From the NCBI GenBank assembly GCA_030602785.1, contig JAUVZB010000023.1, positions 1 to 36,761 on the forward strand: DNA of 36,761 nucleotides, written 5' to 3'. This document shows, one piece after another, positions 1 through 36,761 of this stretch. The notes under the pieces were generated by a model. The model had not been told where the DNA came from and ran no database searches. It saw nothing but the letters and a program-made list of their open reading frames with translations. The stretch comes from Dehalococcoidia bacterium (GTDB lineage Bacteria; Chloroflexota; Dehalococcoidia; GIF9; AB-539-J10). Position 1 is the stretch's first letter. Each line of letters begins with the position of its first letter. Position numbers and translations under genes: made by a program.

Positions 1-1
1 A

Positions 2-82
2 TTGGTACGAAGGGAGTAGCTCGGCCATGGGGCGCAGGTGAACTGAATGCGCACCCCCGGCCTTCGTGGAGTGGCGCACCAA
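2..82. other. Nested inverted-repeat element at window start
   Basis: Seen: TTGGT (2-6) pairs with ACCAA (78-82). ACGAAGG (7-13) pairs with CCTTCGT (61-67). GGGGCGC (29-35) pairs with 49-57 if one A is bulged. Together these give a three-part helix of about 5, 7 and 7 base pairs. The 5' strand contains GGGAGTAGC. No gene follows closely on either strand, so it is unclear which strand, if any, is the RNA. It may be cut by the window edge. Identity unknown; a structured RNA or terminator are both possible. Confidence 0.35.
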
Positions 83-577
83 CCCTGCCCTACGCTGTGT
101 AGCCTCACCATCAGTGTGGTTATTCCGACAGGCTCCTAGTATCCCCCTTGTGATTTCTTTCCGGCATCGGATGCCACATCCTGACGAGCCGAACCACCTG
201 GCCGGGTGAACGCCAAGACTGGGGGCCACCGCAGGTGGCATTGGATTTGGTCTACTTTATCCGCGTCTGGTCGGAGAGGAGGCAAGGGGCCGTCTTCTCT
301 CGCGTGTCCGAAGTGATTTGCGGCTGTGTCACTACCGGGGGGAGGGGGGCGCCAACTGCTGCGAAGCCGTGTTCTCTGTCGCGGTGCTAGCTGACTGGAC
401 TTGCTCAGCCGGACAACGCCGGAGGCTTTCGTCTTCAGACCTTGAGCGATACGAAAGGGGGTGCCGAGTGGAATGCTGCGAAGCCAGCGTTCGACCAGGC
501 TGGCGCAAATCCGGTGGACTCCCGCCCGTGGCCGCGACACGCGGGTGCTGCTGCACCGCGTGCCGCCACAATCTGAC
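83..577. other. Unassigned region without a supportable gene
   Basis: Several open frames cross this stretch on both strands, but none shows a recognisable motif, a good ribosome site and a sensible protein composition together. The longest minus frame continues into the antisense of the greA-like gene, which argues against it. Small hairpins are present: GCCACC/GGTGGC with a 3-nt loop (225-239) and GCCAGC/GCTGGC with a 10-nt loop (483-504). It may contain a decayed gene downstream of greA; I cannot identify one. Confidence 0.5.
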
Positions 578-1369
578 CTACGCGTTGTCGCCGTTTTCCA
601 ACCGTTCAACCATGTACTTGAATGTTCCGGCAGGCGCCGCGAATTCGCACTCGTCTCCCGTCGTCTTTCCGAGGATAGCACGGCCCATGGGAGAGGAAGC
701 GGAGAGCCTCCCCTGGCTGGCGTTGGCCTCACTGCTGTCCACCAGCTTGTAGGTCAGTGCGGCGCCGCCGGCCATATCGGTCAAGAGAACGGTATCGCCC
801 AGGCTGATGCGGGTACTGACGCCTGCTTCGTCCACGACGGTTGCGCGCGCGAGAGTATCCTCCAGTTCCAAGATTTTGCCTTCGATAATGGATTTCTCCT
901 CGCGGGCAGCCTGCAAAGGAGCGTTCTCTCTGAAGTCCTTGTCTGCGGCAGCCGTGCGCATCTGCTCGGTAACGACAGTCCGCTGATTCAGTAGCTCCTC
1001 CAGTTGAGCCTGAAGGCTGTCGAGCCCTTCACGTGTGACCTGGATTGCCTCCGGCGCTGCCCCCGGGGCCCTGGACGGGTTGTTGGTGTCCTTGCGTGTC
1101 TTGACGCGGCTTGCAAGCCCGCGTGCCGTCAAACGCTTCTTGTAGGCGTAGCTGAAGAACCCCCTGAGAGCAGCGGATTGGCCTGGAACAAGGGTCTGGC
1201 AGTACGCGTCCACATCTCGCGGTCGGATTGTTCCCACCGGGCGGTGCCGCCCGTACCAGCGCGCGAACTTCTGCACCGCGGCTTCATGCGCAGAGCGCTT
1301 CGGGCTGTCCAGGCTGGCGAGAAATGCGACGGCAGCCATCTCGACACTGAAATCCTGTTGTTCAACCAT
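578..1369 (-). CDS. greA: GreA/GreB-family transcription factor with N-terminal recombinase-like domain
   Basis: A 263-residue protein. Residues about 109-180 are the GreA coiled coil; the tip keeps the acidic pair as D145 and E148 in KDFREN, which in GreA coordinates Mg2+ in the RNA polymerase secondary channel and stimulates transcript cleavage. Residues about 183-257 match the FKBP-like C-terminal domain (SSPMGRAILGK). Residues about 10-92 are extra: a helical block (FARWYG, DVDAY, AALRGFFSYA, KKRLT) resembling the SAM-like core-binding domain of tyrosine recombinases; no catalytic recombinase domain follows. Usual GreA is about 158 residues. The ATG at 1369 has an AGGAGG-type site just upstream, and the gene overlaps the end of speB by 8 nt, so the two are probably translationally coupled. 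The Gre assignment is firm; the role of the extra domain is unknown, DNA anchoring being the obvious guess. Confidence 0.88.
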   Translation of the reverse strand: MVEQQDFSVEMAAVAFLASLDSPKRSAHEAAVQKFARWYGRHRPVGTIRPRDVDAYCQTLVPGQSAALRGFFSYAYKKRLTARGLASRVKTRKDTNNPSRAPGAAPEAIQVTREGLDSLQAQLEELLNQRTVVTEQMRTAAADKDFRENAPLQAAREEKSIIEGKILELEDTLARATVVDEAGVSTRISLGDTVLLTDMAGGAALTYKLVDSSEANASQGRLSASSPMGRAILGKTTGDECEFAAPAGTFKYMVERLENGDNA

Positions 1370-2315
1370 GCTGTGTCGCCTCCTGTTCCGTGCTTCCGGC
1401 ACGGGCGGTGTTCGTTGGATTGCTGCCTGCGCCTTTCCAGATGTGCCCGATGAGCCTGTATACGAGCTTGGCAAGCATATAGGCTGACGGGGCCGCGCCG
1501 ACGGCTCTGGGACAGAACTCCACGACGTCGAATCCCACTATTGTCTTCTGCCCTGCAATCTCTCGCAGCACGAGCCAGACGTCATCCCACGTGAGACCGC
1601 CGGGCTCGGGGGTGCCGACCCACGGGAGTACGGCGCTGTCGAAGACATCGGCATCGATGGTGACGTATACGGTGTCTGTGAGGGCGGATGTCAGCTTGCC
1701 CAGCCAGGTGTCGGTGTCTTCCTTCGGCGGCCAGAACACGACGGGCAGGCTCTGTTCCTCAATGAGCTGTCGTTCTGCACTTGAGAGACTCCTCACGCCT
1801 GCCTGAGCTGCCGGGCACAGTTCGTGTATCCTGCGCATGACGGTTGCCTGGCTGAACCGTGCCCCGAGATAGCTGTCCCGCAGGTCCGCATGAGCATCGA
1901 GCTGCAGGACGGACAGCCCGGGGTGCCTCTCGAGGAGGGCCTGGACGGCTCCTATCGTTATGGTGTGTTCGCCGCCCAGCATGACAGGGACCTTGTCCCG
2001 GTCAAGCCAGCGGCCGATTTCGTCCTTGACGGCGGCAACCATGCGCTCGGGGCCACCGAGCTCGGGAGCGAGTTCGTCTACTGTGCAGATACCGGCGCGG
2101 GACACATCGGCATCGAGTTCGTGGTCGTACAGTTCCAACAACCGGGAACTCTCTATGATGCTGAACGGACCTTGACGAGTCCCGGGAAGCCATTCGGTAG
2201 TGGCCTCGTATGGCACGGGGATTACGACATAGCGAGACGCGGAGATATCAGTCGTGGACGAAGGAAGGCCGGCGAATGAGAAGCCCGACTGCGGAATGTC
2301 GCCTTCAGGACCCAT
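1362..2315 (-). CDS. speB: Agmatinase-family ureohydrolase
   Basis: A 317-residue protein of the arginase/agmatinase fold. Agmatinase converts agmatine to putrescine and urea using two Mn2+ ions. The metal ligands are all present: H117 (GGEH), D140, H142 and D144 (DAHAD), D221 and D223 (IDADVFD), plus the GTPEPGG segment and a glutamate in VVEFCP. Odd point: in the segment GARFSQATVMRR relatives usually read SHATVMRR; Q156 stands where the family has the catalytic proton-shuttle His (H141 of arginase I, H163 of E. coli SpeB). Activity may be low or the substrate different. It starts inside the end of speD (11-nt overlap), with no clear Shine-Dalgarno, so coupling from speD is likely; its own end overlaps the greA-like gene. 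Context supports polyamine synthesis. Confidence 0.85.
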   Translation of the reverse strand: MGPEGDIPQSGFSFAGLPSSTTDISASRYVVIPVPYEATTEWLPGTRQGPFSIIESSRLLELYDHELDADVSRAGICTVDELAPELGGPERMVAAVKDEIGRWLDRDKVPVMLGGEHTITIGAVQALLERHPGLSVLQLDAHADLRDSYLGARFSQATVMRRIHELCPAAQAGVRSLSSAERQLIEEQSLPVVFWPPKEDTDTWLGKLTSALTDTVYVTIDADVFDSAVLPWVGTPEPGGLTWDDVWLVLREIAGQKTIVGFDVVEFCPRAVGAAPSAYMLAKLVYRLIGHIWKGAGSNPTNTARAGSTEQEATQHG

Positions 2316-2703
2316 TGTACGTAAAAAGTGAGGGGTTCTTGCTGTCCGGGCTAGAACGCGACCACTCGCGCTCGGCGAGGGATACGCGCCACTGTGTCAG
2401 CCGGAAGCGCTTCCGCAGGTCCTCGGCCGCGACGCTGGTGTCGAAATCCTTGCACGAGAACACATCTATGTTCACGTAGGACCGCTCCACGAAAGTATGT
2501 ATTGCTATGTGACTCTCAGCGAGAAAGACGAACCCTGAAATGCCCCATTCCTCCGGCTCGCAGTCTGTGAACCGGATGATGTGCGGATCCGATATCCGTG
2601 TCATCCCGATCTTAGACGGATAGTCGGTCAGCAGCTCTCGAAGGAACTCCTCATTCTGGAGGAGGTCCTTGTTTTCCGAGTATCCATCCATCAACAGTTG
2701 CAT
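2305..2703 (-). CDS. speD: S-adenosylmethionine decarboxylase proenzyme
   Basis: A 132-residue small prokaryotic AdoMetDC (class 1b). The proenzyme cleaves itself between E63 and S64 in AESHIAIHT, turning Ser64 into the pyruvoyl group; H69 (processing) and C84 in VFSCKDFD (proton donor) are present. The product, decarboxylated AdoMet, donates aminopropyl groups for spermidine-type polyamines. Length is normal for the family. The gene lies 78 nt after thiC and overlaps speB by 11 nt, giving a speD-speB pair. No aminopropyltransferase (speE) is in the window. Confidence 0.93.
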   Translation of the reverse strand: MQLLMDGYSENKDLLQNEEFLRELLTDYPSKIGMTRISDPHIIRFTDCEPEEWGISGFVFLAESHIAIHTFVERSYVNIDVFSCKDFDTSVAAEDLRKRFRLTQWRVSLAEREWSRSSPDSKNPSLFTYNGS

Positions 2704-2781
2704 AGAGATTCCTCAATGGCATGAAGGTCAGTAGCTGTCGACGCATGCGGCATGCACGGGGCCGGTACGCCATCGACGACG

Positions 2782-4077
2782 CTACGGTTTGACAGAAACC
2801 CCTCCCAGGTATTGCTCGACAATTGCCATTGCACAGTACTTGCCGCACATGCTGCACGCGCGCTCGCTTGTAGGAGTCTTGGCGTGCCCCTTGCGTGAAA
2901 GCTCAGGCACCAGGGCAAGATCGGCTTGAGCGGCCCAGTCAAGGTCCTTTCGGGCTTTGGACATCTTCTTGTCCCACTCAAGAGCTCCGGGAACACCCTT
3001 GACTATGTCCGCTGCGTGGGCGGCAATCATGGACGCAATAACGCCGTCGCGAACATCGTCCTCGTCCGGGAGAGAAAGGTGTTCCGACGGAGTGACGTAG
3101 CAGAGGAAGTCCGCGCCTGCGCCCGCGGCTATTGCCCCACCGATAGCTCCCGTGATGTGATCATAGCCTGCGCCGATATCGGTCACCAGCGGCCCAAGGA
3201 CGTAGAACGGGGCACCCTGGCACAGCGTCTTCTGCATCTGCACGTTGGCCACAATCTGGTCCATCGGCACGTGGCCGGGCCCTTCCACAAACACCTGCAC
3301 ATCGGCGGCGCGTGCCCTCTGTACCAGCTCGCCGAGGACAATCAGTTCCTGGAACTGCGCCCTGTCGCTGGCATCCACAATAGAGCCGGGCCGTAACCCA
3401 TCTCCAAGGCTGAGTGCGAAATCGTAGGTTCGGGCGAGCTCGAGAAGTCGGTCGAAATACTCGTAGAAAGGGTTCTCGCGCTCATTGTGCAGGATCCACC
3501 CTGTGAGGAATGCTCCGCCACGCGAGACTATGTTGGTGAGTCGGCCCTGGCTTCGCAGGCGCTCGATTGCCGACGCGGTCACACCACAGTGGATGGTCAT
3601 GAAATCCACACCATCCTTTGCGTGTGCCTCCACCGCGCCGAACAGGTCATCCGGGGTCAGGCCCACAATGGAACCCTGGCTCTCGATTGCCTGAACAGTG
3701 GCCTGATAGATGGGTACTGTCCCAAATGGCACGGTGCATGCGGGAAGAAGCACACGGCGTATCGCACCGATGTCTCCACCCGTGCTCAAGTCCATCAGAG
3801 CGTCCGCGCCGCACTCCACTGCAACGTTCAACTTGCGTAGTTCGGTGTTGACATCGAAGGAGTCAGACGACGTACCGATGTTGGCGTTGACCTTCGTGCG
3901 AAGGCCCTTGCCTATACCGCGGGGTTGAAGTGAGTGGTGAAGTGGATTGGAAGGAATGACGATGGTGCCGTCGACAAGGCCGGACAGTACAGACTCTACA
4001 GTGACACCCTCCGCGCGAGCGACCTGTTCCGCCTCTGGCGTGGAGCTACCTTTTCTGGCACGTTCGATAAGAGTCAT
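2782..4077 (-). CDS. thiC: Phosphomethylpyrimidine synthase (short ThiC form)
   Basis: ThiC rearranges aminoimidazole ribotide to HMP-phosphate for the pyrimidine half of thiamine, using a [4Fe-4S] cluster and AdoMet. The protein is about 431 residues from the ATG at 4077 (MTLIERARKG); the open frame extends upstream, but this start fits the family and sits below a good promoter. Family blocks are clear (NANIGTSSD, DLSTGGD, TVPIYQA, MTIHCGVT, SRGGAF, EGPGHVPMDQI). The C-terminal cluster motif reads CSMCGKYC, i.e. C-x2-C-x3-C, one residue shorter than the CX2CX4C of E. coli ThiC. The N-terminal domain of the long bacterial form is missing. Related benzimidazole synthases (BzaF type) belong to the same superfamily, so a paralogous role cannot be excluded; ThiC is preferred because the family blocks fit throughout. 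Confidence 0.88.
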   Translation of the reverse strand: MTLIERARKGSSTPEAEQVARAEGVTVESVLSGLVDGTIVIPSNPLHHSLQPRGIGKGLRTKVNANIGTSSDSFDVNTELRKLNVAVECGADALMDLSTGGDIGAIRRVLLPACTVPFGTVPIYQATVQAIESQGSIVGLTPDDLFGAVEAHAKDGVDFMTIHCGVTASAIERLRSQGRLTNIVSRGGAFLTGWILHNERENPFYEYFDRLLELARTYDFALSLGDGLRPGSIVDASDRAQFQELIVLGELVQRARAADVQVFVEGPGHVPMDQIVANVQMQKTLCQGAPFYVLGPLVTDIGAGYDHITGAIGGAIAAGAGADFLCYVTPSEHLSLPDEDDVRDGVIASMIAAHAADIVKGVPGALEWDKKMSKARKDLDWAAQADLALVPELSRKGHAKTPTSERACSMCGKYCAMAIVEQYLGGVSVKP

Positions 4078-4126
4078 GCTAGTGGAATCGTGAAAAACCC
4101 GCGTCTCCCCACCGCCGCGACGGGAA

Positions 4127-4155
4127 AATCTAGCACACTGGCCGTACGAATGCAA
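4127..4155 (-). promoter_or_regulatory. Candidate promoter of thiC
   Basis: On the minus strand: TTGCAT (4155-4150), a 17-nt spacer, then TAGATT (4132-4127) preceded directly by TGC, an extended -10. It lies about 50 nt before the thiC start, inside the 106-nt gap after argS. No TPP riboswitch sequence fits between it and the gene. Confidence 0.55.
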
Positions 4156-4183
4156 ACGCGCCAGCCGTCTCGTGGAGGCCCTG

Positions 4184-5842
4184 TCACATGTGGTCGGGAG
4201 CAGGGACGCCCATCAGGCCCAGCGTCCTTGCAAGCACTATCTTGGTGGCGTTGACCAGGCTCAGTCGAGCCAGGGTCAGTTGACGGTCATCTGTCAGGAC
4301 CCGGCACTGTTTGTAGAACGCGTGGAACGCGGTAGCTAGTTCCTGCGCGTAGTAGGGCAGATGGTGTGGCTCAAGCGTACGGGCGACTTCATCCACGACT
4401 TCAGGGAGGCGGGAGAGCACACGCAGAAGCGCAAGCTCGGCCTCATCGTTTAGCAATCCCATGTCGGGCGCTTCGTCTGTGACACCCAGTTCCTGCGCGT
4501 TCTTCACGATACTCGCTATGCGAGCGTGCGCGTACTGGACGTAGTACACGGGATTGTCTGCAGACTGCCGCTTGGCCATCTCGATATCGAAATCCATCTG
4601 GCTGTCAGGAGAGCGCGACAGGAAGATGTAGCGGCACGCAGCGACCCCGACTTCATCCATCAACTCACGGAGGGAGATGACGTCGCCGCTCCGCTTTGAA
4701 GCCCTCACGATTTCCTGTCCCCGCCGCAGCGTCACCAACTGGCAGGTGAGGACTGTCAACTGCTCAGGGTCTTTGCCCAGAGTCTTCACGACGGCCTTCA
4801 TCCTCGGAATATGCCCCTGGTGGTCGGCGCCCCAGATATCAATGACCCGGTCAAACCCTCGTCGCACGAACTTGTTGTAGTGATACCCGGCGTCGGACGC
4901 GAAATACGTCGGGCTGCCGTCGCTGCGAACCAGGACGTTGTCCTTGTCCTCGCCAAGCAGGCTGGACTCAAACCAGACTGCGCCCTCGCGTTCCGCGACG
5001 TATCCACCATCGCGTATGAGACTCATCGCCTCTGCATACTCGCCATTCTCATAGAGGGATTTCTCGCTGAACCATTGGTCGAATTCCACATTCAGGGCGG
5101 CGAGGTCGTCCCGAATGCCGTCTGTGAGCATGGCGGTGCCGATGTCGGACACCCCCTGAGTCCCTTCGTCCTCCGGCATATCCGCGAAACGCCGCCCGTG
5201 AGCGTCGACTATGGAGCGGGCCACGTCGGTGACGTAGTCACCCAGGTAGCCGTCAGGCGGCATCTGCACGTCGTCGCCGAGAGCCTGGCGATACCGGGCG
5301 TAGAGCGACCTGCCGAAGGTGCGAATCTGATTGCCGGAGTCGTTCAGGTAGTATTCGCGCTGCACCTCATAGCCGGCAGCTTCGAGCACGTTCGCAAGCG
5401 TGCTGCCCAGCACTGCGCCCCGGCCGTGGCCGACATGAAGGGGGCCGGTCGGGTTCGCGCTGACGAACTCCACCTGCACGGTCTTGCCGGCGCCTGTAGT
5501 GACGTTTCCGTATGTATCGCCAGCGTTCAAAACTGCGGGGATTAGCTCGACGAGCCAGTCCCGTTTCACCTCGAAGTTGATGAAACCCGGGGCAGCGACG
5601 CTGACAGATGCGATTTCGCCTATGGGCTCAAGCCGGCGTACGATGATATGGGCGAGTTGGAGCGGACTCATCCGCACGGAGCGGGCAAGTTTCAACGCGA
5701 TTCCGGACGCGAAGTCACCGTGTTCGGGGTCTTGAGGGCGTTCGATGACCACTTCCGGCAGCGTGGTGAACGTGATGTCACCGCTCTCCTGAGCGCTGTG
5801 AATAGCATCTCGTAGGCTCTCCGCCAGCTTCGATCTAATCAT
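4184..5842 (-). CDS. argS: Arginyl-tRNA synthetase
   Basis: A 552-residue class I synthetase that charges tRNA-Arg. The HIGH box appears as HVGH (residues 136-139, in NPTGPLHVGHGRG), and the KMSKS-like loop is replaced by RASKRSGD, as usual for many ArgRS. The N-terminal additional domain (about 1-110) recognises the tRNA D-loop; the C-terminal DALR-type anticodon domain carries YYVQYAHARIASI and ends in GVPAPDHM. Length is normal. The start lies 6 nt after the recG stop, so the two genes are probably co-transcribed. Nothing unusual seen. Confidence 0.96.
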   Translation of the reverse strand: MIRSKLAESLRDAIHSAQESGDITFTTLPEVVIERPQDPEHGDFASGIALKLARSVRMSPLQLAHIIVRRLEPIGEIASVSVAAPGFINFEVKRDWLVELIPAVLNAGDTYGNVTTGAGKTVQVEFVSANPTGPLHVGHGRGAVLGSTLANVLEAAGYEVQREYYLNDSGNQIRTFGRSLYARYRQALGDDVQMPPDGYLGDYVTDVARSIVDAHGRRFADMPEDEGTQGVSDIGTAMLTDGIRDDLAALNVEFDQWFSEKSLYENGEYAEAMSLIRDGGYVAEREGAVWFESSLLGEDKDNVLVRSDGSPTYFASDAGYHYNKFVRRGFDRVIDIWGADHQGHIPRMKAVVKTLGKDPEQLTVLTCQLVTLRRGQEIVRASKRSGDVISLRELMDEVGVAACRYIFLSRSPDSQMDFDIEMAKRQSADNPVYYVQYAHARIASIVKNAQELGVTDEAPDMGLLNDEAELALLRVLSRLPEVVDEVARTLEPHHLPYYAQELATAFHAFYKQCRVLTDDRQLTLARLSLVNATKIVLARTLGLMGVPAPDHM

Positions 5843-5848
5843 CGTGTC

Positions 5849-8380
5849 CTAACTCCACTCTACGTTGTCGCGCCAGAGCTCCGCCACTCTTTCTCTGACA
5901 CCAGTGTATTCGGCTGCGCTGTCGAAGCGGCTATCACCAATCAGCCGCAAAGCCTCGCTGCGTGCTGCCTCCAGCATTGACAGGTCTGTAAGTGTAGCAA
6001 TTCTGAGTTCCGGCAGGCCAGTCTGCTGCGTTCCGAGGAAGTCACCGGGCCCTCGTAGTTCCAAATCGTGCCGGGCGAGGTCGAACCCATTCTGCGTGGC
6101 TGCTACGACTCGCAGGCGTTCACGGGTGGAAGGGGAGGGGGTGTCAGACACCAGTATGCAGTAGCTCCTCTCAGAGCTGCGGCGCACCCGGCCGCGTAGT
6201 TGGTGCAGTTGCGACAGGCCGAAACGTTCGGCGCCGAGTATTATCATCACTGTCGCGTTGGGTACATCGACGCCTACTTCAACGACTGTTGTGCTGACAA
6301 GGATGTCGATGGATGCGTCGCGAAAGCTCCGCATGACCTCGTCTTTCTGCCTGGGCGCAAGCGCACCGTGCAGCAGACCGAGTCGTAAGTCAGGGAACAC
6401 AACCTCGCGCAGGCGGCGGTACTCCTCGGTAGCGGCTCTTGCCTCCAGTTTGGGCGATTCACTTATGAGGGGGCAGATGACATAAGCCTGTCGGCCCTCG
6501 CGTATCTGGCTTCTCAGGAAGCGGTACAGACGGTCCATCTGTGAAGAGGAAATGACGCGGGTGACGGTTTCCTGGCGCCCCGGAGGAAGCTTGTCTATGA
6601 CCGAGAGGTCCAGGTCGCCGTAGACGGCGAGCGCCAGGCTTCTCGGGATCGGGGTCGCAGTCATCACAAGTACGTGCGGATTGAATCCTTTCTGGCGTAG
6701 TCCACCACGTTGCAGCACTCCGAAACGGTGTTGCTCGTCTACGATGGCAAGGCCGAGCCTCTTGAACGTCACCTCGCGCTGAATCAGCGCCTGGGTTCCA
6801 ACCACTATGTCCACGTCGCCGCTGGCCAGTTGAGCGTGTACGCGTCGGCGGTTGGCCGCTGTGAGACTACCGGTGAGCAAGGCGAGTGTTGTTTGACGTC
6901 CTCCCACGCCGCGGATCGTGCGGATGGGGTCGTGGAGCGACTCCAATGCAGGGCGGGTGGCTGACGGCGTGGTGTCGCCGTTGTGATGTCCTTCGCTGTC
7001 TCGCAGGAGCGACTCGATTGTCCTGTAGTGTTGCTCTGCGAGAACCTCCGTCGGGGCCATCAGCGCTCCCTGCAGACCATTGGAGACTGCCACGAGAAGA
7101 GCCGCCAGGGCCACCACGGTCTTGCCGCTGCCCACCTCTCCCTGCAGCAGTCGCGACATCGCCATCGGGCGAGCGATATCGTGCGCAATCTCACCCAGGA
7201 CTCTCTGTTGGGCGGCAGTGAGGCTATAGGGAAGGTTCTGTGTGTAAGCATCGAGAAACGAGCGGTCGACTTCCAGGGGGATTCCCGGCTGACTGTTCTG
7301 CCAGTATCGCTTTGTCATCAGCAACCCGAGTTGGAGCGACAGCAGTTCGTCGAAGGTGAGTCGCTGCCTTGCCATGGCAGCACGCTCGAGGTTGGAAGGG
7401 AAATGAGCCTCGTGCACGGCATCATGCAGCGACATGAGCTGCTGACGCGCGGCTATGTCTGCCGGCAGGTACTCCGCAAGGTCCGGCGCGCACCGCTCAA
7501 GGGCCTCGACCATCCACTTCCGCATTTGACGGGCCGACAGTCCGCTGGTGAGTGGGTAGACGGGCACCAGCCGCCCTGTGTGTATCCCGGCGGAGTCCAC
7601 GGGCTCCCACTCGGGCGACTCAATGACCTTCTCGGTGCGGAACAGGTGAACCGCGCCACTGACAACGATCTCCCTGTTTGCAGGCAGGTTCCGGGCAACC
7701 CATGGTTGGTTGAACCAGAGTATCCTCACCATTCCGGACTCGTCGCGGAGATATGCCTCCGTGCCCTGCCTGCCTCCGAAGAGTCTCACCCGGACCCGTA
7801 CCACCGTGCCGATGACTGTCTGTTCCCTGTCTATCTCGAGCTCGGAAACGCGCCTGATCTGCGTGTAGTCGAGATATCGCCGCGGCAGGAGATAGACGAA
7901 GTCGGCAATCGTCGACACACCAAGGCGGGCAAGGTTCGCTGCGGTCTTTGTGGAGACTCCTCGCAAGGCGGTGACCGGCGTGCGAGGCCGGACAGTGGGA
8001 ACGGTGGAGTGGTCGTCGGGACCTTCTGACCGCGTGTCACTGGGCGTGCGCGATGATGCTGCGACCCGGTCGGCGCGGACTCTCCGCTGTACAGGCACAG
8101 CATCTGCTTTGGCGGGTCCGGGCCGTGGGTCAATAGCCTGCGTGGTGGCCTGGACCCAGGCTGTCCTCTGAGGCCTCTGCCATCCTCGATAGCCCACCCG
8201 GTCGTTCCGAACTGACTTCAACTGGCGTGTCACTCTGCGAGGAAGGGAGGACGAGTGTTCATCGAGCAGGGTGGCGGCGTATGCGTCGAGTCCTCCGACA
8301 ACCGCCGAATCAGCGAATCCCTTGGCAGCCTCGAGAACGAGGACCTTGCGCAGCGCCTCTATGACTTGCATGCCTTCCAC
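5849..8380 (-). CDS. recG: ATP-dependent DNA helicase RecG
   Basis: An 843-residue helicase that reverses stalled forks and branch-migrates Holliday junctions. A helix-hairpin-helix-like segment near 134-170 (LRGVSTKTAANLARLGV) leads into the wedge/OB domain (about 175-265). Walker A is GEVGSGKT (414-421) and Walker B DEQH (548-551), followed by TATPIPR and the C-terminal helicase half with QLRGRVRR and the conserved GPGDFLGTQQ. Two departures from E. coli RecG (693 residues): an N-terminal extension of about 130 residues, partly low-complexity, and about 35 extra residues at 461-498 between TEVLAEQH and LLTGSL. The reading starts at GTG 8380; ATG 8371 is an equal alternative and neither has a convincing ribosome site. 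The 150 nt to fakA (8381-8530) contain nothing I recognise. Confidence 0.94.
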   Translation of the reverse strand: MEGMQVIEALRKVLVLEAAKGFADSAVVGGLDAYAATLLDEHSSSLPRRVTRQLKSVRNDRVGYRGWQRPQRTAWVQATTQAIDPRPGPAKADAVPVQRRVRADRVAASSRTPSDTRSEGPDDHSTVPTVRPRTPVTALRGVSTKTAANLARLGVSTIADFVYLLPRRYLDYTQIRRVSELEIDREQTVIGTVVRVRVRLFGGRQGTEAYLRDESGMVRILWFNQPWVARNLPANREIVVSGAVHLFRTEKVIESPEWEPVDSAGIHTGRLVPVYPLTSGLSARQMRKWMVEALERCAPDLAEYLPADIAARQQLMSLHDAVHEAHFPSNLERAAMARQRLTFDELLSLQLGLLMTKRYWQNSQPGIPLEVDRSFLDAYTQNLPYSLTAAQQRVLGEIAHDIARPMAMSRLLQGEVGSGKTVVALAALLVAVSNGLQGALMAPTEVLAEQHYRTIESLLRDSEGHHNGDTTPSATRPALESLHDPIRTIRGVGGRQTTLALLTGSLTAANRRRVHAQLASGDVDIVVGTQALIQREVTFKRLGLAIVDEQHRFGVLQRGGLRQKGFNPHVLVMTATPIPRSLALAVYGDLDLSVIDKLPPGRQETVTRVISSSQMDRLYRFLRSQIREGRQAYVICPLISESPKLEARAATEEYRRLREVVFPDLRLGLLHGALAPRQKDEVMRSFRDASIDILVSTTVVEVGVDVPNATVMIILGAERFGLSQLHQLRGRVRRSSERSYCILVSDTPSPSTRERLRVVAATQNGFDLARHDLELRGPGDFLGTQQTGLPELRIATLTDLSMLEAARSEALRLIGDSRFDSAAEYTGVRERVAELWRDNVEWS

Positions 8381-8530
8381 TACAGCATACCGGTTGTTGG
8401 AATCGTGACGACGTAGAGGCTCGAACGGAAGCGATCTGCGTCATTCCCTGTGTGAGCGGCACCGTGGGCGGTGAACTCCATCTGACGGCACCTGATGTAC
8501 GGGGCGGGCACTCCGCGGCGTGAGGTCAGG

Positions 8531-10183
8531 TTATTCGATGGAGATGATGAAATCGTAATGCGGCTGGCCGCCATCGACCAGTTCAACTTCGATGCGATAG
8601 CGGGCACGTATTCCGCTTGCGACGTCTTTCGCTGTAGCAGAGTCAACCTCCACGCCCGAGTACAGGGTGACCAGTTCGGCGTCCGATGCACCGGACTTCT
8701 CCAGGGCCTCCAGCACGACCTCGTCGAGGACGTCGCCGGCAGCAATGAGTTCCTTGTCGTTTCTGATTGCGATGAACTGCCCTTTGTGCACCTTGACACC
8801 GTTCATCTGAGTTCTGCGCATGGCGCGAGTGATCTCCACCGTTGTCACCGATTGGAGCGCTTCGGTCATGGCCAGTGTGTTCTTGTCGACGGCGAGATCG
8901 TAGTTGAATGCCAGGAGCGCGGCAACGCCCTGCGGTATTGTCCTGCTGGGGACAACGCTCACATGTTTCGAACTGACACCCTGAACTTGCGATGCCGTCA
9001 GCACGATGTTCTTGTTGTTCGGCAGGAGGACAACGTTGTCCGAAGGGGCCATGTCCACCGCCTGCAGTATCTGTCGAACACTCGGGTTCATCGTCTGCCC
9101 ACCGGGTACGACAATCGTTGCCCCGAGGCTGTTGAATATGTCGAAAAGGCCGTCGCCGGATGCAATGGTCACTATGGCCGTGTCAACCTGCGGCAGGCGG
9201 GACCGCTGAAGCTTGATGTATTCCTCGTACTGGTCGTCCATGTTGTGCACTTCTATCTGATGCAGAGTGCCCAGCTTGGCTGCGCAGTTCAGGACATCCC
9301 CGGGATTGAACGAGTGGATGTGCACACGCACGAGCGAACTCCCGGACGAACTGTCTGTGGCGATGACGAGTGACTGCCCCATCTTCGCCAGTCTCTTCGA
9401 CATCTTGTCGGCGTCGATGTCCTTTCCTTCGATGATGAAGTTGGTGCAGAAGCCATATGGGACTTCCACCTGTGTCGTTGCGCTGGTGGATTTCTGAACA
9501 GCTTCCACATCCGCGACGACGAGCACCGGGCGAGAGGCTTTCTGTTCTTTGGTCTTGCCATTGAACGATGACAGAGCCCCGTCGAGCAGTACGTACAGCC
9601 CTTGTGCCCCTGCATCGACGACGCCGGCCTCTTTCAGCACTGGAAGGAGCTCGGGGGTGGTTGCCACCGACTTGCGGGCCGCCTCCACAACCGCCTCAAG
9701 GACCGACACAAATGCTGTCTCCTCGACATCCGCCGCGATACGTGCCGCGTCGGCGACGTCGCGAAGTACCGTCAGTATTGTGCCTTCAACCGGATGTACA
9801 AGCCCCGCGTAAGCAGTCGCAGAGGCTCTTGTGAGAGCCTCTGCCAGCTCGGCGCCGCTGATAGTGTCGTTGCCTTCGAGTGCGTCGGCGAAACCACGCC
9901 ATACCTGAGAGAGAATGACTCCGGAGTTGCCCCGCGCTCCCATCAGGGCCCCGTACGCCATGGAGCGAGCAACAGCCCCAACGCCGTGGCCGTTCGCGGT
10001 GGCTCCTTCCTCAACCGCCGACCGCATCGTCAAGAGCATGTTGGTTCCCGTGTCTCCGTCCGGCACAGGAAATACGTTGATGGCATTGATGTCGGGTGCC
10101 GCTCGCTCAAGCCAGCGTGTACCCGCCGAGAACATCTTTCTGAAGGTCTTGCCGTCGACCGACTCTACTCTCGTATTGTTCAT
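8531..10183 (-). CDS. fakA: DAK2/DhaL-domain protein, FakA/YloV family (fatty acid kinase subunit)
   Basis: A 550-residue protein, the same length as B. subtilis YloV. The N-terminal DhaL domain (about 10-205) carries the nucleotide/Mg2+ loop PVPDGDTGTN (39-48, with D42 and D44) and GARGNSGVILSQ. The central and C-terminal parts (VVPGGQTMNPS, LLPNNKNIVL) match the FakA middle and DAK1-like regions. In Firmicutes FakA phosphorylates fatty acids held by a FakB (DegV-family) protein; no FakB gene is in this window. The divergent neighbour rpmB and downstream recG match the common rpmB-yloV-recG order, though the asp23-like gene often found there is absent. Confidence 0.88.
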   Translation of the reverse strand: MNNTRVESVDGKTFRKMFSAGTRWLERAAPDINAINVFPVPDGDTGTNMLLTMRSAVEEGATANGHGVGAVARSMAYGALMGARGNSGVILSQVWRGFADALEGNDTISGAELAEALTRASATAYAGLVHPVEGTILTVLRDVADAARIAADVEETAFVSVLEAVVEAARKSVATTPELLPVLKEAGVVDAGAQGLYVLLDGALSSFNGKTKEQKASRPVLVVADVEAVQKSTSATTQVEVPYGFCTNFIIEGKDIDADKMSKRLAKMGQSLVIATDSSSGSSLVRVHIHSFNPGDVLNCAAKLGTLHQIEVHNMDDQYEEYIKLQRSRLPQVDTAIVTIASGDGLFDIFNSLGATIVVPGGQTMNPSVRQILQAVDMAPSDNVVLLPNNKNIVLTASQVQGVSSKHVSVVPSRTIPQGVAALLAFNYDLAVDKNTLAMTEALQSVTTVEITRAMRRTQMNGVKVHKGQFIAIRNDKELIAAGDVLDEVVLEALEKSGASDAELVTLYSGVEVDSATAKDVASGIRARYRIEVELVDGGQPHYDFIISIE

Positions 10184-10193
10184 GAGGGATTTC

Positions 10194-10222
10194 TTGCCGC
10201 GTGGCGGCGTTCGTGGTACTAT
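10194..10222 (+). promoter_or_regulatory. Candidate plus-strand promoter for rpmB
   Basis: TTGCCG (10194-10199), a 17-nt spacer and TACTAT (10217-10222). Predicted start of transcription is near 10230, giving a leader of about 38 nt before the rpmB ATG. Confidence 0.5.
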
Positions 10223-10225
10223 GGC

Positions 10226-10254
10226 ATTTTATCCCGTGTCAACGCAAAGGTAAA
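10226..10254 (-). promoter_or_regulatory. Candidate minus-strand promoter for fakA-recG-argS
   Basis: On the minus strand: TTTACC (10254-10249), a 17-nt spacer, and TAAAAT (10231-10226). A second possible -35, TTGACA (10242-10237), lies inside the spacer. It overlaps face to face with the rpmB promoter, so the two may compete for RNA polymerase. Confidence 0.45.
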
Positions 10255-10267
10255 GCAGGGTTAATTC

Positions 10268-10456
10268 ATGAAGTGCGAAATCTGTGGGAAGCGGCCCACA
10301 TACGGTAACAAGGTCAGTCACTCCAAGCGGCACACGCGGAGACGCTGGCTTCCGAATGTCCATCGAACGACTCTGGTTGTGGATGGAACCTCCTATTCGG
10401 TCAAGATCTGTACCCGCTGCCTCAGGACTCAGTACAAGACACGCGTTCGCGCGTAG
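10268..10456 (+). CDS. rpmB: 50S ribosomal protein L28 (zinc-binding form)
   Basis: A 62-residue basic protein of the large ribosomal subunit. The family signature is clear: CEICGKRPTYGNKVSHSKRHTRR near the start and the C-terminal KICTRCLR. Four cysteines (C3, C6, C48, C51) make two CxxC pairs, the zinc-binding version of L28, so growth is expected to place zinc in this protein. The gene stands alone on plus between two divergent or convergent minus genes. The start ATG follows a purine-rich leader with only a weak ribosome site. Confidence 0.97.
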   Translation: MKCEICGKRPTYGNKVSHSKRHTRRRWLPNVHRTTLVVDGTSYSVKICTRCLRTQYKTRVRA

Positions 10457-10478
10457 TCTGTGTCATTCGAGAACTTGA

Positions 10479-10492
10479 GGGCGGTCCCGCCC
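10479..10492. terminator. Possible bidirectional hairpin between rpmB and argH
   Basis: GGGCG-GTCC-CGCCC: a 5-bp GC stem with a 4-nt loop in the 44-nt convergent gap. There is no T-run on either side, so intrinsic termination is uncertain. Confidence 0.25.
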
Positions 10493-10500
10493 AACTAGAT

Positions 10501-11874
10501 TCAGTCTGTTGCGGTGCTCCGCGCCCGTGATTCTTCGAGGCGCACGTGTGCTGTTCTAAGCGCCTCCTTCACCCGTGATGGTGCAGTGCCGCCCGGGACA
10601 TCACGTGACATAACCGATGTCTCCAGGGACAACTTCAGAATATCCTTCTCAAACAGCGGCGAAAACTCCCTGTATTCGTCGAGAGACAGCTGTCCAAGAG
10701 CCTTGCCTTGAGCGGTGGCGTGGTGGGTCAGCGCTGCGGCAATCCCATGCGCTGCCCGAAAGGGCAGTCCTCTCTTCACAAGGTAGTCCGCAACGTCAGT
10801 TGCGAGAACATAGTCCTGAATGGCAGCCCGCATGCGGTCGCCGTGCACTTCGATTGACCGCACTATGTCACTGCAGACCGCCAGGGTCTGCTTGAGGCTG
10901 TCCACGGTATCGAACAGGTGTACCTTGTCTTCCTGCAGGTCCCTGTTGTAGGACAGTGGCAGGGCCTTGAGAGTTGTCAGTATGGCGATGAGGTTGCCAT
11001 AGACGCGGCCAGTCTTGCCCCTGGCGAGCTCCGCAAGGTCAGGGTTCCGTTTCTGCGGCATGATGCTCGAGCCGGTGGTGAAGCCCTCGCCGATTGTGAT
11101 GAATCCAAACTCGGAACTCGACCAGAGCACCAGCTCCTCGGCCAACCGCGACACGTGCATCATGGTGATGGCGCCGCACGCGTTGAACTCAGCGATGAAG
11201 TCCCGGTCGGAGACGGCGTCCATGCTGTTCTCGCTGATATGAGCGAACCCGAGCTCACGCGCCACGTACTCCCTGTCTATGGGGTAGGGAACGCCGGCGA
11301 GAGCACCGCTTCCCAGGGGAAGGACGTTGACACGGTTCACGCAGTCGCCGAGCCTCGCGTCATCGCGGGAGAACATCTCGAAGTACGCCAGCAGGTGGTG
11401 GGCGAACATGACAGGTTGCGCCTGCTGCAAATGCGTGTAGCCGGCCATGACCACGTCGCTGTTCCGCCCGGCAAGGTCCAGCAACGCCTGACGGATTTCC
11501 CGGAGGCCACCCACGATTTCTACGATCTCGTCGCGGACATACATGCGCACGTCCAGGGCGACCTGGTCGTTGCGTGACCGTCCGGTATGCAGCTTTCCTG
11601 CAACCTCTCCCACAACTTCGAAGAGCCGCGCCTCGATAGCCATGTGTATGTCCTCATCCGCCGGCTTGAAGACGAACTGCCCGCCTCCGATCTCGCCCTG
11701 TATGACCTGCAGTCCCCGCACGAGCTCCTCCGCGTCGGAGGTGGGGATGATTCCCTGACGTCCGAGCATGCGCGCATGCGCCACGCTTCCTGCGATGTCC
11801 TGGCGATACAGTCGCCGGTCGAACTCCAACGAGCCGACGTAATCCTGGACCCTGCGACTCTTCGATTCGAGCAT
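10501..11874 (-). CDS. argH: Argininosuccinate lyase
   Basis: A 457-residue fumarase/aspartase-superfamily enzyme that splits argininosuccinate into arginine and fumarate, the last step of the pathway. The signature GSSIMPQKRNPD is intact, as are TGRSRNDQVALD and AGYTHLQQAQPVMF. Odd point: the protein begins at MLESKSRRVQDYVGSLEFD, so the usual N-terminal WGGRF segment is missing. The three codons before the ATG read TAA-GTA-GCA, so no in-frame upstream start can restore it. The gene begins only 2 nt after the argG stop, which suggests coupled translation. The enzyme may still be active; a sequencing or assembly error nearby is the alternative. Confidence 0.94.
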   Translation of the reverse strand: MLESKSRRVQDYVGSLEFDRRLYRQDIAGSVAHARMLGRQGIIPTSDAEELVRGLQVIQGEIGGGQFVFKPADEDIHMAIEARLFEVVGEVAGKLHTGRSRNDQVALDVRMYVRDEIVEIVGGLREIRQALLDLAGRNSDVVMAGYTHLQQAQPVMFAHHLLAYFEMFSRDDARLGDCVNRVNVLPLGSGALAGVPYPIDREYVARELGFAHISENSMDAVSDRDFIAEFNACGAITMMHVSRLAEELVLWSSSEFGFITIGEGFTTGSSIMPQKRNPDLAELARGKTGRVYGNLIAILTTLKALPLSYNRDLQEDKVHLFDTVDSLKQTLAVCSDIVRSIEVHGDRMRAAIQDYVLATDVADYLVKRGLPFRAAHGIAAALTHHATAQGKALGQLSLDEYREFSPLFEKDILKLSLETSVMSRDVPGGTAPSRVKEALRTAHVRLEESRARSTATD

Positions 11875-11876
11875 TG

Positions 11877-13079
11877 CTACTTACCCGCGTCGGCCTGCGC
11901 ACGCGCCTGGATGCGGTTGGGCAATCCCCACAGGCGGATGAATCCCGGCGAGTCGGACTGGTTAAAGGTATCACCTTTGTCGTAGGTTGCAAGTCCGAAG
12001 TCGTAGAGTGAGAACGGTGACTTGCGGCCGACGACAGTGCAGTTGCCCTTGAACAGCTTCACGCGCACCGTGCCGGTGACGAATTCCTGTGTGCTGTCCA
12101 CAAACGCTGCAAGGTTCCGGCGAAGTCCGCCGAACCACAGTCCGTTGTAGATGATGTCCGAGTAGGTCCCCGCGACGTGAGCCTTGAACCGGAGCTGGTC
12201 CTTCGTCATCACGAGGTGTTGCAGCGCCGCGTGGGCCTTCAGTAACACGGTTGCTGCAGGCGCCTCGTATATCTCGCGCGACTTGATGCCGACCAGCCTG
12301 TTCTCCACGTGGTCGACTCTGCCCACGCCGTGTTCTCCTGCGATGGCGTGCAGGGTCTCAACGAGCTTCACGCCGCTCAGGCGTGCGCCATCCAGCGCTA
12401 CGGGGATTCCGCCCTCGAACTCAACCTCCACGTACGCCGGTGTGTCCGGCGCCTCGGAGGGGTCCTTCGTCCAGAGGTAGACATCAGCAGGCGGCTCGCT
12501 CCACGGATCCTCGAGGACGCCCGTCTCGATGCTCCGGCCCCAGAGGTTCTCATCTATGGAGTACGGGCTCTTCTTCGTGACAGGCACAGGAATGGAGTTC
12601 TCGTTCGCATAGTTGATGAGTTCTTCGCGGGTCAGCCCCCATTCGCGAGCCGGGGCAATGATGCGCAGCTCAGGGGCCAGTGTGCCAACACCCACGTCGA
12701 GCCGAACCTGGTCGTTGCCTTTTCCTGTGCACCCGTGCGCCACCGCAACGGCGCCCTTATCTCGCGCAACCTGCACCAGCAGTTTGGCAATCAGCGGCCG
12801 TCCGATGGCCGTGGCCAGCGAGTACTCGCCTTCGTACACAGCGTCCGCTTTCAGAGACGGAAACACGAAATCCGTAATGAACTCTTCCCTTGCGTCGGCA
12901 ACAACCGCGTCGACAGCGCCGGAATTGAGCGCCTTCTGACGTATCGCCTCCATGTCGGGGACGTTGCCGATATCCACGGTGAATGTGACTACATCCAGAC
13001 CGTATCGTTCGCGAATCCACTTCACCGCGACCGATGTGTCCAGTCCCCCGGAATACGCAAGTACCGCCTTGTCAGCCAT
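11877..13079 (-). CDS. argG: Argininosuccinate synthase
   Basis: A 400-residue PP-loop ATP enzyme that joins citrulline and aspartate. The N-terminal nucleotide loop AYSGGLDTS (8-16) and the HGCTGKGNDQVR and SPYSIDENLWGRS blocks are intact; length is normal. A strong AAGGAGG ribosome site precedes the ATG and overlaps the end of argD (10 nt apart). Part of the argJBDGH cluster on minus. Confidence 0.97.
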   Translation of the reverse strand: MADKAVLAYSGGLDTSVAVKWIRERYGLDVVTFTVDIGNVPDMEAIRQKALNSGAVDAVVADAREEFITDFVFPSLKADAVYEGEYSLATAIGRPLIAKLLVQVARDKGAVAVAHGCTGKGNDQVRLDVGVGTLAPELRIIAPAREWGLTREELINYANENSIPVPVTKKSPYSIDENLWGRSIETGVLEDPWSEPPADVYLWTKDPSEAPDTPAYVEVEFEGGIPVALDGARLSGVKLVETLHAIAGEHGVGRVDHVENRLVGIKSREIYEAPAATVLLKAHAALQHLVMTKDQLRFKAHVAGTYSDIIYNGLWFGGLRRNLAAFVDSTQEFVTGTVRVKLFKGNCTVVGRKSPFSLYDFGLATYDKGDTFNQSDSPGFIRLWGLPNRIQARAQADAGK

Positions 13080-13089
13080 TGGGCCTCCT

Positions 13090-14277
13090 TCAGAGTGAGG
13101 ACAGAACGGTCCTCAGTATACGTATTGCTTCGTCGATCTCCCCGTTGCTGATAATCAGGGGTGGCATGAATCGCAGTGTGTTGGGGCGCACCCTGTTGAC
13201 GAGGAGTCCTCCATTCAGACAGCGTAGCGTGAGCTCATCAGCTATGTCCTCTTTGAAGTCAAGGGCTATCAGCAGCCCACGTCCCCTTGCTTCCACCGCC
13301 ACGTCGAAGTCCGCGATGATTCCGTCAAGCTGTTGCATGAAGTGCTCGCCGGCCTGTTTCACACTGGAGGCGAGATCGTGCTGGACGACGTACGTCATGA
13401 CCGCGTGACCTGCCGCGCAGGCGAGGGGATTGCCGCCGAAGGTGCCGCCGTGGTCGCCGGGCTGGAACGCCGACGCTTTCTCCGTGGCAAGGAGTGCACC
13501 GATAGGCACACCGGAGCCCAGCCCCTTGGCAAGGGTCATGATGTCAGGCTTCACCCCGAACTGCTCGTAGGCAAACAGCGTCCCTGTTCTGGCAACCCCT
13601 GTCTGAATCTCGTCAAGTATGAGGAGAATCCCTTTCTTATCGCACCAGTCCCGGACCTTGCGGAGGTAGTCCTCATCCGGGATTCGAACGCCGGCCTCGC
13701 CCTGAATGGGCTCAAGCATGACTGCACAGGTCAGTGATGTCGTCCCGGCCTTGATGGCCTCGACGTCATTCCATTCGACATTCGTGAAACCGACTGGCAG
13801 GGGAGTGTATAGCTCCTGATATTTCGCTTGCGCGGTGGCGGCTGTCATGGCGATGGTGCGGCCGTGGAAAGAGTGCCCCACCGTAATGACCTCATATGCG
13901 CCACCGAGATGCAACTTCCCGTAGCGCCTCGCCAGCTTGACCGCGCCCTCCGTGGTCTCAACACCGCTATTGGCGAAGAAGACCCTGTCGAGGCAGCTGT
14001 TCTCAATGAGCACACGGGCGAGCTCCAGCTGGGGCACGGTGTAGAACTGGTTGGACGTATGGATAAGCGTTCTGGCCTGCCGCTCGATGGCTTCGACGAG
14101 CACCGGGTGGCAGTGGCCGAGGGTGTTCACCGCCCATCCGCCCACGCAGTCGATGTACTGTTTGCCGTGGTCGTCCCACACTCGTACGCCCTCTCCACGG
14201 ACAAGAGTTACGGGCACCCTGCGGAAGGTGCGCAGGTACAGGCGCTCTTCAATCTCAGGCCAGTTCATCTCTGACAA
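13090..14277 (-). CDS. argD: Acetylornithine aminotransferase
   Basis: A class III PLP aminotransferase converting N-acetylglutamate semialdehyde to N-acetylornithine. Seen: DCVGGWAVNTLGHCHP near the start, NSGVETTEGAVKLAR, LILDEIQTGVARTG, and the PLP lysine in TLAKGLGSGVPIGA. Length about 396 residues, as expected. Start choice: TTG at 14277 lies 8 nt after a GGAGG site, whereas ATG at 14268 is 17 nt from it; I prefer TTG (reading MSEMNWPEIEE). It overlaps argB by 23 nt (14 nt with the ATG), so coupling is likely either way. Family members can also act on ornithine or succinyl-diaminopimelate; the arg neighbours argue for ArgD. Confidence 0.93.
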   Translation of the reverse strand: MSEMNWPEIEERLYLRTFRRVPVTLVRGEGVRVWDDHGKQYIDCVGGWAVNTLGHCHPVLVEAIERQARTLIHTSNQFYTVPQLELARVLIENSCLDRVFFANSGVETTEGAVKLARRYGKLHLGGAYEVITVGHSFHGRTIAMTAATAQAKYQELYTPLPVGFTNVEWNDVEAIKAGTTSLTCAVMLEPIQGEAGVRIPDEDYLRKVRDWCDKKGILLILDEIQTGVARTGTLFAYEQFGVKPDIMTLAKGLGSGVPIGALLATEKASAFQPGDHGGTFGGNPLACAAGHAVMTYVVQHDLASSVKQAGEHFMQQLDGIIADFDVAVEARGRGLLIALDFKEDIADELTLRCLNGGLLVNRVRPNTLRFMPPLIISNGEIDEAIRILRTVLSSL

Positions 14278-15043
14278 TGGATGTTCCTCCAGTACGGTGG
14301 TCGAATTCGCGCAGCAGAGCATGCTCCGCAGTTCCATCTATGATACGCGCCTCGGCAACTGACCGCGACGCTGTGACACACGCCCGCGCCTTCGGGAGCA
14401 TGCCGCCTTGTACGACGCCGTCAGCCATGAGTTGCTGCACAGCGGAAACGGTGAGTCGCGAGAAGATCTGTTTGCGCCCGTCAAGGATGCCGGGAACGTC
14501 GGTGAGAAACACGAGACTGGAGGCTCCGGCGGCGATAGCAAGCTCCGCAGCTACGTCGTCTGCGTTGACATTGAGAAAGGTTTGCTTGCCCTCGTGCACT
14601 CCATGGCACACGGGGGCGATCACCGGCAGGAAACCTGCGTCCAGGAGTGTGGAAAGGAGGTGCATGTCGACATGCGTTACCTCGCCCACGTAGCCAAGCT
14701 CCGGCTGGCGAGCCTCCGCGGCAATGAGGCCGGCATCCACCCCTGCGATGCCCACAGCCCTCCCGCCCAACGCGTTCAGTTGCAGTACCAGGCGCTTGTT
14801 TACCAACCCTGCCAGAACCGCAACAACCACGCTCAGTTCATCTTTGCCCGTGACCCTGAGGCCATCTACGAAGCGGGACTCCAGGCCGAGACGCGAGGAC
14901 CACTGGCTGACCTCGCCGCCACCACCGTGAACGACAATCACCCTCTCCGAGCGCTTCTGCAGCGAGACAAGGTCTGCCAGGGAAGTATCGCTTTGCCCGA
15001 GGGTGCTCCCGCCGATCTTGACGACTACTATGTGTCCACTCAA
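14255..15043 (-). CDS. argB: N-acetylglutamate kinase
   Basis: A 262-residue amino-acid kinase that phosphorylates N-acetylglutamate. The nucleotide motif KIGGST follows immediately after the start, then VVHGGGGEVSQW, RVTGKDELSVV and NVNADDVAAELA. Because the chain begins right at the first strand, it lacks the N-terminal mobile helix that arginine-inhibited hexameric NAGKs use, so feedback inhibition by arginine is doubtful (inference). The start is TTG at 15043 with a weak ribosome site, 12 nt after the argJ stop. Confidence 0.93.
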   Translation of the reverse strand: MSGHIVVVKIGGSTLGQSDTSLADLVSLQKRSERVIVVHGGGGEVSQWSSRLGLESRFVDGLRVTGKDELSVVVAVLAGLVNKRLVLQLNALGGRAVGIAGVDAGLIAAEARQPELGYVGEVTHVDMHLLSTLLDAGFLPVIAPVCHGVHEGKQTFLNVNADDVAAELAIAAGASSLVFLTDVPGILDGRKQIFSRLTVSAVQQLMADGVVQGGMLPKARACVTASRSVAEARIIDGTAEHALLREFDHRTGGTSIVRDELA

Positions 15044-15055
15044 CAGCGTTCCGAG

Positions 15056-16252
15056 CTACGTGGTGTAGGAAGCGTTAATGCTAACATACTCAGCAGAGAG
15101 GTCGCAGCCCCACGCAGTCGCGGCCGCAGACCCGAGATGAAGCTCGACCAGCACCTCGACCGTGCTGGATTTCATCGACTCTCGCAGGTCGGTCTCACTG
15201 AATGGCAAAGGCATGCCCCGGGACATCACCGGGACACCATTGAGGGACAGGCTCACTCGAAGAGGGTCGATTGCTGCTTCGCTCCGTCCCACGGCGCAGA
15301 CTATCCTGCCCCAGTTGGGGTCCGCTCCGTGAATCGCGGCCTTCACGAGTGGTGAGCTTGCCACTGTCCGAGCCGCAATTCGTGCGTCAGCGATACTCCG
15401 GGCTCCGGCAACAACCACTTCGATGAGTTTGCTGGCACCCTCGCCATCCGCGGCTATGGCTTTCGCCATGTGCTCGCAGACGAACGCAAGTGCCTCCTCG
15501 AACGAGTGGCCGGTCTTCTCATCTATCAGTTCGTTTCCGGCCACACCGTTGGCAAGTACGAATACCGTGTCGCTGGGGCTCGTGTCTCCGTCAACGGATA
15601 CCATGTTCAGGGTATTGTCGACGCTGCGGGCAAGAGCTGCCTGTAGAAACACGGGGTCAACGCAGGCGTCAGTGGTGACGAAGCAGAGCATAGTTCCCAT
15701 GTTCGGGTGAATCATCCCCGAGCCCTTGGCTGCAGCGCCGATGACCACGCGCCCGTGTGGGGTATCCACCGCGACGGCGATCTCTTTGGGCCTCGTGTCG
15801 GTTGTCATGATGGCGCGGGCAAAGGAATGGCCGTTTGCTTCGTGGAGTGCGATTCTGCCGAGGCCGGCCTCGACGCGGTCCAGAGGTATGAATGTCCCAA
15901 TCACGCCTGTGCTCGCAACGAGGACGTCGTCATCGTGAAGCCCCAGTCTTGCAGCGGCCATGGCGGCCATTGACTCTGCGTCCCGGAGTCCGCGTTCGCC
16001 TGTGCAGGCATTGGCGCATCCGGAATTGACTACGACAGCGCCGGCGTTTCCCCGCGCCACGCGGCGCTCCGATACCTGAACCGGCGCTGACCGGATGGCG
16101 TTCCTGGTGAACACCCCCGCAGCTACGGCTGGCACCGCAGACGCAAGGAGGCCGAGGTCGCACTTGCCGGGGTACTTGATGCCCGCAGCACCGGTTCCGG
16201 CTGTGAATCCGCCGGGCGAAGTGATCTGCCCATCGTCAATCGTCGTGAACAT
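15056..16252 (-). CDS. argJ: Glutamate N-acetyltransferase / ornithine acetyltransferase
   Basis: A 398-residue Ntn-type enzyme that moves the acetyl group from acetylornithine to glutamate, recycling it; some members also use acetyl-CoA. The chain self-cleaves before the nucleophilic Thr in GSGMIHPNMGTML; MVSVDGDTSPSDTV and NSGCANACTGE are also typical. It is the first gene of the arginine cluster, with AGGAG about 9 nt before the ATG. argC and argF are not in the window, so two steps must be encoded elsewhere. Confidence 0.96.
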   Translation of the reverse strand: MFTTIDDGQITSPGGFTAGTGAAGIKYPGKCDLGLLASAVPAVAAGVFTRNAIRSAPVQVSERRVARGNAGAVVVNSGCANACTGERGLRDAESMAAMAAARLGLHDDDVLVASTGVIGTFIPLDRVEAGLGRIALHEANGHSFARAIMTTDTRPKEIAVAVDTPHGRVVIGAAAKGSGMIHPNMGTMLCFVTTDACVDPVFLQAALARSVDNTLNMVSVDGDTSPSDTVFVLANGVAGNELIDEKTGHSFEEALAFVCEHMAKAIAADGEGASKLIEVVVAGARSIADARIAARTVASSPLVKAAIHGADPNWGRIVCAVGRSEAAIDPLRVSLSLNGVPVMSRGMPLPFSETDLRESMKSSTVEVLVELHLGSAAATAWGCDLSAEYVSINASYTT

Positions 16253-16276
16253 GTACTGCTGCTCCTGCTCTGCGAC

Positions 16277-16282
16277 ATTGTA
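16277..16282 (-). promoter_or_regulatory. Possible -10 element of the arg cluster
   Basis: Minus-strand TACAAT about 25 nt before the argJ start; no good -35 at 16-18 nt. No clear ArgR operator was recognised. Confidence 0.3.
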
Positions 16283-16360
16283 ACCGATGCGGTGCAGCCT
16301 GCGACAGCGGATGTACGTGGCGCGTGGTCTCTCTCCTCAGCACAGCGCAGTCGTATGGTC

Positions 16361-16366
16361 TATAAT
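16361..16366 (+). promoter_or_regulatory. Candidate promoter of the korABC operon
   Basis: A perfect TATAAT (16361-16366) about 70 nt before the korA ATG. The -35 region is weak (TCAGCA, 16337-16342, spacing 18). Confidence 0.45.
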
Positions 16367-16435
16367 GGGGCATTCACGGCGGGCCGCATTGGAAGGCAGC
16401 TGATCGGGTGGTCACGCCGATTTGGGAGAACCTTC

Positions 16436-17578
16436 ATGGCTTGGCGCACGGTTTCGAGTACTCTGACCCCCGGCCGCATCTATCTGTCCGGGGCCGATGC
16501 TATCGTGGAGGGCGCAGTTGCCGCTCGATGCGGCTTCTTCGCCGGCTACCCCATCACGCCCATAACAGAAGTGCTCGAGCGCATAGCGGTTCGCTTCCCC
16601 GAGGAAGGAGCCGCCTTCATGCAGATGGAGGATGAGATTGCCTCTGTCTGTTCGTGCATCGGTGCGTCCTGGGCCGGAGTCAAGGCAATGACCGTTACCT
16701 CCGGGCCGGGCTTCAGCCTGATGCAGGAGGGCATCGGGCACGCCATAATGACGGAGGCTCCGCTGGTGGTCGTGGACGGGCAGCGCGCCGGTCCAAGCAC
16801 GGGCCAGGTGACAGTCGGAGCAGGCGACGTGATGCAGGCGCGCTGGGGCACCCATGGCGGTATCCCGACCATCGCGCTCGCGCCGTGGTCGGTTCAAGAG
16901 CTGTACGATGGCACGATCAGGGCTTTCAATCTTGCCGAGCAATACAGGCTGCCCGTGCTCTTCATGGCCGAGGCGGCGACCACGCATCTGAACGAGCCCC
17001 TTGAGATACCTTCGGAGGTACAGCTGTTCGAGCGCGACAAGAACCCGGGGCAACCACCGTTCGGGACTGAATCGCCGGACGGCGTGCCGCCCATGCCGAG
17101 CTTTGGCGAAAGGGAGAAACTGCTGGTTACCGCTTCAACCCACAATCCCTGGGGGTTCCGGCGCACTGCTGATCCGGCCACCGAGAGGATACTCACGAGT
17201 CGTCTTTTCAACAAGATAATGATGCACGTGTCCGACATTGCCGAAGTGGAGGAATACTCTCTGGACGACGCGGAGCTGGCAGTGGTCGCCTACGGCTTCA
17301 CCGCGCGGAGTGCGCTGGCGGCTGTGGAGCAGCTGCGGCAGGAGGGCCTGAAGGTAGGGCTACTTAGATTGAAGACACTGTGGCCGTTTCCTGCCGCGGA
17401 TATCGCGAGAATTGGGGAGAGGGTGAAGACAATAGTTGTGCCTGAAATGAATCTGGGGCAACTCGTTCACGTAGTCTCAGCCAGTACTCCATGCAGAGTA
17501 GTTGCCTACAGCCAGATGGACGGAACGGTAATCTATCCTTCAGCCATTGCTGAGGCGGTAAGGAAGGCTTGCTCATGA
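16436..17578 (+). CDS. korA: 2-oxoacid:ferredoxin oxidoreductase, alpha subunit
   Basis: A 380-residue protein with the pyrimidine-binding half of the thiamine-diphosphate enzyme. Family blocks: GADAIVEGAVAARCGFFAGYPITP, MEDEIASV, TVTSGPGFSLM and TEAPLVVVDGQR. The order alpha (no separate gamma fusion) and the YPITPITE segment resemble 2-oxoglutarate:ferredoxin oxidoreductase KorA, but the substrate could be a branched 2-oxoacid. The frame is open further upstream; ATG 16436 is chosen because it follows GGGAG and begins just before the conserved domain. Overlaps korB by 4 nt (ATGA). Confidence 0.85.
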   Translation: MAWRTVSSTLTPGRIYLSGADAIVEGAVAARCGFFAGYPITPITEVLERIAVRFPEEGAAFMQMEDEIASVCSCIGASWAGVKAMTVTSGPGFSLMQEGIGHAIMTEAPLVVVDGQRAGPSTGQVTVGAGDVMQARWGTHGGIPTIALAPWSVQELYDGTIRAFNLAEQYRLPVLFMAEAATTHLNEPLEIPSEVQLFERDKNPGQPPFGTESPDGVPPMPSFGEREKLLVTASTHNPWGFRRTADPATERILTSRLFNKIMMHVSDIAEVEEYSLDDAELAVVAYGFTARSALAAVEQLRQEGLKVGLLRLKTLWPFPAADIARIGERVKTIVVPEMNLGQLVHVVSASTPCRVVAYSQMDGTVIYPSAIAEAVRKACS

Positions 17579-18333
17579 GCGCAGACTGGCGGAAATACCT
17601 GCGCCCCGGCGTGACGTTGCCGTTCTGCCCTGGCTGCGGTCACCGTCTTCTCTTGAAGCACATCCTTGTGGCGGTGGATGAGCTGGGACTCGACTTCGAC
17701 CAGATGCTTTTCGTATCAGGCATCGGGTGTGCGGGCTGGATACCCAGTCCGTGCTTCAATTCCGATACGCTTCACTGCCTGCATGGCAGGGCTGTGCCCT
17801 TCGCTATCGGGGCGAAGCTTGCCAATCCGAAGCTCACGACGGTTGTGGTGAGCGGCGATGGTGACCTCGTCGACATTGGTGGGAACCATCTCATCCATGC
17901 CGCCCGCCGGGATGAGGACATAACGGTCATATGCGCCAACAACATGAACTACGGTATGACCGGTGGCCAGGTCTGCTCGACGACACCGCTGGGCGCCACC
18001 ACACATACGACGCCGCGGGGCAATACCACTCGTCCGTTTGACCTCTGTGCGCTTGTGCGAGGCGCAGGCGGCAAGTACGCGGCCCGGTATCTGGTAACTC
18101 AGGGGGATGCGCTGGTGGCGGCCATCAAGCGGGCGATACAGATGCCCGGATTCACGTTCGTGGAGGCGCTGTCGCCGTGCCCGACCCAGTTCGGGAGACA
18201 GAATCGTATGGATAGCATCAAAGAAGCCTATCGGTATACTGAGGCCATGACGTTGCCGCGCGAGTTGGCGTCCTCCGGGGAAACGCGTGACACGGCGGGG
18301 CTACTGCTTACCGGCGAGTTTGAGAATGACTGA
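17575..18333 (+). CDS. korB: 2-oxoacid:ferredoxin oxidoreductase, beta subunit
   Basis: A 252-residue subunit with the diphosphate-binding part of thiamine diphosphate (GDGDLVDIGGNH, then NNMNYGMTGGQ) and cysteines expected to hold one [4Fe-4S] cluster: CPGCGH (C18, C21), GIGCAGW and SPCPTQFG. HGRAVPFAIGAKLA is the typical KorB block. Start ATG 17575 overlaps the korA stop and has AGGAAGG 7 nt before it. Works as a complex with korA and korC, passing electrons to ferredoxin. Confidence 0.88.
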   Translation: MSADWRKYLRPGVTLPFCPGCGHRLLLKHILVAVDELGLDFDQMLFVSGIGCAGWIPSPCFNSDTLHCLHGRAVPFAIGAKLANPKLTTVVVSGDGDLVDIGGNHLIHAARRDEDITVICANNMNYGMTGGQVCSTTPLGATTHTTPRGNTTRPFDLCALVRGAGGKYAARYLVTQGDALVAAIKRAIQMPGFTFVEALSPCPTQFGRQNRMDSIKEAYRYTEAMTLPRELASSGETRDTAGLLLTGEFEND

Positions 18334-18880
18334 AAGCAAGCAGATTCTGTTGTGTGGCGTGGGTGGTCAGGGAATCGTCACAGCGGGCGGGCTGCTTGGC
18401 TCCGCCGCATTCGCGGAGGGTCGGCATGTTTCCGGCACCAGCTCATACGGTGCAGCCGCGCGCGGGGGCGAATGCAGGGCGGAAGTCGTTATATCAGCCT
18501 TACCTGTCGCGTTCCCGTTCGTGACCACCGCAGACCTCCTTGTCGCCCTCTCGCAATCAGCCTATGACAGATACCTCGGGTGGACGGCCGAATCCTCCGG
18601 CGTTGTCTTCTACGACACACTTCTTGTGTCGCCTGCGGTTGCAGCAACCCAGCGGCACATCGGCATCTCCGCAACGCAGTCGACCGAGGAGGTCCTGGGC
18701 TCCAGGCTCGGTGCGAACATCGTGATGCTTGCCGCCGTAGTCGAGGCCAGCGGCGCTATCAGCAAAGACTCGCTTGTCAAGGTGATTTCGGAGCGTTCGC
18801 CGGACCGCTTTCGCGATCGCAATCTACGCGCCGCTGAGCTAGGATTCTCACTCGGCAGTCAGGTCACTGGAGACTGCTAG
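18326..18880 (+). CDS. korC: 2-oxoacid:ferredoxin oxidoreductase, gamma subunit
   Basis: A 184-residue gamma-domain protein: LLCGVGGQGIVTAGGLLG near the start, then SSYGAAARGGECRAEV and a late KVISER block. Gamma subunits complete the 2-oxoacid oxidoreductase core. Start ATG 18326 overlaps korB by 8 nt. No delta (two-[4Fe-4S] ferredoxin) subunit follows; the complex must use a separate ferredoxin. Confidence 0.88.
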   Translation: MTESKQILLCGVGGQGIVTAGGLLGSAAFAEGRHVSGTSSYGAAARGGECRAEVVISALPVAFPFVTTADLLVALSQSAYDRYLGWTAESSGVVFYDTLLVSPAVAATQRHIGISATQSTEEVLGSRLGANIVMLAAVVEASGAISKDSLVKVISERSPDRFRDRNLRAAELGFSLGSQVTGDC

Positions 18881-18905
18881 GTAGTTCCACGGCACCACTG
18901 TGCGG

Positions 18906-18914
18906 TGCTAGAAT
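18906..18914 (+). promoter_or_regulatory. Extended -10 promoter of yebC-ruvC-ruvA-uvrB
   Basis: TGC-TAGAAT, 20 nt before the yebC ATG, in the 53-nt gap after korC. The -35 (TTCCAC, 18885-18890, spacing 18) is poor, as is common for extended -10 promoters. Confidence 0.5.
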
Positions 18915-18933
18915 CTCGATATGAGGGAAGAGC

Positions 18934-19683
18934 ATGTCAGGACATTCTAAGTGGTCGACGATTAAGCGACAGAAAGGTGTTGCGGATGCTCGCCGCGGAC
19001 AGGTGTTCACGAAGATAGCGCGCGAGATTATGGTAGCCGTTCGCCAGGGAGGACCCAGCCTGGACGCCAACTACCAGCTCCGCCTGGCAATCCAGAAGGC
19101 GAAGGACAGCAACATGCCTTCAGATAACGTTGACCGCGCCATCAAGCGGGCCACGGGTGGTGGCGACGGGGCGAGCCTCGTCGAATTCAAACTTGAGGGC
19201 TACGGGCCTAACGGGGTTGCTGTGCTCGTGGAGGCGTTGAGTGACAATCGGAACCGTACGGTTCAGGAGGTCAGAAGCAGATTGGTGCGACATGGGGGCA
19301 GCCTTGGCGAGACAGGCTGCGTCGCGTGGATGTTTGATACCTATGGCCTCATTTCAATCGAGACGGATGAGGGCAAGGCGGACGAGGTAGCGCTACAGGC
19401 CATCGATGCCGGTGCGGACGATGTGAAGACCGATGGCGGCTATGTTGAAGTGTATACCGCCCCATCCAAGTTGGAGGAAGTCAGGAAGGTGCTTGAGCAG
19501 GACTTCCGCGTGGTGTCGGCGGAGGTCTCTTTGATTCCCAAGATGCCGGTCATGTTGGAAGAGTCGAAGGCGCTGCAGATACTCCACTTCATTGACCAGA
19601 TTGAGCAACTTGACGACGTGCAGCGTGTGTACTCGAACGCTGACTTCCCGGACTCCGCTCTGGAGAAGATGGGGCAGGCATAG
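18934..19683 (+). CDS. yebC: YebC/PmpR-family protein
   Basis: A 249-residue protein with the full family pattern: SGHSKWSTIKRQKGVADARRG at the start, FTKIAREI, NMPSDNVDRAIKRATGG and EGYGPNGVAV. YebC-family proteins are described as transcriptional regulators and, more recently, as factors that relieve ribosome stalling at proline-rich stretches; which role applies here cannot be told from sequence. A GAGGGAAG ribosome site precedes the ATG. It heads a repair operon with ruvC starting 4 nt after its stop, a very common arrangement. Confidence 0.96.
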   Translation: MSGHSKWSTIKRQKGVADARRGQVFTKIAREIMVAVRQGGPSLDANYQLRLAIQKAKDSNMPSDNVDRAIKRATGGGDGASLVEFKLEGYGPNGVAVLVEALSDNRNRTVQEVRSRLVRHGGSLGETGCVAWMFDTYGLISIETDEGKADEVALQAIDAGADDVKTDGGYVEVYTAPSKLEEVRKVLEQDFRVVSAEVSLIPKMPVMLEESKALQILHFIDQIEQLDDVQRVYSNADFPDSALEKMGQA

Positions 19684-19687
19684 CGGG

Positions 19688-20185
19688 ATGCGCGTCCTCG
19701 GCATTGATCCGGGTACCGTGATGACAGGGTACGGGGTTGTTGAGGGTTCAGCCAATGTGCGGCTCGTCGACTGTGGGACGCTTCGCTTCTCCTCCCGTGT
19801 CCCGATTGAACGCAGGCTCTGGTCGATATTCGAAGGCATCTGCGGTCTCATCGAGTCCCACCAGCCGGACGAGGTTGCTATCGAGGAGCCGTTTGTCGGC
19901 ATCAACGTCAGGTCGGCGTTCATGATTGGACGAGCCCAGGCTGTGGCCGTACTTGCAGCGGCGCGCTCTGGTCTGCCCACCGCGTACTACTCGCCCGCGG
20001 AGGTGAAACGGCAGGTCAGCGGCTATGGCCGTAGCGACAAGGACCAGGTCCGCACGATGGTGATGCTGGAGCTGGGGGCCAGAGACAACACTCTCGGAAC
20101 TGACGCCACAGACGCGCTCGCAATTGCTCTATGTCATATCCAGCGCAAAGCAGCGCTGGAGCGCCTGGGAGGAGGGGAACTGTGA
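19688..20185 (+). CDS. ruvC: Holliday junction resolvase RuvC
   Basis: A 165-residue RNase H-fold endonuclease that cuts Holliday junctions symmetrically. Catalytic acidic residues are in place: D7 (GIDPG), E66/E67 (VAIEEPF), D139 and D142 (GTDATDALA). Start ATG 19688 begins exactly at the first strand (MRVLGIDPG); the frame is open upstream but reads through yebC. Its stop overlaps the ruvA GTG by 4 nt. ruvB is not in the window. Confidence 0.96.
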   Translation: MRVLGIDPGTVMTGYGVVEGSANVRLVDCGTLRFSSRVPIERRLWSIFEGICGLIESHQPDEVAIEEPFVGINVRSAFMIGRAQAVAVLAAARSGLPTAYYSPAEVKRQVSGYGRSDKDQVRTMVMLELGARDNTLGTDATDALAIALCHIQRKAALERLGGGEL

Positions 20186-20763
20186 TTGCGTTCCTGGACG
20201 GGATTGTCGACTTCAAGGGAGCTGACTATGTTGTCCTCAATGTGGGAGGCATAGGTTTTCAGGTTCGCGCCGCATCACGTACCATCGACGAGATTGGCGA
20301 ACCGGGCGCGCGCGCTGTCCTTCAAACATGTCTTCTTGTGCGTGATGACTCTCCCGTTCTCTATGGCTTCGGCTCGAACGAAGAGTTGGCGCTGTTTCAG
20401 GATCTCATATCTGTGAGTGGAGTCGGGCCCAGAGTCGGCCTGATGCTGCTGGGGGCTTTCAAGCCCGAGGACCTCGCTGCGGCTATCGTACGGGGCGACA
20501 CCGAGCTGATATCGCGGGTTCCGGGCGTTGGAAAGAGGATCGCGGCCAGGCTGTGTGTTGAGCTGGGGGCAAAGATGGAGCGCTACGTGAAGGGCGTTGC
20601 CGGCGCGGCGCGAGAGGGTGATGGCGAGCTGGTTGCGGCGCTTACGGCGCTGGGCTACTCACTCCGAGAGGCTGTGGACGCTGCACATTCGATGGGAGGG
20701 GGACATGACCTCTCTCTTGAAGAGCGGCTGAAGCTCGCGTTGCGGTCTCTTGCGAGTCGCTGA
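20182..20763 (+). CDS. ruvA: Holliday junction branch migration protein RuvA
   Basis: A 193-residue junction-binding subunit that loads RuvB. The OB domain fills about 1-65, followed by two helix-hairpin-helix motifs ([13 protein letters not shown] and [13 protein letters not shown]) and a C-terminal RuvB-binding domain ([15 protein letters not shown]). GTG 20182 is chosen: it overlaps the ruvC stop (GTGA), has GGAGG upstream and gives the family N-terminus (VIAFLDGIV). Confidence 0.95.
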
Positions 20764-20824
20764 GAGCCACTACCCTGGCGGTGCGTTACCCATGGGTGTC
20801 CCTGTGTGTGGCTCGCGCAGTAAC

Positions 20825-22813
20825 ATGGACCGTGAGTTTGAGATAACGTCGGACCTGCGCCTCACGGGTGATCAGCCCCAGGCCGTTGATCTCCTGATGG
20901 ACGGGTTGTCCCACGGATTCACCGGGCAGACGCTGCTTGGCGTCACTGGCAGTGGCAAGACATTCACCGTGGCCAATGTCATTGCGCGCGCACAGCGTCC
21001 CACCCTGGTCATGTGTCACAACAAGACGCTCGCCGCTCAGCTGGCTGCCGAGTTCCAGGAGTTCTTCCAGCGCAACGCCGTCGGTTACTTCGTGAGCTAC
21101 TACGACTACTACCAGCCCGAAGCGTACATCCCGAGCACCGACACGTACATCGAGAAAGAGACGGATATCAACGACGAGATTGACCGTCTGCGTCACGCCG
21201 CGACGAGGTCCCTGTTTGAGCGGCGCGACGTTGTCATCGTTGCTTCCGTTTCCTGCATCTACTCACTTGGTTCGCCGGACGAATACAAGAGCTTCGCGCT
21301 TCCCGTGGTTCGCGGGGAGGCGGCCGGGCTGCATCGCACAGTCCGGAAGTTGATCGGAATGCAGTACGAGCGCAACGACATTGATTTGTGGCGAGGTAGA
21401 TTTCGGGTTCGTGGGGACACGCTCGAACTGTATCCCGCCTACGAAGAAACAGCGGTGCGGGTCGAGTTCTGGGGAGACGTGGTGGAAAGAATCACCGAGG
21501 TCGACCCGGTCACAGGCGAACTCCTCTCAGAGCTCGCCAGAGTGGACATCTATCCCGCGAAGCATTTCGTGACTCCGGAGGACAAGCTGCAGGCAGCGAT
21601 GGGAGACATCCGCAGCGAACTCCAGGAGCACCTTGAGGAACTCCGCGCGCAGGGCAAAGTGCTGGAAGCTCAGCGGCTTGAATCCCGGACGAAATACGAC
21701 CTCGAGATGCTTGGGGAGGTTGGCTACTGTTCTGGCGTTGAGAACTACTCACGTCATCTGCAGCAACGGGCCCCGGGAAGTACCCCGTGGACTCTCATTG
21801 ACTACTTCCCAGCTGACTTCCTGCTGATTATCGACGAGTCGCACATGACGCTGCCGCAGATACGGGGCATGTATCATGGCGACCTTGCGCGTAAGCAGGT
21901 CCTTGTGGAGCACGGTTTTCGCCTGCCATCGGCTCTGGACAACAGGCCTCTCAATTTCGAGGAGTTCAGCAGCCACATCAACCAGGTCATCTACCTGTCC
22001 GCCACTCCACGCCAGTACGAACTGGAGCGCAGTTCGCGTGTCGTGCAACAGCTGATACGCCCGACCGGCCTGCTGGAACCGACCGTAGAGGTAAGACCCA
22101 CGGCCGGTCAGATTGACGACCTCATGGGCGAGATTCGGGCGCGTGTTGTGGAGGGGGAACGCTGCCTCGTCACCACACTCACCAAGAGGATGGCCGAGGA
22201 CCTGAGTGAGTACCTGGCGGAACTGAACATCAAGGCTCACTACCTGCACTCGGAAATCGACACCCTCGAACGCGTGCAGATACTCCGTGATCTTCGCCTG
22301 GGGGTGTACGACGTGGTTGTCGGCATCAACCTGCTGAGAGAGGGGCTCGACCTGCCTGAGGTAAGTCTCGTGGCCATACTGGATGCCGACAAAGAGGGCT
22401 TCCTTCGGTCAGCTGAGGCGCTCGTACAGACCATCGGACGGTCAGCGCGGCACGTCAATGCCCACGCCATTCTGTATGCGGACACAGTAACAGGTTCCAT
22501 GCAGACCGCGATGGAAGAGACTGCGAGGCGACGTACGGCGCAGGAGGAGTACAACAGCCGGCACGGAATCACACCGCAGAGTGTATCCAAGGCCATTCGG
22601 GATATTGCGCGGCAGGTACAGGAGGTGGCGGAGCCACTGCGGGCGTATGGTGATCAGCCCGCTACCCCTCGCGAGCTGAACGCGATGTTGAAAGCGCTTG
22701 AACGTGAGATGAAACGGGCCGCCGGCAGCCTTGAGTTTGAGAAAGCCGCTCTCTTGCGCGACCGAATCGGCGAGTTGCGCAAGGAGTCCCTGGGATTGCA
22801 CCTGAGAAGCTGA
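20825..22813 (+). CDS. uvrB: Excinuclease ABC subunit B
   Basis: A 662-residue helicase-like damage-verification subunit of nucleotide excision repair. Walker A GVTGSGKT (39-46), the damage-probing beta-hairpin block [17 protein letters not shown], and the C-terminal UVR domain ([18 protein letters not shown]) that contacts UvrC are present. The ATG at 20825 fits the family start; upstream in-frame TTG/ATG codons (20750, 20792) would add an unusual leader. 61 nt after ruvA, same operon. Confidence 0.96.
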
Positions 22814-22848
22814 CGCCACCCTCTTTGCATGTCCTACGCTTGTCAGTC

Positions 22849-22866
22849 CGGGCCATTGCTGGCCCG
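22849..22866. terminator. Perfect hairpin after uvrB
   Basis: CGGGCCA-TTGC-TGGCCCG: a perfect 7-bp stem with a 4-nt loop, 35 nt after the uvrB stop. No immediate T-run; a pyrimidine stretch (22909-22920) comes later. Likely an operon-end structure. Confidence 0.45.
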
Positions 22867-22911
22867 AGATGTGGCGCCGAACGTATCTCCTCCCGTTCCG
22901 CTCGCGACCTC

Positions 22912-22940
22912 TTCTTTTTCAGGGCAAAAGGCGCTACACT
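22912..22940 (+). promoter_or_regulatory. Possible promoter of pepA
   Basis: TACACT (22935-22940, preceded by CGC) with a weak TTCTTT (22912-22917) at 17 nt. About 35 nt before the pepA start. Confidence 0.35.
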
Positions 22941-22975
22941 AAGAGGTTCGAAGCAGATTCGGGAGCATCATAGCA

Positions 22976-24472
22976 GTGAAAATTGAAATCAGTCAGGGTG
23001 ATATCACCACCACACATGTCGACGGTGTCATCGTAGGCCTGTGTGAGGATTCCGGGCAGCTTGGCCCGGCGACATCCGCAGTCGCCGCCGTCGACGCGTT
23101 GTTGGGCGGAGCAATAAGAACCCTTCTTGACTCGAAGGGAGCCAAAGGGAAGGCAGGCGAGGTAACGGTGCTGCATACCCTGGGGCGCCTGCCGTGCAGA
23201 CTCGTAGCCGTTTGCGGGCTTGGACCGCAGTCGAGAGTCACAACAGACGGCGTGCGTGATGCCGTTGCCGAAGGCAGCCGTGCACTGCGCAAGCTGGGCG
23301 CTACCAGCATGGCGGCAACTCTTATCGGGGCCGGCGCTGCTGGACTGGACGACAGGGCTGTCGCACGCGCCATCGCAGAAGGCGCAACACTCGGCCTGTA
23401 TTCGTTCGCGAAATACAAGCTCTCTGAAGTCGGCGACATGGAGCGACTTGTCATAGTCGTGCGTAACTCTGGGGACGCTTCCGGGCTGCAGGAGGCGGTC
23501 GCCACGGCGGTTGTTTTGTCCGAGGCCACTAACCTGGCGCGGGACATGGTGAACGAGCCGGCGAACTACATGACGCCCTCGCGGATGGCAGAGATGGCCC
23601 TGGACCTGGGCTCCACCTACGGCTTTGAGGTCACGGTTCTAGGGAAAGAGGAAATGGCGACTCTTGGAATGGGCGCACTGCTCGGGGTCGCCAGCGGTAG
23701 CGCGGAGCCGCCGAAATTCATACGGATGGACTACACGGCGGCTGGAGGCGACGCCGCACGAATCGCCCTTGTCGGGAAGGCTATTACATTCGACTCCGGA
23801 GGCATCTCCATCAAGCCGTCCGAAGGTCTCGCTGAGATGAAGGATGACATGGCTGGGGGAGCGGCGGTTATTGCCACGATGAGTGCGGTGGCACGCGCGG
23901 GGGCACCTGCCAACGTGACGGGGCTTGTCCCCGCGACGGAGAACCTGCTGGGGAGCCGTGCATATCGCCCCGGTGATGTGTTGAGAGCTATGAATGGCAA
24001 GACCATTGAGGTCATCAGCACGGACGCTGAGGGGCGGTTGGCTCTAGCCGACGCTATGAGCTACGCCGTGAAAGAAGGCCTTGCACCCCTTGTTGACGTG
24101 GCTACGCTGACAGGAGCGTGCCAGGTTGCCCTTGGCAAGACATACAGCGGGGTCTTCAGCAACAATCAGGAACTCGCTGACCGCTTCCTTGGTGCTGCGG
24201 CAAGAGCAGGCGAGCGCATGTGGCAACTGCCGCTGGCAGATGAGTACCGGGAACTGAACAAGAGCCTGATAGCCGACATCAAGAACGTTGGCAACAGGCA
24301 CGGGGGAGCCATTACAGCCGCGCTTTTCATTTCCGAGTTCACAGGGGGCGTCCCATGGCTGCACGTTGATATAGCCGGAACGTCCAATAGCGCGAAGGAC
24401 AACGGAGTCATAGTCAAAGGGGCCACCGGCGTTGCGGTCCGAACGTTGTACGAGTTGGTGAGGTCCTCATAG
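22976..24472 (+). CDS. pepA: Leucyl aminopeptidase (M17 family)
   Basis: A 498-residue di-zinc aminopeptidase that removes N-terminal residues from peptides; active as a hexamer in the cytoplasm. N-terminal macro-like domain about 1-170, catalytic domain about 180-498. Metal and active-site blocks: VGKAITFDSGGISIKP, MKDDMAGGAAV and STDAEGRLALADA (usually NTDAEGRL), then ATLTGAC and HVDIAGT. Lys and Asp ligands are kept. It starts with GTG at 22976, with GGGAG about 11 nt upstream. In some bacteria PepA also binds DNA in Xer recombination; nothing here tests that. Confidence 0.95.
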   Translation: MKIEISQGDITTTHVDGVIVGLCEDSGQLGPATSAVAAVDALLGGAIRTLLDSKGAKGKAGEVTVLHTLGRLPCRLVAVCGLGPQSRVTTDGVRDAVAEGSRALRKLGATSMAATLIGAGAAGLDDRAVARAIAEGATLGLYSFAKYKLSEVGDMERLVIVVRNSGDASGLQEAVATAVVLSEATNLARDMVNEPANYMTPSRMAEMALDLGSTYGFEVTVLGKEEMATLGMGALLGVASGSAEPPKFIRMDYTAAGGDAARIALVGKAITFDSGGISIKPSEGLAEMKDDMAGGAAVIATMSAVARAGAPANVTGLVPATENLLGSRAYRPGDVLRAMNGKTIEVISTDAEGRLALADAMSYAVKEGLAPLVDVATLTGACQVALGKTYSGVFSNNQELADRFLGAAARAGERMWQLPLADEYRELNKSLIADIKNVGNRHGGAITAALFISEFTGGVPWLHVDIAGTSNSAKDNGVIVKGATGVAVRTLYELVRSS

Positions 24473-24480
24473 AATGAGAG

Positions 24481-24581
24481 CCATCCCGCGTGATGGAGCG
24501 CCCTCGCCGGGCAACGTACCCGGGCCTGCGCCATGGTGCAGAGTTGCTTGCGCGAGCAAATGCTCCTGTTCCGCAGACAGG
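24481..24581 (+). other. Cluster of four small hairpins between pepA and the DUF362 gene
   Basis: Perfect stems in a row: CCATC/GATGG (24481-24496, loop 6), CCGGG/CCCGG (24507-24523, loop 7), TTGCT/AGCAA (24544-24559, loop 6) and CCTGT/ACAGG (24565-24581, loop 7). Together they fill most of the 141-nt gap. It does not fit a tRNA or any riboswitch I know; it may be the 5' leader of the next gene or a small RNA. Confidence 0.35.
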
Positions 24582-24613
24582 TAGTGAGCGCAGGGCATTG
24601 AGATTGGTATTGC

Positions 24614-25357
24614 ATGGCCACAGTCTTTGAATCGGCGAATTTCCACTTCACTCCGCCACCCCAGCTTGCCTGGGCAAGGCGGGTGTTGATCAAGCCGAAC
24701 GCATCGTCTGCCCACCCCTATCCCGTAACCACGAGCCCGGATCTGCTGCAGGAAGTCGTCTCAGGAATCAGGGGTGTGACGGACGCCGAGATTCTGATTG
24801 CCGACTCGACACCAAGTGGCGCGCCTATCTATCCCATCTACGAGACGCTCAAATATGCCTTCAACCGTGTCCTGCTTCTGGATGTGAAGGACTCGATATT
24901 CCTCGAAATGGAAAATCCCTTGGATGAATTCTTCGCAACTTCCACATTCTGGGTTCCGAATCTTGTGCTGCGCAGTGACTTCCTTATCAGCATTGCTCCC
25001 TTCCACGTCCACCGGGGAAGCGGCAGGTTTTCGATTGCAAATCTGCTGGGACTCCTGCCGCTTGTCCAACGTCGGCCGGGCGAGGCGCCGGAGTTGCAGG
25101 GACTTCGCGACCTGGACCTGGAAAGGGTGCTGGCGGATCTCCACTTCGCGTTGCCTTTTGACCTGGGAATTGTGGAGGCAAGAGAGAGGCTCGACTACGT
25201 TGATAATCCCCAGGAAGGGAAGACAACTCAGTACGGGAAGATTATCGTCGGAGAGCCACTTGAGGTTGACCTGCTGGCGGCGAAGCTCGCAGGGGCGCAG
25301 ACCGAGCATCTTTCGCTCATCGAACTCGGGACGCGAGTTCTTCCCGGCACCGATTGA
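24614..25357 (+). CDS. DUF362-domain protein, no Fe-S domain
   Basis: A 247-residue protein. The N-terminal half matches DUF362: VLIKPN, then a TTSPDLLQEVV segment and ILIADSTPSG, later SDFLISIAPFHVH. Many DUF362 proteins carry ferredoxin-type cysteines; this one has no cysteine at all, so it cannot hold such a cluster. The biochemical role of the family is not settled. The ATG at 24614 has no obvious ribosome site; stop and acylphosphatase stop are 3 nt apart, convergent. Confidence 0.7.
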   Translation: MATVFESANFHFTPPPQLAWARRVLIKPNASSAHPYPVTTSPDLLQEVVSGIRGVTDAEILIADSTPSGAPIYPIYETLKYAFNRVLLLDVKDSIFLEMENPLDEFFATSTFWVPNLVLRSDFLISIAPFHVHRGSGRFSIANLLGLLPLVQRRPGEAPELQGLRDLDLERVLADLHFALPFDLGIVEARERLDYVDNPQEGKTTQYGKIIVGEPLEVDLLAAKLAGAQTEHLSLIELGTRVLPGTD

Positions 25358-25360
25358 GGT

Positions 25361-25633
25361 CTAGTACCTGATCTCAAACAGCTGATATTCCGTGCCATCC
25401 TTGTCGGAGTCCCAATCGACTGTGATGTCGGCGACGCGCGCGGCGGGAGGGCCTTCCCGAAGGCAGGCCAAGTCTGCCCGCAACTGGTGACTGGTTCCCT
25501 GTGCGCGGATCTCTACCGAATCGCCCTCCTGCGTGTTCCGCGCAAATCCCACTACCCCCAGCCGAATCGCCGTGGTCTTCGCGAACCACCTGAAGTTCAC
25601 GCCCTGAACTCGCCCGTGTACCAACACCCGCAT
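25361..25633 (-). CDS. acyP: Acylphosphatase
   Basis: A 90-residue enzyme hydrolysing acyl phosphates such as carbamoyl or 1,3-bisphosphoglycerate. The catalytic arginine is R15 in GRVQGVNFR and the asparagine N33 in FARNTQEGDSVEI; length is typical. The start ATG 25633 gives the standard N-terminus; longer frames upstream look non-coding. GAAAGG lies about 20 nt before it. Confidence 0.93.
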   Translation of the reverse strand: MRVLVHGRVQGVNFRWFAKTTAIRLGVVGFARNTQEGDSVEIRAQGTSHQLRADLACLREGPPAARVADITVDWDSDKDGTEYQLFEIRY

Positions 25634-25755
25634 CGTTTGCGTTGGTCCGCGTGCTACCTTTCTTCCGCTGTCAGACACCTGCGTGCGCCCGCGGCAAACG
25701 TTGCCCGGCAAGAATGCTCCCCGTGCCCACCGTCCGCCTGCCGCTGGCGCAATTC

Positions 25756-25902
25756 CTACTGGACACTCTCGTCTTCGGTCTTCCGCCGCCTTTTCACGCG
25801 TTCAGGGTCGGTAGTGGGCTCGAGCTCGGTGATGACGGACGGCTTCTTCTCATCTCTCTTCGGTTTCTTGGATTCCCGGCGTGCCAAATCTCGTTTCCCC
25901 AT
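25756..25902 (-). CDS. Small Lys/Arg-rich protein coupled to rnc
   Basis: A 48-residue open frame: MGKRDLARRESKKPKRD at the start and ERVKRRRKTEDESVQ at the end. About a third of residues are Lys or Arg, with acidic residues mixed in, so it is probably disordered and may bind nucleic acid. AGAGAGGTG, which overlaps the last codons of rnc, forms a good ribosome site; the ATG lies 3 nt after the rnc stop. The combination of a good site, coupling and sensible composition supports a real gene. No family is recognised with certainty. Confidence 0.65.
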   Translation of the reverse strand: MGKRDLARRESKKPKRDEKKPSVITELEPTTDPERVKRRRKTEDESVQ

Positions 25903-25905
25903 TGT

Positions 25906-26598
25906 TCACACCTCTCTTGAGCGCAGTGCTGCCAACGCACACCGTGCGGCGGCCGTCTCGGCTGCCTTCTTGCTATGCCCGGTTCCCTCTCCGATGGCCT
26001 TTCCGTGCAGGAGAACAACCGCTGTGAACCGCTTGTTGTGGTCCGGTCCTGTACTCTCCAGCTCATACCGTGGCAGCGGGTCGTCTTGAGCCTGCAGGCA
26101 CTCCTGCAGCAGGGCTTTGTAGTTCGGCAGCGAGCCATTCAGCAGCACACTGGCAAGCTGGTCTCCCAGGTGACGGAGCACGAACGCACGTGCTACCGCG
26201 TGTCCCTGATCCAGATAGATGGCCCCTACGACGGCCTCAAACGCGTCGGCAAGATTTCGGTCCTTGTCCCGCCCACCGGTAGCCTCTTCTCCATGTCCCA
26301 TGAGAATGCACTCGCCCAGTGCGAGAGCCCGCGCAGCGGTGGCAAGGCTCTCACGTCGCACCAGAGATGCTCTTACCCCGGTCAGGGTACCCTCGGCTTT
26401 CGAAGGCAGGCTCGCGTACAACTTCTCAGCCATTACCATGCCAAGTACCGCATCGCCGAGGAACTCCATCCTCTCGTTGCTGGCGGACTGATTCCCATGG
26501 TTCTCGTTGATGTAGCTCCCGTGAACCAGCGCCTGAGAAAGCAGACCCCTGTCGCGGAAGACTACACCGAGCCTGATCTCACACTTGCTGATTTCCAT
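25906..26598 (-). CDS. rnc: Ribonuclease III
   Basis: A 230-residue double-strand-specific RNase for rRNA and mRNA processing. The signature NERMEFLGDAVLG has the catalytic acids E42, E45 and D49; a second set lies in ADAFEAVVGAIYLD. The C-terminal dsRNA-binding domain runs about 155-225 (NYKALLQE through KKAAETAAARCAL). The ATG at 26598 matches the family start; the frame stays open upstream into the J-protein gene. 40 nt after the J-domain gene, in one operon. Confidence 0.96.
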   Translation of the reverse strand: MEISKCEIRLGVVFRDRGLLSQALVHGSYINENHGNQSASNERMEFLGDAVLGMVMAEKLYASLPSKAEGTLTGVRASLVRRESLATAARALALGECILMGHGEEATGGRDKDRNLADAFEAVVGAIYLDQGHAVARAFVLRHLGDQLASVLLNGSLPNYKALLQECLQAQDDPLPRYELESTGPDHNKRFTAVVLLHGKAIGEGTGHSKKAAETAAARCALAALRSREV

Positions 26599-26638
26599 GT
26601 AGCTGTCCGTGTATTGGCTTCTCCAGGAAGCTTCGGTC

Positions 26639-27481
26639 TCACCAGGTGCGGCGACCGTCGGCCACCCGCTCGATGGCGCTCTCAACAAGTTGTTGCGCCG
26701 TGCGTTGGGGAAGCCCGTCGCGCGTGAGTTCGTCAATCACGAGTTGTCGCGCTGCGATGATTTTCTCAGCCACCACTTTTGTGCCGCGGTCCAGTGAGGC
26801 AGTCAAGTCGACATGTGCAGGTGACAGCCGATGCATGTTCCGCTCGCTATCGCCCGTCCGGCGCCTGATTCGCTCAAGCGCGGAGTCGACAAGCTCAACG
26901 GCCACACTCCTCTGCAATCCATCCTTGACCAGTTCGTCGGCCAGGCGGTCACGCACCGCGCCAGCCTTCTCCTCCACGATTTGCATGGCTTCATCGTACG
27001 ACGCCCCGGCGTCGAGGTGGGCGTTGGTGGCCCGGCCGCCAGTGCGGTCAGGTGTGTTGCCTGCGCCGACCATTCCTTTCAGGGCTTTGTTGACCAGCCC
27101 CGTCGCAATATCCTTTGCCAGTCCATCTTTCGCGACTTCGTCGATGACCCGCTGTCGCGCCACGCTGACTTTCCGCGAGATGACTTCAAGCATGTGCTCC
27201 AGAGGAGCATCCGGCTCCACATTGTCATTGCTGAAGCGCACCGCGAAGTCTCGATCCACGCGGTTTGCCGGCGTGTTTGCAGAAACCCGGCGCACGTTCC
27301 CACGCACTGCTTGATATGCGATATTGAGCCCTGCCATCTTCGCCATCGCGTCAGGCGCTTCGGAACGGTCGGGGTGATACTTCTTCGCGAGCGCCCTGTA
27401 CGCCGCGGCTATCACCTCCGGCTCTGCCTTTGGGCTCACTTGGAGTGTCTCGTAGTGCTTGTTCCGATCGTTGTCTGCCAT
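26639..27481 (-). CDS. J-domain protein with three 68-residue-spaced repeats
   Basis: A 280-residue protein. The J domain fills about 8-60 with the essential HPD (36-38) in AKKYHPDRSEAPDAMAKM, so it should stimulate a DnaK-type ATPase. No G/F, zinc-finger or client-binding domain of DnaJ follows. Instead a helical motif occurs three times (about 94-138, 162-206, 230-274); the landmarks K104/K172/K240 and DGL at 119/187/255 are each exactly 68 residues apart. Consensus: K-x(3-5)-R-x2-(V/L)-x-DE-(V/L)-x2-DGL-x6-(L)-V-x2-A-(L/I). Spacers differ between copies. Ribosome site GAGGTC 8 nt before the ATG. First gene of an operon with rnc. Function beyond co-chaperone is unknown. Confidence 0.85.
   Translation of the reverse strand: MADNDRNKHYETLQVSPKAEPEVIAAAYRALAKKYHPDRSEAPDAMAKMAGLNIAYQAVRGNVRRVSANTPANRVDRDFAVRFSNDNVEPDAPLEHMLEVISRKVSVARQRVIDEVAKDGLAKDIATGLVNKALKGMVGAGNTPDRTGGRATNAHLDAGASYDEAMQIVEEKAGAVRDRLADELVKDGLQRSVAVELVDSALERIRRRTGDSERNMHRLSPAHVDLTASLDRGTKVVAEKIIAARQLVIDELTRDGLPQRTAQQLVESAIERVADGRRTW
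26660..27202 (-). repeat. Coding triplication, 204-bp period
   Basis: The C-terminal two thirds of the J-domain gene contain three diverged copies of a 45-residue helical motif with a 68-residue (204-bp) period. Similarity is at protein level; DNA copies have drifted, so the duplication is old. Confidence 0.7.
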
Positions 27482-27528
27482 TCGCGATGACCTCAGAATG
27501 AAAAAGTCTCAATATGCATCGACGTAAT

Positions 27529-27557
27529 ATGATACCCCGCAAATCGCAGGATGACTA
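27529..27557 (-). promoter_or_regulatory. Candidate promoter of the J-domain protein / rnc operon
   Basis: Minus strand: TAGTCA (27557-27552), 17-nt spacer, TATCAT (27534-27529), about 48 nt before the start codon. Confidence 0.45.
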
Positions 27558-27621
27558 CCGTGTCAGCCCCCATTTCACCGTCCCGCGGTCGGGTTTTCGC
27601 TTGGTCGTGAATTCGTGCCTG

Positions 27622-27630
27622 TGCTAAGCT
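27622..27630 (+). promoter_or_regulatory. Possible extended -10 of tRNA-Gln
   Basis: TGC-TAAGCT, with TTGGTC (27601-27606) at 18 nt. Predicted start about 26 nt before the mature tRNA. Confidence 0.35.
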
Positions 27631-27662
27631 ATTGGTCATCGCGTTGCCTTGTGTGCGGCCAC

Positions 27663-27736
27663 TGGGGATTAGTCTAACGGTAGGACGGCTGACTCTGGAT
27701 CAGTTAGTCCAGGTTCGAATCCTGGATCCCCAGCCA
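27663..27736 (+). tRNA. tRNA-Gln (anticodon CTG)
   Basis: A 74-nt cloverleaf with encoded CCA. Acceptor TGGGGAT pairs with ATCCCCA; anticodon arm GCTGA/TCAGT (one G-T pair) encloses loop CTCTGGA with anticodon CTG at 27695-27697; T arm CCAGG-TTCGAAT-CCTGG is perfect. The U1-A72 type start and G discriminator match bacterial tRNA-Gln. It reads CAG codons. Confidence 0.95.
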
Positions 27737-27819
27737 GACACCTCTTACAGTCATTACGGCGACGCTGCCGTCTCTGATTACTCGACATACTTGAAACCTC
27801 TCGATGGCCGGCAGTGGCA

Positions 27820-27848
27820 TTGTCGCTCAGCTCATGCGTCCGTATAAT
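27820..27848 (+). promoter_or_regulatory. Candidate promoter of the small membrane protein
   Basis: TTGTCG (27820-27825), 17-nt spacer, perfect TATAAT (27843-27848), about 22 nt before the start codon. One of the best sigma-70-like promoters in the window. Confidence 0.6.
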
Positions 27849-27870
27849 TCCGTTGTAGAACACAAGACAC

Positions 27871-28296
27871 ATGGACGCGTCAGCAATCATCTATCAGGTG
27901 TGGAGTTCCTATTCTTCGGGGTGGGGCCTCTGCGTCTCGGCAGGGCTGCATGCCTGGCTGGCGCTCTGCCTGATGCTCATCGCACGCAAGAATGGTGTGG
28001 CCGGGGCATGGACCGCCTGGCTGCCCATCGCTAACTTCAGGCTGATGTGCATTGTGGGCAAGTCTCCGGTGTCCTGTTTCTGGGCATTCCTCATACCGGT
28101 TGTGGCTCTGGCTGTGGGCGTGTTTGTCTGGCTCCCCCTGTGGATCATGGCATGGCTGGGGATATGGGCGGTTGTCTGGGCGCTGGCGTGGGCGCGGATT
28201 TCGGCCTCGAGGGGAAGACCGGCTGCCTACGGACTCCTTATCGTTGTCCCTGTGCTGAACCTGGTGCTGCTCGGCAACCTGGCCTTCGGCGACTAG
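27871..28296 (+). CDS. Small multi-pass membrane protein, DUF5684-like
   Basis: A 141-residue protein with about four membrane segments (near 18-38, 68-88, 90-108, 118-138). The motifs WLPIANFRLMCIVGK, ARISASRGRP and VVPVLNLVLLGNLAFG resemble the repeated P-x-x-N pattern of DUF5684-type proteins of unknown function. The ribosome site is weak, but the promoter and composition support the gene. It converges on the thioredoxin gene with a 19-nt gap. Confidence 0.65.
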   Translation: MDASAIIYQVWSSYSSGWGLCVSAGLHAWLALCLMLIARKNGVAGAWTAWLPIANFRLMCIVGKSPVSCFWAFLIPVVALAVGVFVWLPLWIMAWLGIWAVVWALAWARISASRGRPAAYGLLIVVPVLNLVLLGNLAFGD

Positions 28297-28315
28297 ACGG
28301 CCATCACGATGACGC

Positions 28316-29005
28316 TCAGTCTCCAGCCGGAGGCATGGGTTCTTTCGCCTCGACGTGTTTCGCTATTGCAGGTTCGAGCATGGCCCGGGGCAGCGCACCG
28401 AGCTTCTGATTCACGAGTCGGCCGTTCTTGAAGATAAGAATCGTCGGGATTGACTGAATCTGAAACCGCCTTGCGGTGGCGGGATTCTTATCTACGTCGA
28501 GCTTCCCGAACGTTGCCCTTCCAGCGTAGTCCTTCGCCAACTCTTCAATGACGGGCGCCACCATCCTGCACGGACCGCACCAGACCGCCCAGCAGTCCAC
28601 CACCAACAGGGCGTGCTCACTCACGGCAGCGTCGAAGCTGGCATCCGTCAACTCCAGCACCGCGCCCTCTGCAGTCGGGACTGCAGTTGTTTCCTGAGGC
28701 TCTCCCTTTTCTACTGTCATCGAGCCATCCTCTCTTTCAGTGAACTCCAGTCGCAGTTCTTCCCACTTGAATGATTGCCTTAGCTTGTCACGCGCCATCC
28801 TCAGAAGCTCCCATGCCTTGTCCCTCTCATACGTCTTAAGCGCCTCAAGGACAGCGTCTCCTTGAATGTCGTTCGCGTAGAATCGTCGCAGGAGTTCGTT
28901 CAGTTGCTTCTCCTCGGCGGCAGACTCGCGTTCTGCTTCAGACAGAGCTCCAATGCCCCGGAGTCGCTCTCTTACCCTGTCGGAAAGTCCATCGTGCATT
29001 TTCAT
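28316..29005 (-). CDS. Thioredoxin-domain protein with N-terminal helical extension
   Basis: A 229-residue protein. The C-terminal domain (about 112-222) is a classic thioredoxin with WCGPC at 142-146 and the cis-proline in SIPT, so it should act as a cytoplasmic disulfide reductase; no signal peptide. Residues about 1-95 are an unrecognised, highly charged helical region (RERLRGIGALSEAERESA, LLRRFYANDIQGDAV). ATG 29005 has GAGAGG 10 nt upstream. An internal ATG at 28720 also has AGAGG 8 nt before it and would yield a standard-sized 134-residue thioredoxin. Downstream of the unknown 29119-29979 gene (113-nt gap), possibly co-transcribed. Confidence 0.85.
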   Translation of the reverse strand: MKMHDGLSDRVRERLRGIGALSEAERESAAEEKQLNELLRRFYANDIQGDAVLEALKTYERDKAWELLRMARDKLRQSFKWEELRLEFTEREDGSMTVEKGEPQETTAVPTAEGAVLELTDASFDAAVSEHALLVVDCWAVWCGPCRMVAPVIEELAKDYAGRATFGKLDVDKNPATARRFQIQSIPTILIFKNGRLVNQKLGALPRAMLEPAIAKHVEAKEPMPPAGD

Positions 29006-29118
29006 TATCAAATCACCTCTCAGTGTTCGACCGCCTCATTGCCTCGCATGTGACGTGGAAACAGGGCGCCTCAGGACTCACGTAGATACCATTGGTACAC
29101 ACCGTGCGTCGTCGCGGC

Positions 29119-29979
29119 CTACCGGCCAGCTCGCAACGCACGCGCACGCTGGAAGCCAATGAATGAATACGCTCCGGGGGCCACGCGCTCGATACACGCG
29201 AACGGCCGCATCTGTTCACCGGGGCGTCCAATGTCGGCATCGCGTAGTGTCAATTCAGTTTCCAGGGCTCCAGGCAAGTTGTAGGCTTCCGGCATGAGTT
29301 CGTCGCGCAGTATCTGAACTATGTCGTCCAGTCCGAACAGTTTGCGTCCTCTGGATGCCAGAACGAGACTCGCAATGTAGGGCCCCCACTGCCTGAAAGC
29401 GTAGGTCTCAGCGAAGGCGGCCTTTTCCTCCGGGTCTGTGATATGGGCATCTCCCAGCCTCTTCTTTGCCTGTGCCACGACATTCGGGCTTTCCGGTGGA
29501 GGGACGGCTGCGGCGCCGATGGGCACGGCCGCGGACGTCAGTTCATGGGACCCGTTTGGTCCCGAACCGTTGTCGCGCTCCTGTTCTGCGCCAATCTCCC
29601 TCAGACGTTCCATGACCCAGAGGCGAGCCAGCGTCTGGGGCGATTCATCAAGGTCCTTGGCCAGGCGCCGGAGTTGTTCCGCCCTTGTCACCGGTATCTC
29701 GATACGCAGGAGCACGGAATCCGGTCCTGCCGCAGCCCCGGCCTCGAAATCCCCATCGAGCCGGGAGTTCTTTGTCGAGTCTGCCTCGCCAGTCTTGCCC
29801 AGCATCCCGAGGACGCTCCTGAACATGTACTGGTCGACATCCGGTCCTCCCGGCGATTGCCCTCCAGGGGTTGGTCCCGGTCTGCCTCTCGGCCCCACAC
29901 GACCGTTGTCGAGGAACTCAGGCGGGAGGTCATATGGACCTCTCTGCGGCCTTCTCTTGCGTTGTCCTTTGCCAAACAT
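29119..29979 (-). CDS. Unknown protein with ribbon-helix-helix-like segment
   Basis: A 286-residue protein not recognised as a whole. Residues 1-48 are basic and rich in Gly and Pro (disordered). Residues about 86-130 (VLLRIEIPVTRAEQLRRLAKDL, then SPQTLARLWVMERLREI) look like a ribbon-helix-helix DNA-binding unit. A second linker (132-178) is low-complexity. Residues about 180-276 form a compact domain (FGLDDIVQILRDEL, IERVAPGAYSFIGF) that resembles a winged-helix in pattern only. It could be a DNA-binding regulator or nucleoid protein. GAGAGG lies about 11 nt before the ATG. Confidence 0.65.
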   Translation of the reverse strand: MFGKGQRKRRPQRGPYDLPPEFLDNGRVGPRGRPGPTPGGQSPGGPDVDQYMFRSVLGMLGKTGEADSTKNSRLDGDFEAGAAAGPDSVLLRIEIPVTRAEQLRRLAKDLDESPQTLARLWVMERLREIGAEQERDNGSGPNGSHELTSAAVPIGAAAVPPPESPNVVAQAKKRLGDAHITDPEEKAAFAETYAFRQWGPYIASLVLASRGRKLFGLDDIVQILRDELMPEAYNLPGALETELTLRDADIGRPGEQMRPFACIERVAPGAYSFIGFQRARALRAGR

Positions 29980-30014
29980 GCGTCGCAGACCTCTCGGATG
30001 AGTTGTCCACGCAA

Positions 30015-30023
30015 AATATAGCA
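30015..30023 (-). promoter_or_regulatory. Extended -10 promoter of the unknown protein / thioredoxin pair
   Basis: Minus strand TGC (30023-30021) followed by TATATT (30020-30015), about 36 nt before the start at 29979; -35 poor. Confidence 0.5.
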
Positions 30024-30060
30024 GACCTGTCGCCGGGCATGCATCTGTCGTGCAGGGCTA

Positions 30061-30149
30061 CGAATAGATTCGGGTGAATGCGGACTTCGAGGTTCCGCTT
30101 TTCTGGACTGAAGGAGGCCTCCTGTCACTGTCTGCCGGCCGGCGCCGGC
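30061..30149. other. Cluster of inverted repeats
   Basis: CGAATAGATTCG (30061-30072), GCGGA/TCCGC around a 9-nt loop (30080-30098), AGGAGGCCTCCT (30112-30123) and GCCGGCGCCGGC (30138-30149, perfect palindrome). The cluster sits between the threonylcarbamoyl-AMP synthase stop and the next promoter, so it may end transcription or bind protein. Confidence 0.35.
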
Positions 30150-30164
30150 GCGCTTGCTGCGGGG

Positions 30165-30800
30165 TCAGTCGCCCCGATGTGTGAGGAACTCGCTCCATGC
30201 TGCGAGGACGTCCTCGGAAGGAACGGCACCCTCTCGAAGGACTTTCAACCCGGCCTCATCCACCTCGACTACGGTCGAGGGATGGCCACCGCCTGAGTGC
30301 CCCGCATCGAGGATATAGTCCACAGTATCTCCCAGTTGTGCCCGCACCTCGTCCGCGGTAGTGGCAGCCGGGCGGCCCGTCTTGTTGGCGCTCGTGCCGG
30401 TGATTGGCCTGCCCAGCCTCTCAATCAACCGTCTGCACATGGGGTCGTCCGGCACCCTCACCGCCACGCGCCCCTCGCGCAGCAGAGCGGCGGGCAGAGA
30501 GAGAGAAGTACGCATGACGAGCGTAAGACCTCCGGGCCAGAACCGGCTCGCCAGCTCATGCGCAGCGTTTGGAGGTGAATCCACAACGGCTGCAAGCTGC
30601 TCCACGCCGCTCAGGAGCACGGGGAGAGGAGTGTCCGCCGGCCTTCCCTTTATCTCAAACACCCGGTCGATGGCTTCGGGATTGAAGATGTCGGCCCCCA
30701 GTCCGTAGACGGTGTCCGTAGGGTATGCCACGACTCCTCCGTCGGCGAGCACCCGGGCCGCCTCGCCAATCTGGCGGTCATAACTGTTCGCGGCCAGCAT
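30165..30800 (-). CDS. tsaC: Threonylcarbamoyl-AMP synthase (Sua5/YciO/YrdC family)
   Basis: A 211-residue enzyme making threonylcarbamoyl-AMP from threonine, bicarbonate and ATP for the t6A37 modification of tRNAs reading ANN codons. Motifs: YPTDTVYGLG (26-35), KGRP (51-54), FWPGGLTLV and TGTSANKTG. It lacks the extra C-terminal Sua5 domain, so it is the short TsaC-like form. ATG 30800 is chosen; ATG 30824 would add eight residues but lies too close to the candidate -10. The frame is open further upstream through structured non-coding DNA. Confidence 0.92.
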   Translation of the reverse strand: MLAANSYDRQIGEAARVLADGGVVAYPTDTVYGLGADIFNPEAIDRVFEIKGRPADTPLPVLLSGVEQLAAVVDSPPNAAHELASRFWPGGLTLVMRTSLSLPAALLREGRVAVRVPDDPMCRRLIERLGRPITGTSANKTGRPAATTADEVRAQLGDTVDYILDAGHSGGGHPSTVVEVDEAGLKVLREGAVPSEDVLAAWSEFLTHRGD

Positions 30801-30834
30801 CCTGATCCACAGGCAGCAGAGCATGGTTGATTGG

Positions 30835-30843
30835 AGTGTAGCA
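30835..30843 (-). promoter_or_regulatory. Extended -10 promoter of tsaC
   Basis: Minus strand TGC (30843-30841) followed by TACACT (30840-30835), 34 nt before the start codon; no good -35. Confidence 0.45.
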
Positions 30844-30867
30844 GACTGTGCCACCTCACCGGAAAGG

Positions 30868-30914
30868 CGGCTCGAGCCGTCCGCAAGGCACCAGCCGGCG
30901 GTTCTCCGGCTGGT
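30868..30914. other. Two strong tandem hairpins in the tsaC / acetamidase gap
   Basis: CGGCTCGAGCCG (30868-30879) is a perfect palindrome. ACCAGCCGG (30890-30898) pairs perfectly with CCGGCTGGT (30906-30914) across a 7-nt loop. They lie upstream of tsaC (minus) and of the acetamidase gene (plus) in the 369-nt divergent gap (30801-31169). The rest of that gap holds nothing else I recognise. Possible leader RNA or protein-binding site. Confidence 0.4.
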
Positions 30915-31169
30915 CTGAGGCTCTCCTTCTGTGAGCTTCTCCCCGCCCTTCCCTCCAGCAGAAAGGAGCTTGTCACCAGAGGGGCAATCATGCACAATTC
31001 GCGCCACAGGTAGGGCCGGGCGTCATCCCAGTTCACGGCACACGCACTCCGCTTCGTGGCTTCCTGCCTTCTTCGGGTGCGGATTGTCGTGGTGGTACGC
31101 GGAAAGGCACTCGGCCATCCCGGGGTCCGTTCTGCGAACCGGGACTGCTCAACAGGAGGGACTCGCAAG

Positions 31170-32147
31170 ATGCAGACGGTGCCGCGTTCAGTCAACTTCG
31201 GAAAACCTGAGAACTACGTGTTCGACGCGCGGACAACCCCCGTACTGAAGGTCAAGCCGGGGGAGGCCTTCGCCGCGGAGATAGAGGACACGTACAACGG
31301 AATCCTGCGGAGTGACAGGTCAAAACTTCAACCACGGGATCTCGGAGCCTATACCGACCGGATACCGTACTGGTATAACCCTGTGTGCGGTCCGGTCTAC
31401 GTCGAAGGCGTAGACAAGGGCGACGTTCTTGCCGTCACAGTGCTGGACATCGACCAGCTGTCGGCAGGTACGGTCGCAACTGTGCCGCGGGTACACCACT
31501 TCGCCGGGCTGCGTGGTTGGGAGGAGACGGACGAGATGTATACGGGCGTGATTGTCAACAGCGATGCAACCGCCACATGGGAATACGGCGCGCGAACGCA
31601 CAGCTGGACCCTCCAGCCTTTCATCGGCACGATTGCCACTGCCCCGGAGTATGAGGTTCTCTCCACCCTGCCTACGAACTTCGGAAGCATCATGGCTTGT
31701 GGGGGGAACCTCGACAGCAATGCGATTTGCCCCGGGTCGACCGTCTATCTGCAGTCGGTTAACCCGGGAGGCCTCCTCTTTGTCGGAGACCTGCACGCCT
31801 CACAAGGAGATGGCGAGATTTGCGGAGTTGCCAACGAGGTTGCGGGTCGCGTGACGCTTGTGTGTGAAGTCATCAAGGGAAAACGCCTTCGCAACGTCCG
31901 CGTCGAGACAAGGGATGCGCTCGTCTCCCTCTATTCCTTTCGGCCCATGGAAGAGGCGTTCCGCCAGGCTTCCCGGGACCTCATCCTCTGGCTGGAAGAG
32001 GACTACGGATTCTCGAGGAGGGAATCGTACCTCCTCATGAGCGTCTGTCCCGAGTTCCGGTTGAGGACGTATCAGATGTGTGCGGGACTGGGGCGCCTGA
32101 TGACGACAGTCGGTGCCGAGTTCCCAAAGCACTACCTCAAGTCCTGA
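31170..32147 (+). CDS. Acetamidase/formamidase family protein
   Basis: A 325-residue cytoplasmic amidase-family protein (FmdA/AmdA), expected to release ammonia from a short amide. Seen: NPVCGPVYVEGVDKGDVLAV, PEYEVLSTLPTNFGSIMACGGNLD, and the signature VGDLHASQGDGEICG. Length fits. ATG 31170 has AGGAGG 10 nt upstream; the frame is open to 31056 but that part looks non-coding. The physiological substrate is unknown; no transporter or regulator sits beside it. Confidence 0.88.
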   Translation: MQTVPRSVNFGKPENYVFDARTTPVLKVKPGEAFAAEIEDTYNGILRSDRSKLQPRDLGAYTDRIPYWYNPVCGPVYVEGVDKGDVLAVTVLDIDQLSAGTVATVPRVHHFAGLRGWEETDEMYTGVIVNSDATATWEYGARTHSWTLQPFIGTIATAPEYEVLSTLPTNFGSIMACGGNLDSNAICPGSTVYLQSVNPGGLLFVGDLHASQGDGEICGVANEVAGRVTLVCEVIKGKRLRNVRVETRDALVSLYSFRPMEEAFRQASRDLILWLEEDYGFSRRESYLLMSVCPEFRLRTYQMCAGLGRLMTTVGAEFPKHYLKS

Positions 32148-32191
32148 CGTGTCGGCTGGCCCCCAGGGGGTGGAGCAGAGTTGAGGGCGTG

Positions 32192-32695
32192 TCAGCCCTT
32201 CCGCGCGACTTCAACAAGCTCCATGTGGAAGACCAGTGTCTCCCCTGCGAGCGGCCGGTTGGCGTCCACCACAACCTCAGTATCAGTCACCTCTGTGACA
32301 AGGCCCCTGATGGTCACGTTCGCTCCGCTGAATGTCACCACCGCGCCGGGATACAGTTCTATGTCCGCGGGGAAGTCTCCTGGCACCAGGTGGAATACGA
32401 GGTCCTCCAGGTGTGGGCCATATCCCTCTTCCGGAGAAACGGAAAACGTCTTACTCTCGCCGGGCTGCATCCCGACAATCCCGTTCTCGAACGCGGCGAC
32501 GACTTCACCTGCTCCAATCGTGAACTGCAGAGGGTCTTCTGAGTGAGAAGAGTCGAACACAGAGCCATCAGTCAGTTCTCCCACGTATGTCACGTGGACA
32601 GTGTCTCCCGTCTCCGCAATAGATGGTGCGCATCCTGCCATACTCAGCAGCAGCATGGCCGCGGACGCGACGATAACGATAGTCTTCTTATGCAA
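32192..32695 (-). CDS. Lipoprotein FKBP-type peptidyl-prolyl isomerase, SlyD-like
   Basis: A 167-residue protein. A signal peptide (KK, then IVIVASAAMLLLSMAGC) ends in a lipobox-like MAGC with the lipidated cysteine at C22, so the isomerase is anchored outside the cytoplasmic membrane. The FKBP part (from about 28) has GDTVHVTYVGELTDGSVFDSS, an inserted-flap region (GPHLEDLVFHLVPGDFP) and GLVTEVTDTEVVVDANRPLAGETL, typical of SlyD. It starts with TTG at 32695, with AAGGAG 7 nt upstream. Converges on the acetamidase gene with a 44-nt gap. Confidence 0.9.
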   Translation of the reverse strand: MHKKTIVIVASAAMLLLSMAGCAPSIAETGDTVHVTYVGELTDGSVFDSSHSEDPLQFTIGAGEVVAAFENGIVGMQPGESKTFSVSPEEGYGPHLEDLVFHLVPGDFPADIELYPGAVVTFSGANVTIRGLVTEVTDTEVVVDANRPLAGETLVFHMELVEVARKG

Positions 32696-32740
32696 ACGGG
32701 TTCTCCTTCTTCGTTGCGGTATCGGTGAATTCTATCATCC

Positions 32741-32971
32741 ATGCCGTTTTCCGCTCAGGTGGCGTGTGCTAACATGAACAGGGCCGTCGCGCTCGTGTGT
32801 CCAGCTGGCGTCTTCCCCCATCAGGTGAAGACCAGCGGAGGGGCTCTCATCGAGATGGGTCCCCCCGGCGCCGAACTGAGCGGGTTGCGCGACATAACAG
32901 TACGGACAACTGCCGTGGCACTACACCGGCTGGCGGAAGCAGTCGTTGATAGACTGAGTTTCGCGGCTTGA
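32741..32971 (+). pseudogene. Possible sirtuin C-terminal remnant or small hypothetical
   Basis: A 76-codon open frame. From about residue 17 the pattern V-x-PA-x3-P-x2-K-x-GG-x-LIE-x-G, then L-x3-D and a late L-x2-L-x2-AV resembles the C-terminal end of Sir2-family deacetylases, but the other 180 residues of such an enzyme are missing. An alternative start is ATG 32774. The match is by eye and weak; it could also be a small unrelated protein or non-coding DNA upstream of purL. Confidence 0.3.
32767..32775 (+). promoter_or_regulatory. Possible extended -10 upstream of purL
   Basis: TGC-TAACAT, about 220 nt before purL. It lies inside the small open frame just described, so both cannot easily be functional as drawn. 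Confidence 0.35.
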
Positions 32972-32994
32972 GACAGTACACACATGGAAGGTTC

Positions 32995-35853
32995 ATGGCA
33001 CATCGAATAGAAGTTGGACTCCGGCCGGACGTCACCGACCCGCGTGAAGATGCAGTTGTAGCAGGCATACGGGACCTGGGCATAGACACGATTGAACTCG
33101 TGCGAGTGGCCGATGTCTACTGGCTTGACGCCGAGCTCTCCCCGGAGCAGCTTGACGTGCTGTGTAGTCGGCTCCTTTCCGACCCGGTCTCACAGCAGTG
33201 TCGATACGACGGCGGCCACGTTCGTGGTGACGAACCCTTTCTCCATGCGCTGGAAGTCACGTACAACAGGGGAGTCGCTGATCCTCTTGAGCAAACCATT
33301 CTGAAAGGAATCGAAGACCTGGGCATAACCGGAGTTGGCAGGGCGCGTAGTGGGGTGCGCTACGTGTTGTACGGACGCGCTGAGCCGGGAGAACTTGAAC
33401 TCATAGCCACTCGCCTGCTTCTGAATCCGATAGTGCACCACATCGTGCAACAGGGAGAGGATATCTTTCCCCTCGAACCCCGGTACGAGTTCATCCTTCG
33501 CCATGTTCCTCTGCGCAATCTTGACTCAACGCAGTTGATGGACCTGGCGGCCCCGTTCGGATTCTTCCCTTCTGAGATTGAGGCGATACAGGGCCATTTC
33601 AATGCTCTGGGCCGTGAACCCACCGACATAGAACTGGAGACTCTGGCACAAACGTGGTCGGAGCATTGCGTACACAAGACCTTCAAGGGTCGCATCCACG
33701 TCGATGGTGAAACCATCGACAACCTTCTGCGCAGCACCATCATGAAGGCGACCAATACTCTTGACAAAGACTGGTGCCTGTCGGTATTCAAGGACAACGC
33801 AGGGGTCATCGATTTCGACGGGCTGCACGCGATATGCTTCAAGGTTGAGACACACAATCATCCGTCGGCTGTGGAACCCTATGGTGGGGCGGCAACGGGC
33901 CTTGGCGGCGTCGTCCGCGACGTTCTGGGGACGGGGCTTGGAGCCCGCCCGATACTCAACACCGATGTGTTCTGCTTCGCTCCGCCCGACGCGGACTACG
34001 AGTCGCTGCCGCCGGGCATCCTGCATCCGCGCCGCGTGTTCAAGGGCGTGAGAGCTGGCGTCGCCGACTATGGCAACCGGCTCGGTATTCCGACTCTCAA
34101 CGGCACGCTTCGCTTCGATGACAGGTATCTGGGCAACCCGCTGGTATTCTGTGGTACGGCAGGCATCATGCCGGGCTGGGCGGCGCAGCAGGGCCAACCG
34201 CAACCTGGCGACCTTGTTGTGCTTGTTGGAGGAAAGACCGGACGGGACGGTATCCATGGTGTGACCTTCGCCTCCGAGAAACTGGACGAGCAATCTGCGG
34301 CCAGCTCACGGAGCGCCGTGCAGATAGGCAATCCTATCGTCGAGAAGAAGATGATTGACGCGTTGGTGCAGGCGAGGGATCGTCATCTCTACCGCCGTAC
34401 AACCGACTGTGGAGGTGGTGGTCTCTCCTCGGCCGTCGGAGAGATGGGGGCGGACACCGGGGTTCGTGTCTACCTCGACAGGGTGCCCTTGAAGTACTCC
34501 GGCCTGTCCTACGACGAGGTATGGATCTCGGAGTCACAGGAGAGGATGATTCTGGCTGTTCCCCCGAAGTGTGTCTCCGAGCTGTTGCAGCTCTGTGAGA
34601 GCGAGGCGGTAGAGGCCACTGTCATCGGCGAGTTCACGGACAACCGCCACCTTGAGCTGTTCTACGATGGCGCCCTGGTGGGGAATCTACGGATGGACTT
34701 CCTGCACGACGGACTCCCCCAGTTGGAGCTCACAGCGACAAGGCCGGCTCCACGCGCGCCCCGGGCAGAGCCGGACGCGACGCCGTCCCTCGAGGAGGCC
34801 CTGAAGGCAATCCTGTCCTCATTGAACGTGTGCAGCAAAGAATGGGTTATCCGCCAGTACGACCACGAAGTCCAGGGGAGCAGTGTGCTCAAGCCGCTCG
34901 TGGGTGTGGATGCCGATGGTCCGGGAGACGCGGCTGTCATCCGGCCGCTCCTGGATTCCGACCGCGGGCTGGCGGTATCAAACGGCATCAATACCTTGTT
35001 CGGGGATACGGACGCCTACTGGATGGCGGCGTCGGCAATCGACGAGGCCCTCAGGCAGATAGTGGCCGTGGGCGGCACCCTTGAGAGAGTCGCACTTCTG
35101 GATAACTTCTGTTGGGGACGCGTGAGCGATCCCGAGAGTCTCTGGGCTCTTGTGCAAGCCTGCAGGGCTTGCCATGACATGTCACTCGCATTCGACGCCC
35201 CTTTCATCTCCGGCAAGGACAGTCTCAACAACTTCACCGAGATAGCGGGTCAGAGCATCTCCATTCCGCACACTCTCCTCGTGTCCGCGATTGCGGTTGT
35301 GCCTGATGTGCGGACTCTGGTGTCGATGGACCTCAAGAGCCACGGTGACTTCCTCTTCGTTGTTGGCAACACCTACGGCGAACTGGCAGGTTCTGAGTAT
35401 TGCGAGTATCTCGGCGCGCCCGGCAGGGATGTTCCCCGCGTCCGGTCGGATACGGCCAGGCAGCTGATGATGGCCCTCTCAGGTGCAATCGCTGCAGGCC
35501 ACGTGAAGGCGTGTCACGACCTCAGCGAAGGCGGCCTTGGCGTCGCGGCTGCCGAGATGGCATTCGCCGGGCATCTCGGAGCGAGCATCCGCCTGGCGGA
35601 CGTGCCGACAGGGGAGCCTATTTCGCGCGATGACATAATCCTGTTCTCGGAGTCCAACAGCCGATTCCTGGTGGAGGTGCCGGCAGAGAGTGCTGCCGAT
35701 TTCGGCCGCTTGTTTGATGGACTACCGTGTGAGAACGTGGGGTTGGTAGAACCGGGGAAAGCTCTCCGGGTGATTGGCCTTGACGGCAATATGGCACTTG
35801 ACTGTGGGATTGATGACTTGAGGACAGCATGGAAACGTCCTCTCGACTGGTAG
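32995..35853 (+). CDS. purL: FGAM synthase: tandem PurS domains fused to PurL
   Basis: A 952-residue protein converting FGAR, ATP and glutamine-derived ammonia to FGAM in purine synthesis. Residues about 1-73 are one PurS domain (IEVGLRPDVTDPRE, GIRDLGI) and 82-154 a second (LEVTYNRGVADPLEQTI, GIEDLGI). PurL follows, with WSEHCVHKTFKG, VETHNHPSAVEPYGGAATG, TDCGGGGLSSAVGEMG and SGKDSLNN, and CHDLSEGGLGVAAAEMA in the second half. Separate small PurS normally works as a dimer bridging PurL and PurQ; here both copies are built in, like the N-terminal part of the large proteobacterial PurL. ATG 32995 is used; the TTG at 32968 would add nine residues. purQ follows 5 nt after the stop. Confidence 0.95.
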   Translation: MAHRIEVGLRPDVTDPREDAVVAGIRDLGIDTIELVRVADVYWLDAELSPEQLDVLCSRLLSDPVSQQCRYDGGHVRGDEPFLHALEVTYNRGVADPLEQTILKGIEDLGITGVGRARSGVRYVLYGRAEPGELELIATRLLLNPIVHHIVQQGEDIFPLEPRYEFILRHVPLRNLDSTQLMDLAAPFGFFPSEIEAIQGHFNALGREPTDIELETLAQTWSEHCVHKTFKGRIHVDGETIDNLLRSTIMKATNTLDKDWCLSVFKDNAGVIDFDGLHAICFKVETHNHPSAVEPYGGAATGLGGVVRDVLGTGLGARPILNTDVFCFAPPDADYESLPPGILHPRRVFKGVRAGVADYGNRLGIPTLNGTLRFDDRYLGNPLVFCGTAGIMPGWAAQQGQPQPGDLVVLVGGKTGRDGIHGVTFASEKLDEQSAASSRSAVQIGNPIVEKKMIDALVQARDRHLYRRTTDCGGGGLSSAVGEMGADTGVRVYLDRVPLKYSGLSYDEVWISESQERMILAVPPKCVSELLQLCESEAVEATVIGEFTDNRHLELFYDGALVGNLRMDFLHDGLPQLELTATRPAPRAPRAEPDATPSLEEALKAILSSLNVCSKEWVIRQYDHEVQGSSVLKPLVGVDADGPGDAAVIRPLLDSDRGLAVSNGINTLFGDTDAYWMAASAIDEALRQIVAVGGTLERVALLDNFCWGRVSDPESLWALVQACRACHDMSLAFDAPFISGKDSLNNFTEIAGQSISIPHTLLVSAIAVVPDVRTLVSMDLKSHGDFLFVVGNTYGELAGSEYCEYLGAPGRDVPRVRSDTARQLMMALSGAIAAGHVKACHDLSEGGLGVAAAEMAFAGHLGASIRLADVPTGEPISRDDIILFSESNSRFLVEVPAESAADFGRLFDGLPCENVGLVEPGKALRVIGLDGNMALDCGIDDLRTAWKRPLDW

Positions 35854-35858
35854 GTTCA

Positions 35859-36626
35859 ATGGAGACACCACGCGCACTTGTACTGAGGGCACCCGGCACC
35901 AACTGCGACCTTGAGACCGCTTACGCGTTGGAGCTGGCTGGCGCATCGACGACTCTTCTTCACGTTGGACGCTTGGCCGATGGCGCTGTCTCCTTGCGGG
36001 ACTTCCAGATTTTCGTCGTGCCGGGAGGATTCAGCTACGGTGACGACCTTGGCTCGGCAAAAGTGTTTGCGAATGAGATCGAGTTGAGGCTGCACGACGA
36101 GTTGGCGGCGTTCGTTGACCGCGGCGGGCTGGTGCTGGGAATCTGCAACGGCTTTCAAGTCCTTGTCCGCGCCGGGCTGTTGCCTCGTCCCTCGGCAGGG
36201 CAACGCGTCAGCCTGCTGCCCAATGAATCTGGTCGTTTCGAGTGTCGCTGGATACACATGCGGGTCGCCGACGGAAATCCGTGCATTTTCACGCGGGGCA
36301 TAGAGCGGCTGGAGCTTGCTGTTGCACACGGAGAGGGCAAGTTGTTGGTGCCACCCGGTGCCGAAGGCGACATCGTCCCCGTTCTTCACTACACAGACCC
36401 CGATGGCCGGCGTGCGGGTTATCCGCACAACCCTAACGGCTCATATATGGATATCGCCGGGCTCACTGACCCGTCGGGACACATATTCGGCTTGATGCCG
36501 CATCCCGAGCGATTCGTGCGGTCGTCCCAGCATCCCGGGTGGACGGCTTCGCAGGAAGCAAGTGGTGTCGGGCAGGGGTTGGAGATTTTCCTGAATGCCG
36601 TGCGCTACGCTCGCGGCCTCGCCTAG
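35859..36626 (+). CDS. purQ: FGAM synthase glutaminase subunit PurQ
   Basis: A 255-residue class I glutamine amidotransferase that supplies ammonia to PurL. The nucleophile is C96 in LGICNGFQVL; the His/Glu partners are in LMPHPERF. VVPGGFSYGDDL is typical of PurQ. ATG 35859 gives the usual MxxxALVLRAPGTNCD start; an in-frame ATG at 35829 inside purL would add ten residues. Operon with purL. Confidence 0.95.
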   Translation: METPRALVLRAPGTNCDLETAYALELAGASTTLLHVGRLADGAVSLRDFQIFVVPGGFSYGDDLGSAKVFANEIELRLHDELAAFVDRGGLVLGICNGFQVLVRAGLLPRPSAGQRVSLLPNESGRFECRWIHMRVADGNPCIFTRGIERLELAVAHGEGKLLVPPGAEGDIVPVLHYTDPDGRRAGYPHNPNGSYMDIAGLTDPSGHIFGLMPHPERFVRSSQHPGWTASQEASGVGQGLEIFLNAVRYARGLA

Positions 36627-36661
36627 GAGCCTGACTGACTAATCCGTCCTGAACCTTTCGC

Positions 36662-36667
36662 TATCAT
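36662..36667 (+). promoter_or_regulatory. Possible -10 element before the next gene
   Basis: TATCAT preceded by CGC, in the region after purQ (36627-36761). Several purine-rich ribosome-like sites follow (near 36689 and 36702), but no start codon is clearly best, and the window ends before a protein could be recognised. Confidence 0.25.
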
Positions 36668-36761
36668 CTGTGGTGGAGATTACCATTGGGAGGTGACGGT
36701 CGGAGGTGTCTTGCTTTGCCGGAACGAGGTCTCCTCGGATCGCAGTGGGGTGCGTCCTCGG

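Follow-up and report, generated by a model that had tools for sequence, protein, structure and literature searches.

The window, a 36,761-nucleotide stretch of DNA from a Dehalococcoidia bacterium, encodes a transcription factor of the GreA family in which the two GreA domains are preceded by a further domain, strongly supported by sequence comparison and structure prediction as the SAM-like core-binding (CB) type of Xer and phage integrases. Gre factors are usually small proteins, presumed to reach stalled polymerase by diffusion. Judged by the tip residues of its own copies and of stand-alone paralogs, the fusion looks like the working transcript-cleavage factor of its lineage, and we give an even chance to a reading in which this GreA-type cleavage factor uses the CB domain, fused to it through a flexible linker, to hold nucleic acid near stalled elongation complexes. 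The gene and its parts are as follows.

578–1369, reverse strand: fused greA gene (263 amino acids plus stop), the only GreA/GreB match in its own genome of 2.57 Mb
1379–1384, reverse strand: Shine-Dalgarno sequence AGGAGG, 9 bases ahead of the ATG at 1369, a kind of site common to close relatives
1094–1360, reverse strand: tyrosine-recombinase-type core-binding (SAM-like) domain, residues 4–92, assigned by AlphaFold and by structure and profile comparison
1046–1093, reverse strand: predicted flexible linker, residues 93–108
836–1045, reverse strand: GreA coiled-coil domain, residues 109–178 (GreA_GreB_N, PF03449, E 8.2e-17)
914–943, reverse strand: coiled-coil tip DKDFRENAPL, residues 143–152, with acids D145 and E148 in invariant columns
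602–814, reverse strand: GreA C-terminal FKBP-like domain, residues 186–256 (GreA_GreB, PF01272, E 6e-18)
1362–2315, reverse strand: upstream arginase/agmatinase-family gene (PF00491, E 7e-57)

The open reading frame, its frame and its coordinates stand as a sequence-only reading of this DNA had given them, with a single 263-residue reading followed by a stop codon. The same reading had considered that translation might begin at the GreA part. The AGGAGG site lies ahead of the upstream ATG, and the codons ATG, GTG and TTG are absent between residues 81 and 136, which leaves no start codon from which the GreA part alone could be translated. Over 26 close pairs, two of which duplicate others, dN/dS of the N-domain ranged from 0.006 to 0.50 (median 0.148), with a median of 0.124 for the GreA part. 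In a pair of probable Dehalococcoides copies, changes among the first 110 codons number 34 synonymous and 3 nonsynonymous, and among the remaining codons 37 and 13, respectively. These values indicate that the N-domain is under purifying selection and, together with the AGGAGG site, that it is translated. A chance extension or a mis-called start is ruled out by the ribosome-binding site, the lack of an internal start near the GreA part, the dN/dS values and the synonymous excess.

The same evidence makes it extremely improbable that the N-terminal stretch is an untranslated or decaying relic, a reading to which annotation lends some colour: the GreA annotation of D. mccartyi may begin inside the gene. 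For a GreA of D. mccartyi CBDB1, cbdbA743, acetylation of K17 has been reported (PMC7918482), which fits numbering from an internal methionine. In the probable Dehalococcoides copies (L131, L132), position 17 in full-length numbering holds no lysine, but position 17 does when counting starts at the internal methionine where the GreA part begins. If CBDB1 resembles these copies, its annotated greA start may be internal, and annotated greA starts in Dehalococcoides-type genomes are perhaps too far downstream.

By its domains and tip, the window protein is a member of the GreA family. Both Pfam matches pass their cut-offs (GreA_GreB_N, 61.6 versus 24.5 bits; GreA_GreB, 65 versus 26.9 bits), and in an end-to-end alignment of 56 full-length sequences the residues D143-K144-D145-F146 and E148-N149 are invariant; the full coiled coil with its D145/E148 tip (D145-F-R-E148) and the FKBP-like domain, first read from the letters, are thereby borne out. 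The window protein misses the cut-off of the NCBIfam greA model TIGR01462 (117.1 versus 139 bits), which a probable Dehalococcoides member passes at 143.9 bits. Both GreA domains and the D-x-x-E tip are held in common with bacterial GreA/GreB (PF03449 plus PF01272), and E. coli GreA (1grj) gives a Foldseek TM-score of 0.87 to our model by target length; unlike these proteins, the window protein adds about 105 N-terminal residues with a folded domain. GreA likewise lies at the C-terminus of the longer NCBIfam proteins PRK14720 (906 positions) and PRK06330 ('transcript cleavage factor/unknown domain fusion protein', 718 positions), but their extensions exceed 550 positions and the match here is confined to their GreA ends.

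AlphaFold predicted the full protein with a mean pLDDT of 88.2 and a pTM of 0.52, placing helices at residues 9–19, 22–39, 50–57 and 65–77, with block pLDDT values of 93–97 over residues 11–90; modelled alone, the N-domain reached a pLDDT of 76, lower than this stretch scores within the full-length prediction. The linker, which starts with the last residue of a conserved basic set, has a pLDDT of 52–66 (blocks 91–110) in the full model and below 50 at residues 93–101 in the N-domain-only model. The fold predicted for the N-domain alone matches recombinase core-binding domains: VIA-align returned 3nrw at Z 12.7 (rmsd 1.9, 89 residues), XerD 1a0p at Z 10.1 (rmsd 2.3, 82 residues) and the lambda Int CB domain 2oxo at Z 9.1, on a scale where unrelated helical bundles may reach about 13. 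Among the first 29 rows, 25 carry integrase or recombinase in their names, and the remaining four include MrpR and YopR, which are known to have the same fold. Since Foldseek E-values for the N-domain model are not significant alone (best 0.097) and unrelated bundles reach similar Z, the sequence evidence matters.

Profile-profile comparison with hhalign aligned 42 fusion N-domains with 22 Xer N-domains from Chloroflexota of the same class at a probability of 95% (E 4e-8, 103 columns). The reverse direction gave 94.9%, and fixing the match columns gave 92.9% (E 3.7e-7), while 30 column shuffles stayed at or below 2.2%, the reversed profile at 0.05% and the GreA coiled coil at 0.28%. An N-domain HMM run over 400 genomes matched GreA fusions strongly and other proteins more weakly; the four weaker matches that we examined (L134, L135, L149, L150) have no GreA, and two of them, L134 and L149, are tyrosine recombinases by Pfam (PF00589). 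A divergent fusion, L136, matches the NCBIfam XerD model TIGR02225 (E 1.7e-5, profile positions 25–96). Pfam integrase-SAM matches of the window protein itself fall under the cut-off (E 0.02–0.09; Phage_int_SAM, 15.7 versus 27 bits), and PF13495 picks up 8 of 42 family members with an E limit of 1 (best 0.00062). Together, the fold, the profile-profile alignment, the recovery of Xer proteins by the HMM and the XerD match of L136 uphold the assignment of the N-terminal ~95 residues to the SAM-like domain of Xer and phage integrases. The four-helix fold and its register are common to the fusion N-domain and the CB domains of XerC/XerD, lambda Int and phage integrases (PF02899, PF13495). Unlike in those proteins, no recombinase catalytic domain follows the CB domain, and W38 and G40 are fixed in place of the largely lost T-x-R-N-Y and R-K motifs of Xer; a Pfam search at E up to 10 found no PF00589 catalytic domain in the window protein, which on these grounds is no recombinase.

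The fusion is widespread. Among 61 genomes (the window's own and 60 relatives), 54 match the window protein, 51 of them with the full fusion, one with a fragment (G011) and two (G040, G047) with a stand-alone copy only; the seven without a match, which are 67–87% complete, have no PF03449 match either. In a wider survey of 400 Chloroflexota genomes with the N-domain profile (E up to 0.001), 132 genomes matched, including 52 of the 54 from the same class. The two exceptions are G234, which has a 138-residue Gre coiled coil, and G266, which has no convincing Gre. The G234 protein (L263, ~1258–1671) bears the tip GDLKENSGY, is without the GreA C-terminal domain, and has a cysteine-containing, possibly metal-binding stretch (CPGC...C) ahead of its coiled coil. 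Beyond the class, N-domain matches stronger than 1e-10 occur in 34 of 346 genomes; the nine of these that we examined (L126, L137, L142–L148) are all fusions, as is the weaker L136. The earlier suspicion that related Chloroflexota share the fusion thus proved right for nearly all of the class and for some members of other classes.

In a tree of the GreA domain (76 rows), a single branch with an SH-aLRT of 92 separates 56 fused from 20 stand-alone sequences. This separation fits a single fusion event and is not proof of one on an unrooted tree with many unsettled inner branches. The CB domain was probably joined to the N-terminus of GreA once, early in Chloroflexota, and then kept. A mobile-element origin of the fused gene was considered and rejected: no recombinase cluster is prominent in the neighbourhood of 92 loci (flanks of up to 3 kb). 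Of 69 matching plasmid records, the two examined (Tistrella H1, Tritonibacter H3) encode an ordinary GreA that has no N-domain, and a single peptide pattern run against viral contigs gave six matches, none of them a relative, which is a weak negative. We found no published description of a CB-GreA fusion in the open literature searched.

In the window, the arginase-family gene overlaps the start of fused greA by 8 bases, and the two are likely co-transcribed. Genes for ThiC, AdoMet decarboxylase and the arginase-family protein run upstream of fused greA on the reverse strand (1362–4155); among the 92 loci, a cluster of arginase-family and AdoMet-decarboxylase reading frames lies upstream in 21, and an oxidoreductase-like reading frame, named by eye, in 25. 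Further along the same strand, a DnaJ-domain protein (PF00226, 26639–27481) overlaps the longest reading of the next reading frame and continues after its DnaJ domain with three stretches that look related by eye (pattern ARQxVIDELxxDGL...LVxxAlexv). A thioredoxin (PF00085, 28316–29011, reverse strand) is extended at its N-terminus by about 115 residues that match no Pfam family themselves, and for a 286-residue reading frame (29119–29979, reverse strand) Pfam gave nothing up to E 0.1.

The fusion is often the sole Gre factor of its genome, and usually the only one with an intact tip. Among the 52 same-class genomes with the N-domain, 30 have one PF03449 match and 22 have two. Both D and E are present at the tip in all 144 fused copies, some genomes having been fetched twice. 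Stand-alone paralogs (L181–L190 and L201–L230; 38 from fusion-bearing genomes and two from G040 and G047, where no fusion was found) are acidic at both positions in only 7 of 40 (L189, L209, L220, L221, L223, L224, L230), with copies counted individually and kinship ignored, and in 2 of the 32 from the same class (L189, L223). In 15 fusion-free, multi-copy genomes of the phylum (two to three Gre copies each), both positions are acidic in all 30 copies read out of 32 matches, the other two having no locus. The ten stand-alone control copies L191–L200 come from among the best-scoring matches. The stand-alone tips, which include GGTENNAEY, LAGSEASGEY and QGSSQADAEY, differ from one another, which suggests several separate losses of the acids. 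The contrast between fused and stand-alone tips suggests that in these cells transcript cleavage is likely the work of the fusion. An acidic tip is no proof of cleavage: Gfh1 carries conserved acids there without being able to cleave (PMC4598747).

The stand-alone paralogs without tip acids are possible new Gfh1-like inhibitors. Gfh1 and archaeal TFS4 are paralogs of cleavage factors that inhibit RNA polymerase, which gives a precedent for such a protein as a second, non-cleaving channel binder; Gfh1 keeps its acidic tip residues, whereas most stand-alone tips here are not acidic at both positions.

Conserved charges bear on what the N-domain may bind. Nine of its columns are at least 80% basic (R25, K34, R37, R43, R69, K77, K90, R92, K93) and one is acidic, against seven and three in Xer N-domains and nine and eleven in the GreA part; K93, at the end of the basic set, aligns with a conserved basic residue of the Xer linker. 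Net charge of the N-domain averages a modest +2.5 (range −4 to +9), the window protein standing at +9. Compared with Xer N-domains, the fusion lacks six residues ahead of helix B and has not conserved the T-x-R-N-Y segment that follows them. Where the last helix begins, the two positions of the R-K pair are basic in 48% and 77% of the fusions that have it, and this stretch is deleted in the window's family. Both are canonical DNA-contact motifs of Xer N-domains. For a DNA-tethered Gre factor, as the sequence-only reading had proposed, the conserved basic residues thus speak in favour, and the loss of the Xer motifs and the modest mean charge against; the chances are about even that the N-domain is a re-tooled, probably non-specific nucleic-acid grip.

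The further proposal that the factor acts at upstream DNA finds no support here. Tethered to the coiled coil at its outer end, the domain would be placed by the rim of the secondary channel, on the downstream side, and the downstream duplex would be nearer to it than upstream DNA.

The main rival to a nucleic-acid grip is protein binding, in which the N-domain gave up DNA and docks onto RNA polymerase outside the secondary channel or onto a lineage-specific partner. In eukaryotic TFIIS, by analogy, the N-terminal helical domain is a protein-docking module, and the layout of domain plus linker suits such a role here. The Xer DNA-contact residues are mostly replaced, W38, G40 and Y56 are invariant across the 56 aligned sequences and R37 nearly so, and the basic residues could face acidic polymerase surfaces. 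Against docking, nine basic conserved columns to one acidic is a pattern typical of nucleic-acid binding, K93 matches its counterpart in the Xer linker, and gene context at the 92 loci (flanks of up to 3 kb) names no partner; we regard docking as somewhat unlikely.

Reading of a specific DNA sequence, which would steer cleavage to particular templates, has precedents in this fold. The N-terminal bundle of XerH works in the DNA major groove and reads sequence there (PMC5241119). MrpR (YopR), the SPbeta master repressor, is a recombinase-fold protein turned regulator (PMC10516654), and it aligns with our N-domain at a VIA-align Z of 6.4; the tyrosine-recombinase fold has likewise been reused there in transcription control, but MrpR keeps the entire two-domain fold and acts as a repressor, not as a polymerase cleavage factor. 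In the fusion, the DNA-contacting segments are those that changed most, a CB domain without the catalytic half leaves half of the clamp missing, and a sole Gre factor, as in 30 of the 52 genomes, is an unlikely specialist, all of which makes sequence-specific reading quite improbable.

Internal regulation of the GreA part, through autoinhibition or dimerisation, is marginally less improbable. Recombinase CB domains participate in subunit contacts. Gre-family factors also switch conformation, as Gfh1 does (PMC4598747). However, the model has no confident interdomain packing (its pTM is low despite its high pLDDT), and the linker is of low confidence.

Returning to the nucleic-acid grip, the mechanism would run as follows. 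By analogy with the GreA family, the coiled coil would enter the secondary channel of RNA polymerase, where D145 and E148 would help the polymerase cut backtracked RNA, while the CB domain, on its flexible linker, would stay outside the channel. With less certainty, the basic set from R25 to K93 may hold nucleic acid without sequence specificity, with duplex DNA close by as the likeliest target, and this grip may raise the residence or local concentration of the factor at stalled elongation complexes. Where a stand-alone paralog without the tip acids is present, it probably competes as a Gfh1-like secondary-channel binder. The fullest version, in which Chloroflexota set a DNA-tethered, cleavage-competent CB-Gre that rides DNA beside the elongating polymerase against a free, tip-less, Gfh1-like competitor, appears possible and rather doubtful to us, slightly ahead of docking. 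If true, backtrack rescue in these cells would use a factor built like eukaryotic TFIIS, with an N-terminal helical module, a linker and a cleavage finger.

Larger GreA fusions (PRK14720, PRK06330) are already known, as is, from MrpR (PMC10516654), the recombinase fold in transcription control. Our analysis indicates that a Gre factor with a recombinase-type domain is present across almost an entire class of bacteria, to which the cultivated dehalogenators among its carriers probably belong, and that the stand-alone Gre relatives of that class are mostly without the active-site acids. If the CB domain holds DNA, the fusion would be a natural experiment on what local tethering does to backtrack rescue and would parallel, in bacteria, the architecture of TFIIS.

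Follow-up and report, generated by a model that had tools for sequence, protein, structure and literature searches.

A lineage-specific J-domain protein of Dehalococcoidia carries three conserved tandem units at a fixed spacing

The 36,761-nucleotide stretch of Dehalococcoidia DNA analysed here (the window, contig C49 of genome G000, a 2.57 Mb assembly in 141 contigs) encodes a protein in which an N-terminal J domain is followed by a tail of three tandem units, set exactly 68 residues apart. The protein belongs to a well-known kind, the J-domain adaptors that act as DnaK helpers. Its undescribed part, as far as our searches reached, is the tail with its three evenly spaced modules, each predicted to form two helices. 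We found the protein to be real, conserved and specific to its lineage, and we lean towards reading it as a class C J-domain protein that serves as a dedicated DnaK adaptor, with tandem hairpins that would either bind a partner or self-associate.

The J domain with its HPD motif had been recognised in the original prediction, made from the DNA letters without database searches, and the profile search bears this out: PF00226 scores 47.7 bits, well above its gathering cut-off of 27.8 (Table 1). The HPD is invariant in all seven proteins compared, and the same genome contains one DnaK gene. The DnaJ and CbpA models match the J-domain part only, far below their cut-offs, and the Pfam and NCBIfam models detected neither the C-terminal β-sandwich substrate-binding domains of class A and B J-proteins such as DnaJ and CbpA nor the zinc finger of class A. 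Similarly, the HscB model TIGR00714 reached 21.3 bits against a cut-off of 46.75, and did so within the J region only.

Table 1 Features of the J-protein gene and its surroundings in the window
Feature	Positions	Strand	Residues or description	Evidence and remarks
J-protein gene	26639..27481	(-)	280 aa; J domain and three tandem helical-hairpin units	orthologues found
J domain	27290..27460	(-)	residues 8-64, HPD 36-38	PF00226 E 1.7e-12; HPD; dN/dS
Unit 1	27068..27220	(-)	residues 88-138	dN/dS 0.15
Linker 1	27017..27067	(-)	residues 139-155	17 aa in 7/7 proteins; sequence not conserved
Unit 2	26864..27016	(-)	residues 156-206	dN/dS 0.07; hairpin model pLDDT 86
Linker 2	26813..26863	(-)	residues 207-223	17 aa in 7/7 proteins; final five residues partly conserved
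Unit 3	26660..26812	(-)	residues 224-274	dN/dS 0.11
rnc (RNase III)	25906..26598	(-)		Pfam and synteny; start codon by reading of the sequence
Acylphosphatase gene	25361..25711	(-)	downstream of rnc	PF00708 4.5e-22
Promoter-like site	27529..27557	(-)	48 bp upstream of the J-protein gene	weak; consensus match only

When the tail was aligned with itself, scores of 205 at an offset of 68 residues and 92 at an offset of 136 were obtained, with no more than 31 at any other offset; the top score among 1000 shuffled tails was 56. The landmarks given in the original prediction, a lysine at 104, 172 and 240 and a DGL at 119, 187 and 255, lie exactly where they had been placed. The description of the tail as an exact 68-residue triple repeat holds for the period but not for the sequence of the units, which share only 15, 22 and 19 of 51 residues in pairwise comparison (29-43%). 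Across 18 units, the glycine at the turn is invariant and Ser 6, Arg 22, Ala 39 and Ala 46 are nearly so, and each of the two helices displays a hydrophobic face (columns 7, 11, 14, 18, 21, 25 and 29 on one, 39, 42, 46 and 47 on the other). Overall, the pI of the tail (5.1-7.1) ranges from acidic to near neutral.

Six other proteins contain the complete set of three units and retain the period as well, so that the unit-to-unit spacing equals 68 in 14 of 14 cases. The linkers, always 17 residues long, have little sequence in common over the seven proteins, with identities of 14-19% in linker 1 and 23% in most of linker 2. The distance from the HPD to unit 1, on the other hand, takes four values in these proteins, ranging from 51 to 57.

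An AlphaFold model of a unit segment (67 residues), calculated from an alignment of the three window units only, comprises two helices (13-37 and 42-65) with a mean pLDDT of 86.5, and the unit is accordingly predicted to be a two-helix hairpin that turns at the invariant glycine. A model of the entire protein from its single sequence, although of low quality (mean pLDDT 52.3), shows these two helices in every unit, with mostly unstructured linkers.

No named domain had been recognised for the repeat, and the profile searches agree. The unit matched no Pfam, NCBIfam or PHROG family above cut-off or at a convincing E-value, and its best match among PDB profiles had an E-value of 0.2. The viral structure library gave no match under E 1, the defence-system models gave none, and literature searches returned no paper on J-proteins with such repeats.

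The unit does share a helix-GLPxxxA-helix turn with the hairpin of the P5CR (ProC) dimerisation domain, PF14748. P5CR fills the top VIA ranks for the hairpin model and is also first by Foldseek (E about 1), with VIA Z-scores of 5-7.4 against a helical-model background that reaches 13-14. The hhalign comparison gave a probability of 52% over 24 columns (8% for the best of 20 column shuffles), PF14748 scored 14.4 bits in the protein against a cut-off of 25, and the SGSGPAY motif of P5CR is absent from the unit. The match being weak and short and its Z-scores lying within the helical background, we did not identify the unit with the P5CR hairpin. The Bdr N-terminal model NF040499 aligns with the glycine turn as well, over the same 26 residues, and attains an E-value of 1.9e-6 on the whole protein. 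Its 27.6 bits stay below the curated cut-off of 40, single units score at most 15.7 bits (E 0.02 at best), and the whole-protein score is apparently the total for three homologous units; a Bdr identity was therefore rejected. The HU/IHF hairpin (PF00216), considered because of VIA rows for IHF, had an hhalign probability of 1%, the same as shuffled columns. We take the P5CR and Bdr resemblances as one generic helix-Gly-Leu-helix turn common to many proteins.

Of the six other genomes in the window's genus, here called g1, five contain a full-length orthologue of the J-protein (47-89% identity, the highest value being that of the sister genome G006); in the sixth the orthologue is truncated by a contig end. 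A second genus of the same family is represented by genome G016, in which the protein is complete but for its N-terminus, also cut by a contig end. We built a profile from 18 units and searched 84 genomes of the order, 52 of them in the family. Matches were obtained in all seven genomes of g1 and in G016, and in none of the other 76 genomes, including G028, which belongs to the same genus as G016 and is only 67% complete. Sampling of the class (393 genomes) and the phylum (400 genomes) yielded no convincing unit outside the two genera; a few weak, mostly partial matches there (L122-L126 and L145, E 5e-4 to 0.01) were dismissed as frames of unrelated proteins or frames that look non-coding. A unit separate from a J domain was never found in the genomes searched. 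A single-sequence scan of genome contigs recovered no relative, an alignment scan of genome contigs recovered J domains only, with no unit detected at those loci by the unit HMM, and a tblastn search of plasmids gave no match.

Comparison with G006 yielded dN/dS values of 0.16 for the J domain and 0.07 to 0.15 for the units (Table 1), against 0.76 for the linker between the J domain and unit 1. The two linkers between units stood at about 1.4, a figure calculated from only 5-9 changes per linker. The substitution pattern thus indicates that the units are under purifying selection as strong as that on the J domain, and that the linkers are not. In a tree of 21 units, those of g1 cluster by position (support 100/98, 100/99 and 96/97), which implies that the three units have long been distinct in this genus. 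Since each keeps its positional identity, the three surfaces appear to be maintained and not interchangeable. The units of G016 are far more alike, sharing 35-42 of 51 residues, and its units 1 and 2 show 82% DNA identity across 204 bp. This likeness suggests that the units of G016 were duplicated or homogenised later and independently. Even so, three units at a spacing of 68 are present in both lineages.

The four lengths found between the HPD and unit 1 cannot be explained by fewer than three indels within some 22 residues. Applied to the 34 linker residues, this rate predicts 4.6 indels, or 3.3 for the 24 unconserved ones, and the probability of observing none under equal indel rates is about 0.01 or 0.04, respectively. 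These figures provide moderate evidence that selection acts on the spacing as such; the evidence is weakened by the relatedness of the genomes, and the fixed spacing could partly reflect shared descent.

Taken together, these observations suggest the following mechanism. The N-terminal J domain would recruit DnaK-ATP, judging from the HPD motif and the known biochemistry of J domains. The tail would form three tandem hairpins of about 45 residues each, separated by linkers whose length is fixed at 17 residues while their sequence is free. The three hairpins may each offer a related surface to a single, specific partner protein, or they may associate with those of another chain, and DnaK would thereby be concentrated on that partner. 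A scaffold with three binding sites that recruits DnaK had already been proposed for this gene, and by analogy it remains the best reading; the suggestion that the scaffold might contact a membrane found no indication in its favour. No candidate partner gene was identified, and nothing beyond the local neighbourhood in g1 was seen to accompany the J gene.

It is also conceivable, although we hold it to be rather unlikely, that the hairpins are an oligomerisation device and bind no client at all. Their hydrophobic faces would then pair between or within chains into four- or six-helix bundles, producing a multivalent J-protein. The conserved hydrophobic face on each helix fits this, as a lone two-helix hairpin needs a packing surface, and the closest solved hairpins come from the P5CR dimerisation domain. 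That resemblance is short, however, with Z-scores under 13 that belong to the helical background, and the divergence of the units by position would be unneeded for pure self-association. The data allow no firm choice between partner binding and self-association. A more specific proposal, which we regard as quite unlikely, is that the unit is a new domain in which hairpins turning at a glycine act as a spacing ruler, so that three hairpins held at a fixed distance match three sites on one oligomeric partner and a single J-protein supplies a periodic assembly with DnaK. At the opposite end, the repeats might be a lineage-specific expansion with no precise task, a generic tether or spacer on an otherwise general J-protein. 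Their restriction to two genera and their origin by tandem duplication, together with the likeness of units 1 and 2 in G016, would suit this explanation, but the purifying selection on every unit, the positional identity kept across g1 and the constant spacing make it decidedly improbable.

The gene neighbourhood bears on one further explanation, namely that the protein serves RNA metabolism by bringing DnaK to RNase III or to RNA, as the original prediction had hinted. Immediately upstream of rnc, and in the same orientation, stands the J gene; about 40 bp separate the two, which are probably co-transcribed. Two promoter-like sites were found, against 0.7 expected by chance. In g1, the gene order is ruvC-ruvA-uvrB-pepA and the gene of a 247-aa protein, followed on the opposite strand by acyP-rnc-J and then by two genes, for a hydrophobic protein of 141 aa and a protein of 286 aa. 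Within the limits of the contigs, most genomes of the genus repeat this order, and the J gene directly precedes rnc in every g1 genome whose contig spans the site. The adjacency is nevertheless limited to this genus. G016 has the J gene and rnc on separate contigs, rnc adjoining acyP with no J gene beside it and the J gene having a large convergent gene as its visible neighbour, and in other genera and families various genes stand upstream of rnc, none of them a J gene. The neutral to acidic tail is not suggestive of RNA binding either. The basic small protein cited as a further hint, most likely the ORF at 25794-26138 (-), overlaps rnc out of frame and contains two stops in G006; it is probably spurious, and the third gene of the cluster is the acylphosphatase. 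A role in RNA metabolism is hence highly improbable in our view. RNase III is a possible partner within g1, adjacency being the one observation that speaks for it.

J-proteins decide where Hsp70 acts, and to our knowledge only a minority of bacterial class C J-proteins have a known client. A tail that is compact, three-fold repeated, subject to selection and present in two genera only offers a tractable case for the rise of J-protein specificity, even if its reach is limited to one small clade. G016, with its recently duplicated or homogenised-looking units, and g1, with its diverged positions, may allow two stages of one process to be compared. We consider the fixed spacing combined with free linker sequence to be the most interesting part.

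Among described proteins, AtcJ of Shewanella oneidensis is a short J-protein whose 21-residue C-terminal extension binds AtcC, with a Kd of 7 nM for the whole protein (PMC6715715). Like the window protein, it has a J domain without G/F and zinc-finger regions, a lineage-specific C-terminal part and an operon-like gene cluster. Its tail is only 21 residues long and has AtcC as a known partner, whereas that of the window protein spans about 215 residues in three hairpins and came with no partner gene. HscB/Hsc20 joins a J domain to a helical C-terminal domain that recruits a specific client (PMC9596805). The combination of a J domain with an all-helical module is common to both proteins, but the NCBIfam models of HscB match only the J-domain region of the window protein, whose tail consists of tandem two-helix hairpins. 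Within the same genome, the closest J domain (54% over 52 residues) is that of the paralogue L002 (G000:C138, around 19516-22671), which shares the motif LQV.P.AEPE; its tail is, by reading of the sequence, β-rich with PD40/TolB-like repeats, in contrast to the helical hairpins described here.

Several minor observations were made along the way. In family f1 (L152-L168), an acylphosphatase gene follows rnc in many genera, often with a cysteine-rich, radical-SAM-like gene in between. Upstream of the J gene and on the other strand, the window encodes the 141-aa hydrophobic protein (27871-28296 (+), no Pfam match, 50-56% identity within g1), beside which lies a tRNA-Gln (CTG) gene at 27663-27736. 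The 286-aa protein (29119-29979 (-)) also has no Pfam match and is 48-51% identical within g1. As for other J-like proteins, L016, from another family of the order, has the J motif of L002 and a different β-rich tail. L003, on a 3.3 kb contig (G000:C9), is a 116-aa protein with a J-like end carrying HSD instead of HPD; the other frames of this contig look unlike the rest of the genome, and it may be a mobile element or a binning contaminant. Finally, behind the J domain of L004 (G000:C81) and L018 (G012) come zinc-ribbon-like cysteine clusters together with a hydrophobic stretch, and the C-terminal region of L018 resembles a CAP/SCP domain.
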